The notes under the pieces: generated by a model
What the model was told of the DNA's origin: nothing
Databases searched by the model: none
What the model saw: only the letters and a program-made list of their open reading frames with translations
In this document: positions 1 through 33,242 of the stretch, piece by piece
How the letters are laid out: every line of letters starts with the position of its first letter
Position numbering within the stretch: the first letter of the stretch is position 1
Program-made: the position numbers and the translations under genes
Origin: a virus
DNA: 33,242 nucleotides
Virus record (IMG/VR): IMGVR_UViG_3300044614_000029
Span: 1-33,242 of that record
Strand: one strand, 5' to 3'

Positions 1-127
1 AAAACAACAAACGACTTGATACGGTAGAACTATTCAAATCTGTTGCTAATTGAATACCTTCAACACCGCCCACATTTGTTTTAAGCGTTCCGCTGCTATC
101 CACCCGAACACGCTCGCTACCACCCGT
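1..127. repeat. Terminal overlap, copy 1 (circular closure)
   Basis: Bases 1-127 are identical to the last 127 bases of the window. The repeat lies inside the coding sequence of a tail fibre, and the reading frame continues exactly when one copy is removed. A length of 127 is a standard maximum k-mer of short-read assemblers, so the natural reading is a circular contig of 33115 unique bases. A real direct terminal repeat is the alternative, but a packaging end in the middle of a fibre gene would be unusual. Confidence 0.95.
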
Positions 128-1579
128 ACCGATAGCCACCGTATCCGCAGCAGGGAAGAACACACCCGTATTGGTATCGGCAGAGGTAGTCAGCGCAGGA
201 GCCGAGACAGTACCCGCAGGCAGCAGCAGCGACCCGGTCATCGTGTCGCCGGTCTTGGCAACAGCGTTCGCCACGTTGAACACAGCGAAGGCGATCACCA
301 TCAGCTCGTCGTTCAGCGCGGCGGCAGAGGTCAGCACAATGCTAGTGCCGTTGGTCGCGGTGTAGTCATCACCCGGACGCAGCGTCACGCCGTTGAGTGA
401 CACGCTGATGCTGTTGGCGACGTAGCTTAGTGTCGCGCCATTGGCATCTGTGCCGGAGAACGTGGTCTGGCCTGCGGTGGCGACATACTCATAGGTCACC
501 ATCAGCGACTGCTGGGCAGCAGAAGCCTCAATCCATTGAGCGCCGTCATAGACCTTCATGCCGACAGGCGTGGTCGTGCGGTAGTACAGCGCACCAGTTA
601 CCAGCGCGTTGCCGTCGTTGTCCACTGCCGGGTCAGATGACTTGGCTCCAAGGTAGCGGTCATCAAAACTGTCCAAGGCAGCAGCCGCTGAAGCAGCCGA
701 AGCCGCTGCATTTGTTTCACTTGTCGCGGCAGCCGTCGCACTGTTGGCGGCATTAGTTGCGCTTGTACTTGCATTGCTGGCTGATGTGCTGGCAGCAGAG
801 GCCGACGATGCAGCATTGGATGCTGACGTACTGGCTGCACTCGCACTGTTCGATGCATTAGTCGCCGAGGTTGCTGCGTTACTGGCGCTAGTCGATGCCG
901 AGCTGGCCGAGTTAGATGCGTTAGTTGCGCTGGTCGAAGCATTCGACGCAGAAGTCGAGGCATTGCTGGCCTGCGTCGTTGCTGTGCTGGCAGAGCTGCT
1001 GGCGCTTGAGGCAGAGCTAGATGCCGAAGAAGCAGAGGATGCAGCCGCTGTAGCACTGTTAGCAGCGTTGGTCGCATAGGTCACCGCATTGGCTACATCG
1101 GCAGCGCTAATGCCTAGCGTTGGGTCACCGTTGGCATCGAATGCCAGCGTTTTGTTGGCACGATCTACCGCCCTCGGTAGCGTCATGTCAATTGTGGTCG
1201 GGTCTGTCTGCGGTGCAATCAACGCACGCTGCAGGCCTTCGGCATTCTGTTGGTTGAAGATGGTCTGCTGATCCAGCTCGTCGTTCAGCGTGTTAGCGAA
1301 GAAGTCGCCGCCGGTCACGAAGTCAGTCGTGCGCGAGATGGTACGGTTGCCGACAATAGCAATCTGCGTCGCACCTGTCGGCGTTGCAGTCAGCGTCACA
1401 AAGCCGGTGCCGTTGCTGTTGATCGTGACCGTGTAGTTGGTGGTCAAAGTCAACAGCGTATCGTCCCGGTACACCGCAATGTCGGTTGCAGCCAGGATCT
1501 CAAACGTAAAGTTATACGGGCCGGTGCCGCTTGCGGCATAGACCACCCGCCTTGTCACATTGTTAATTGGCACGCCCAT
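1..1579 (-). CDS. Tail fibre protein, N-terminal part (continues across the contig ends)
   Basis: This frame is open from the ATG at 1579 to base 1 and continues in frame at 33115 down to the stop at 32517, giving one protein of 725 residues. The N-terminus (MGVPINNVTRRVVYAASGTG) resembles the virion-anchoring domain of T7 gp17-type fibres. Residues of about 165-290 are a low-complexity Ala/Ser/Asn/Thr tract in rough heptads, expected to form a trimeric shaft. Residues of about 300-350 contain the common fibre segment LDSFDDRYLGAK...LYYRTTTPVGM, followed by a segment with SISVSLNGVTLRPGDDYTA, also frequent in fibres. The gene follows the internal virion proteins, the usual fibre position in T7-like maps. 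Composition changes sharply near codon 493 (about base 100): upstream is GC-rich, downstream AT-rich, which suggests a swapped receptor-binding end. The fibre identity is secure; the receptor is unknown. Confidence 0.9.
   Translation of the reverse strand, partial: MGVPINNVTRRVVYAASGTGPYNFTFEILAATDIAVYRDDTLLTLTTNYTVTINSNGTGFVTLTATPTGATQIAIVGNRTISRTTDFVTGGDFFANTLNDELDQQTIFNQQNAEGLQRALIAPQTDPTTIDMTLPRAVDRANKTLAFDANGDPTLGISAADVANAVTYATNAANSATAAASSASSASSSASSASSSASTATTQASNASTSASNASTSATNASNSASSASTSASNAATSATNASNSASAASTSASNAASSASAASTSASNASTSATNAANSATAAATSETNAAASAASAAAALDSFDDRYLGAKSSDPAVDNDGNALVTGALYYRTTTPVGMKVYDGAQWIEASAAQQSLMVTYEYVATAGQTTFSGTDANGATLSYVANSISVSLNGVTLRPGDDYTATNGTSIVLTSAAALNDELMVIAFAVFNVANAVAKTGDTMTGSLLLPAGTVSAPALTTSADTNTGVFFPAADTVAIGTGGSERVRVDSSGTLKTNVGGVEGIQLATDLNSSTVSSRLLF
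740..1085 (-). repeat. Degenerate heptad-coding repeats in the fibre shaft
   Basis: About 115 codons, read on the minus strand, are almost only Ala, Ser, Asn and Thr, in units such as SASNAST, SATNASN and SASSAST. At the DNA level these are degenerate 21-base tandem units. Such tracts form the thin coiled shaft of many podovirus fibres, and their unit number can change by slippage or recombination. Confidence 0.75.
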
Positions 1580-1614
1580 GATTTATATTCCTTCCTTGTC
1601 AAAATTTTACTAGC

Positions 1615-4536
1615 TTAATCTGGTTTGTAATAGATGCCAAAAGACTGACGCGCCTCGCCAATGTCCATGATTTTGTCTTGAATTTCAGGATATTCCGACA
1701 TTAGTTTCTGTTTTGCAAACCCCATGTATTTGCTGTGTACCTTCTGCACCATCTTCTGCTTTTGATCCAATGGCAATAGGTCAAAGCCTGGCATCGTCAT
1801 GGTGTCGAGAATTGTCTGCTTGGCATCAGTCTCTTTGCCGTAGATGGTCAGCAGTCGGTTGTACTGTTCCGGCGACAGCTCCACCGGCGCAGAGGCTGAT
1901 CCTTCGCCTTCGCCCAGGGTGAATGATGTCTTGCGGTCAGGCACGCCGATTGGCGAGCCGATCTCGACTAGCAGATCATCCACCTCAGAGAATTGATCCG
2001 GCGATACCCTGGTCGGCAGCACCAGCTCCAGCGGGTTACCCTGGCTGCGTTTCATTGTGTCGCCCCACAAATTCAGCGCCTCTGGCACCGACTCGCTAAA
2101 GTAAGGCAGGCGGCTGCGGTACTGGTTGAATGCTTCGACAAACCCACGCACACCCATAGGCAGATCCGGGCTGGCCTTGGTGTCCTTCTTGGTCGGGTCT
2201 AGCAGGCGATCGATGTTGGCCACAGCAGAGCTGTAAACGCCACCAGGTGAACCGCCAAAGAAAACACCACCAAACTGTTTAGTCAAACCGTTGACAATCT
2301 TCTCGCCATCTACCCGACCAGATTCATTGAAGCCAATCAGCTTGCCAACATCAGCAATACCCTGCAGATAAGGCTGCTCTTTCAAATACTCATACAGGCC
2401 GTAGGTCGCGCCAAGGAAAACTTCCTCGGTCTTGCTGGCATCGGGCTCATATTTTGCGTACTCGGCATAGTCGGCAGCAATAGCCATTAATGCACCAATC
2501 GGCTCCAAGCCTTGGAACGAATACCACTTGTCGCCCATCTTCATGCTGTACGGTTGCCAGCCAGTGCGCATCAATGCGTCGCGCTCTTCTTTGCGCTCCG
2601 GGCCGCGACCGGTCAAACCACCTTCAGCAGCCCACAAAGCAAAGCCTGCAAACACCGTTGAGCCCAAAGATACCTTGGCCATTGCCATGTCGCGCTCTGG
2701 CCCACCAGCTGCGATCTCCTGCCGCCAGCGTGACGATAGTGGCGCAAATGGTGTGCGCTCCACAACATTCAATCCAATGTTGGCTGGGGTCTTAAAGAAT
2801 GGAACAATGATCTTGCCAACCGGGTGATTAAATACTCTCTGCAATGAAGCCAAGGCCGGTGGCAGATCTGATTGGAAAGTGCCTTGCTTGGCATATGCCA
2901 TCGCTGCTTCATCCAGATCTCTCGGTGGGTTTTGCAATAGATCCTGCGCCTCGCTGGTGGCTTTGGCAACTGCGTCCTGCTCCGACATGCCAGAGTCAAT
3001 CGCATCGCGGTAAATCTTCTTTGAGCGCCGGGTAACCTGGGCATTCATCTCCATGCGATAAAGCACGCCCTTGAAGAATTCGTCCTCGGTCATCAACGCA
3101 CGACCAGGCAGCGTCACCGCTGTGCCGTAGTAGTCAAACCCCTTGCCGATCCAGCTATCCTGCTTTGCGCCGGTCATGCGCTGCAGTGTCTCGCCCATGC
3201 TCTCCATCGGAGCGCGACTGAGCTCAACCTTGCTGGCAATATCCAGCTGTGGTGTGTTTGAGCTCCATGCTTTAGATGCCAGCTCGAAACCTTCTTTGAT
3301 GGCATTGCGCAGCGACAGCGTCATCGTTAACGCCTCATCCAGCTCGATGCGCTCTTCCGCGCTACCAGGCACCCTGTCGCCAAACCAGCGCAGCCCAGGC
3401 GGCAGCTCGCCAGCCCGGATCTTCTGCGGCAGGTAATTGGAATACAGGCCAGCCACCAGCCGCTCGGGGATCTGGTACAGACCGAACAGCGAATTCGAAA
3501 CAATGTTCTTTGCGTGGGTGACCGGCGACGATAGCAGGCCATTGATCCATGTAGTCATCCAGACATCCTTAACGCCGGACATCATAGACTTTTCGACCAT
3601 TGCATTTTTGGCTGCGCGTGTCTCAAGCGACAGATAAGAGCGAGCCATATCGGTCAGCGCATTGTCGCCGCCAAACTCATCTAGTACCTGGCGCAGTGCC
3701 TGCGACTTGCCATCGCGTGGCATACGCATAACGGCCAGAGCTCGGGCTGTCTCAGTCTGAATGCCCTTAACGCCCTTCTGGATCAGGCCATGAAAAGCGA
3801 TCTGCTGACGCAGTGCCAGCTTGTCAATGTCAGATGCAGCGCCAGAATCAACCAACTTGAATAAACGATCAAGCTCAACAGCGCTAGACTCAAGCACCTG
3901 CAAAGCCTTGTAGGTATCTACAGCGCTCGGCAGCATCGTGCCGTCTGGTGATGTCAGGCGAGCGAGAAAAGACTCGCTAATACCGCTGTCTTCCGCTTTC
4001 TTTTTGATTTCGTCAAAGGTGACGCGCTTGGTCTTAATCCCCAGCGCATCGGCCACGCCACCAATCACGGCAGCTGCATCGTCACTCTGATAGCGCGACA
4101 GGTTGAACGGCTCAACAGGCACGCCAGCAGCACGCTCAGCTGTCGTTGGGCTCGGCTTGCCCTTGGTGGCACCGGCTGCTTTTCTAGCCTGTGTGGCCTG
4201 CTGCACCTGGGTGGTAAGCGGCTCGCCAGCTTCTGGAATTACGGTAACTCGGCCAACCTTTGCAGCCTCTGGCAGCGCATCAGCCGGCACAGCATCGCTA
4301 ACGATTCTGCGGCCAGCGCTTGGCTTTGCCTCGGTGACCATCTTGCGGAGAGCAGAGCCAAGACCAGCAACCTGCATCCCGTCCATGTTAGGCGAGCCAG
4401 GGTCGCCGCTCGGCATGTCTATCGGATCGGCAGCTGCTTCCATTGGAAACGGCTCTAGCGGCACCTCGCCGGTCGGCGGTGTAGGCACGTCAGGCAGGAT
4501 AGAACCGAGGCGCTGCTCAAGTGGTGCGGTTGCCAT
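1615..4536 (-). CDS. Large internal virion / DNA-ejection protein candidate (973 aa)
   Basis: The largest gene of the genome, placed between the 393-residue virion candidate and the tail fibre, where T7 carries its large internal core protein (gp16). The N-terminal 150 residues are Pro/Ala/Gly-rich and probably disordered. The middle contains WINGLLSSPVTHAKNIVSN (about residues 330-350), followed by PGRALMTEDEFFKGVLYRME and FFKTPANIGLNVVERTPF. This combination is typical of the LPD38-type large polyvalent proteins of podovirus ejectosomes. A weakly hydrophobic stretch (VSLGSTVFAGFALWAAEGG) could insert in a membrane. No lysozyme or transglycosylase motif was recognised. Its start is one base from the stop of the upstream gene at 4537, so the two are cotranslated. 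The family assignment is from memory of the motif; the ejection role is inferred from position and size. Confidence 0.7.
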   Translation of the reverse strand: MATAPLEQRLGSILPDVPTPPTGEVPLEPFPMEAAADPIDMPSGDPGSPNMDGMQVAGLGSALRKMVTEAKPSAGRRIVSDAVPADALPEAAKVGRVTVIPEAGEPLTTQVQQATQARKAAGATKGKPSPTTAERAAGVPVEPFNLSRYQSDDAAAVIGGVADALGIKTKRVTFDEIKKKAEDSGISESFLARLTSPDGTMLPSAVDTYKALQVLESSAVELDRLFKLVDSGAASDIDKLALRQQIAFHGLIQKGVKGIQTETARALAVMRMPRDGKSQALRQVLDEFGGDNALTDMARSYLSLETRAAKNAMVEKSMMSGVKDVWMTTWINGLLSSPVTHAKNIVSNSLFGLYQIPERLVAGLYSNYLPQKIRAGELPPGLRWFGDRVPGSAEERIELDEALTMTLSLRNAIKEGFELASKAWSSNTPQLDIASKVELSRAPMESMGETLQRMTGAKQDSWIGKGFDYYGTAVTLPGRALMTEDEFFKGVLYRMEMNAQVTRRSKKIYRDAIDSGMSEQDAVAKATSEAQDLLQNPPRDLDEAAMAYAKQGTFQSDLPPALASLQRVFNHPVGKIIVPFFKTPANIGLNVVERTPFAPLSSRWRQEIAAGGPERDMAMAKVSLGSTVFAGFALWAAEGGLTGRGPERKEERDALMRTGWQPYSMKMGDKWYSFQGLEPIGALMAIAADYAEYAKYEPDASKTEEVFLGATYGLYEYLKEQPYLQGIADVGKLIGFNESGRVDGEKIVNGLTKQFGGVFFGGSPGGVYSSAVANIDRLLDPTKKDTKASPDLPMGVRGFVEAFNQYRSRLPYFSESVPEALNLWGDTMKRSQGNPLELVLPTRVSPDQFSEVDDLLVEIGSPIGVPDRKTSFTLGEGEGSASAPVELSPEQYNRLLTIYGKETDAKQTILDTMTMPGFDLLPLDQKQKMVQKVHSKYMGFAKQKLMSEYPEIQDKIMDIGEARQSFGIYYKPD

Positions 4537-5718
4537 TTACTTTTTCTCCTCGCCCTGTGCCTTACGAATAAAGACAATGTTTTTCTTGCCATCACTCGCA
4601 CGCTCAAATTCAGTCCGCAATACTTTTGCTGGCAAACCTTTTAGTGTCTTAAGATCTGCTTCACTTGCAAATGTAATTGATTCAATCGCTTTGGGCGCAA
4701 ACACATCAGCTTTGTATTCTCTGCCGGCAATGTCTCCTGTCATCGGCTTGACGTTCTCTTTTCCGCTGACAGCATTGGCGCGAAACTGAACCTTGATGCC
4801 TTTGTTTGATCCTTGACCAAGTGCTAAGTCAGCATTATCTGTCACAAACACAGCAGCGTATGAGAATTGATTATCTTGACGCAAGAAATCAGTCAGATTG
4901 TCTGCGTTCATTTCTCTATATAGCGGCGCATCTGGCGCTATGACAGTAGGCTTTATGCTGCCTGGGCCAACAGGAAATTTGTCAATCGAATCGACACGCG
5001 GCCCTACAGGCGCAACATCCATAAGCCCGCCAGTTTTCCGCATGTAGCCTTCAACCATTTCGCCGGCAACCGGTGCCAGCGCCCTGCCTGCAGCTTTGCC
5101 AACCTTTGCAGCAATCGCAACGCCAGGCACAACATCCAATCCCTGCAGCACGCCAGTTCCGTAACTCAATGCGGCCTTGCCATACTCGCCCGCCTGCGCA
5201 GCCTCTCTTGCCTCACCAGCAGAGATACCTGCCTCCTGCGCGGCAAGTGGGATGACAAACGGCGTGACATCGACCAAGCCAATGCCAAGCGGTGCGCCAG
5301 AGCTCTCGCCGCCAAACATGGTTTGAGCCAGCCTGCGTGCGCGAACATTGTCCATGCCGGCGTTGTCAATCAGCATCTGCTGCATACCGGAAGCCAGCTT
5401 CTCGCGCAGGGTCATATCTTTTGGAATGACAGAGCCCACAACGCCGGCCTTCTGATCCTCTGCAATCCTGCGCATGATCATTTCCGATTGCGTTGCCAGC
5501 GGCATGTTGCGCATCATCTCCGCAGCCTGTTCAGGCGTGGTCGGCGCTTTAGGCAATCCAGCACCAGCAGGCGCATCTGTGCGCGTTTTGCTCGGGCCAG
5601 CGGCCAGCTGGACACCTTCTAGGCTGGGCTCCTCTGGCGCAGGCTCTGGTGGCGTGGTGGGGAAGTACCCCTCCACAATCATGTCCATGTAACGCTGTTC
5701 AATTTGGCTGTATGCCAT
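4537..5718 (-). CDS. Structural/ejected protein with a possible ADP-ribosyltransferase-like C-terminal domain (393 aa)
   Basis: The N-terminal 60 residues are Pro/Ala-rich. Residues of about 145-215 are hydrophobic and Gly/Ala-rich, like other internal virion proteins. The C-terminal 130 residues form a separate module: LYRE (about 267-270), then YAAVFVTDNADLALGQG (about 287-303) and KADVFAPKAIESITF (336-350). This order of an Arg in a Y-R motif, a middle strand with 'F-VTDN--LA', and a late E-x-I strand recalls the ART-like domains attached to phage polyvalent and MuF-type proteins. The family call is tentative, because the catalytic Glu was not placed with certainty. The DNA of this C-terminal module is AT-richer than its surroundings, which is consistent with separate acquisition. 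It sits directly between two internal virion candidates with one-base spacing, so a virion protein injected into the host is the likeliest context. Confidence 0.55.
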   Translation of the reverse strand: MAYSQIEQRYMDMIVEGYFPTTPPEPAPEEPSLEGVQLAAGPSKTRTDAPAGAGLPKAPTTPEQAAEMMRNMPLATQSEMIMRRIAEDQKAGVVGSVIPKDMTLREKLASGMQQMLIDNAGMDNVRARRLAQTMFGGESSGAPLGIGLVDVTPFVIPLAAQEAGISAGEAREAAQAGEYGKAALSYGTGVLQGLDVVPGVAIAAKVGKAAGRALAPVAGEMVEGYMRKTGGLMDVAPVGPRVDSIDKFPVGPGSIKPTVIAPDAPLYREMNADNLTDFLRQDNQFSYAAVFVTDNADLALGQGSNKGIKVQFRANAVSGKENVKPMTGDIAGREYKADVFAPKAIESITFASEADLKTLKGLPAKVLRTEFERASDGKKNIVFIRKAQGEEKK

Positions 5719-5719
5719 G

Positions 5720-7513
5720 TCACATTCCCTCAGATACTTTTAGCAGGCGCTCAAGTTCTTGGATCTGGCGCAGCCTTCTAGTACGGTCACCAGGATCTTT
5801 TGTCGCTTCAGCCTTTTGCTTTAACGCTGGCAGAGTCTGCCGGTTAATCGGGCCAGTAATCCAATCTCGGTCTGGCTTTGCGCGACCGCTCTTATCAATC
5901 ACATAATAATTTAGAGAATCCAGTGCCTGCTTTGCTTCAGAAGTATTTTTCTTTGCAAGGATTTCAGATTCAATCTGATTCAGTATCTGGCGCTCGGTTA
6001 TGGTTTCGCCCTTTGCCGTAACTTCAGCTTGTATCGCTAATGCCCTGGCTTTTAGTTCTTGCTTACGCTTAAATTCTGCGCTGTTCTTGTCCAGCACAAC
6101 AATGGTGCTAGGGTCAGCGTTAATGCCTGACAGCTTGTTCAATCCAGAATCAAGCTCTCTATCGCCAGCTTTGTTTTCGCTGCGCAAAGCCTTCAGCAGT
6201 GTTAGACGTTGGCCAACAGTCAAGTTGGGTATTCTGTCAATCTGCGCTTTGTCAGTAATCTTGCCATCAAAGATCATACCAAGCGCATTGTATTCAGACA
6301 TTGAATTGCCGGTGCCTTCTTTGTTTGGCTCAAGAATATCTTTGATCGTGCCAATCGGAACTGACCCTGGCGGCAGCGCCATCAAGTCTGCAACAAGTTT
6401 TTGCCGAGTTGGGTTTTTAGGGTCTTTGATTGGATATATCTGCTCAAGCAAATTGATTGCGGTTGATTCAGCAGTGCGCTTTTCATCCTCTCGCTTGCGT
6501 CGTGCAATCTCTTCTTTCTGATTAACGGCCAGCATATAGTTGGCAGTTACTTTGGCAACAGCATCAAAATCAGTTGCGACCATTTCCTTCAATACCTGAG
6601 ACATCTTGCCGACGTCGCCAGCTCTGATTTTGTTGAGCCCGACCGTTGGGTCTGCCAGAAACTCGTCGCTCATAACATGCTTAGTTACAGCATTAATTTT
6701 TGCCGTGCGCAACGCAACGCGAAATTTCTCGCTGTATTCTTTTTGCACGCCAGCGTCGCCGATCAGTAGCGACTGATTGGCAATGTTGATTTCTATATTC
6801 TTGGCAAGATCATTGATTGATCTTTGCTCACCATTTTGATCAATCCAAAAACCTCTGGAAACGGTAGCCTCTAGCAGCTGGATTGTGTTGTCAAAGTCTA
6901 AGTCAAACTTGGTAATGTCCTGCGATTTCTTGCGCTTTAACTCAGACTCATAGGCAGCGTTCAGCACCGTGTTGCCATGCGTTGCCATCGTTGCACGCAG
7001 CTTGATGGATGCCTCGCCATCAATCTTGGCTAACGACTTGGCGTACCCATCGGTCACAACAGAAATCTTATTTGCGACATCTGTCGAAGATGCTTTTCCG
7101 TTCTGCACATCAACTAGCAGCTTTGCTAATTCGTTTCGGCCTTCCATCTCAAAATAGCCGGACAGCTGCAGCGTCCGAGCCTTTTGCAATGCCTTGCCAT
7201 AGACCGTTACATCATTGGACATTTTGCCCACACCTGGAATTGCTGATGGCAATCCCTCTCTGGCAAGCGCGAGCTGTTGATCAGTGATTGGATTCTCTGC
7301 AGCAAACCGCAGCGCCTCTTCTTGCGCCATTTCCTTGGCCATGCCAAACACAGTCGTTGACATGCGATCAATAATGTCAGCCATCGTGGCCGCGCCTCTG
7401 GCCTCTTCTCTGGCTGCAGCCATAAAATCAACCTGTGGCGGCCCAACACGCTCCATCGGCACGCTGCCTGGTGCATCTATTTGGATTCGACCGGATTCAA
7501 TTCTGGTTGCCAT
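5720..7513 (-). CDS. Internal virion protein candidate (597 aa, helical)
   Basis: A long, almost entirely alpha-helical, charged protein with no recognised enzyme motif. It occupies the position of T7 gp15 between the gp14-like protein (7523-8200) and the larger ejection proteins. It has no signal peptide or clear membrane segment. Heavily charged helical stretches such as QKEEIARRKREDEKRTAES near the middle suggest a coiled, filament-like core component. The stop lies one base before the next start at 5718, a tight operon. The role is inferred from gene order. Confidence 0.6.
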   Translation of the reverse strand: MATRIESGRIQIDAPGSVPMERVGPPQVDFMAAAREEARGAATMADIIDRMSTTVFGMAKEMAQEEALRFAAENPITDQQLALAREGLPSAIPGVGKMSNDVTVYGKALQKARTLQLSGYFEMEGRNELAKLLVDVQNGKASSTDVANKISVVTDGYAKSLAKIDGEASIKLRATMATHGNTVLNAAYESELKRKKSQDITKFDLDFDNTIQLLEATVSRGFWIDQNGEQRSINDLAKNIEINIANQSLLIGDAGVQKEYSEKFRVALRTAKINAVTKHVMSDEFLADPTVGLNKIRAGDVGKMSQVLKEMVATDFDAVAKVTANYMLAVNQKEEIARRKREDEKRTAESTAINLLEQIYPIKDPKNPTRQKLVADLMALPPGSVPIGTIKDILEPNKEGTGNSMSEYNALGMIFDGKITDKAQIDRIPNLTVGQRLTLLKALRSENKAGDRELDSGLNKLSGINADPSTIVVLDKNSAEFKRKQELKARALAIQAEVTAKGETITERQILNQIESEILAKKNTSEAKQALDSLNYYVIDKSGRAKPDRDWITGPINRQTLPALKQKAEATKDPGDRTRRLRQIQELERLLKVSEGM

Positions 7514-7522
7514 GTTGTTGCC

Positions 7523-8200
7523 TTATGATCTGTAGCCAGTTTGGGCAAACTCTATTGCGCCACGGGTCAATGTGGCACCAGCCAACAAGCCAGCCTGCTG
7601 ACGTGCAGCTTTGCCAGCCTGAGTAAACTGACCAGCCTGGCGTTGTGCAGCAAACACGTTTAGGAAGTTCTGATAGTCAGTCGATTGGATCATCGCAGCT
7701 GCATCTTCAAACCCAAGCACGCGAGCTGTTAGCGCGTTCAGATCAGCAATGCCAACATCAAACATGGTGGCCTGCACATTCTCGCGCTGGATTGCAGCTG
7801 CGCTGCCTTCGCCAAATGCCACACCCGACGCAGCAGCTCGAGCTCTGGCTGTGGCATTGGTTGCCCTCAGATTCTTCAGCAGTTGATTGCCAGCGATCTG
7901 GTAATTCTGCGCCTCAACCTCTGCCTTCTTCAACATCCGGCCAGCCTGGATCTGCGCATACTGATCCGACATCTCTGCGCGAATCTCGGCCACCGCCAGG
8001 TTGTCGCGTGCCTGTAGCAGGTAACCTGTCTGCTGTTGGATACCAGCCGCCAGCTGCGCCTGCGAAGCAGCATAGGAGGAAATTAATCCAGCGCCTGCGA
8101 CTATCATCCCACCCGAAATGTTGCCAGCGCTCGCTGCTGCTGGAGCGCTTTGCATTATGGGCTGATTCCAGTATGCGCTTGTGTTGGTAGGTGCTGCCAT
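7523..8200 (-). CDS. Internal virion protein, T7 gp14-like (225 aa)
   Basis: This Ala/Gln-rich helical protein starts with a hydrophobic Gly/Ala segment (ISGGMIVAGAGLISSYAAS, about residues 28-46). It continues with long helices and the segment RARAAASGVAFGEGSAAAIQ (about 118-137), a frequent feature of podovirus internal core protein B. Length and position, immediately after tail tube B and before two larger helical proteins, match gp14, which makes the outer-membrane pore of the ejection channel in T7. Function is inferred from the pattern and synteny. Confidence 0.7.
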   Translation of the reverse strand: MAAPTNTSAYWNQPIMQSAPAAASAGNISGGMIVAGAGLISSYAASQAQLAAGIQQQTGYLLQARDNLAVAEIRAEMSDQYAQIQAGRMLKKAEVEAQNYQIAGNQLLKNLRATNATARARAAASGVAFGEGSAAAIQRENVQATMFDVGIADLNALTARVLGFEDAAAMIQSTDYQNFLNVFAAQRQAGQFTQAGKAARQQAGLLAGATLTRGAIEFAQTGYRS

Positions 8201-8202
8201 GT

Positions 8203-10416
8203 CTATGTTCCCGAGTAAACGGCCACGCGATAGTCAAGGCCGAGCAAGTTCATCTTCAGCGGCAGATTCTGCGACACCTCAATCGACTGCTCGCGGCTGT
8301 AACCCAGCACACCATTGACCCGCTTGATGCCGGTGAAGGTAGGCTCCGGGTCATCCAGCAACGGATTATCCAACAGCCTAAACGCTACCGGCTGATTATT
8401 CAGCACAATGTTTTGTGTCTCTTCCAGCACCGCGCTGATCTCAACGATACGCTTCTTGAACGATACCCGGCTGCCGGTCTGCAGCTTGATCTCAACCGGC
8501 ATCGTCTTGACATACACGGTGATCGGTAAGCCTACCTCGTAGCTGGTGGTCGATGCGCGGTCAAACGTCACCGAGCCGCCACCGCTTACAGTCTCGTTAC
8601 TCTGCGGCACGCCGTCAGTAATGACATTCAGCGCCTTGCCAATATGCGGCAGGCTAGAGGCACTAGCTGCAGCGCCACCAGTAAATGCGCAGTCGGTATA
8701 CAGATTGTCCTGAAACAGCTCAATAAAGTACCTTGTGGTGCTGTTGAATACACGCTTGGTCACCGCATAGATCTGCGTCACATCCACGCCAACGTCGATA
8801 AACTCACCGTCGGTGGTGTACTCAGACGGCGATGTAATCTGCTGGCTGCGCATGATGGAGAAGACCGCCATGCTGCCATCGTTAGTGTTGGTCATTAGCA
8901 ACAGATCTGCCTCTTCTGTACTAGATGCCCGACGCAAAGCAATCCGCTGCGGCCCCTTCAGCAGGTGACCAGACAACAGCGAGATCCGCTGGGTGATGTA
9001 GGTCAGCTGGGTGTCGCTAAAGAGAAACTCATTGAGCGACTTGCCCTGGCGCTGGATGTAGACCGAACCAGACTCAACCGACTGCACCCGAGTGCCAGGC
9101 TTAATCCCATTTCGGCTGACGTTCTTAAACGTAAACGACAGCGGGGTGATCGGCTCAGTACCCTGCTGCGGCACAAAGAATTCACCGCCGGTGGTAAACA
9201 CTTGGAAATCACGCGAGCTGATGATGTCGGTGATGACGTTCAGATCGTTGGTGTCTAGCGTCGCCTCGACCGCATCATCGTCCAAAGACTCGAATGGTAC
9301 AAAGTCAAAGAATAGCCCGATCTTGCTGCCCCACACGGTCGATGGCCGCGACTTACTGCCGCCAAAGTACAGCCGACCCTCATGGAATGTCACGCTGCGT
9401 GGCCAGCCTCTGGTGCTCGACCAGACATCCTCATAATTCGATTCAAGTTCCCAGCGACCAGCATCAATCACCGAAGTATTAAAAAATGGGTATTCGGTAA
9501 CAGCCTCGACCACCGTTGACGATATGTATCTCGTAATCCTTGCCCGACCCTGTGGGCTGGCATTGACGTACTGATTGACCGACTCTGTTGTCCAAGTGGT
9601 GACTGCGTAATTGCTTGCGCTCGTTGGCGCTGTCGTCCATGCTGGGGTTACCGTTGCCACCTTGGTGCTGCCGACATAATCCTCAATAATCCTGATCTGG
9701 CCAGCACCTGTACCGCTGGTGATCGTGACATACATGCCGTTGTAGATGTCATCAGTAGCGCTAGATGTTGCCTTCAGCGTGATCGTGGTGCTGGTGCCAG
9801 CCTGTGCTGCGCCGCTGTCGTGGTTAGTTGCAGAGGCTGTCAGCGTGATGTTTCCTGATACCGCAGATGGTGTCAGAGTCGAGCCGATGTTCGTATCAAA
9901 GTTAATGTTGAATGCGTACTTAGGAATGCTGTCAAAGGTAATTGTGGTGGCCGTCCAAGCCGTATCGCTGGTGCGTGTTATGCGCACCGGCTGCAGGTCA
10001 GGATGCACCACAATCAGCGTGTCAGCCGACTGCGTCCAGCACATATCGTCAACGATGCTGCTGCCGATGGTGGTGGTCAGGTAGTTATTCCCGCTGCCAT
10101 TGATGTTGGTCTGTACTACACCATTCTTGATGATATACATGCGGTTATGCGTAAAGCACAACATGTAGGAATCATCGACAGAAAATGAGAATGGCACCAA
10201 GCGCACGCCGTTGCCTGCAGATGCTGTACTGGTATTAGGCAGTTCAAGAATATGCTTCAAGCCTGGGCGGCGACGCAGGCCACCTTGCGGCTGGATCAAG
10301 ACATTCGTTGCTTTGGCCAGCGCATTGCCATACTGCTGCAAATCGACACGCGCACGCAGCAACGGGTCGAGCTCACCCGTCGAGAAGTTCGTTGTAAAGT
10401 CAACGAAGCGGGTCAT
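8203..10416 (-). CDS. Tail tubular protein B / nozzle (737 aa)
   Basis: The N-terminus (FVDFTTNFSTGELDPLLRAR, then NALAKATNVLIQPQGGLRRR) is the highly characteristic opening of podovirus nozzle proteins (T7 gp12 family). The rest is rich in beta-strand and in Ser/Thr, as expected for a beta-propeller-like tube, and the length is near the usual 700-800 residues. The protein forms the distal tube of the short tail, below the gp11-like adaptor and above the fibre and nozzle tip. The start overlaps the stop of the gp11-like gene by one base at 10416. Confidence 0.92.
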   Translation of the reverse strand: MTRFVDFTTNFSTGELDPLLRARVDLQQYGNALAKATNVLIQPQGGLRRRPGLKHILELPNTSTASAGNGVRLVPFSFSVDDSYMLCFTHNRMYIIKNGVVQTNINGSGNNYLTTTIGSSIVDDMCWTQSADTLIVVHPDLQPVRITRTSDTAWTATTITFDSIPKYAFNINFDTNIGSTLTPSAVSGNITLTASATNHDSGAAQAGTSTTITLKATSSATDDIYNGMYVTITSGTGAGQIRIIEDYVGSTKVATVTPAWTTAPTSASNYAVTTWTTESVNQYVNASPQGRARITRYISSTVVEAVTEYPFFNTSVIDAGRWELESNYEDVWSSTRGWPRSVTFHEGRLYFGGSKSRPSTVWGSKIGLFFDFVPFESLDDDAVEATLDTNDLNVITDIISSRDFQVFTTGGEFFVPQQGTEPITPLSFTFKNVSRNGIKPGTRVQSVESGSVYIQRQGKSLNEFLFSDTQLTYITQRISLLSGHLLKGPQRIALRRASSTEEADLLLMTNTNDGSMAVFSIMRSQQITSPSEYTTDGEFIDVGVDVTQIYAVTKRVFNSTTRYFIELFQDNLYTDCAFTGGAAASASSLPHIGKALNVITDGVPQSNETVSGGGSVTFDRASTTSYEVGLPITVYVKTMPVEIKLQTGSRVSFKKRIVEISAVLEETQNIVLNNQPVAFRLLDNPLLDDPEPTFTGIKRVNGVLGYSREQSIEVSQNLPLKMNLLGLDYRVAVYSGT

Positions 10417-11030
10417 CAGTTCCTCACCGAAACCAAAGTGTAGTCTTCAATAACGCGCACCGGCTGATTCTTGCCATCAATCACAGCAGCCTGCCGGAAG
10501 AATCCACCACGCCCATTTTCAGCTGGATCGCCAACAGCGATCTGCCGCCAGCGCAACGCCTTGTCACCTTGTTCTGTAATTGGCTCCGCAACGTGCCAGG
10601 CAATCATGTATTTCAGCAACTGCACAAAGTATTGCGGCATTGCATATTCTGGTGTCTGGTACTGGTAGTCGATATAAACCGACTCCAGATTCGTCAGCAG
10701 CTTGTCGCCTTGGATCTCCCAATCGACACTAATGAAGCCGCCAATCGCAGCGGAATCGCGCACAGAATGCGGATTACCTAGCCGGTCACCAGGCAAAAGG
10801 TATTCATATTTCCAAAAGCTGGTGGGCGTAGTAATCAGCCGCGCCAGCTGGATCTTCTTCATGGAAAATGACCAGGGGTGCATCATCAAGGTCGAATCTC
10901 GGATGTCTGGATATAGACGGTCGCAGACCGAGCTCTCGTCGGTGCCGTCGTTAAAAGATGAGATTGCCTTCGCGCCCAGCAGAATCAGCGCGTCAGAGCA
11001 AATCGAAACACCTGTATCGCCTGCTGCCAT
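10416..11030 (-). CDS. Tail tubular protein A / head-tail adaptor (204 aa)
   Basis: The N-terminus (SICSDALILLGAKAISSFND) and the segment SSVCDRLYPDIRDSTLMMHPWSFSMKK match the gp11-type adaptor family. In that family a conserved 'hPW-FA' segment follows a predicted helix pair. The length matches the family (about 190-210). The protein would sit between the portal and tail tube B. It is preceded by a hairpin (11051-11081) that separates it from the head genes. Confidence 0.9.
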   Translation of the reverse strand: MAAGDTGVSICSDALILLGAKAISSFNDGTDESSVCDRLYPDIRDSTLMMHPWSFSMKKIQLARLITTPTSFWKYEYLLPGDRLGNPHSVRDSAAIGGFISVDWEIQGDKLLTNLESVYIDYQYQTPEYAMPQYFVQLLKYMIAWHVAEPITEQGDKALRWRQIAVGDPAENGRGGFFRQAAVIDGKNQPVRVIEDYTLVSVRN

Positions 11031-11050
11031 TGCAACCTCTTAATGTAAGA

Positions 11051-11081
11051 AAGGGCTGGCCTCTCTCAGAAACCAGCCCTT
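11051..11081 (-). terminator. Hairpin between head and tail genes, weak terminator candidate
   Basis: A perfect 9-bp inverted repeat (AAGGGCTGG / CCAGCCCTT) with a 13-base loop lies in the 70-bp gap between the decoration-like gene and tail tube A. On the minus strand it is followed by TCTTACATT, a poor U-tract, so it may be a leaky terminator or an mRNA-stabilising end that lets capsid message exceed tail message. T7 has a terminator at the equivalent place after its capsid gene. Confidence 0.5.
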
Positions 11082-11100
11082 GATACTACATGATGGCCAC

Positions 11101-11379
11101 TTAATCGCCGTCGGTATTCGACAGCGTGGTGCCGTCGGTTACGTCAACAACGCCGCTTGCGTTGGAAACGACATACACCAAAGTGACAACGGCGGTCGTG
11201 CCGGTCGAAGTCACGCAGTGGATAACGTCGCCCACTTCGAGCGTGTTGGCCAGCGCGTTGAAGTAACCCGCTGTGTTGACATCCGCGATAGCATCGGCTG
11301 TTTTGTAGCCGTACATCGACGGGGCGTTGCCTCGCTTGGAGGCACTGTAGGCTGTAAAGCCAGCTGCATCATATGCCAT
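11101..11379 (-). CDS. Small head decoration / capsid-associated protein candidate (92 aa)
   Basis: A short beta-rich protein with the pattern YKTADAIADVNTAGYFN (about residues 24-40) and LEVGDVIHCVTSTGT (about 47-61), ending in an acidic DGD tail. This pattern is common in small proteins encoded next to podovirus and siphovirus capsid genes and is thought to decorate the shell. It starts 15 bases after the capsid stop and is followed by a hairpin, so it is probably expressed at capsid level. The decoration role is inferred from position and pattern. Confidence 0.6.
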   Translation of the reverse strand: MAYDAAGFTAYSASKRGNAPSMYGYKTADAIADVNTAGYFNALANTLEVGDVIHCVTSTGTTAVVTLVYVVSNASGVVDVTDGTTLSNTDGD

Positions 11380-11394
11380 GACTTTGCCCTCCTA

Positions 11395-12249
11395 TTAAGC
11401 TGCAGCCGCAGTATCGCGTGCAGTGATTTTGACGATACCCTCTGCATCGATAGCAATCGAACCAGCCGAGAATAATGCATTGACCAACCAGCTGGTCTTC
11501 TCTGGAACATAGTTGATTTCGGTGCGAGGAGCGATGCCTTCTGCGTAGCCGATAGCGTCTTTGTGGAAAGCAAACAGAGTGCGATCCGACGAACCATCGA
11601 TTGGCAGGCCACCTTCCGAGCGGTCACCCAAGACATGGAACGTGAAGCCCATGTACTGGTTGATTTCACCCTGAACCAGCGCCTTCACGGTGTTGAAGTC
11701 CGAGCTGGTGACCGAAGTCTGCTCGAGCATCGCTGCCAGCGAGTTAGCGTGGATGATGATGTGACGACCATCAGATGGCACGTTCTTGGCGTTCAGGATC
11801 TTCGCAGCTTCGCGCAACTTGGAAATGTTCATGTTGGTGTTCGAGCCACCAATTGAATTTGCCACAGTGCCGGTGCCGGAAGCAGCGTTCAGCGCGTCGA
11901 GGATCAACTGATCCTGGCGGCGGCCAATCGCAGCGCCAACAACTTGGGCAAGCTCAGAGCGCTCGTCGAAGTTGACCTTCTGCTGCGAGAAGATGTCCGA
12001 ATATTCTGCAGCGTTCCAATCGGACAGCGTGCAGGTGACATTCGAGAAACCTACGTTCATTGGGGTGACATCAGTCTGCGTTACACGGGCAGTAGCCACG
12101 CCGCGACCGACTTTAGGAAAACGTACAGTAGAGCCTTCGACACCACGACGCTGACGCACAGCACCCACCAGCATTGCTTTGCCCTGGTAGGCTTGCTTAA
12201 CTTCAGCATCGAACAGCGTAACAAAGGCGTTCGATAGAGAAACGGCCAT
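11395..12249 (-). CDS. Major capsid protein (284 aa)
   Basis: This gene is bounded by the scaffold gene upstream and a decoration-like gene downstream. The sequence shows features of short HK97-fold capsids of podoviruses: a helical N-terminus (FVTLFDAEVKQAYQGK), a glycine-bearing beta region (VRFPKVGRGVATARV), the strand pair WNAAEYSDIFSQQKVNFDER, and a C-terminal segment with TEINYVPEKTSWLVNALFSAG, typical of the last strands of this family. A ribosome-binding site (GAGGT, 6 bases before ATG) supports the start. It is transcribed after a 215-bp leader that contains the scaffold-gene terminator. Confidence 0.85.
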   Translation of the reverse strand: MAVSLSNAFVTLFDAEVKQAYQGKAMLVGAVRQRRGVEGSTVRFPKVGRGVATARVTQTDVTPMNVGFSNVTCTLSDWNAAEYSDIFSQQKVNFDERSELAQVVGAAIGRRQDQLILDALNAASGTGTVANSIGGSNTNMNISKLREAAKILNAKNVPSDGRHIIIHANSLAAMLEQTSVTSSDFNTVKALVQGEINQYMGFTFHVLGDRSEGGLPIDGSSDRTLFAFHKDAIGYAEGIAPRTEINYVPEKTSWLVNALFSAGSIAIDAEGIVKITARDTAAAA

Positions 12250-12417
12250 TTGAATACCTCATTCGGTTAATTAATCAGGGTTTTGCGCGTCGGTGAGCCG
12301 CTGATGCGGGCCTTGCTTGCTGATTACGTCAGCCGGTCGGTGGCATCTCGCCACAAGTAAGGGTCGGTAAACCGGTAGGCCTTACCACAATTGTATTTGC
12401 TTTTTGGAAAAAAGCAA
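12250..12417. other. Capsid leader region without a gene
   Basis: Between the scaffold terminator and the capsid start there is no convincing gene. The region holds a small inverted repeat (GCTTTTT/AAAAAGC, 12399-12415) next to the terminator, and the capsid ribosome-binding site at its left end. A promoter would be expected because the terminator precedes it, but no clear -35/-10 pair was found on the minus strand. Read-through is an alternative. Confidence 0.5.
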
Positions 12418-12445
12418 TAAAAAAACCCCAGCACACGGGCTGGGG
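12418..12445 (-). terminator. Rho-independent terminator after the scaffold gene
   Basis: On the minus strand a 7-bp GC-rich stem (CCCCAGC / GCTGGGG, 12426-12445) is followed at once by TTTTTTTATT. It starts 19 bases after the scaffold stop codon. This is a canonical intrinsic terminator located between scaffold and capsid genes. Confidence 0.88.
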
Positions 12446-12464
12446 CAAAGTCGCGGCTGCGGGG

Positions 12465-13250
12465 TTACTCTTTTACATAGGTGCGAAACATGCGTTCGAC
12501 CTTCTGCCGGTAAGCCGGGTCGGTATTGTATTTTGGATCGGCCACCATTGCATAAAGTTCATCTTTGCTGGGCGTACCCTCAAGCGGTGCCGACTCAATC
12601 GGGATGCGTCCTTCGTAGGCTTCGCGGATTTTCATCAAGGCATTCAAACCGCGAGCTGTGCCGCCCATGATTTTGAATTCCTCGAAATCGTCCTTGCCCC
12701 AAACGCCCTTGTTGACCAGGCCGCGAGCCCAATCGACCATGCCGTTGACCACGGCACCGGCATTCGGGCCGAGCTTCTTCATTTCCTCGGCAGGATCGAC
12801 CACCTCGCCAGCCATCATCTCCTGCGCTTGGCTACGCAACGATGTTGCTAGGTCATCAAATTGTGCTTGGGATAGCCCGTTCTCTTTCGCCCAGTTGGCA
12901 AGCGTTGCTGCCATCGGGTTATCAGCGGAGTCCTCGCCGCCAAAAGAGGTAAGGTCGTATTTGCCATCAGCTGGTGCGTTGTGAGCGCCCTTGGAAATCT
13001 TGGCTCTCAGGTCGCGCCATGACTTGGCAATACCTTCCAAGTCGGGCTCGTTGCTATCTTTGTTCCAGAAGTTCTCAGGCCAATAGTCTGGCCGCTCCAG
13101 CGGATCGTCTGCTGGCGTTTTGGTGGGGTCAGGTGGCCGGTGATCAATATCGACTGCCTGGGTGGCTTGCGCCGGGGTGTTGGGGTCATCGACTGTAACG
13201 CTGTCGAGTAGGCCGGATTGACCGGGCTCGACAGATGTTGTGTCTGTCAT
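12465..13250 (-). CDS. Capsid assembly scaffolding protein (261 aa)
   Basis: An acidic, largely helical protein directly between portal and capsid genes, the invariable position of T7 gp9-type scaffolds. The first 60 residues are Pro/Asp/Thr-rich and probably disordered. The segment RPDYWPENFW (about residues 54-63) is the 'P--W/F-P-NFW' signature of podovirus scaffolds. The C-terminus is helical and basic (YRQKVERMFRTYVKE), as expected for the capsid-binding end. The start overlaps the stop of the upstream small gene by four bases (ATGA). Confidence 0.85.
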   Translation of the reverse strand: MTDTTSVEPGQSGLLDSVTVDDPNTPAQATQAVDIDHRPPDPTKTPADDPLERPDYWPENFWNKDSNEPDLEGIAKSWRDLRAKISKGAHNAPADGKYDLTSFGGEDSADNPMAATLANWAKENGLSQAQFDDLATSLRSQAQEMMAGEVVDPAEEMKKLGPNAGAVVNGMVDWARGLVNKGVWGKDDFEEFKIMGGTARGLNALMKIREAYEGRIPIESAPLEGTPSKDELYAMVADPKYNTDPAYRQKVERMFRTYVKE

Positions 13251-13504
13251 AAATTCCTCGCTTGATGAATCCGTGCTATGAGTTCTCGCACGACAGTCCT
13301 CTGCCCTTCAGCAAAGAATGCGTGCGATGGGTCGGTGCCTGGCACGGCAACAGGCACATCCACATACATCTGACGCAGCCAAGCCAGCAGCTTCTGGCCG
13401 TCTTCGGTGGCAAACACCCGCAGGCAAAGCCTAGCCAAGTCTTCCCGCTGCTGTTCTGCTGGCCGTATGTCAGCCGTTATTGCGTCGAGCTCATCCCACG
13501 ACAT
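13247..13504 (-). CDS. Small conserved phage protein, Bbp19-like (85 aa)
   Basis: A small helical protein with FATEDGQKLLAWLRQMYVD in the middle and a C-terminal segment GQRTVVRELIARI. It resembles short proteins found between portal and scaffold in many phages (Bordetella phage Bbp19-type, from memory). It has no catalytic motif. It overlaps the portal stop by one base and the scaffold start by four bases, so it is translationally coupled to head assembly genes. A role as a minor head or assembly factor is only inferred. Confidence 0.6.
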   Translation of the reverse strand: MSWDELDAITADIRPAEQQREDLARLCLRVFATEDGQKLLAWLRQMYVDVPVAVPGTDPSHAFFAEGQRTVVRELIARIHQARNL

Positions 13505-15102
13505 TAGGCCATACCTTCAGCGGCAGGCATCGCCCCAGCTTGTGCCTGCATGGCCATTGCCTGCGCCATTGCAGCCTCTTGCTGTTGCTGTTGCATGGTT
13601 TCCATCAGTACCGCACGCTCTGCCGCCGTATTGCGCACAGCAGCTGGCACGCCCAGCTTGTCGCCAATGTAATCGACCACGGCATCGGTCTTGATTGCCA
13701 GTGCGCCATCGGTGCCAAAGCCTTGCATCAGCTGAGTGTACTGGATGATGGCGTTGACCTCTTCCATATTCTGCGCCATCGCAAGCGGTGCCACCGGCAC
13801 CACCTTGGCCTCAAGACCGTTGATGCGCAAAGGCATGTCGATCAAGCCGCGCTCGTCCATCACCTCGAGAATCTTGGCCACCAGCGGGATCATTGTCTCG
13901 TTGATCAGGCGACCAAATGCCGAGCCTAGATTCTGCGCGAGCTCCTTCATGCGTTCGACAATCTCGGTGGCCGACCGTGCCGACATGTTGTCCGGCGGCA
14001 GCGACTCATCCAGCAAAATGCGCTTGATGTTGGCCACCAGGTCGTTGATCACCAGCTGCGACACGTTGAAGTCACCCGAGCGGGGCAGCGCCTGCAGTGC
14101 TGGGCCTTGTGGGCCACCATTGCGAGCCACAGGAATAATCGCACCAGGCACCAGCTTGACCGTGTTCGGGTTCAGAACGCCATCGTCTGCCGCTGTGTAC
14201 ACACCAGCCACCGCCAGAGAAGCATTCTTTAGCAGCAGTTCCTTGGTTTTGTTCAGCGTCTTGATGTCTGGCAGCGCAGTCATCAACGGGCCACGGCCAT
14301 AGATCTCGCCTGCGACCTTCATGTACCGCGAGATTACCCAGGGCGAAGTCTTGCGACGGCGATAGACCAGCTCGTCTTTGCCTTCCTTCCAGATAACGTG
14401 GTAACAGTAGTCGCCGCGCTTGGCATCAAAGATCGTTGCTTCCAGCAGTTCGACATCATCGGTAGGCTTCTGCTCAATTAAGCGCTGCAGCGTGTCCGGT
14501 ATCTTTGCGTCTGGCCACTGGCGCTGGATCGATTCAGCCTTCATGCGCATCCGGCGATAGACGTTATCCACCTGACCGTTTGCGCCTTCCTCGTAGCTGA
14601 CCAGAAACAGCGGCACAGGCACAAAGTTGATTGGCGCAACATCGTCGCCAGGCTGCACCATCATGCAAGCCGTGCCGACTGCTAGATCAAGCAGGAATTC
14701 ACCGATAGCAATGTCAAAGTTTGATTGCTTCAGTACAGCAAACATCTGGTCGCTGTAGACATCCAGCACTGCCTGCAGCTGTTGGCGGCGCTCTGTCGGT
14801 ATCGACGGGCCAGGTTCTAGCCTGCACCACTTGCGCTGCGGTGGAAACACCACAGACTGCAGCCGGTTGGCAAACCGCTGGGTCGAGTTGATAGCAGTCG
14901 AGTCGAACACCCGCGCCATCTTCTTGCTGCCGGTAGCGCCACCTTCCCACACACCGTAGAGCTGTCGCTGTGGCAAGGCAAACTCGTAGGCATCTTGGTA
15001 CAGCTGCTGAAACTCATCCTTTTTGGTCTGAGCTGCAGCCTGCCGCTTGATGATCTCTTCGGGTTTTAGCCGCATCCCGCCGAGTGGTTCTTTGTATGCC
15101 AT
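13504..15102 (-). CDS. Portal (head-to-tail connector) protein (532 aa)
   Basis: The opening matches T7 gp8-type portals: a helical N-terminus, then YEFALPQRQ (about 41-49), RVFDSTAINSTQRFANRLQS (about 64-83) and FPPQRKWCRLEPG. Later segments SPWVISRYMKVAGEIYGRGP and SLPPDNMSARSATEIVERMKE are hallmark portal motifs for the wing and the long helix. The C-terminus is a Gln/Ala/Met-rich tail, common in this family. The length is typical (500-550). The dodecamer would sit at the capsid vertex and contact terminase and the gp11-like adaptor. Confidence 0.95.
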   Translation of the reverse strand: MAYKEPLGGMRLKPEEIIKRQAAAQTKKDEFQQLYQDAYEFALPQRQLYGVWEGGATGSKKMARVFDSTAINSTQRFANRLQSVVFPPQRKWCRLEPGPSIPTERRQQLQAVLDVYSDQMFAVLKQSNFDIAIGEFLLDLAVGTACMMVQPGDDVAPINFVPVPLFLVSYEEGANGQVDNVYRRMRMKAESIQRQWPDAKIPDTLQRLIEQKPTDDVELLEATIFDAKRGDYCYHVIWKEGKDELVYRRRKTSPWVISRYMKVAGEIYGRGPLMTALPDIKTLNKTKELLLKNASLAVAGVYTAADDGVLNPNTVKLVPGAIIPVARNGGPQGPALQALPRSGDFNVSQLVINDLVANIKRILLDESLPPDNMSARSATEIVERMKELAQNLGSAFGRLINETMIPLVAKILEVMDERGLIDMPLRINGLEAKVVPVAPLAMAQNMEEVNAIIQYTQLMQGFGTDGALAIKTDAVVDYIGDKLGVPAAVRNTAAERAVLMETMQQQQQEAAMAQAMAMQAQAGAMPAAEGMA

Positions 15103-15103
15103 G

Positions 15104-15430
15104 TCAATCGTCCTTGTTTAGCTTGTACTTTTCCAGCAGGTTGCGACCTTTTGCTGCCAGCCTTGCTGCTGCACCTGCTGTGCGCGGCACCGGCTCGCCC
15201 CAAGCATTTGCTGCTAACGCCAGCCTGGTCGGATCACCATCATCATCAACCAGCGGCCCACTCGGGTTGGTATAGAACCGAGTCAGGAAAGATCCCTTGC
15301 GCCGTGCGCGTTCACCCGATGGTGAAGATTCTTTGACCCCAGGCTGCAGATTCTTGCTCTCGCCGGAGCGCTCAAACTTTCGCCTGCCAGCCTCAGTCAG
15401 CCCACCTTCAGGGTCGCGCAGCTGTGGCAT
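15104..15430 (-). CDS. Small basic protein, DUF6321-like (108 aa)
   Basis: A basic protein with the run LTEAGRRKFERSGESKNLQP, then RARRKGSFLTRFYTN and TRLALAANAWGEPVPRT. This set is seen in a family of small phage proteins usually encoded between terminase and portal (recalled as DUF6321). No function is established. The basic helix-rich character suggests nucleic-acid or terminase contact, which is speculation. It starts after a run of small overlapping genes and ends one base before the portal start. Confidence 0.6.
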   Translation of the reverse strand: MPQLRDPEGGLTEAGRRKFERSGESKNLQPGVKESSPSGERARRKGSFLTRFYTNPSGPLVDDDGDPTRLALAANAWGEPVPRTAGAAARLAAKGRNLLEKYKLNKDD

Positions 15431-15622
15431 TTAGTCTTCCTCTTCGTCTTCGAGTTCAGCCTCGTCCATCATTTCTTTCAGGCCGCGCATTGGCTTCTCT
15501 GGCTTTTTGGTGGACATGTACTTCGCAACTTTTTTGCGCAGAGCTGGTGGCAGCTTCGACAGCTCGACCATACCTTCCTCTTCGCCCTCATACTCTTTTT
15601 CGATAGAGATTTCGATCTTCAT
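15431..15622 (-). CDS. Small acidic/basic two-part protein (63 aa), unknown
   Basis: The N-terminal 18 residues are Glu-rich (EISIEKEYEGEEEG), the middle is Lys-rich, and the last 12 residues are almost all acidic. The start codon overlaps the stop of the upstream 52-residue gene (ATGA), and the stop abuts the next start. This coupling and the lack of frame damage argue that the gene is real. No family recognised. Confidence 0.5.
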   Translation of the reverse strand: MKIEISIEKEYEGEEEGMVELSKLPPALRKKVAKYMSTKKPEKPMRGLKEMMDEAELEDEEED

Positions 15623-15777
15623 TTGCTGCCTTTCGCTGCGATCATATTGTCGATCAGGTTGGGATAGGGTCGGCCTGCCTTCTGAGCTCGACGCATCGCG
15701 CTGCGCTTCTCCGACTCGGATAGCTTCTGTGGCTTGCCGAGATCCTTTGGCCTTGGCTTATCCCAGACTTCTTTCAT
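15619..15777 (-). CDS. Small basic protein (52 aa), unknown
   Basis: The frame reads MKEVWDKPRPKDLGKPQKLS at the N-terminus and ends NLIDNMIAAKGSK. It is strongly basic. It overlaps the genes on both sides: its start overlaps the TGA of the 56-residue gene by three bases, and its stop overlaps the start at 15622. No family recognised; the overlap chain is the main evidence. Confidence 0.55.
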   Translation of the reverse strand: MKEVWDKPRPKDLGKPQKLSESEKRSAMRRAQKAGRPYPNLIDNMIAAKGSK

Positions 15778-15947
15778 CACTTGCCTTTCTTGGCCATACC
15801 GGCCTCGGACAATGCGATGGCAACCGCCTGATCACGCGACTTGACCTTGTCGCCGCTGGAAGATTTCAGTTTGCCAGCCTTGTACTCGCGCATGACCTTG
15901 GAAACCTTCATCTTCATCTTGTCTTCTTTGTCGTAATTGCCTGGCAT
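15777..15947 (-). CDS. Small basic conserved protein, DUF6496-like (56 aa)
   Basis: The sequence VSKVMREYKAGKLKSSSGDK followed by VKSRDQAVAIALSEAG is a pattern widely seen in small phage and bacterial proteins (recalled as DUF6496). The protein is Lys-rich with a short helical second half. The stop lies inside the start of the next gene, and the upstream gene ends two bases before its ATG. Function unknown. Confidence 0.65.
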   Translation of the reverse strand: MPGNYDKEDKMKMKVSKVMREYKAGKLKSSSGDKVKSRDQAVAIALSEAGMAKKGK

Positions 15948-15949
15948 GG

Positions 15950-16651
15950 TTAAGTCTCCTGTAGCATTGGTCGGGTTGCGCGTCGGCTGACAGCGCCCAA
16001 GCGTGCAGCCTTGCGTTCGCTGACTTCACGTTGAAATGCTGATTCAGCTTCTGCGCGTCGCTTTTGAAATCCAGATGAATCAAACGTGCCGAGCTCTGGC
16101 ATGGTTGGCGCTGTCGGTGCCGTGGGTGCCTTCTCAGTAAATTGACCCGGTGGTGTTCTCTTGCGCAGTTCTTGGCCGACCACTTTTGTGATCATGTTTC
16201 CGGTTGGCACTTGTCTAGCACCACGGCCAGCACCTACTGTTCTCGTTTCTGGCACTTCGCCCATCACATCTGCTAGAAAATAATTGACCGGCAGATCGTC
16301 TGCTCTGTATTGCACACCATCAATGGTGAAGCCAGCGCCACCTCTATTTCGCCATGTTGGCGCGTTGACCCTTTCGCCTGCTGACGTTGGGAAATCCTCG
16401 ATGGCTTTCTGATACGCAGCCAATCGTTGTTTGTAGCCAGCTGCTTGCTTTTCGTAATCAGCAAACTGAGTTCTGTATTGCTCCATCGCAAGGTTGTAAG
16501 GCTCCAGCGTTTTAGCGCGACCCGCTTCAAACTCACCAAAAGCCTTTTGATACTCACCGGTCATAGCATCGACGTTGCGTCTGTACTCAGCGGCCAGGCG
16601 ATCAATGTCTGTCATCCGGCGCAGACCTCTGCCCTTTGGTGAAGTCGCCAT
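15950..16651 (-). CDS. Structural-region coiled-coil protein (233 aa), unknown
   Basis: The first 100 residues are predicted long helix with repeated aromatic and acidic positions (EYRRNVDAMTGEYQKAFGEF), a coiled-coil pattern. A small globular middle contains WRNRGGAGFTIDGVQYRADD, and the C-terminal third is Pro/Thr-rich and then basic. It overlaps the stop of the upstream coiled-coil gene by one base. Its place between terminase and portal suggests a minor head or packaging factor. No named family was recognised. Confidence 0.55.
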   Translation of the reverse strand: MATSPKGRGLRRMTDIDRLAAEYRRNVDAMTGEYQKAFGEFEAGRAKTLEPYNLAMEQYRTQFADYEKQAAGYKQRLAAYQKAIEDFPTSAGERVNAPTWRNRGGAGFTIDGVQYRADDLPVNYFLADVMGEVPETRTVGAGRGARQVPTGNMITKVVGQELRKRTPPGQFTEKAPTAPTAPTMPELGTFDSSGFQKRRAEAESAFQREVSERKAARLGAVSRRATRPMLQET

Positions 16652-17103
16652 TATTGGAGCCTCATGCCGGGTGTCAGTTCAGCTGTCGTAATGCCCAGCT
16701 CCGGCGTTAGACGTTCTTGCGACAGCAACGCTCGACGGCCACCACGGGTGCGAGCCTTCAATGCAGATGCCTCAGACTGCGCTGCCTTGCGACGCTCTTC
16801 GTCAGCGGCGGCCTGCACTTCCTTGGCCTTCTTCTCCATCTCGAGCTTGTTCTCTTGGTACTGGAGCTGCTGCGCTTGGAATTGCTCACGCGCTTGCGCT
16901 GCTTGCTGCTCGAGTGACGCGCCCTGCTTGGCGTACTCAGCGGTTTGCCTGCTTAATTCCAAACGCATTGCAGCGGCATCGGATGCCTGTTGCTTCAAAG
17001 CCTCTGCTTGCTGACGCTCTGCAGATCGGCGTGCCTTGCTGGCTTCGTTTGCTTGGTAAACGCTACCGGCAAAGATTGCTGCGGCTAGCCACGGAAAAGC
17101 CAT
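16651..17103 (-). CDS. Membrane- or head-associated coiled-coil protein (150 aa), unknown
   Basis: An N-terminal hydrophobic segment (FPWLAAAIFAGSVY) is followed by about 100 residues of Ala/Gln/Glu-rich coiled coil and by a short tail with TRGGRRALLSQERLTPELG. The motif GRRALLS in such short proteins recurs in podovirus head regions. The start has a good ribosome-binding site (AGGGGG, 6 bases upstream) and lies below a plausible promoter (17134-17161), so it may head the portal-capsid transcription unit. Function not known. Confidence 0.55.
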   Translation of the reverse strand: MAFPWLAAAIFAGSVYQANEASKARRSAERQQAEALKQQASDAAAMRLELSRQTAEYAKQGASLEQQAAQAREQFQAQQLQYQENKLEMEKKAKEVQAAADEERRKAAQSEASALKARTRGGRRALLSQERLTPELGITTAELTPGMRLQ

Positions 17104-17133
17104 GATTGCCCCCTATTTACAAAATCACCGTTG

Positions 17134-17161
17134 ATTCTATTGGTTTTGCAGCAGGTTGCAA
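17134..17161 (-). promoter_or_regulatory. Sigma70-like promoter candidate before the head genes
   Basis: On the minus strand TTGCAA (17156-17161) is followed after 16 bases by TAGAAT (17134-17139). It lies in the 84-bp gap after the large terminase gene, one of the few gaps in the late block. The -35 matches the consensus at four of six positions and the -10 at five of six. Confidence 0.4.
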
Positions 17162-17187
17162 TAGTAAAGCTATACGGCAGATATACC

Positions 17188-18741
17188 TTACGCAAAAATA
17201 TCAAAGTCCATCTTGGCTACCGTCATGCCTGGCGCTTTGCCACCCAAGTTATGCGCCCTTGTCATGCGGTTATATTCGCCGCCACCGAGCATTAGGTAGC
17301 CGAATGAGTCGCCAATGTGTGAGTGTTCGTTCTTGTTCGGCGCATCTCGGAACCGTTCCTGGCCTGCACCGACTGCAACGCGCTTGAAGTGGTAGCCACC
17401 TGCCAGAGCCTTTCTCAGCAGCTTGCAGGAGCGGTTGACGATAAGACCTGGCTTGCCATCGATTAGCCGCTGCATAGGCGCTGCAGAGGATTCTCGGCGT
17501 ACCTTGAAGTCGTTGCTGGCAGTGGGTTGAGCCTTTAGCCCCAGTGTGCGCAGGAAATCAAACGCTGTCACCTCATAGATGGCATCACGCGCCATACCGG
17601 CAGGGTCGCCCCAGATCATCACCTGGTGCTGTGGGTATCGCGCATTGAGCTCGGCTAGCAGTTGCATACCGAATCGCTCCAGACCCATGTCAAATGTCAC
17701 GATTTCATGGTGGATCACCCAGCGGCCATTGGGTAAACGCTGGCCAATGGTGGCAGCTGGGGTCAATCCGAAGTCGAGTCCGACCTGAATCGGCACATCA
17801 AGCGACAGATCGGTTTCACCCGACATGGTGGAATCGTCATATTCAGGCCAAACGGGTCGGCCCTCTTGGACGTAGGTGTACAGACCGCCTGCGTAGCACT
17901 TGATCCAATCCAAGTTTTTACCCAGCAGCATCTGCTGGTAGTAGCCGCCGGGCAGGTTGTTGACGTTCTCGGCCTTTGGGTTGACCTTCCACCACTTGCC
18001 AGCAGCGAATATATGGTCGTTGGCCTCGGGATTGTCGGGCAGTTGGTCAGGATCTACCTCGATCACGCCACCAGGCTGCTGCCAAAACTTCCAAGCATAC
18101 TGGCCGGTCATCTTTTCCTTGACGGCCATCTTGTGCCACCAGTGATCGTCGTCTGTTGGGTTGGTATCCATCCAGATACCGTGCCATGTGGCACCGCCAT
18201 CGCGCTTGGTTGGGTAGCGTCCGACCCGGTGGGTCAGGCCATCGATCACCGCCTTGGGCAGCTCTCGCGCTTCGTTGACCCACGCGCCAGTGAGCTCAAG
18301 CGACAGCAGCTTTCTAACGTCTTTTGGCTGGTCTAGCGCCAAGAAAATGACTTCCATATCGATGCCTGCGGCCTCACCGCGGGCTGGCAGCCGGATATGG
18401 TGGGTGATTGGTGGGGTGTGCATCATCGGCCCGAAGGTCGATTCGGGGAACAAGTCGAGCCAGGTCTTGATGGTGGTGGTTTTCAGCATTGGGTAGCTGT
18501 TTCGCACCACCGCCCAGCGCGAATATCGGATGTTATCAATCGGGCTTGGCTTTTGTTGAATCGCCTTCTTGAAGATCTTGGCCGCGCAGCCGTAGCTTTT
18601 GCCGGAGCCCACCGGCCCCATCACGCCCTGGACGAAGGCGTTGCTCTGGAAGAAGTCGTAGATCACCGGGCTCTCGCTGAAGTCGAACCTCAGACCCTCG
18701 CTCGACACCGTCTTGCTGGACTGCTCTTTCGTTTTTGACAC
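17188..18741 (-). CDS. terL: Terminase large subunit (517 aa)
   Basis: The ATPase half carries a Walker A-like GPVGSGKS (residues 42-49), a segment FLALDQPKDVRKLLSLELTG leading to WVNEARE (154-160) at the Walker B/catalytic Glu position, and a following MDTNP (191-195) coupling motif. The nuclease half begins with VGLDFGLTPAATIGQ (320-334), where D323 fits the first RNase-H-like metal ligand, and continues with IWGDPAGMARD. The length is usual. It is the motor that cuts concatemers and pumps DNA through the portal. It lies 18 bases downstream of the small-subunit gene. Confidence 0.95.
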   Translation of the reverse strand: MSKTKEQSSKTVSSEGLRFDFSESPVIYDFFQSNAFVQGVMGPVGSGKSYGCAAKIFKKAIQQKPSPIDNIRYSRWAVVRNSYPMLKTTTIKTWLDLFPESTFGPMMHTPPITHHIRLPARGEAAGIDMEVIFLALDQPKDVRKLLSLELTGAWVNEARELPKAVIDGLTHRVGRYPTKRDGGATWHGIWMDTNPTDDDHWWHKMAVKEKMTGQYAWKFWQQPGGVIEVDPDQLPDNPEANDHIFAAGKWWKVNPKAENVNNLPGGYYQQMLLGKNLDWIKCYAGGLYTYVQEGRPVWPEYDDSTMSGETDLSLDVPIQVGLDFGLTPAATIGQRLPNGRWVIHHEIVTFDMGLERFGMQLLAELNARYPQHQVMIWGDPAGMARDAIYEVTAFDFLRTLGLKAQPTASNDFKVRRESSAAPMQRLIDGKPGLIVNRSCKLLRKALAGGYHFKRVAVGAGQERFRDAPNKNEHSHIGDSFGYLMLGGGEYNRMTRAHNLGGKAPGMTVAKMDFDIFA

Positions 18742-18759
18742 GTTTCCTCCAAAGACTCA

Positions 18760-19176
18760 TTATTGGCCAGACGTTGGCGCGACCACGTTGACATCAATCA
18801 CGCTAGGCTTGTCGTTCTCGTCCGGGTTGTCCAGCAGGCCACTCGCCTTGGCCAGCAGCCGCAAGACACCGACCTTATCGTACAGCTCGATGTCCAAGAA
18901 ACTGTTGCCTTCCTTGTCAGTTCTGACCGATACCTTCTTGATCGCCTGCAAAGCGTGTTCAGGGATCTGGTGCGCAGCCTTGACCTTGACCTGGCCGTCC
19001 TCATCCCAGGTCATGATGTCCGTGATCTTGGTGTTGGCCATGCACAGCAAAGCGTAACTGACCGCTTCTCGGTTCTGGATCAGGGTGTTTGAGCGCTCCA
19101 ACCGACGCTGGATTGAGCGAGTACCACCCCAGTTGGTCAGGGGCGGTACTACGTTGGATTGTTTCTTAGCTGGCAT
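18760..19176 (-). CDS. terS: Terminase small subunit (138 aa)
   Basis: This protein lies immediately upstream of the large subunit. The N-terminal half contains ALLCMANTKITDIMTWDEDG, and the second half KVKAAHQIPEHALQAIKKVS, then ELYDKVGVLRLLAKASGLL. This order of a helical part, a two-strand part and a 'lhDKv-AL-lLak-lGL' helix is that of a common phage small-terminase family. It would recognise packaging DNA and regulate the motor. It overlaps the stop of the SSB-like gene by one base. Confidence 0.85.
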   Translation of the reverse strand: MPAKKQSNVVPPLTNWGGTRSIQRRLERSNTLIQNREAVSYALLCMANTKITDIMTWDEDGQVKVKAAHQIPEHALQAIKKVSVRTDKEGNSFLDIELYDKVGVLRLLAKASGLLDNPDENDKPSVIDVNVVAPTSGQ

Positions 19177-19448
19177 CAGAAGGGTATCTCTTCGTCAGCC
19201 TGCGGCTGAAAGCCATTGCCCTTGGCCTGGTTGTGCGTAGACAAAGGCGGCGCACCAATCGACTTCACCTTGCCAATCTTGATCTTGAAGTACTGCTCAC
19301 CCGCCTTAGTCGTAGCAGGATTCAAGTCAAGGTAATGCACCGTGCCATCCGGCAACATCACGTCACCACGGTAGGCAGCGTGCCAATCCTCCTTCTTTTC
19401 CTTGTTGATAAACGCACTGCCAAAGTTCGGCTTATGTTCCCATCCCAT
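19176..19448 (-). CDS. Small SSB-like / DUF736-like protein with acidic C-terminal tip (90 aa)
   Basis: A short beta-rich domain (GSAFINKEKKEDWHAAYRGD, then LPDGTVHYLDLNPATTKAGE and YFKIKIGKVKSIG) is followed by a Gln/Asn-rich linker and the final residues DEEIPF (85-90). The tip is nearly identical to the DDDIPF tail by which bacterial SSB recruits partner enzymes. The domain pattern resembles DUF736-type small OB-like proteins. A single-strand DNA-binding role in replication or recombination is the likeliest reading, but DNA binding cannot be shown from the sequence. A good ribosome-binding site (AGGAG) supports the start. It opens the late leftward block, just below a terminator. Confidence 0.65.
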   Translation of the reverse strand: MGWEHKPNFGSAFINKEKKEDWHAAYRGDVMLPDGTVHYLDLNPATTKAGEQYFKIKIGKVKSIGAPPLSTHNQAKGNGFQPQADEEIPF

Positions 19449-19472
19449 GTTGTTAATCTCCTAAGTTGTTGC

Positions 19473-19499
19473 AAAAAACCCACCAGACAAAAAAGTGGG
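19473..19499 (-). terminator. Intrinsic terminator candidate before the SSB-like gene
   Basis: On the minus strand CCCAC (19495-19499) pairs with GTGGG (19479-19483) across an 11-base loop, and TTTTTT follows directly (19473-19478). It lies 25 bases upstream of the SSB-like start. The stem is only 5 bp, so termination could be partial and the hairpin could also influence translation. Confidence 0.5.
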
Positions 19500-19799
19500 G
19501 AAAAATTGTGGGGAACCCCCGCTAGCGCTCATGACGGGGGAGGGGGCAAGGGGTGCCTTTTTGACAACGTACCATGCCATCCTGATAACGCAATCGATCC
19601 TGCAGCCAGGTTGTGCTGGCATCGCTTCAACGCAGACACGTCGTTACCCCCCCTGCCTTCCGGACACGTCAAAACACCATACGTTCGTTTGGTCTTTGGA
19701 CACTTTGGATTACAGCCCCTTAGAGCCGTTTGCCATGCGTACCCATGTCTGCCTATTACCTGCACCCTGATCGCGCCTTGTAGGTACCTTAGATCGCGT
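19500..19799. other. Intergenic region between replication and late blocks
   Basis: About 300 bp without a convincing gene. It contains a G/C-rich inverted repeat (CCCCC...GGGGG, about 19516-19541), a doubled CTTTGGA (spacing 9) near 19695, and two GACACGTC copies (about 19634 and 19663). A plus-strand promoter-like pair lies at 19561-19589. A 93-codon minus-strand frame crosses it, but it lacks a ribosome-binding site and has an implausible composition. Confidence 0.5.
19561..19589 (+). promoter_or_regulatory. Promoter-like element directed antisense to the replication gene
   Basis: TTGACA (19561-19566), a spacer of exactly 17 bases, then GATAAC (19584-19589). The -35 is perfect and the -10 matches at four of six positions. 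Transcription from it would run rightward into the replication gene as antisense RNA. No gene on the plus strand explains it, so chance is possible. Confidence 0.3.
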
Positions 19800-20765
19800 T
19801 TAAATGCCATGCCGCGCTGTCAGCTCATCCGATTGAAGCATGATCAGGTCGTTGGCCAGCATCGCGCCATCGGTCGGCAAGGGCAAACCTTCAGCTGCAT
19901 AGCGATCTGACAACTTATCCATTAGCGTTTCCAGTTCTGCAACTGTTGTTTCATTTGCAATGTGTTGAATTGATTCTTGGTTGCTTAAAACATTAAAACC
20001 TTTATTTAAAAATAACCTTAATACTTTATCTATACTTATGTTTTCTGTGTTTAACGCAACCTCTGGATGTAGCCGATCATGTTGCCTATGAGCGGAGTTA
20101 TCCACAGGTCTAGGTTGCCTATGTGTTGCCTCTTCATTGGCAACCTCTGGTGGTAGCGTATTGACTGCTTTTGCTTTCTTCTTTGCTATCTGTTCTTTCA
20201 TCTTAGCAACCGTGACTGTGTCTCCTGACTTTGGCATTTGGTACTCCCTTGGTGGTTGTTGAACTGGCTTAATTACTCCGTTGATCATGTCGTGGATGCG
20301 CTTCAATCCTTCTGGATCTGGTGTCATGTCCTGCATCTGTTTCTCCTTCATTAGCGGTGTCCTAGTGTCTTCAATGCGGCTGGTGACTGCCACAGCTGTC
20401 TCAGCGTCAATGCTCTTATCGAAGATCAGCCGGATGCTGTTTGACCTCTCGCCTCGCCAGCCCTTGCTGATTACTTCCAGGTAACCAGCCTTGACTAGCT
20501 TGCCGACTTGCCGGGTGATTGCCTGCCTGCTGACTCCCAGGTCTTGAGCTAGCCTAGCTTGCCCGACCCAAGTGATCCCAGCTCGGTTGCAGTAGCTGGC
20601 CACCAGCAACAGCGTGCGCAACATGCCCTCGGTCAATGTCTTATCCGTGGCTGCTCGGATCGGCACCACAACCAGCTTGCGCTGGTCTGGCATTGGTTCC
20701 TTCTCGCGGATCTTAGGCTTCTTGGGCAACGCGAACTGCACCACGTTATCAGGCATTGGAGTCAT
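19800..20765 (-). CDS. Replication initiation protein, lambda O-like organisation (321 aa)
   Basis: The N-terminal 110 residues contain a winged-helix DNA-binding domain: LLVASYCNRAGITWVGQARL leads into an HTH (LAQDLGVSRQAITRQVGKLV, about residues 69-88) and a wing (GYLEVISKGWRGERSNSIRL). This fold is usual in phage and plasmid initiators. The central part is Lys/Pro-rich linker; the C-terminal 70 residues (NISIDKVLRLFLNKGFNVLS...) are helical and could contact a helicase or loader. The DNA for the linker contains a perfect DnaA box, repeats and an AT-rich tract, so the gene appears to carry its own origin, as lambda O does. There is no polymerase or helicase gene in the genome, so the protein probably recruits the host replisome. 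The start overlaps the stop of the upstream gene by four bases. Confidence 0.75.
   Translation of the reverse strand: MTPMPDNVVQFALPKKPKIREKEPMPDQRKLVVVPIRAATDKTLTEGMLRTLLLVASYCNRAGITWVGQARLAQDLGVSRQAITRQVGKLVKAGYLEVISKGWRGERSNSIRLIFDKSIDAETAVAVTSRIEDTRTPLMKEKQMQDMTPDPEGLKRIHDMINGVIKPVQQPPREYQMPKSGDTVTVAKMKEQIAKKKAKAVNTLPPEVANEEATHRQPRPVDNSAHRQHDRLHPEVALNTENISIDKVLRLFLNKGFNVLSNQESIQHIANETTVAELETLMDKLSDRYAAEGLPLPTDGAMLANDLIMLQSDELTARHGI
19981..20160. other. Putative replication origin inside the initiator gene
   Basis: An AT-rich tract at about 19981-20050 lies next to a cluster of signals. There is a perfect DnaA box TTATCCACA at 20098-20106. Two direct copies of GCAACCTCTGG lie at 20056-20066 and 20140-20150, 84 bp apart (eight helical turns). 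GTTGCCTATG occurs at 20081-20090 and 20114-20123, a further GTTGCC at 20125-20130, and its inverse GGCAAC at 20139-20144. The arrangement of iterons, DnaA box and unwinding region in the linker-coding part of an initiator gene mirrors lambda ori. Confidence 0.6.
20098..20106 (+). promoter_or_regulatory. DnaA box
   Basis: TTATCCACA matches the strict E. coli R1-type DnaA box exactly. It sits between the two GTTGCCTATG repeats and beside an AT-rich tract in the initiator gene, so chance is less likely than for an isolated match. Confidence 0.6.
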
Positions 20766-21451
20766 GCCACCCTTTCCAACAGGCTAGCTTGAAGCGGTGC
20801 CTGCTGCCAATGTGGTCGGCATTGAATCGAATCCCACTGATCAGCCATCTGCCTTACCGGCACGCCCCGGTTGTGATTGCGAGCAATGTCGGTGCTGTCC
20901 ACGCTGGCAAACGGATAGCCAAAGCGGGTGGCAGCCATACCTCGCAGCATGTGCAACCAAGTCGGCACTCGGCCTGTCTTGCAGATCACGTTCATGGCCT
21001 CGGTCATCCGGCGGTGCCAGCTGCTTGAGCCGACCACCGCATACTGAGCTGACGATCCAATGCAGACCCGCTGCCAGCTGTCGCAAAGCCGCTGCAGCCG
21101 GTCAATTGACTCATGCATGTGCCAGACCGGCGCACCACGCTGACCATGCGGCCATTGATCAAGCAAGGCATCGTTGTCGAACTCGTCGCCAACAATTACA
21201 TCAGGGATGACTGCCCAGCTGGTCGGATAGTCCAGCCACTGTTCGCACCAACCATAAAACCCAGCCCAATCTGTCTGCTTGCCCGAGCGCCATGCCGAGA
21301 ATGCGCCGTTGTCTAGCATCACGCCTTGGCCATGTTTGTGGCACCAATCCACATCATCAGGCCGGTAGTGCGACACGCAAAAGAAACGACCCGCCAGCTG
21401 CTGCAGGACAGTCCTGGGCGTGATTGGCGTGCCGTGGTAATGGATCGTCAT
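20762..21451 (-). CDS. Transglycosylase-like TIM-barrel protein candidate (DpdA/TGT-like motifs, 229 aa)
   Basis: This is a member of a phage protein type that I do not know with an assigned function. Its motifs line up in order with the tRNA-guanine transglycosylase barrel: LDNGAF (46-51) for the DSGGF base-binding loop, VIPDVIVG (81-88) for the next Asp strand, VCIGSS (129-134) for the Gly-rich base loop, LHMLRG (166-171), and DSTDIARN (185-192) for the catalytic Asp strand of the D-(x)n-R-AR type. TGT relatives called DpdA insert 7-deazaguanine into phage or host DNA. No zinc-site cysteine cluster is evident, unlike in tRNA enzymes, and the protein is shorter. DNA base exchange is therefore an inference. 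The start overlaps the upstream gene and the stop overlaps the initiator start. Confidence 0.45.
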   Translation of the reverse strand: MTIHYHGTPITPRTVLQQLAGRFFCVSHYRPDDVDWCHKHGQGVMLDNGAFSAWRSGKQTDWAGFYGWCEQWLDYPTSWAVIPDVIVGDEFDNDALLDQWPHGQRGAPVWHMHESIDRLQRLCDSWQRVCIGSSAQYAVVGSSSWHRRMTEAMNVICKTGRVPTWLHMLRGMAATRFGYPFASVDSTDIARNHNRGVPVRQMADQWDSIQCRPHWQQAPLQASLLERVA

Positions 21452-21696
21452 AGATCGCCCCTGACGGTTTCTACGTCCACGCCATGATGGTGAGCTCGCA
21501 GAAACTGTCTTGTGTTCGGGAACTGATGCGCCAAGTGGTCGGCCATCTTCTCGTGGAATTCACACTCCCAAAGTTCGCAGGCGATGACAATCTTCTCGAC
21601 GTAGATCATCTGCTCCGAATGGATCTCGAGCTCATAGAAAACCTGCTTGTTGTTGTTCGGGCAACGCACCGCGAACTTGTGCGTATAAATATTCAT
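21448..21696 (-). CDS. Small protein (82 aa), unknown
   Basis: An N-terminal beta-like stretch (YTHKFAVRCPNNNKQVFYEL) is followed by a helix and a His-rich segment (EFHEKMADHLAHQFPNTRQF, then RAHHHGVD). It has two central Cys residues, but no metal site is evident. ATGA overlaps at both ends place it in a coupled operon of small early proteins. No family recognised. Confidence 0.5.
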   Translation of the reverse strand: MNIYTHKFAVRCPNNNKQVFYELEIHSEQMIYVEKIVIACELWECEFHEKMADHLAHQFPNTRQFLRAHHHGVDVETVRGDL

Positions 21697-21800
21697 TCAT
21701 CCCCCTCGCCTGCAATCAGCGCAACCCAAATAACCATGCCAGCCAATCCAATCAAGCCGCCGATGGTCATCAGCAGCACGCCAAAGAATGCGATAGCCAT
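21693..21800 (-). CDS. One-helix membrane peptide (35 aa)
   Basis: The frame encodes a small protein that is almost one long transmembrane helix (AFFGVLLMTIGGLIGLAGMV...), ending AGEGDE. The start overlaps the stop of the zinc-ribbon gene as TAATG and its stop overlaps the next start as ATGA. A longer start exists upstream at 21902 but would lie wholly within the zinc-ribbon gene, so the short start is preferred. Phages often carry such early membrane peptides; the target is unknown. Confidence 0.55.
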   Translation of the reverse strand: MAIAFFGVLLMTIGGLIGLAGMVIWVALIAGEGDE

Positions 21801-22000
21801 TACCGCCACCGCAGCTGACCTGCCAGCTTCCTGACATGCGCCTCTGGCGTGATCTGGCCGCTGTGGTTGCGATACGGGCTCTCTGAGCGCCTTTCCACAC
21901 ACGGCTTACAGATCCACCGCGCTGTGTTCTTCCCGCGCCTGTAGATCCCGCCAGCCTCTTCCCTGGTGCATTGGCAGCTGGTGCAGAACTTGGTATTCAT
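21800..22000 (-). CDS. Small zinc-ribbon protein (66 aa)
   Basis: Four cysteines in two pairs (FCTSCQC at residues 5-11 and WICKPCVERR at about 29-38) make a treble-clef or zinc-ribbon knuckle; the remainder is basic. The start overlaps the HTH gene stop by four bases. Such proteins in early operons often contact RNA polymerase or nucleic acid, but no specific role can be given. Confidence 0.6.
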   Translation of the reverse strand: MNTKFCTSCQCTREEAGGIYRRGKNTARWICKPCVERRSESPYRNHSGQITPEAHVRKLAGQLRWR

Positions 22001-22209
22001 ATCAACCCCTTGATCCGCTTGATCTCCCAGCCGGTCGCGTCGTGGATCTTTAAGATCCGCTCCGCTGTGACACCCATCTTGCCGTTTCTTATCTTGCTGA
22101 CATACGCCTGCGGCCAGCCTAGCTTGACAGCCAGGTGCGCGTCGTTGCGAGCTCGGAGCTCAGTAATCAGTGTGTCCAGCAGCCGGTGGTCATTTCTTGG
22201 TTTTTGCAT
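21997..22209 (-). CDS. XRE-type helix-turn-helix regulator (70 aa)
   Basis: The compact five-helix pattern of Cro/CI-like domains is present: LITELRARNDAHLAVKLGWP as helices 1-2, QAYVSKIRNGKMGVTAERIL as the recognition helix and following helix. With only 70 residues it has no dimerisation or effector domain, so it is Cro-like in size. It is in the middle of the early leftward operon, not next to the control region. Its operator is not known; the repeats at 24650-24810 are candidates. Confidence 0.7.
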   Translation of the reverse strand: MQKPRNDHRLLDTLITELRARNDAHLAVKLGWPQAYVSKIRNGKMGVTAERILKIHDATGWEIKRIKGLI

Positions 22210-22471
22210 TCTTATATCTCCTCAACATTTCATTTCGCAGCTTGGTCTTGCCCTCAATGCCGCGCCGCTCTTCGACACTAAGTAAATATTGCATCTTGGT
22301 AACCTTCGGCTTCCTCGCTTTGTCCGGCAGCTTCAGAGCCCACCGCACTTCGCACTCGAAGCGCCAGGCTTCGCTGTGCGTGCAGAACTCAACGCCGTCC
22401 ACCAGCACAGTGCGAGGCTTCCAGTGCGGCCTGTCACAGTGCTGGCAATGCTCATAACCTGCGGCCACCAT
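22190..22471 (-). CDS. Conserved small phage protein with CxxC (93 aa)
   Basis: CQHCDRPHW (9-17) is followed by VLVDGVEFCTHSEAWRFECE and a basic helical C-terminus (IEGKTKLRNEMLRRYKNAKT). The segment 'VdGVe-CthSEaWR-eCE' recurs in short early phage proteins of unknown role. The cysteines could bind zinc. Its 3' end overlaps the HTH gene by 20 bases. A ribosome-binding site (GAGG) precedes the start. Confidence 0.6.
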   Translation of the reverse strand: MVAAGYEHCQHCDRPHWKPRTVLVDGVEFCTHSEAWRFECEVRWALKLPDKARKPKVTKMQYLLSVEERRGIEGKTKLRNEMLRRYKNAKTKK

Positions 22472-22561
22472 GCCGCCTCAGATACCGCCTCGTCTGCCGA
22501 ATTGCAGCAATAATGCCTAGCCCTGAATAACGCCAAACCCGAAACGCTCGCCAAAGTCGGA

Positions 22562-22762
22562 TCATTTGACGCGCCTCACCTTGTTTGCCTTCGCAGCCTT
22601 GGCCTGCTCACGCTGGATGCGCTTGAACTTCGCGGCTAAGTCCATCGCTGTGCCTGCTGGCTTGTATTTGAAATTTGGGTTCCACACACTCGGCGTGTCA
22701 TCCGGCTTCTTTTCTTTCTTTGGCGGCATCGTGTCATCAGCCAGCTTCAGCTTCGTTTGCAT
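22562..22762 (-). CDS. Small basic protein (66 aa), unknown
   Basis: Lys-rich, with an N-terminal LADDTMPPKKEKKPDD stretch, a central WNPNFKYKPAGTAMDLAAKF and a basic tail. A shorter start at the second Met (MPPKKEKK) is possible. It overlaps the nuclease 3' end by 26 bases. No family recognised. Confidence 0.45.
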   Translation of the reverse strand: MQTKLKLADDTMPPKKEKKPDDTPSVWNPNFKYKPAGTAMDLAAKFKRIQREQAKAAKANKVRRVK

Positions 22763-23087
22763 TGTTTCCCTCCAACTGATCTCGCATCATAGGTATAAAG
22801 TCATCCAGTAAAAGGCAGACGCGCCAGGGTTGGCCGTTGCGCCGGTAGACTACCACCGGCACCTCGTGCGGCTGCGCACAGGCCTCGACCTGTTGCGACC
22901 AGGCATCAATCTGCAACCGCTCTTGCCGCTTAACCTCAAGCCTAAAGTGCTGGATCGTGATGTCGTCCGCACCATCTCTGGCCTGCCCCAGGTTGCGCTT
23001 GACCACGAACCCGAGCTCATCGGTCAGCAGCTTGGCCAGCTCACGCTCGCCAGCCGCACCCTTGTTCCGCTTGCCGCGACCGTTCAT
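22737..23087 (-). CDS. PD-(D/E)XK nuclease, Holliday-junction-resolvase-like (116 aa)
   Basis: The chosen start overlaps the methyltransferase stop (ATGA); a start 12 codons upstream would overlap more. The fold signature is complete: KGAAGERELAKLL (9-21) with the helix-1 Glu (E14), GADDI (39-43) with a metal-binding Asp, and RLEVKRQ (49-55) giving the E-x-K motif, followed by a helix with AWSQQVEA. The size and the motif pattern fit small Hjc-like resolvases or related VRR-like nucleases of phage. Resolution of branched replication or recombination DNA is the probable job beside the YqaJ/RecT module. Confidence 0.65.
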   Translation of the reverse strand: MNGRGKRNKGAAGERELAKLLTDELGFVVKRNLGQARDGADDITIQHFRLEVKRQERLQIDAWSQQVEACAQPHEVPVVVYRRNGQPWRVCLLLDDFIPMMRDQLEGNNANEAEAG

Positions 23088-24460
23088 GCGCCAGCCCTCA
23101 TTTGAATTCGTTTGCCAATCCAACCCATGACAGGCACCGCCATGCTGTTACCCAGCGCCTTGTACCGCGGGCCGTCAGGCGACTCTGGTGCTTTGCGCCA
23201 AGGGATGTTGGTATAGTTGTCAGGGAATCCTTGCAGGCGCTCGCACTCCACGGGCGTAAGGCGACGCACAGCCATGCTGACAGCGTGTACAGCAGCGACT
23301 TGGTTGGTGACTTCGGTTGATTGTGGGCTACGACTCGGATCGTTGGTGGCGGTCAAGGTCGGGGCTATTGGCTGAACCACACTCAACATTCCACCAGCCC
23401 TACCAGCAACTCGCATAGTGGGCGATAAATCATTAGTCGCATCTCTACCATCATCATTGCGACTAAAAGCAATCGGCTGCGCTACGCCCTGCAATACCAT
23501 ACCAATGTGGTCGCCATCTGTTTTGTCGGATCGGATCGTCTGCGACGTTGTAGATAGTGTCTGGTTATATCCATCAAACGCCATCGGCTGCGTCAACAAT
23601 GGCGGGTGCTGACCCTTTGCAAGCGTGAAGCATGGATCACCCGGCTGCGGGTTTGATCCGTTCTGCGGCGATGTTATGTTGGTCGTGTCGTAAACAATCG
23701 GCTGCGCGATCAAATCGGTCGCATCTTTGTAATCACGCGCCTTCATCGCACTAGCCGTACCATCATCAACGTATTCACCAAACGCAACCATGCGAGCGGT
23801 TACTGGTTGCATATACTCACCAGCGGCTAACTCAACGTCGCTTCCCCAGCCACCGCTATTAGCGCGTGCCTTAAAGGTTCCGGCAACTTTTTGCCCCGCT
23901 TCTCGGCTCGGCGCAGGATCCCGGCGCAGGCTTTCTGGCTCAAAAAGAACCTCGGCGGCAGGTCGCCAATCTCCAAGGTATCCGACAACGAACACACGAC
24001 GGCGGCGCTGGGCCACTCCGAAGTATTGAGCGTCAAGCACTCTGTATGCGAACCCATACCCGAGTTCTGCCAGCGCCCCGAGGAAGGAACCAAAGTCCCG
24101 CCCACCGTTGCTACTGAGAACACCCGGCACGTTTTCCCATACGCACCACTTGGGTCTAAAGTGGTCAAGAATCCCGCAATAGACAAGGGCAAGGTTTCCC
24201 CTTGGGTCTGCGAGTCCTTTGCGAAGTCCGGCGACGGAAAAAGATTGGCAAGGGGTTCCACCGACCAGAAGGTCAACTGTTCCAAGATCCCACTCCTTAT
24301 AGTTAGTCATATCACCAAGGTTTTTGACCGCTGGATAATGATGCGCCAGCACAGCAGCAGGAAAAGGCTCAATCTCTGCAAAGCCTGCAGCCTCCCAACC
24401 TAGCTGGTGCCACGCCACCGTCGCGGCCTCAATCCCCGAACACACCGACAAGTACCGCAT
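23084..24460 (-). CDS. DNA (cytosine-5) methyltransferase (458 aa)
   Basis: All core C5-MTase motifs are visible: motif I SVCSGIEAATVAW (5-17, SAM site), motif IV GGTPCQSFS (68-76) with the catalytic Cys71, motif VI WENVPG (108-113), motif VIII QRRRRVFVVG (151-160), and near the end RLTPVECERLQGFPDNYT and GNSMAVPVMGW (motifs IX-X). A long Ser/Asp-rich variable stretch between VIII and IX holds the target-recognition region. There is no cognate restriction gene nearby, so it is an orphan enzyme that probably protects phage DNA from host restriction. The start overlaps the RHH-like stop by one base. Confidence 0.93.
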   Translation of the reverse strand: MRYLSVCSGIEAATVAWHQLGWEAAGFAEIEPFPAAVLAHHYPAVKNLGDMTNYKEWDLGTVDLLVGGTPCQSFSVAGLRKGLADPRGNLALVYCGILDHFRPKWCVWENVPGVLSSNGGRDFGSFLGALAELGYGFAYRVLDAQYFGVAQRRRRVFVVGYLGDWRPAAEVLFEPESLRRDPAPSREAGQKVAGTFKARANSGGWGSDVELAAGEYMQPVTARMVAFGEYVDDGTASAMKARDYKDATDLIAQPIVYDTTNITSPQNGSNPQPGDPCFTLAKGQHPPLLTQPMAFDGYNQTLSTTSQTIRSDKTDGDHIGMVLQGVAQPIAFSRNDDGRDATNDLSPTMRVAGRAGGMLSVVQPIAPTLTATNDPSRSPQSTEVTNQVAAVHAVSMAVRRLTPVECERLQGFPDNYTNIPWRKAPESPDGPRYKALGNSMAVPVMGWIGKRIQMRAGA

Positions 24461-24639
24461 TACGCACCCAACAGTTTGTTCAGCCGATCCTGCGTGGTCT
24501 GGTAGCGCTTGCCATAGGCTTCCAGTATCAGCTCTTCCAGGATCGACACCCTGGTGCGGCGCTGTTCTGCAGCCGCTTGGTCTAGCAGCTGCCTTACCTC
24601 TGGCCGCATCCGCATTAAAAACATCTTGCCCTGTTTCAT
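24460..24639 (-). CDS. Small ribbon-helix-helix-like DNA-binding protein (59 aa)
   Basis: The start used here has a very strong ribosome-binding site (GGGGGAG, 3-5 bases upstream); a longer frame starting at 24744 would read through the promoter. The short N-terminal strand KMFLMRMRP is followed by helix EVRQLLDQAAAEQRRTRVSI and a second helix LEELILEAYGKRY, the Arc/MetJ arrangement. It is the first leftward gene from the control region and a candidate autorepressor. It overlaps the methyltransferase start by one base. Confidence 0.65.
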   Translation of the reverse strand: MKQGKMFLMRMRPEVRQLLDQAAAEQRRTRVSILEELILEAYGKRYQTTQDRLNKLLGA

Positions 24640-24651
24640 AACTCCCCCTTG

Positions 24652-24668
24652 TATATCGCCCGAATATA
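24652..24668. promoter_or_regulatory. Operator-like repeat 1
   Basis: ATATCGCCCGAATAT (24653-24667) has ATAT arms and overlaps the leftward -10 hexamer. It matches repeat 2 at 12 of 15 positions. A protein bound here would block leftward transcription. See also the paired CAAGACCG repeats. Confidence 0.5.
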
Positions 24669-24692
24669 ATTCCAAGACCGTAACATCGTCAA
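24663..24692 (-). promoter_or_regulatory. Leftward sigma70-type promoter for the early operon
   Basis: On the minus strand TTGACG (24687-24692) is followed after 18 bases by TATATT (24663-24668), giving a transcript starting near 24655 and a short leader to the RHH-like start at 24639. Both hexamers match the consensus at five of six positions. Confidence 0.65.
24673..24687 (+). repeat. CAAGACCG repeat, copy A
   Basis: CAAGACCGTAACATC matches CAAGACCGCAACCTC at 24783-24797 in 13 of 15 positions. Each lies downstream of an ATATCGCC element, 5 bases away here and 25 bases away in the second set, that is, with about two extra helical turns. Confidence 0.55.
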
Positions 24693-24742
24693 CGCTTGCC
24701 AATTTGACAGCACCTAAAATTATTTTGGTTTGGGGTGTTGAC

Positions 24743-24759
24743 ATATCGCCGAGATATAT
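24743..24759. promoter_or_regulatory. Operator-like repeat 2
   Basis: ATATCGCCGAGATAT (24743-24757) has perfect ATATC/GATAT arms. It follows a perfect TTGACA (24738-24743), but no matching -10 is found at normal spacing, so the rightward promoter is unclear. The half-site CCGAGATACA (24799-24808) repeats its right side at 9 of 10 positions. Confidence 0.5.
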
Positions 24760-24782
24760 GAGAGTCTCTGTCTACGGTCACT

Positions 24783-24797
24783 CAAGACCGCAACCTC
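24783..24797 (+). repeat. CAAGACCG repeat, copy B
   Basis: Second copy of the 15-base element, lying just before the recombinase ribosome-binding site. With copy A and the ATATCGCC elements it forms a duplicated module that could be an operator array or a recombination (res-like) site. Confidence 0.55.
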
Positions 24798-24819
24798 ACC
24801 GAGATACAGGGAGATTGAA

Positions 24820-25467
24820 ATGTCCAAATATGTAGCTTACTTTCGAGTTTCCACTGAGCGCCAAGGTCAGTCTGGCCTCGGCCTCGAAGCCCAGCAGGCA
24901 GCAGTCAAAGCCTACGCTGACGGCATCATTCATTCATTCACCGAGATCGAATCAGGCAAGCACGATGACCGGCCACAGCTGGCCGCTGCCATCGCCATGT
25001 GCAAAGCCACAGGCGCTGCTCTGCTGATTGCCAAGATCGACCGACTGAGCCGCCAGGCAGCGTTCCTGCTGACCCTGCGTGACTCTGGCGTGCAGATCGT
25101 TGCAGCCGACATGCCGCACGCTGGTACGCTTGAGTTCGGTATCCGCGCTGTTGTCGCCCAGCATGAGCGCGAAGAAATCAGCCGCCGTACCAAGGCAGCA
25201 CTGCAGGCAGCCAAGGCTCGCGGTGTCAAACTTGGTAACCCAAAACCACAGGCAGCAGCAGAAGCCGGTGCAGCCGCTGGCCGCGCCAACGCAGACGCAT
25301 TTGCAGCTCGCATGATGCCCATCATCGCCGACCTGCAGCGTGCAGGCATCACCAGCCTGCGCTCAATCGCAGCAGCGCTTACAGCTCGCGGCGTGCAGAC
25401 CGCTCGCGGTGGCCGTACCTGGGGCGCTGCCCAAGTCTCTAACCTTATTCAGCGGGGTGCAGTATGA
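24820..25467 (+). CDS. Small serine recombinase of resolvase/invertase type (215 aa)
   Basis: The N-terminal catalytic domain is intact: YFRVST (7-12) with nucleophile Ser11 and Arg9, LLIAKIDRLSRQ (68-79) with Asp74, Arg75 and Arg78, and the E-helix EREEISRRTKAALQAAKARG (116-135). The C-terminal part LRSIAAALTARGVQTARGG is the usual HTH for site recognition. The length fits Tn3/Hin-class enzymes, not large integrases. A ribosome-binding site GGGAGA precedes the ATG. It heads the rightward operon, divergent from the RHH-like gene. Multimer resolution or inversion are possible roles; an inversion partner site was not seen. Confidence 0.9.
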   Translation: MSKYVAYFRVSTERQGQSGLGLEAQQAAVKAYADGIIHSFTEIESGKHDDRPQLAAAIAMCKATGAALLIAKIDRLSRQAAFLLTLRDSGVQIVAADMPHAGTLEFGIRAVVAQHEREEISRRTKAALQAAKARGVKLGNPKPQAAAEAGAAAGRANADAFAARMMPIIADLQRAGITSLRSIAAALTARGVQTARGGRTWGAAQVSNLIQRGAV

Positions 25468-25544
25468 ACGACGATTTCTTTAACGGTTTCCTGTTCGGGA
25501 TCTTTGTTGTCATGGCCATGTTCTTTGTGGCGGGTGTCATATGA
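25464..25544 (+). CDS. Membrane peptide (26 aa)
   Basis: The frame reads MNDDFFNGFLFGIFVVMAMF and ends VAGVI, essentially one membrane helix with an acidic N-terminus. It is linked to both neighbours by ATGA overlaps (recombinase stop and next start), which argues that it is translated. Function unknown. Confidence 0.5.
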   Translation: MNDDFFNGFLFGIFVVMAMFFVAGVI

Positions 25545-25843
25545 TCACCGGCCAGATCTTGCGCGATGCCCAGCTGGCACTGTTCGAGCAACGCGACAGC
25601 GACTTCCTGGCTCAGTGCCGGGAAATAGCAGCTGAGATCTGCAGGCAACAAGGCTCGGTGTCCATCAACGATGTCCGAGCTGCCATCAACCTGCCTGCGG
25701 AGCTGCACCCATCAGTCCTGGGTGCCGTTTTCCGGGGTAAAAAATTCACAGCAATCGGCTACACAGAAGCCGCTCACAAAGCCGCTCACGCTCGCGTGGT
25801 GCGGGTCTATAAACTAACGGAGGAAACATGTCAGGCAAACTAA
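25541..25843 (+). CDS. Small winged-helix-like protein (100 aa), unknown
   Basis: Helical N-terminus (SDFLAQCREIAAEICRQQGS), then VSINDVRAAINLP, and LGAVFRGKKFTAIGYTEAAH with a possible wing. The arrangement of 'G-vsInDVR' with 'hPsvlGAvFRgKkF' is a frequent pattern of short proteins in phage replication and recombination operons. DNA binding is likely but not shown. It overlaps the exonuclease start by 16 bases. Confidence 0.5.
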   Translation: MITGQILRDAQLALFEQRDSDFLAQCREIAAEICRQQGSVSINDVRAAINLPAELHPSVLGAVFRGKKFTAIGYTEAAHKAAHARVVRVYKLTEETCQAN

Positions 25844-26784
25844 CACCGGATTACATGATGAGCGCCAGCCGCCTGCCAGCGCTGCTCGGGCTGTCTCGCT
25901 ACCAGACACCCAACGACGAACTGCAGTACAGCATTAACGCAAGCAAAGGCCTGCCACGCGAAGACAAACAGAACGAAGCGATGTCCTGGGGCGACCGCAT
26001 CGAGCGCCTGATCCTGCTGGAAACAGCCAAGCGCCTTGAGCTGCTCGAGCTCTCAACCGAGTTTGATTCGGCCTTCTTTCACAAGACGTTGCCGCTGGCC
26101 TGCAGCCTGGACGGCTGGGCGCATGGCCGTGGCCAGAAGATCCGCACCGACATGGACGCAGGCATTATCGTGGTCGGCCAAGATGAGATCATGCTGGACG
26201 GGTATGGCGTGCTTGAGGCCAAGCTAACCGCAGTGTCGCCAGAGGAAATGCCAGCGCTTTACCGTGGGCCTGTGCAGTTGCAGGCACAGATGGACATTAT
26301 GCAGGCCAAGTGGGGCGCAGTCTGCGTGCTGTACCAGGGAACGATCTTGCGCATCTTCTTGTTCGAGCCGCACAGGCAGACACTAGAAACGATCAAGACT
26401 GCGGTGCTTGAGTTTCAGAACAAGATTGAGAAGTACAAAGCCACCGGCGAGATTGACTATTACCCACCAGCCAACAGCAAAGATGCCGACCGTATGTACC
26501 CGGCAGCTGATGAGGCTGCGGTGGTCAACCTGCCTGGTCGCGCTGAACAGCTGGCCGACCAGATCCTAGCCGCCAATGCCGCCATCAAAGAGGCAGAAGG
26601 CAAGCGCAGCGAGGCAGAGACAGAGCTCAAAGCTATGCTGGGTCAGGCATCCAAAGGCACTGTCGGACGCTTCGAGATTCGCTGGCCGATGCGTAGCTAC
26701 AAGGCGACACCAGAGAAGGTGGTGCCTGCGAAGGACGCATACAGCATCAGACAATCAACCCTATCAATCAAAGAGGCACTATGA
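25828..26784 (+). CDS. YqaJ-type (lambda exonuclease family) recombination exonuclease (318 aa)
   Basis: The YqaJ/alkaline exonuclease signature is complete: MSASRLPALLGLSRY (11-25), SWGDRIERLILLE (53-65) with the helix Glu, LACSLDGWA (90-98) with a metal Asp, GVLEAKLTA (127-135) giving E-x-K, and VQLQAQMDIM (149-158) for the Q-x-x-Q-x-Q helix. The C-terminus has a helical region and a small beta part. It would resect double-strand ends so that the RecT-like protein downstream can anneal. It is followed at ATGA by a 57-residue gene. Confidence 0.88.
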   Translation: MSGKLTPDYMMSASRLPALLGLSRYQTPNDELQYSINASKGLPREDKQNEAMSWGDRIERLILLETAKRLELLELSTEFDSAFFHKTLPLACSLDGWAHGRGQKIRTDMDAGIIVVGQDEIMLDGYGVLEAKLTAVSPEEMPALYRGPVQLQAQMDIMQAKWGAVCVLYQGTILRIFLFEPHRQTLETIKTAVLEFQNKIEKYKATGEIDYYPPANSKDADRMYPAADEAAVVNLPGRAEQLADQILAANAAIKEAEGKRSEAETELKAMLGQASKGTVGRFEIRWPMRSYKATPEKVVPAKDAYSIRQSTLSIKEAL

Positions 26785-26954
26785 CCAAGATCGAAGAGGC
26801 GCACGCCAGAGCTGTTGTCGCGCTGCTGAATACATTGCCTGAATGTACCGAGGATCAAGCCGAAGAGATCGTCGAGTCATTCACCGCGCTTGTGCTGTAC
26901 ACCATTGAAGCATTCTTACCAGGAGACATTGATGACCAACCTCGTTACAACTAG
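26781..26954 (+). CDS. Small acidic helical protein (57 aa), unknown
   Basis: It reads MTKIEEAHARAVVALLNTLP and ends GDIDDQPRYN. The start overlaps the exonuclease stop (ATGA) and the end overlaps the annealase start by 23 bases. It is acidic and helical. No family recognised; the coupling suggests it belongs to the recombination unit. Confidence 0.5.
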   Translation: MTKIEEAHARAVVALLNTLPECTEDQAEEIVESFTALVLYTIEAFLPGDIDDQPRYN

Positions 26955-27894
26955 ACAGGGCTTCGCGCCTGCAACCTTTACCGAAGCCCGGCAGTTTGCC
27001 GAAGAGCTGGCATCGTCCAGCCTAGTACCAAAAGCCTACACTGGCAAGCCGCTGGATATACTGGTGGCCATGCAGTGGGGCGCAGAGATCGGCTTGGCAC
27101 CCATGCAGGCACTGCAAAACATCGCAGTAATCAATGGCAAGCCCAGCGTGTACGGTGACGCAGCAATAGCGTTGGTGCAGTCCAGCCCACATTGCGAAGA
27201 CATCGAAGAGTATTTTGAGAACGAAGGCACGCCAAACCCAGTAGCTGTCTGCGTTGCAAAGCGCAAAGGTCGCAAGCCAGTGGTTGCCAAGTTCAGCGTC
27301 GAAGATGCTAAAAAAGCTGGCTTGTGGAGCAAGCAGGGGCCGTGGACGGCGTACCCAAAGCGGATGCTGCAGATGCGAGCTCGAGGGTTTGCGCTGCGTG
27401 ATGCCTTTCCTGACGCGCTGAAGGGCTTGATCACAGTCGAAGAGGCGCAAGACTTCCCGCCAGAGGCCAAGCCACAGCCAGCCAAGAATATCACGCCGCT
27501 GCCATCTAACCCGCTGGATCGGATCGCACCACCACCACCGCCGGTAGATGAGTATGTGCCGGATCTGGAGGAAGCCGTTGTTGTAGTGCCAGCGCCAGCA
27601 GGTGAGTTCCAGCTGATGGTGCCAGGCAAGGACGGTGGCGAGCCGGTGGTCAAGTCTACCCACGCAACGCAGCTGGATTGGTCTGCAGCCTACGAAGAGC
27701 TGGCCGACAAGACCATGTCAGCAGGCAAGGCAAGCGAGCGTGACCGGATGACAGCGCTAAAAAATTTCAAGGAAGCGAACCAGGCGATGTTCAAACAGAT
27801 GGAGCCTGGTGCCATGCTGCAGCACTCGCAGGCCTACCAGAAGCGGCTGCGAATGCTGGGCGCTGAAATGAACAAGGAAAAAAATCCCGACTGA
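26932..27894 (+). CDS. RecT-type single-strand annealing protein (320 aa)
   Basis: The start follows AGGAG with proper spacing; an in-frame start 14 codons upstream has none. The core RecT pattern is clear: ATFTEARQFAEELASSSLVP (9-28), then PLDILVAMQWGAEIGLAPMQ and ALQNIAVINGKPSVYGDAA, and later GPWTAYPKRMLQMRARGFAL with DAFPDALKGLITVEEAQD. The C-terminal third is Pro-rich linker and a helical tail. It anneals the strands exposed by the YqaJ nuclease. The rightward operon ends here. Confidence 0.88.
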   Translation: MTNLVTTRQGFAPATFTEARQFAEELASSSLVPKAYTGKPLDILVAMQWGAEIGLAPMQALQNIAVINGKPSVYGDAAIALVQSSPHCEDIEEYFENEGTPNPVAVCVAKRKGRKPVVAKFSVEDAKKAGLWSKQGPWTAYPKRMLQMRARGFALRDAFPDALKGLITVEEAQDFPPEAKPQPAKNITPLPSNPLDRIAPPPPPVDEYVPDLEEAVVVVPAPAGEFQLMVPGKDGGEPVVKSTHATQLDWSAAYEELADKTMSAGKASERDRMTALKNFKEANQAMFKQMEPGAMLQHSQAYQKRLRMLGAEMNKEKNPD

Positions 27895-27944
27895 TAGCCG
27901 GGAAAACCCGCTGGTACTTTGGTTAGCGCAGGAGGGGCGCAGTA
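27895..27944. other. Convergent junction between the recombination and lysis operons
   Basis: Fifty bases separate the annealase stop from the Rz stop on the opposite strand. A small CGGG/CCCG hairpin (near 27900) has no T-tract on either side, so no clear terminator is visible. Confidence 0.4.
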
Positions 27945-28415
27945 TCAGCGGGGGGTGTTCCTCACTGCTTCGTATTGACGGATGCAGGTGTCGAGGGCTG
28001 ATTGGAGCTTTGCTGCGTCGGCGGCGTACCTTGCAAGAAACTCTCCATTTGCCCGATCCAGTTCCGCTCCACTCGCTCCACTGCAAGATTGGGAGGGATT
28101 GGACACGGCACCTGCCGTGGCGGCGGGGCGCTCGGGACGCTTGCGCAGGCTGTCAATGAGCCGGTCAGAGCGAGCATTAATATCTTTGATCTGTTCATAA
28201 GATTCCTTTCTTAACTCGTCAGCCTGGGCCTGTAGCTGCTGCTCCTTCTCGCGTGCAGCTGCCTGCGCCTTCGCATACTCTTCTGCCAGCTTGGCCTTCT
28301 CCTGATCCCACTGCGCCTGTACCTCGGCCTTACCTGCTGCCGAGCCTTTGACGTAGCCACCAGCGCCAGCCACTGCGACAGCGACAACGGCAGCGGCAAT
28401 GAGATAAGGATTCAT
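27945..28415 (-). CDS. Inner-membrane spanin subunit, Rz-like (156 aa)
   Basis: An N-terminal membrane anchor (PYLIAAAVVAVAVAGAGGYV) is followed by a long Ala/Gln/Glu/Lys coiled coil (about residues 28-80) and a looser C-terminal part with two Cys. This is the N-in/C-out pattern of i-spanins. An o-spanin gene is nested in another frame inside it, as in lambda Rz/Rz1. With Rz1 it fuses inner and outer membranes in the last step of lysis. Confidence 0.85.
   Translation of the reverse strand: MNPYLIAAAVVAVAVAGAGGYVKGSAAGKAEVQAQWDQEKAKLAEEYAKAQAAAREKEQQLQAQADELRKESYEQIKDINARSDRLIDSLRKRPERPAATAGAVSNPSQSCSGASGAELDRANGEFLARYAADAAKLQSALDTCIRQYEAVRNTPR
27962..28198 (-). CDS. Outer-membrane spanin lipoprotein, Rz1-like, nested in Rz (78 aa)
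   Basis: The sequence begins MNRSKILMLALTGSLTACAS: a signal peptide with lipobox LTAC (Cys18). The mature part is Pro/Ser/Gln-rich (SAPPPRQVPCPIPPN), as in o-spanins. It lies entirely within the Rz coding sequence in a different frame. A second Cys at about 32 may link dimers. The nested arrangement and lipobox make the assignment strong. Confidence 0.88.
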   Translation of the reverse strand: MNRSKILMLALTGSLTACASVPSAPPPRQVPCPIPPNLAVERVERNWIGQMESFLQGTPPTQQSSNQPSTPASVNTKQ

Positions 28416-28597
28416 TTCGGTGGAACCTTGGTGCCTTCCAGTTTCTTATGCACCTTCACATCGCGGCACACTTCCTTCTTAGTCTTCGGATCTTCCCGGC
28501 AGACCTTCTTCATTTCGCCACCAGCGTGGACGTTGAATGCTAACAGCAGGCTAGCGGCTACGGTTGCGGCCATGCGGATCAGTAAAAAATAGTTCAT
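28412..28597 (-). CDS. Secreted small two-cysteine protein (61 aa)
   Basis: A signal peptide (LLIRMAATVAASLLLAFNVHA, about residues 5-25) with a plausible VHA cleavage is followed by a basic peptide holding an internal repeat: KKVCRED (30-36) and KEVCRDV (41-47), with Cys33 and Cys44. It lies in the lysis cassette, overlapping the Rz start. It could be an accessory lysis or superinfection-blocking protein; no family recognised. Confidence 0.5.
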   Translation of the reverse strand: MNYFLLIRMAATVAASLLLAFNVHAGGEMKKVCREDPKTKKEVCRDVKVHKKLEGTKVPPK

Positions 28598-28605
28598 GGT
28601 TTCCC

Positions 28606-29037
28606 CTACAGTTCAGGTTGTGGTGCTGCTGGTGGTGCTGCTTTACCGTTGAAGCCTGCCGCCACGGGTGGTGGTGGGCTAGTCTCTAGCATGGGCTCGA
28701 CGCGCTGATGCACTGGTGACGGAGCCTTGGGTGCTGGTGGCTGCGGGTCAGTCCAATCGCTGGCCTTGCTAACACCAGGCGGTGGGTCGATCAGCTTGGC
28801 CACGCCATCTTTTCCTTTGATGGCCAGCAGGGTTGCCAGCGCACCGAGGATGTACTTCGACATGTCCGACAGCAACATAAAGAATTGCTTGTCAGCTGGT
28901 GCGATGGAGTTCATCGGCTGGGTGACGAACACCACCGAGTACATGGCCAAGCTCGACATCATCAACAGCACAGCACAGAAGGTTGTGCCAATGACTAGTT
29001 TGATGATCGAATCAATTTGATCTGGAGTCCATTTCAT
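28606..29037 (-). CDS. Holin candidate, two membrane segments (143 aa)
   Basis: Two hydrophobic segments (IIKLVIGTTFCAVLLMMSSL, about residues 11-30, continuing into AMYSVVFV; and MSKYILGALATLLAI, about 59-73) are followed by a Lys/Asp turn and a long Pro-rich cytoplasmic tail (about 80-143). The membrane topology and the place between the lipoprotein/endolysin and spanin genes fit a class II holin. The unusual length of the Pro-rich tail is a caveat. The start overlaps the stop of the lipoprotein gene by four bases. Confidence 0.6.
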   Translation of the reverse strand: MKWTPDQIDSIIKLVIGTTFCAVLLMMSSLAMYSVVFVTQPMNSIAPADKQFFMLLSDMSKYILGALATLLAIKGKDGVAKLIDPPPGVSKASDWTDPQPPAPKAPSPVHQRVEPMLETSPPPPVAAGFNGKAAPPAAPQPEL

Positions 29038-29213
29038 TTTTGTTCCTCCGGCTTAAAGTCAGCAGCTGGCACCAGCTGGTCGGGGCAAGTGCCGGTCACC
29101 GCGCAGGTCGGTCGCTGGCACTCAGGCTTGTTCCAGTTCTTGTTGTCCTGACATGGATAACGAAAGCGATCCTCACACCCAGCCAGCAGCAGCAAGATCA
29201 GCAGGTATCTCAT
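29034..29213 (-). CDS. Small lipoprotein in the lysis cassette (59 aa)
   Basis: It starts MRYLLILLLLAGCEDRFRYP: a short signal peptide with lipobox LAGC (Cys13). The mature part has five further cysteines and contains RYPCQDNKNWNKPECQRPTC and TGTCPDQLVPAAD. Similar Cys-rich lipoproteins occur next to endolysin genes of several podoviruses. Possible roles are lysis or superinfection exclusion. It overlaps the endolysin stop and the holin-candidate start (ATGA both times). Confidence 0.7.
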   Translation of the reverse strand: MRYLLILLLLAGCEDRFRYPCQDNKNWNKPECQRPTCAVTGTCPDQLVPAADFKPEEQK

Positions 29214-29833
29214 TTCACCCCCAGGACATGCAGCGCGTGTTTGTAATGCTTGATCCGGTCTTGCAATCCTATCGTGCCGCCGTTGATCCGCTTCGTCATA
29301 CCGAGGATGTCATCAGCGTCGGCGAATTTGTTTAGACCATTGGTCTCCCAAAACCAGCAAGCAGACTGTGCAGCGCCCTCGAAGGTGGCAAGATACTCAG
29401 GCACATCATTGATGTCCATCTCGACCGAGTCAGCAAATGCCTGGTAGTTTGAGCGACCGGTCAGCTGGATCAATCCGCGACCGATCCATTTTGCGGGATC
29501 AGATGACTGCTCATCGCCGTTACCCATGCGGCCAGCGTAGATCCGATTAGCGATTGCCGCCTGCTTGTTCGGCCTGCTCGCGTAGTCCTTGGCCATCTCA
29601 TCGGTGGGAAAGTATTTAGGGAATAACCTGCGCAGGGTTTCCCACTTGTAGTTGAGATTCTCTTTCAGCGCTGTGAAGTTGCCAGACTCATGTGCGCATT
29701 GAGCAATGAAGGATGCAATGCGCTGGGGCGTATTGATGTCATAGTCCGGCAGCAGCTGCTCCAGTGCGTTGTGCCAATAGGACACATACTTATTCCCTGG
29801 GATCAGTTGCCTCAGTTGGCTCTCTGTAAGCAT
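29210..29833 (-). CDS. Endolysin, glycoside hydrolase family 19 type (207 aa)
   Basis: The start at 29833 has GGAGG seven bases upstream, whereas the start ten codons earlier has no such site. The catalytic region is typical: IASFIAQCAHESGNFTALKE with Glu49 in AHES, a second acidic site in RMGNGDEQS, and the strand-loop GRGLIQLTGRSNYQAF. It lacks a signal peptide, so it depends on a holin. It cleaves peptidoglycan glycan strands and is expressed with the spanins. Confidence 0.92.
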   Translation of the reverse strand: MLTESQLRQLIPGNKYVSYWHNALEQLLPDYDINTPQRIASFIAQCAHESGNFTALKENLNYKWETLRRLFPKYFPTDEMAKDYASRPNKQAAIANRIYAGRMGNGDEQSSDPAKWIGRGLIQLTGRSNYQAFADSVEMDINDVPEYLATFEGAAQSACWFWETNGLNKFADADDILGMTKRINGGTIGLQDRIKHYKHALHVLGVK

Positions 29834-30134
29834 TGCCTTGCCTCCGCTCTTCCAGTATTTCACGCCTTAATTGTTTCATCTTCTTGACTTCATGCACCGC
29901 AGCCTGGGTCGCAAAGTACATGTCGTAGTACATGAAGGCCAGGATCGGCATGACGATAAAGAACATCAGCACCACAGCCATGACCGTAGCAATCAGTGAC
30001 CAAGGTACATCCTCATTGTCGCGCTTCTGATTACCAGCCACATTAGACCCACTGCCCACAGTATTACGAACACGACTGCTCCAATCCATACCAGACGGCT
30101 TTTGAGCCGATTTACCGCCTGCCTTCGTTGCCAT
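29790..30134 (-). CDS. Single-pass membrane protein (114 aa), unknown
   Basis: A basic, Gly/Ser-rich N-terminus (about 45 residues) is followed by one strong membrane helix (LIATVMAVVLMFFIVMPILA, about 47-66) and a charged helix (VKKMKQLRREILEERR). The first 142 bases overlap the 3' end of the upstream gene in a different frame, and the 3' end overlaps the endolysin by 44. A ribosome-binding site (AGGCGG) precedes the start. No family recognised; it might be part of the lysis or an internal virion set. Confidence 0.55.
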   Translation of the reverse strand: MATKAGGKSAQKPSGMDWSSRVRNTVGSGSNVAGNQKRDNEDVPWSLIATVMAVVLMFFIVMPILAFMYYDMYFATQAAVHEVKKMKQLRREILEERRQGNAYREPTEATDPRE

Positions 30135-30691
30135 CTAGCCGCCTGTAGTTTTCTTGTCTCTGCTGCTAACGCATCGGCCTGCTCGTTTTGTATATCAGTC
30201 CAAGCCTTCTCGAACCTTGACCATACAGAGCCCAGCTCTGATGGCGTGTTGTAGACCATTTGCTCTCGCACCTGCGCCAGCATCTCATCCAGCTTAGACT
30301 CTAGCCGGATACGCTCCAGAGCCCTGCGACCTAGCGACAGATCACCCTTGTAAACCTCCTTCGCTGCTGCCTCGCTCTGCACATAGATCTTTGCGAGCGC
30401 CTCGTACTGGTCAATGAAGTTGCCAAGGTTTGACCAGATGTCATTCAGTACATCATCCGGCGTGGCCTTTGCCACTTCCTGCACTCGCTTAACTTCTTCG
30501 TTGTACTGCTTCGTCTGCTCCTTGGTCGGGCTGACGATCTTGTGGTACTGCTCCTTCAGGTCTTTCAGTACGTCGCTGACATCCCCGCTGGTACTCTTGA
30601 TATGCTTGTAAAGTTCGACACCCTTCTTGGCAAGATCGATTGCTGTGGTACAGGCCTTGTAGGCCGCAGCAATTGTGATCGGATCAAGCAC
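29993..30691 (-). CDS. Coiled-coil protein with C-terminal membrane anchor (232 aa), unknown
   Basis: The start is GTG, reached one base after the TGA of the upstream gene, so reinitiation is likely. The protein begins LDPITIAAAYKACTTAIDLA, has about 150 residues of charged helix, and ends with a hydrophobic segment (WIGAVVFVILWAVGLMWLVI) before a short tail. A 'LDPIt-a-a' N-terminus with helices is common in phage proteins encoded near fibre or lysis genes, but no function is assigned. Confidence 0.55.
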   Translation of the reverse strand: MLDPITIAAAYKACTTAIDLAKKGVELYKHIKSTSGDVSDVLKDLKEQYHKIVSPTKEQTKQYNEEVKRVQEVAKATPDDVLNDIWSNLGNFIDQYEALAKIYVQSEAAAKEVYKGDLSLGRRALERIRLESKLDEMLAQVREQMVYNTPSELGSVWSRFEKAWTDIQNEQADALAAETRKLQAARWQRRQAVNRLKSRLVWIGAVVFVILWAVGLMWLVIRSATMRMYLGH

Positions 30692-30692
30692 A

Positions 30693-30971
30693 TCAGAACA
30701 AGTGGAGCTGCTTCTTCATTGCAATGATCTCTTCGCGCAAGGCATCGTTAGCTTCCTCGCACTTACGGTTCTGCTCTTCGACCGCAGCCAGCCGTTGCGA
30801 CAGGCGCTCGACTTCATCCCGCAGCATCTGGATGACCTGCTGGGTAGCAGCGTCAGTCGTGCTGTTGATGCGGCCTTCGCGGTTGTCAGCCAGTACCTTG
30901 CGGTACATGGCATAGGCACCGGCGACAGCAGCGCCAGCGCCCACGCCAAGGTTAGTCAGCCAATCATTCAC
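30693..30971 (-). CDS. Small membrane/coiled-coil protein (92 aa), unknown
   Basis: The GTG start used here is preceded by GAGGTG and overlaps the stop of the 57-residue gene; an ATG 12 bases upstream is possible. A short Gly/Ala membrane segment (LTNLGVGAGAAVAGAYAMY, about residues 5-23) precedes a long coiled coil (MLRDEVERLSQRLAAVEEQN). The last codons read MKKQLHLF. It resembles small holin-like or membrane-tethered phage proteins in shape only. Confidence 0.5.
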   Translation of the reverse strand: MNDWLTNLGVGAGAAVAGAYAMYRKVLADNREGRINSTTDAATQQVIQMLRDEVERLSQRLAAVEEQNRKCEEANDALREEIIAMKKQLHLF

Positions 30972-31137
30972 CTGACACCTCATCTGCTGGCAATGGTTCG
31001 TTGCCCTCGTCACACCAGCGCAAAAAAGCTTGATAGTCGGTGTTGGCTTCGTCCATTGGGATGCTGATGTTCTGACCAACAATGGTCACGGCACAAACCT
31101 CACCAAACAAGCCTTTTTGTAATTTATATTGGGTCAT
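30964..31137 (-). CDS. Small conserved fibre-region protein (57 aa)
   Basis: It reads MTQYKLQKGLFGEVCAVTIV and has SIPMDEANTDYQAFLRWCDE followed by GNEPLPADE. The pattern 'IP-d-aN-DYqaFl-W-e-GnePlPad' is very common in small proteins encoded near phage fibre genes; its role is unknown, and a fibre-chaperone role is only suggested. It follows the second fibre gene by one base. Confidence 0.65.
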   Translation of the reverse strand: MTQYKLQKGLFGEVCAVTIVGQNISIPMDEANTDYQAFLRWCDEGNEPLPADEVSGE

Positions 31138-31138
31138 C

Positions 31139-32230
31139 TTATAACTCCGCAGAAACTGTTAATCTTGCTGAAGTCGTATTGTTAGCGAACAAATCATAGT
31201 ATCGAGTTGCAGTAAGGCCAGATGCAACTTCACAAGTAAGGTTTAAAACCTTTGTGCTTGTTGAACCAATAATAAGATTTGTAATTGTAGTGTTCGAAAC
31301 GCCGTCACCTACTGCAAAATGTGATGCGCTTGAAAAACTTATCGATTGAGAAGCCCTCATCTGCACTGGTAATGCCAAAGATGCAAACGAGTATGTTGTA
31401 GCGGCTGCAGGCCCACTACCAAATCTTTCATAACCTGAAGTGCCGCCATAAACAATGCAGTACCGCTGGCACATCATCAACTCACGCCCATAATCTCTGC
31501 GCTCGAACGGTGTTGCTACTGAGCCAGCTTCTAGTTGTACGCCGGTGATGTAGAAGGTGGCTCCGTTGGTTCCGACTACGCTAGTTGCGCCTGTAGCCGA
31601 AAGAAAAGTAGAACCAGACCAAGAGCCAGCAGTTCCATTAAATGTTGAGCCAACACCCAAACCAAACAATAACCAAAGCCCTGTGCCATTTGTAGTGAGC
31701 CAAGTGCCACTTGTATCGCCAGCAACTGTTACAGATTTTTGTTCCCAAGTATTGGCGGCGGAAATTGTGTATGTAAAGGGGTAACTTCTATTCTGTGCAG
31801 AATTGGTAAAAACACCGCCAAAAGTGCCAGTTAAAGAACTTCGAACCCAAAATGACAGAGTAACTGTTTGCGCTCCAGCAGTTCCCCACCCAAAATCTGC
31901 AATGTTATAGCCTTCGATTTTTTGGCTTATAAGGTAATAATCACTAGCGCCTAGAGAAGTAGCCGCTAAAGAAGTTATCCCCAAATAATTAGTAAATCCT
32001 GCTGGTGGAGTTACAGAACCCGCATTTTGTTGAACACTAAATTTTGACGAAACATTAGCAACTGCGAACCATCTATCTAGCGTATAAGAACTTGTAGTAG
32101 GCGTCACACTCGCCCCAGCATTACGCTGATCTATCCTCATGTCACCGTTAATGATGCGGTTACGGAAACCAAGTGAGCCACCGCTGTCATAGCTGGTGGC
32201 AAGTTCTGCTAGTTCTCTGGATCGTGGCAT
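31139..32230 (-). CDS. Second tail-fibre-like or carbohydrate-binding protein (363 aa)
   Basis: It begins with a short leader and then LGFRNRIINGDMRIDQRNAG (about residues 20-39), a hallmark segment of phage fibre proteins. It continues with a beta-rich lectin-like domain (SFWVRSSLTGTFGG...) and ATFYITGVQLEAGSVATPFE with RRDYGRELMMCQRYC (about 230-260), also typical. The last 100 residues are Ser/Thr-rich strands, perhaps the receptor-binding tip. The first ~40 codons are GC-richer than the AT-rich remainder, suggesting an exchanged distal part. It lies downstream of the main fibre. Confidence 0.75.
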   Translation of the reverse strand: MPRSRELAELATSYDSGGSLGFRNRIINGDMRIDQRNAGASVTPTTSSYTLDRWFAVANVSSKFSVQQNAGSVTPPAGFTNYLGITSLAATSLGASDYYLISQKIEGYNIADFGWGTAGAQTVTLSFWVRSSLTGTFGGVFTNSAQNRSYPFTYTISAANTWEQKSVTVAGDTSGTWLTTNGTGLWLLFGLGVGSTFNGTAGSWSGSTFLSATGATSVVGTNGATFYITGVQLEAGSVATPFERRDYGRELMMCQRYCIVYGGTSGYERFGSGPAAATTYSFASLALPVQMRASQSISFSSASHFAVGDGVSNTTITNLIIGSTSTKVLNLTCEVASGLTATRYYDLFANNTTSARLTVSAEL

Positions 32231-32478
32231 TATTTGGCCTCCAATGCGGCTTGCTGTGCTTGATACGCAGCAATAACTTCAGGAGTCCAAGCCGTATTGC
32301 AGATAGCAGCTACGTTAGCGGGTTGACCTTCTAAGTCTTGCCCCGGTGTCAGAGAAGTCCTGTGATACGTCTGTGTCAGTACCTTGCCATCTTCAATGAT
32401 GCGAGTGGCTTCGCGGTACAGCACGATGCCGTTCTCTGTTAGGGTAATTTGATCCACAACGGTTTCTTTGGTAATCAT
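32230..32478 (-). CDS. Small fibre-region protein (82 aa), unknown
   Basis: The first half is a beta-like segment (VVDQITLTENGIVLYREATR) with HRTSLTPGQDL, the second a helix (TPEVIAAYQAQQAALEAK). Such proteins are often found beside phage fibres with no assigned function. It overlaps the start of the second fibre gene by one base. A hairpin (32493-32513) lies just before its ribosome-binding site (GGAAAGGAAA). Confidence 0.6.
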   Translation of the reverse strand: MITKETVVDQITLTENGIVLYREATRIIEDGKVLTQTYHRTSLTPGQDLEGQPANVAAICNTAWTPEVIAAYQAQQAALEAK

Positions 32479-32492
32479 GTTTTTCCTTTCCG

Positions 32493-32513
32493 TCTACGAT
32501 AGTCCGACGTAGA
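32493..32513 (-). other. Small hairpin between fibre genes
   Basis: TCTACG and CGTAGA form a 6-bp stem with a 9-base loop in the 38-bp gap after the main fibre stop. No T-tract follows on the minus strand, so it is not a clear terminator; it may protect mRNA or modulate translation of the small downstream gene. Confidence 0.35.
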
Positions 32514-32516
32514 TAA

Positions 32517-33242
32517 TTAAACGCGATATGAAAAGCTTGCAATTAATTGCGTACCTGCTGCAAAAAAAGCAGTACCAGTTGGAACGCTAGTGGAAGTCGC
32601 GGCGGCTGTTTTAATATAAATATCAATTACTGTAACTCCGAGATCAACAAAACCAGCAGTAAATACATAAGCCGTTCCAGTATTATTTGCTACTGCAAAA
32701 CTGCTACCTCCTCTTGAAACAGCGATTCCACTTGTAAAAGGCAACCCTGTTATTTGAGCAGTGCCAGATATTGTTCCTTTCGCATTAATAACTAAATCAA
32801 ACCCAATAGTCACCAAATTTCCTATTTTTGTGTACCAACCGTTCTGGGTTGTGTATGTCGTTCCAGAACCACCAGCAATAGCAGGTGTCCAAGTACCTTC
32901 CTCATAATCATCCAGCGTGTTTGCGTCAGACGATGCAGATTGCGTAGCAGGGAAAGCGATACCTGTACCTGATGATGGTGTAGACCCACCAAGTCCGACA
33001 CCGTTTGCATTAAACACAACACGAGTTGTTCCGCTTGATGAACCCTTGGATACTCCGGTATTAAAAAATAGATTCCCACTAGAGTTAAGCAGAGCGAGTG
33101 TTGAACCGGTTTCGGAAAACAACAAACGACTTGATACGGTAGAACTATTCAAATCTGTTGCTAATTGAATACCTTCAACACCGCCCACATTTGTTTTAAG
33201 CGTTCCGCTGCTATCCACCCGAACACGCTCGCTACCACCCGT
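32517..33242 (-). CDS. Tail fibre protein, C-terminal part (joins the gene at 1-1579)
   Basis: This is the continuation of the fibre whose start is at 1579; the first 127 bases of this part are the duplicate copy of bases 1-127. The distal region contains GTGIAFPATQSASSDANTLD followed by DYEEGTWTPAIAGG, a segment very frequent near the C-terminus of phage fibres. A beta-rich tip then ends LIASFSYRV. The DNA is markedly AT-richer than the N-terminal half. Annotating a separate gene from the internal Met at 33218 would be wrong. Confidence 0.9.
   Translation of the reverse strand, partial: TGGSERVRVDSSGTLKTNVGGVEGIQLATDLNSSTVSSRLLFSETGSTLALLNSSGNLFFNTGVSKGSSSGTTRVVFNANGVGLGGSTPSSGTGIAFPATQSASSDANTLDDYEEGTWTPAIAGGSGTTYTTQNGWYTKIGNLVTIGFDLVINAKGTISGTAQITGLPFTSGIAVSRGGSSFAVANNTGTAYVFTAGFVDLGVTVIDIYIKTAAATSTSVPTGTAFFAAGTQLIASFSYRV
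33116..33242. repeat. Terminal overlap, copy 2 (circular closure)
   Basis: Exact copy of bases 1-127. Removing it joins the fibre reading frame without any shift and gives a circular map of 33115 bp. Confidence 0.95.

What the first reader, a model, noticed from the sequence alone, without database searches (positions are those of the whole stretch)
4537..5340. Possible ADP-ribosyltransferase-like module on an ejected virion protein
The C-terminal 130 residues of the 393-residue protein are a distinct module with an LYRE motif, a VFVTDNADLALGQG segment and a late E-x-I strand, in the order of ART-like domains. Its place among internal virion proteins suggests delivery into the host with the DNA, like T4 Alt. 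This would be an undescribed injected effector if real.
Basis: inference. Interest (0 to 1): 0.6.

Follow-up and report, generated by a model that had tools for sequence, protein, structure and literature searches.

The report
Swappable ADP-ribosyltransferase-like phage effector module
A short-tailed phage appears to carry, on a protein encoded among its DNA-ejection proteins, a previously unnamed enzyme-like domain with the ADP-ribosyltransferase fold, and close relatives have swapped exactly this piece for unrelated domains, which suggests an interchangeable warhead injected into the bacterium with the DNA.

Summary
In detail: the minus-strand ORF 4537-5718 (393 aa) ends in a distinct module. 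Its true limits are residues 238-393 (4540-5007). The module is a member of a domain family absent from Pfam, found in at least 43 phage/prophage proteins, mostly 1,700-3,800-aa polyvalent proteins. AlphaFold2 models are confident (pLDDT 87 and 90). [quoted passage not shown] the window module itself matches more weakly. A profile comparison with KptA agrees. Position R268 is Arg or His in 40/43, T293 is Thr or Ser in 37/43, and E334 (GREY) is invariant. The surprise is the genetics. In relatives with the same gene order, the first 237 residues are 71-97% identical while the module is replaced by ART-PolyVal, DUF7178-type, other unrelated domains, or nothing, with sharp breakpoints at residue ~237 and the stop codon. 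The module is also AT-richer than its trunk (46 against 60% GC). This looks like a polymorphic effector slot in a T7-like ejection gene cluster. Enzyme activity, the target, and actual packaging and injection are inferred, not shown.

The parts
4537..5718 (-). 393-aa protein P0001: conserved N-terminal trunk plus C-terminal ART-like module
   Evidence: trunk homologues
5008..5718 (-). Trunk, residues 1-237, conserved among relatives; its end (about residues 213-237, EALAPVAGEMVEGYMRKTGGLMDVAP in relatives) is the left anchor of the swap
4540..5007 (-). Swappable C-terminal module, residues 238-393; new ART-fold domain family (alignments A3/A5)
   Evidence: GC 0.455 vs 0.595 in trunk
4666..4926 (-). 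ART-like core, residues 265-351 (strand 1 LYRE through the strand before the C-terminal helices)
   Evidence: AlphaFold2 secondary structure; homologue model
4915..4917 (-). R268, strand-1 position of the triad (Arg 29, His 11, Ser 2, Thr 1 of 43); aligned with the His of KptA LYHGT
4840..4842 (-). T293, strand-2 position (Thr 23, Ser 14, Ala 6 of 43); the next residue, D294, is invariant
4717..4719 (-). E334 in GREY, invariant in 43 of 43; the likely catalytic Glu
4546..4551 (-). GAGGAG inside the last codons, apparent Shine-Dalgarno for the next gene (ATG at 4536); right anchor of the swap
1615..4536 (-). gp16-like internal virion protein (P0002, 973 aa)
   Evidence: phrog_6651 E 5e-33; 'internal virion protein D' homologues
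5720..7513 (-). P0003, 597 aa, gp15-position protein
   Evidence: position; similar to Methylophilales phage MEP301 gp26 region
7523..8200 (-). P0005, gp14-like internal virion protein (weak)
   Evidence: phrog_418 E 0.006
8203..10416 (-). Tail tubular protein B-like
   Evidence: phrog_376 tail protein E 1e-118
10416..11030 (-). Tail tubular protein A-like
   Evidence: phrog_394 tail protein E 5e-30

Best explanation
Residues 238-393 are an ADP-ribosyltransferase-fold effector domain fused to a small protein of a T7-like podovirus ejection cluster. Shown here: the family, the predicted fold, the conserved residues, the gene order, and the replacement of this domain by unrelated ones in close relatives. 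Inferred: the trunk is packaged and leaves the virion with the gp14/15/16-like proteins; inside the cell the module binds NAD+ in the cleft formed by R268, T293 and E334 and transfers ADP-ribose (or hydrolyses NAD+) on a host target early in infection, to favour takeover or blunt defence. Phages exchange the module by recombination between the conserved trunk end and the conserved junction with the next gene, so different relatives deliver different effectors through the same carrier.
For: Fold: AlphaFold2 pLDDT 86.8, pTM 0.83 for the window module and pLDDT 90.4, pTM 0.85 for an H-type homologue. Foldseek with the homologue: ranks 1-5 all Tpt1/KptA (probability 0.99, 0.99, 0.97, 0.84, 0.82), then other ARTs including PARP14, RhsP2, TreTu and DarT; with the window module: Tpt1 0.72 and 0.60, RhsP2 0.23. 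Profile: family vs KptA score 36.5, P 7e-5, against a maximum of 21.5 in 150 column shuffles; accepted ART pair KptA vs ART-PolyVal 31.4. Residues. Slot: same gene order, trunk and neighbours mostly well conserved, module replaced; in L003 the replacement is ART-PolyVal, E 9e-17; five contigs lack any module, so it is dispensable. Context: gp16-like neighbour; the same domain sits in polyvalent proteins with LPD38, ddrB-ParB, LPD1, ART-PolyVal.
Against: No Foldseek PDB E-value is below 0.02 and TM-scores are 0.35-0.49, so the fold match is superfamily level; the window module's own match is weaker than the homologue's. The T293 position is Ala in 6 of 43 and the R268 position Ser/Thr in 3, so some members may be inactive or work differently. 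Direct profile comparison with ART-PolyVal is marginal (20.1 vs shuffle maximum 18.7) and with DarT absent. No proteomics was available; packaging is argued from gene order.
Confidence: 0.62

Rival explanations
1. The module has the ART fold but is not a transferase: it binds NAD+, ADP-ribose or nucleic acid without catalysis (a sponge, decoy or sensor), for example to soak up defence signals.
For: Variation at the first two triad positions; degenerate relatives L067/L068 lack the LYRE and GREY motifs altogether.
Against: E334, D294, A299, G301, Q302 and G307 are invariant in 43 sequences, and the first position toggles only between Arg and His in 40 of 43, as expected for an active site.
Confidence: 0.2
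2. It is an RNA 2'-phosphotransferase-like enzyme (Tpt1/KptA activity) that repairs or processes host or phage RNA.
For: Best structural and profile match is Tpt1/KptA.
Against: The KptA N-terminal winged-helix lobe is absent and the KptA VGxRxG arginine is replaced by GQGxxxG; an invariant Glu is present instead.
Confidence: 0.1
3. The C-terminal part is only a structural or assembly element of the ejection apparatus, and its variability is ordinary mosaicism.
For: Virion genes are mosaic; low-probability Foldseek rows to tail-tube proteins exist.
Against: Those rows have probability at or below 0.06 and rmsd 12-19 A; five contigs lack the part entirely while keeping the trunk and neighbours; a sister phage carries ART-PolyVal there.
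Confidence: 0.08

Closest known systems
ART-PolyVal (PF18760, Tox-ART-HYD2 clade) in polyvalent proteins (PMC5512222)
   Same: ART fold, same kinds of carrier proteins, and the same gene slot in sister phage L003
   Different: Polyvalent ARTs are described as H-Y-D; this family is R/H-T/S-E and does not match PF18760
Tpt1/KptA RNA 2'-phosphotransferase (PF01885)
   Same: Best structural and profile match
   Different: No N-terminal lobe; invariant Glu in GREY; not recovered by the PF01885 model
T4 Alt (Alt/VIP2 ART)
   Same: R-S-E-like residue set; proposed injected ART
   Different: No sequence match found; carrier is a T7-like ejection-cluster protein; [quoted passage not shown]
MuF polymorphic toxins of temperate phages (PMC5576092)
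   Same: Constant phage structural N-terminus, variable or absent C-terminal toxin domain, ART among the domains
   Different: Carrier is not MuF; gene lies among gp14/15/16-like genes; no separate ORF, hence no immunity gene, lies between it and the next gene
Thalassomonas phage BA3 BA3_0002 (2,631 aa, annotated hypothetical)
   Same: Same domain, 37.6% identical over residues 251-386
   Different: There the domain lies inside a polyvalent protein with methyltransferase and LPD38 domains

Membership tests
ART superfamily | Split-sheet ART fold | tested here: met
   predicted model, superfamily-level similarity
ART superfamily | Conserved triad R/H - S/T/Y - E/D on strands 1, 2 and 5 | tested here: met
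   R/H 40/43, T/S 37/43, E 43/43; spatial arrangement not measured
ART superfamily | NAD+ dependent ADP-ribosyl transfer | not testable with these tools
   Needs biochemistry
ART-PolyVal / HYD2 | Match to PF18760 | tested here: not met
   No Pfam match for P0001 and no PF18760 match among 35 members
ART-PolyVal / HYD2 | H-Y-D active site | tested here: not met
   R/H - T/S - E instead
KptA/Tpt1 | Match to PF01885 with N-terminal lobe | tested here: not met
   No PF01885 match; only the ART lobe aligns
T4 Alt / VIP2 | Sequence match to the Alt/VIP2 family | tested here: not met
   No Alt-type Pfam or PHROG match
Polyvalent proteins | Several unrelated effector or LPD domains in one large virion-associated protein | tested here: not met
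   P0001 has one module on a 237-aa trunk; homologous domains do occur in true polyvalent proteins
Polymorphic toxin-like system | Constant N-terminus with interchangeable unrelated C-terminal domains | tested here: met
   Six unrelated module groups among 16 proteins plus a no-module form; breakpoints
Polymorphic toxin-like system | Adjacent immunity gene | tested here: not met
   P0001 stop and P0002 start abut
T7-like internal virion (ejection) protein | Encoded with gp14/15/16-like genes after tail tubular genes | tested here: met
T7-like internal virion (ejection) protein | Present in virion and ejected | not testable with these tools
   No proteomics for this phage

The most novel reading that the evidence does not exclude
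T7-like podoviruses carry a dedicated polymorphic-effector gene in their ejection cluster: a fixed packaging/ejection trunk whose C-terminal enzyme is swapped as a cassette between phages, delivering different host-modifying activities, including a new R/H-T/S-E ART family, with the incoming DNA.
Probability: 0.5. Interest if true: 0.75.

Novelty: new variant of a known kind. Interest (0 to 1): 0.58.

Why it matters
Injected phage effectors are known for T4 Alt and postulated for polyvalent and MuF proteins. A 2022 survey found ARTs in only 3% of podoviruses (PMC9503650). A small carrier whose cargo is exchanged while its neighbours stay conserved offers a way to read out new phage effectors by reading one gene position in many genomes, and a natural experiment on which host targets matter early in infection. 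It also adds an undescribed ART family that lacks any Pfam model.

Tried and rejected
Single-sequence Pfam and PDB searches gave nothing for the module. The first genome-contig scan found no relatives; a second with a broader profile found five bacterial-genome loci. No plasmid match. Sampling 274 genomes of one bacterial class found no family member beyond the seed genome. DarT comparison gave nothing. A first hhalign run was superseded by explicit local mode. MEP301 gp25 holds the equivalent position and looks similar by eye, but phmmer found no significant match to the slot proteins. A literature search for 'internal virion protein' with 'polymorphic toxin' returned no paper; subscription papers are not covered.

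Full report
What is there. The ORF at 4537-5718 on the minus strand encodes 393 residues. The genes run tail tubular A and B-like (10416-11030, 8203-10416), a weak gp14-like protein (7523-8200), P0003 (5720-7513), P0001, and a 973-aa gp16-like internal virion protein (1615-4536; phrog_6651 E 5e-33; homologues annotated 'internal virion protein D' in Pelagibacter phage HTVC011P and others). HTVC011P has no separate gene at the P0001 position, while Methylophilales phage MEP301 has a short 161-aa one, gp25.

The gene is a slot. A search with P0001 found 25 viral contigs. Most match only about the first 215-254 residues, at 71-97% identity, then diverge completely. Gene order is the same in the contigs long enough to judge, and in the closest relatives the flanking genes are highly similar. 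L002 is the clearest case: trunk 97%, P0002 96%, P0003 87% identical, module unrelated. At DNA level, left breakpoints cluster at gene nucleotides 703-727 (residue ~237) in L002, L004, L005, L009-L013, L015, L016 and L025, and similarity mostly resumes at the stop codon or just around the next start. The last codons of P0001 carry the apparent ribosome-binding site of the next gene (GAGGAG), and most relatives keep a purine-rich GGAG-type end even with different modules, which would explain the fixed right edge. By BLAST the modules of 16 proteins fall into six unrelated groups; one group includes DUF7178 matches and L003 is ART-PolyVal, PF18760 E 9e-17. Five contigs (two sequence types) stop after about 215 trunk residues and a short tail. 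The window module is 45.5% GC against 59.5% for its trunk. L022, L024, L030-L033, L043 and L044 carry the same module on trunks whose middle part differs.

The module family. Iterative searches produced 43 aligned members (A5). Most lie inside large polyvalent proteins, for example Thalassomonas phage BA3 BA3_0002, and L074 and L076, with LPD38, ddrB-ParB, LPD1, ART-PolyVal, RadC and InPase domains. No Pfam family covers it; the only PHROG is phrog_15406, a 2,789-position polyvalent profile labelled DNA methyltransferase, matched by 27 of 35 members.

Fold and active site. The window module models at pLDDT 86.8, pTM 0.83; the H-type homologue from L070 at pLDDT 90.4, pTM 0.85. With the homologue, PDB ranks 1-5 are all Tpt1/KptA (probability 0.82-0.99), followed mostly by other ART-superfamily enzymes. 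With the window module the higher-probability rows are Tpt1 (0.72, 0.60), but several unrelated low-probability rows rank above by E-value. In the viral library the best match is the BA3 protein (A8HNV9, unnamed in the table; identified here by its 34% identity and length, an inference), and annotated DarT and PARP proteins appear lower. Profile-profile alignment with twelve KptA sequences gave score 36.5, P 7e-5, probability 63; 150 column-shuffled controls reached at most 21.5, and the accepted ART pair KptA vs ART-PolyVal scored 31.4. Four virion-gene families from the same phages, compared with A5, scored at most 15.9. The KptA alignment puts R268 on the His of LYHGT and T293 on the Ser of HLS. 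Across 43 sequences: R268 is Arg 29/His 11/Ser 2/Thr 1; T293 is Thr 23/Ser 14/Ala 6; D294, A299, G301, Q302, G307 and E334 are invariant; E346 is Glu in only 11. The catalytic Glu is therefore most likely E334.

How it probably works. Shown: family, predicted fold, conservation, slot and swapping. Inferred from T7 biology and gene position: the trunk travels with the ejection proteins. Inferred from the ART superfamily: NAD+ chemistry on a host molecule. Its absence from some relatives argues that the module is an accessory effector and not part of the ejection machine. The lack of an adjacent immunity gene argues against a bacterial-competition toxin.

Known and new. Iyer et al. [quoted passage not shown] Jamet et al. 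2017 (PMC5576092) describe MuF proteins with variable C-terminal toxin domains, including ART. The present case resembles both but differs in carrier and active-site signature. I found no paper describing a polymorphic slot among T7-like internal virion proteins, within an open-access library only.

Limits. Fold matches are superfamily level. The trunk loci come from metagenomic contigs, some nearly identical, so the number of independent swaps is smaller than the number of contigs; assembly chimeras are unlikely to explain repeated near-identical breakpoints but were not tested with reads.

Noticed in passing
L013:5439-6572: A different 139-aa module in the same slot matches phrog_2579 (labelled ParB C-terminal domain, E 6.5e-35); its IYRAVP...EWGY pattern also looks ART-like by eye.
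   Followed up: partly
L011, L012, L020, L021, L025, L015: The slot carries DUF7178 (PF23802) or a relative, a domain of unknown function with no paper found; a candidate injected effector.
   Followed up: partly
L004:3250-5637, L005, L009: A 520-560-aa slot module with no Pfam or PHROG match at all.
   Followed up: no
L067, L068: Degenerate members of the module family in polyvalent proteins lack the strand-1 and GREY motifs and may be inactive.
   Followed up: no
L034:1325-2881: 519-aa protein with the same module at its C-terminus and an N-terminal stretch (MSSGVGQQNRGPGTYIAENPKVAQRY) that resembles another ART by eye; Pfam gives nothing.
   Followed up: partly
window 23084-24460: C-5 cytosine DNA methylase (PF00145 E 1.6e-54).
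   Followed up: no
window 24820-25467: Serine resolvase N-terminal domain (PF00239 E 8e-26), beside YqaJ (25828-26784) and RecT (26890-27894) recombination genes; could bear on cassette exchange.
   Followed up: no
window 2-1579: Tail-fibre-position protein with a long Ala/Ser/Asn-rich low-complexity repeat stretch (about residues 165-300).
   Followed up: no
L001 (NC_009990.1) BA3_0003, BA3_0004: Two short annotated genes lie wholly inside the 2,631-aa BA3_0002 gene on the same strand and may be spurious.
   Followed up: no

Follow-up and report, generated by a model that had tools for sequence, protein, structure and literature searches.

Results

The window, that is, the whole stretch of DNA analysed here, is an IMG/VR virus record of 33,242 bases, and on its minus strand an O-like replication initiator, a gap, a 90-aa protein and the terminase subunits, first a probable small one and then the large one (TerL), follow each other in this order. 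The initiator (321 aa, 19800-20765), which matches phrog_391, phrog_678 and HTH_36, is the upstream neighbour of the gap, and its stop is separated from the next start by 351 bases (19449-19799), so that the unusual gap to which a sequence-only reading had drawn attention is real. The downstream neighbour, the 90-aa protein (19176-19448), gave no PHROG or Pfam match; it is called ssDNA-binding-like after its counterpart in Methylophilales phage MEP301, gp50, which is annotated as an ssDNA binding protein. The probable terminase small subunit (18760-19176) matches PF03592 with E=4.4e-5 and 24.6 bits, below the cut-off of 26.1. TerL (17188-18741; phrog_2, E=2.1e-19) is 74.5% identical to that of MEP301, the nearest isolate by this protein, and the DNA of 18700-20800 has no match in the phage collection. 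Inside the initiator gene, an origin-like stretch (19990-20160) combines an AT-rich block with a DnaA-box-like TTATCCACA (near 20099); GTTGCCTATG is repeated there, at 20081 and 20114, and 20112-20146 form an inverted repeat. Beside the same gene, a 229-aa protein (20762-21451) shows a partial match (profile positions 10-215 of 509) to phrog_887, the queuine tRNA-ribosyltransferase phage family.

Three open reading frames cross the gap, one of 93 aa on the minus strand and two of 91 and 225 aa on the plus strand. In close relatives the 93-aa frame is cut short (to 55 aa in L163, L155, L018 and L013), next to a G-run of unequal length among relatives. We therefore take the gap to be non-coding and reject a gene in it, this frame not being kept open; there is neither a conserved reading frame nor a conserved protein.

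Relatives were collected in searches with TerL (at least 80 loci), the initiator (at least 80 loci) and the 90-aa protein (45 loci). The gap, whose conservation in related phages had been left to be checked, occupies this position in dozens of related viral contigs. Wherever the initiator and the 90-aa gene share a stretch it measures at least 249 bases, mostly 286-460, also when the initiators are 35-50% identical. In an alignment of 151 sequences conservation peaks in two blocks, core I (19667-19702) and core II (19489-19556), and the gap is likely functional, as had been suspected. The left module (19703-19799, minus strand), which separates core I from the initiator stop by 97 bases, is moderately conserved in the alignments and possibly an accessory or host-factor region; it is almost absent in L542 and L510, both of which retain the recombinase and the palindrome described below. 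Both ends of a 33,137-base contig (L131/L294) map to one spot in the initiator gene, which suggests that this genome of about 33.1 kb is circularly closed or permuted. Near both ends of two records, of 44,837 bases (L636/L637) and 40,209 bases (L638/L639), the same regions recur with 80-95% identity; exceeding the usual 33-35 kb in length, these records are probably chimeric assemblies of related phages, and their end repeats were set aside as evidence of multimers.

The smaller elements that the sequence-only reading had listed in the gap fared unequally. The C5/G5 inverted repeat (19516-19520/19536-19540) and the short direct repeats (13 nt, at 19489 and 19502) exist. The terminator-like hairpin CCCAC-N11-GTGGG-TTTTTT (19473-19499, minus strand) is present as a sequence but is not called by the terminator scan, and the plus-strand string TTGACA-N17-GATAAC (19561-19589) exists but is at chance level as a promoter. 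Over 19000-20300, and at the thresholds of the tools, the promoter scan returned 0 sites versus a mean of 1.0 in shuffles and the terminator scan 0 versus a mean of 1.5. The promoter-like string is absent from the alignment in relatives such as L028 and L141, and neither scan nor alignment yielded a sigma-70 promoter with conserved -35 and -10 in the gap.

The antisense RNA, comparable to OOP, that had also been imagined here did not hold up: besides the loss of its promoter string in these two relatives, in 40 diverse relatives the folding z averages -0.76 on the sense and -0.10 on the antisense strand, and no Rfam family is matched at gathering score (one regional match, E=0.17, is at chance level). 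Moreover, the strongest covariation falls in columns that form no stacked helices, and a conserved RNA structure is supported neither by folding nor by covariation or Rfam. Since the 93-aa frame is not conserved, folding is weak on both strands and the covarying columns are unstacked, we regard the gap as a DNA-level element.

Core I went unnamed in the sequence-only reading, a recombinase target site lying outside its options. It is an imperfect 36-bp palindrome on the minus strand, TGTCCAAAGACCAAACG-AA-CGTATGGTGTTTTGACG (19667-19702), with two 17-bp arms around a 2-bp centre (19684-19685) and 13 of 17 symmetric pairs. The window holds one exact copy of the sequence. A weight matrix gives 45.6 at this place (28.6 on the opposite strand) and -11.8 at the runner-up place, thus no second site in the window. 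The consensus of the main group is TGTMCAAA....CA.ACG AA CGTATGGGTTTTGTACA. Among 94 distinct copies from relatives the mean is 12.0 of 17 symmetric pairs, versus 4.6 when the left arms are shuffled, the pattern that found these copies having fixed 2 of the 17 left positions and wanted a right arm near the consensus. The mismatches between the arms (65 G-T, 40 A-C and 367 other) are not RNA-like.

When 49 records were searched with a 22-base pattern covering centre and right arm (at most 3 mismatches), exactly one copy was found in 36 and two copies in none; a reversed control pattern matched 2 of the 49. The 13 records without the pattern are G023, G024, G030 and 10 contigs of 10.9-30.4 kb that were chosen for the recombinase and may not reach the gap. 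In one clade (L091, L092, L095, L066 and L277) core I is inverted in place relative to its flanks, so that its orientation to the neighbours is not essential. Within the cluster of the window (13 relatives) there is no identity step at core I, hence no sign of exchange there. Ends of fetched stretches do not pile up at the palindrome, which speaks against a cos site at this position.

A small serine recombinase of 215 aa is encoded on the plus strand (24820-25467; PF00239, E=8.1e-26; phrog_125, DNA invertase), 5 kb from core I. By sequence, it matches DNA-invertase and gamma-delta/Tn3 resolvase chains in the PDB. Its catalytic residues, located against a gamma-delta resolvase reference, are Y6, R8, S10, R45 and R68, present in all 57 distinct recombinase/palindrome pairs, and R71, present in 56 of them. 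PF07508 reaches 17.1 bits over 35 residues, below its cut-off of 21.1. A structure prediction run without an alignment, with a mean pLDDT of 53 and confidence in the C-terminal part only, was set aside.

Recombinase and palindrome occur together. Each was found in 30 of 33 long related records: 29 have both, two (G023 and G024) have neither, one (G030) has the recombinase only and one (G033, a 29.4-kb contig) the palindrome pattern only. In a pattern-free test, in which any 17-2-17 palindrome with at least 11 of 17 pairs between the initiator and core II was counted, 76 of 94 loci with the recombinase were positive and 18 fell below this level, versus 0 of 4 loci without it (Fisher p=0.002, uncorrected for kinship). 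The recombinase-negative cases are few, and some of them belong to a single lineage (G023/G024; L467 resembles L532). The gaps of G023 and G024 keep core II though they have neither recombinase nor palindrome, and the same is true of L467, found via TerL; core II is a second element, independent of core I.

Furthermore, lineages with diverged recombinases have palindromes altered in both arms. This is the case in L482 (CGTAACAGACCCTAACG/CGTTTGGGTTTGTGACG), L510 (TGTACAAAATCAAATGG/CGATTCGAGTTTGTACA), L542 and L608, the latter with a TGTATAA-ended site, and in L507 (TGTCACGCTAGCAAACG/CGTTTGATGGCAGGACA), L533, L539 and L597, where both arms have changed and 12-13 of 17 pairs are symmetric (P<=0.01). 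In partial Mantel tests (n=39) palindrome distance is correlated with recombinase distance given TerL (r=0.26, p=0.001), and with TerL distance given the recombinase (r=0.20, p=0.011). Rechecking 16 recombinase-positive loci of low matrix score revealed a palindrome at P<=0.03 in five (L507, L530, L533, L539 and L597) and none in the other 11; none was found in 8 rechecked loci without a recombinase match, two of which (L578 and L595) are probably unrelated. A group with 62-70% identical recombinases (L514, L523, L527, L534, L579 and L601) shows no palindrome at P<0.4, and MEP301 has a 38% identical recombinase, yet no such palindrome in its gap.

Homologs of the recombinase are found outside phages, 9 of them in a scan of bacterial genomes, while 3,529 plasmid records matched. 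We took 23 loci, 14 on plasmids (from 40 matches listed of the 3,529) and 9 on contigs of bacterial assemblies, and compared the stretch from 200 bases before to 40 bases after the recombinase start, annotated or set by us, with block shuffles. A 17-2-17 palindrome was present in 11 of the 23 at P<=0.04 each, where about one is expected, and in 8 of the 11 at P<=0.003; no significant one was seen in the other 12. Relative to the recombinase start, the ends of the 11 palindromes range from 52 bases upstream to 1 base downstream, and 8 of them have the inner core ACG-NN-CGT. Pairing is complete (17/17) in L620 (Methylobacterium nodulans pMNOD05) and reaches 16/17 in L615 (Hymenobacter psychrophilus), L626 (H. 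swuensis pHsw2) and L629 (Skermanella rosea pSR-5). The centres are AA, TT, AG or CT in 76 of 76 phage sites and self-complementary in none of the 11 plasmid and bacterial sites, which fits the need of orientation-sensitive joining.

Several of the carriers are small plasmids of 4.9-10 kb; a ParA-type gene lies nearby on L617, L618 and L623, and a replication initiator is annotated nearby on L618 and L623. Additional 10-nt half-sites within 260 bases on either side were absent in 8 of 9 plasmid and bacterial loci, the ninth (L616) having two weak ones. By the same crude test three phage gaps have 1, 1 and 4 weak ones (0.4-0.8 by chance), L475 with its four exceeding chance. This half-site search produced no convincing equivalent of the classical res accessory subsites II and III beside core I.

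Core II (19489-19556, minus strand) is seen in the alignments as a C-rich block, a spacer, GGGG, an octamer and CnnAATTTTTCCCCACTTTTTT. The octamer (GGTTCCCC in the window, 19510-19517, minus strand) is variable but of fixed length: 219 distinct copies of core II have, in this order, the C-rich block, GGGG, 8 bases of mostly free sequence and CnnAATTTTTCC. The flanks change much less than the octamer, whose divergence in well-filled bins is about equal to, or up to twice, that of TerL fourfold sites (0.321 versus 0.166 in the 10-20% bin, 218 pairs). It is 0.014 versus 0.038 in the 2-5% bin (9 pairs), 0.125 in the 0-2% bin (3 pairs) and 0.056 in the 0% bin (9 pairs). Hypermutation of the octamer, hinted at by the close pairs, was dropped, as the rate in the well-filled bin is at most about twice neutral by comparison with TerL fourfold sites. 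Mapped ends of fetched stretches, which are not all true contig ends, fall in the octamer in 4 of 203 cases (average about 0.07 per base), as was noticed afterwards.

An independent DNA pattern for core II matched at least 120 stretches, and 105 new loci were examined. The initiator or TerL is present in 84 of them (both genes in 48), and core II invariably follows the initiator and/or precedes TerL in these 84; the other 21 have neither gene, and at least some of these are unrelated chance matches. A looser pattern finds core II in MEP301, while the gap profile has no match in the MEP301 stretches, and core II was not found in the fetched stretches of BcepC6B, Ss1, VA-RY-3, Hodr and two Microcystis phages. 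Between core II and the first ORF of at least 60 aa that follows it lie 49, 160 and 301 bases (quartiles, n=76), and core II lies about 1.5 kb from the ssb gene in MEP301. In L018, L089, L102, L116 and L118 differing small genes are inserted at one point just after core II; in the first three the extra gene, of 75, 103 and 136 aa respectively, stands between the conserved part and the 90-aa gene, with the terminator-like hairpin 3' of it.

Discussion

Our analysis well supports core I as the predicted target of the phage recombinase. Indeed, palindromes of the same geometry stand at the recombinase starts of plasmid and bacterial loci, so that core I is likely the kind of site that this recombinase subfamily acts on. 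What the reaction would be for is suggested by two arguments. The small plasmids with rep and parA genes that carry the relatives, together with their palindromes, point to multimer resolution as a task of these plasmid enzymes, and the single core I per genome would imply recombination between genome copies, hence multimer resolution in the phage too. We thus consider it probable that core I is a plasmid-type resolvase target, situated where the replication genes border on the packaging genes and serving in the resolution of genome multimers.

Small serine recombinases bind the arms of their site as a dimer, synapse two sites as a tetramer, cut at the 2-bp centre, rotate and rejoin. Here, a recombinase dimer would bind the two 17-bp arms of core I, and four subunits would bring two such sites together, cut them at the 2-bp centre, rotate and rejoin the ends. 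With a single site per genome, the partner would have to be core I of another genome copy, and the natural outcome would be that circular dimers or concatemers are broken down into unit genomes, which is what plasmid resolvases achieve. The multimers themselves could arise from replication and from the recombination genes of the phage, a YqaJ/RecE-like gene (25828-26784) and a RecT-like gene (26890-27894), both of which can help make them. Several points stand against this resolvase reading: headful packaging could suffer if concatemers are resolved, gene and site are 5 kb apart, 12 of the 23 homologous loci have no significant palindrome, and the gap of MEP301 has none of this kind. The 18 recombinase-positive phage loci below 11 pairs, the group with 62-70% identical recombinases, the small number of recombinase-negative cases, the lack of convincing accessory half-sites and the missing identity step at core I in the cluster of the window count against it too.

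The packaging site and the late promoter that the sequence-only reading had offered for the gap were weighed against the resolvase reading. It is possible, though we doubt it, that the gap is mainly a cos/pac region, with core II as the recognition or cut site, the octamer as cohesive end or cut spacer and the palindrome as a terminase-related element. The position before the terminase genes, the consistent placement of core II in 84 of 84 loci and an octamer of fixed length and free sequence, which would suit a cut segment, are all compatible with it, and the four ends in the octamer are a weak hint in the same direction, although they may be assembly breaks caused by variation. However, ends do not accumulate at the palindrome, many contigs run through the gap, the 33,137-base contig has both its breaks within the initiator gene, and MEP301 was assembled as a circle (PMC8024684). 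Moreover, core II persists where palindrome and recombinase have both disappeared. The packaging idea may remain for core II only. Equally tentative is the proposal that core II is the promoter or leader of the late operon, the gap being an ordinary regulatory boundary and the palindrome the operator of a transcription factor. The inserted genes of L018, L089 and L102 lie directly 3' of core II, each with a ribosome site, and insertions occur after core II and never before it in these relatives, as if an operon started there; but the scan found no sigma-70 promoter, and the spacing between core II and the ORF after it varies widely, the ssb gene of MEP301 being about 1.5 kb away. An operator would explain neither the joint loss of palindrome and recombinase nor the geometry of the palindromes at plasmid recombinase genes. 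Repression of its own promoter by a recombinase bound to such a site does occur, but in this phage 5 kb separate the gene from the palindrome. Core II itself may be a packaging site or a late promoter or leader.

The two remaining alternatives are much weaker candidates. Use of the palindrome as an attP for integration by the recombinase would agree with the presence of a serine recombinase and of one site in each genome, but the 215-aa enzyme lacks the large C-terminal part of serine integrases, the 35 residues resembling PF07508 being below threshold, and we judge it very unlikely. Still less credible is a gap encoding a regulatory RNA, antisense to the initiator and OOP-like, or another structured RNA: a weak folding bias does exist on the sense strand (z<-2 in 7 of 40 relatives, versus 1 of 40 on the other strand), but the mean z-scores, the Rfam search and the unstacked covarying columns speak against it, and the mismatches of the palindrome are mostly not G-U.

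Taken as a resolvase and its site, the pair resembles several known systems. The catalytic domain and residues and the inverted half-sites round a 2-bp centre are like those of Tn3/gamma-delta resolvase and res. In those systems res consists of a 28-bp site I plus sites II and III, whereas the phage site has 36 bp and accessory half-sites were not found in our search. The enzyme is also similar in sequence to a DNA invertase; invertases of the Hin/Gin type likewise use a simple palindromic site, and the centre of hix and gix is AA, like that of core I in the window; in contrast to these systems there is one site per genome in the phage (36 matched records), so no invertible segment. The proposed phage system would work like Cre-lox of P1, a phage-borne tyrosine recombinase that resolves multimers at one site in a phage living as a plasmid, but the enzymes are unrelated (serine versus tyrosine).

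For the Psychrobacter plasmids pP62BP1 and pP60P2, a putative multimer resolution by small serine recombinases is mentioned in the parts of PMC3346939 and PMC3632715 at hand; these parts describe no site of the present kind, and the likeness to the phage enzyme is by description only. With plasmid multimer resolution in general the phage system shares a small serine recombinase, whose homologs are on plasmids and in some cases beside parA/rep, and a 17-2-17 palindrome, found at the gene start in half of the homolog loci; here the carrier is a tailed phage, and the site lies 5 kb from the gene, between the initiator and terminase genes. MEP301 (MW452941), the nearest isolate by TerL, has a similar gene order, a recombinase (gp04) and the core II pattern, but a palindrome of the core I kind was not found in its gap. 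In our searches of the open PMC literature no paper was recognised as a description of this 36-bp 17-2-17 site. What would be new here is a plasmid-type resolution machinery in a clade of tailed phages, with a simple site far from the gene.

In conclusion, an unexplained gap becomes a testable pair of recombinase and site common to many uncultured phages, and a subfamily of small serine recombinases, also present on plasmids, gains a predicted simple site of defined geometry. The recombinase of MEP301-like phages has been doubted in print (PMC8024684); our results suggest that its catalytic residues are kept in the clade. For the mapping of packaging ends or of late transcription, core II with its octamer is an obvious place to look. 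One could go as far as to imagine that a large clade of presumably lytic phages took over plasmid-type multimer resolution with its simple 36-bp site and put this site where replication and packaging genes meet, next to core II, with the octamer marking the terminase cut and resolution and packaging being decided together at a single spot, a scenario that we hold to be unlikely. The resolvase reading itself raises a puzzle, namely why a resolvase would be retained by a phage whose packaging probably requires concatemers.
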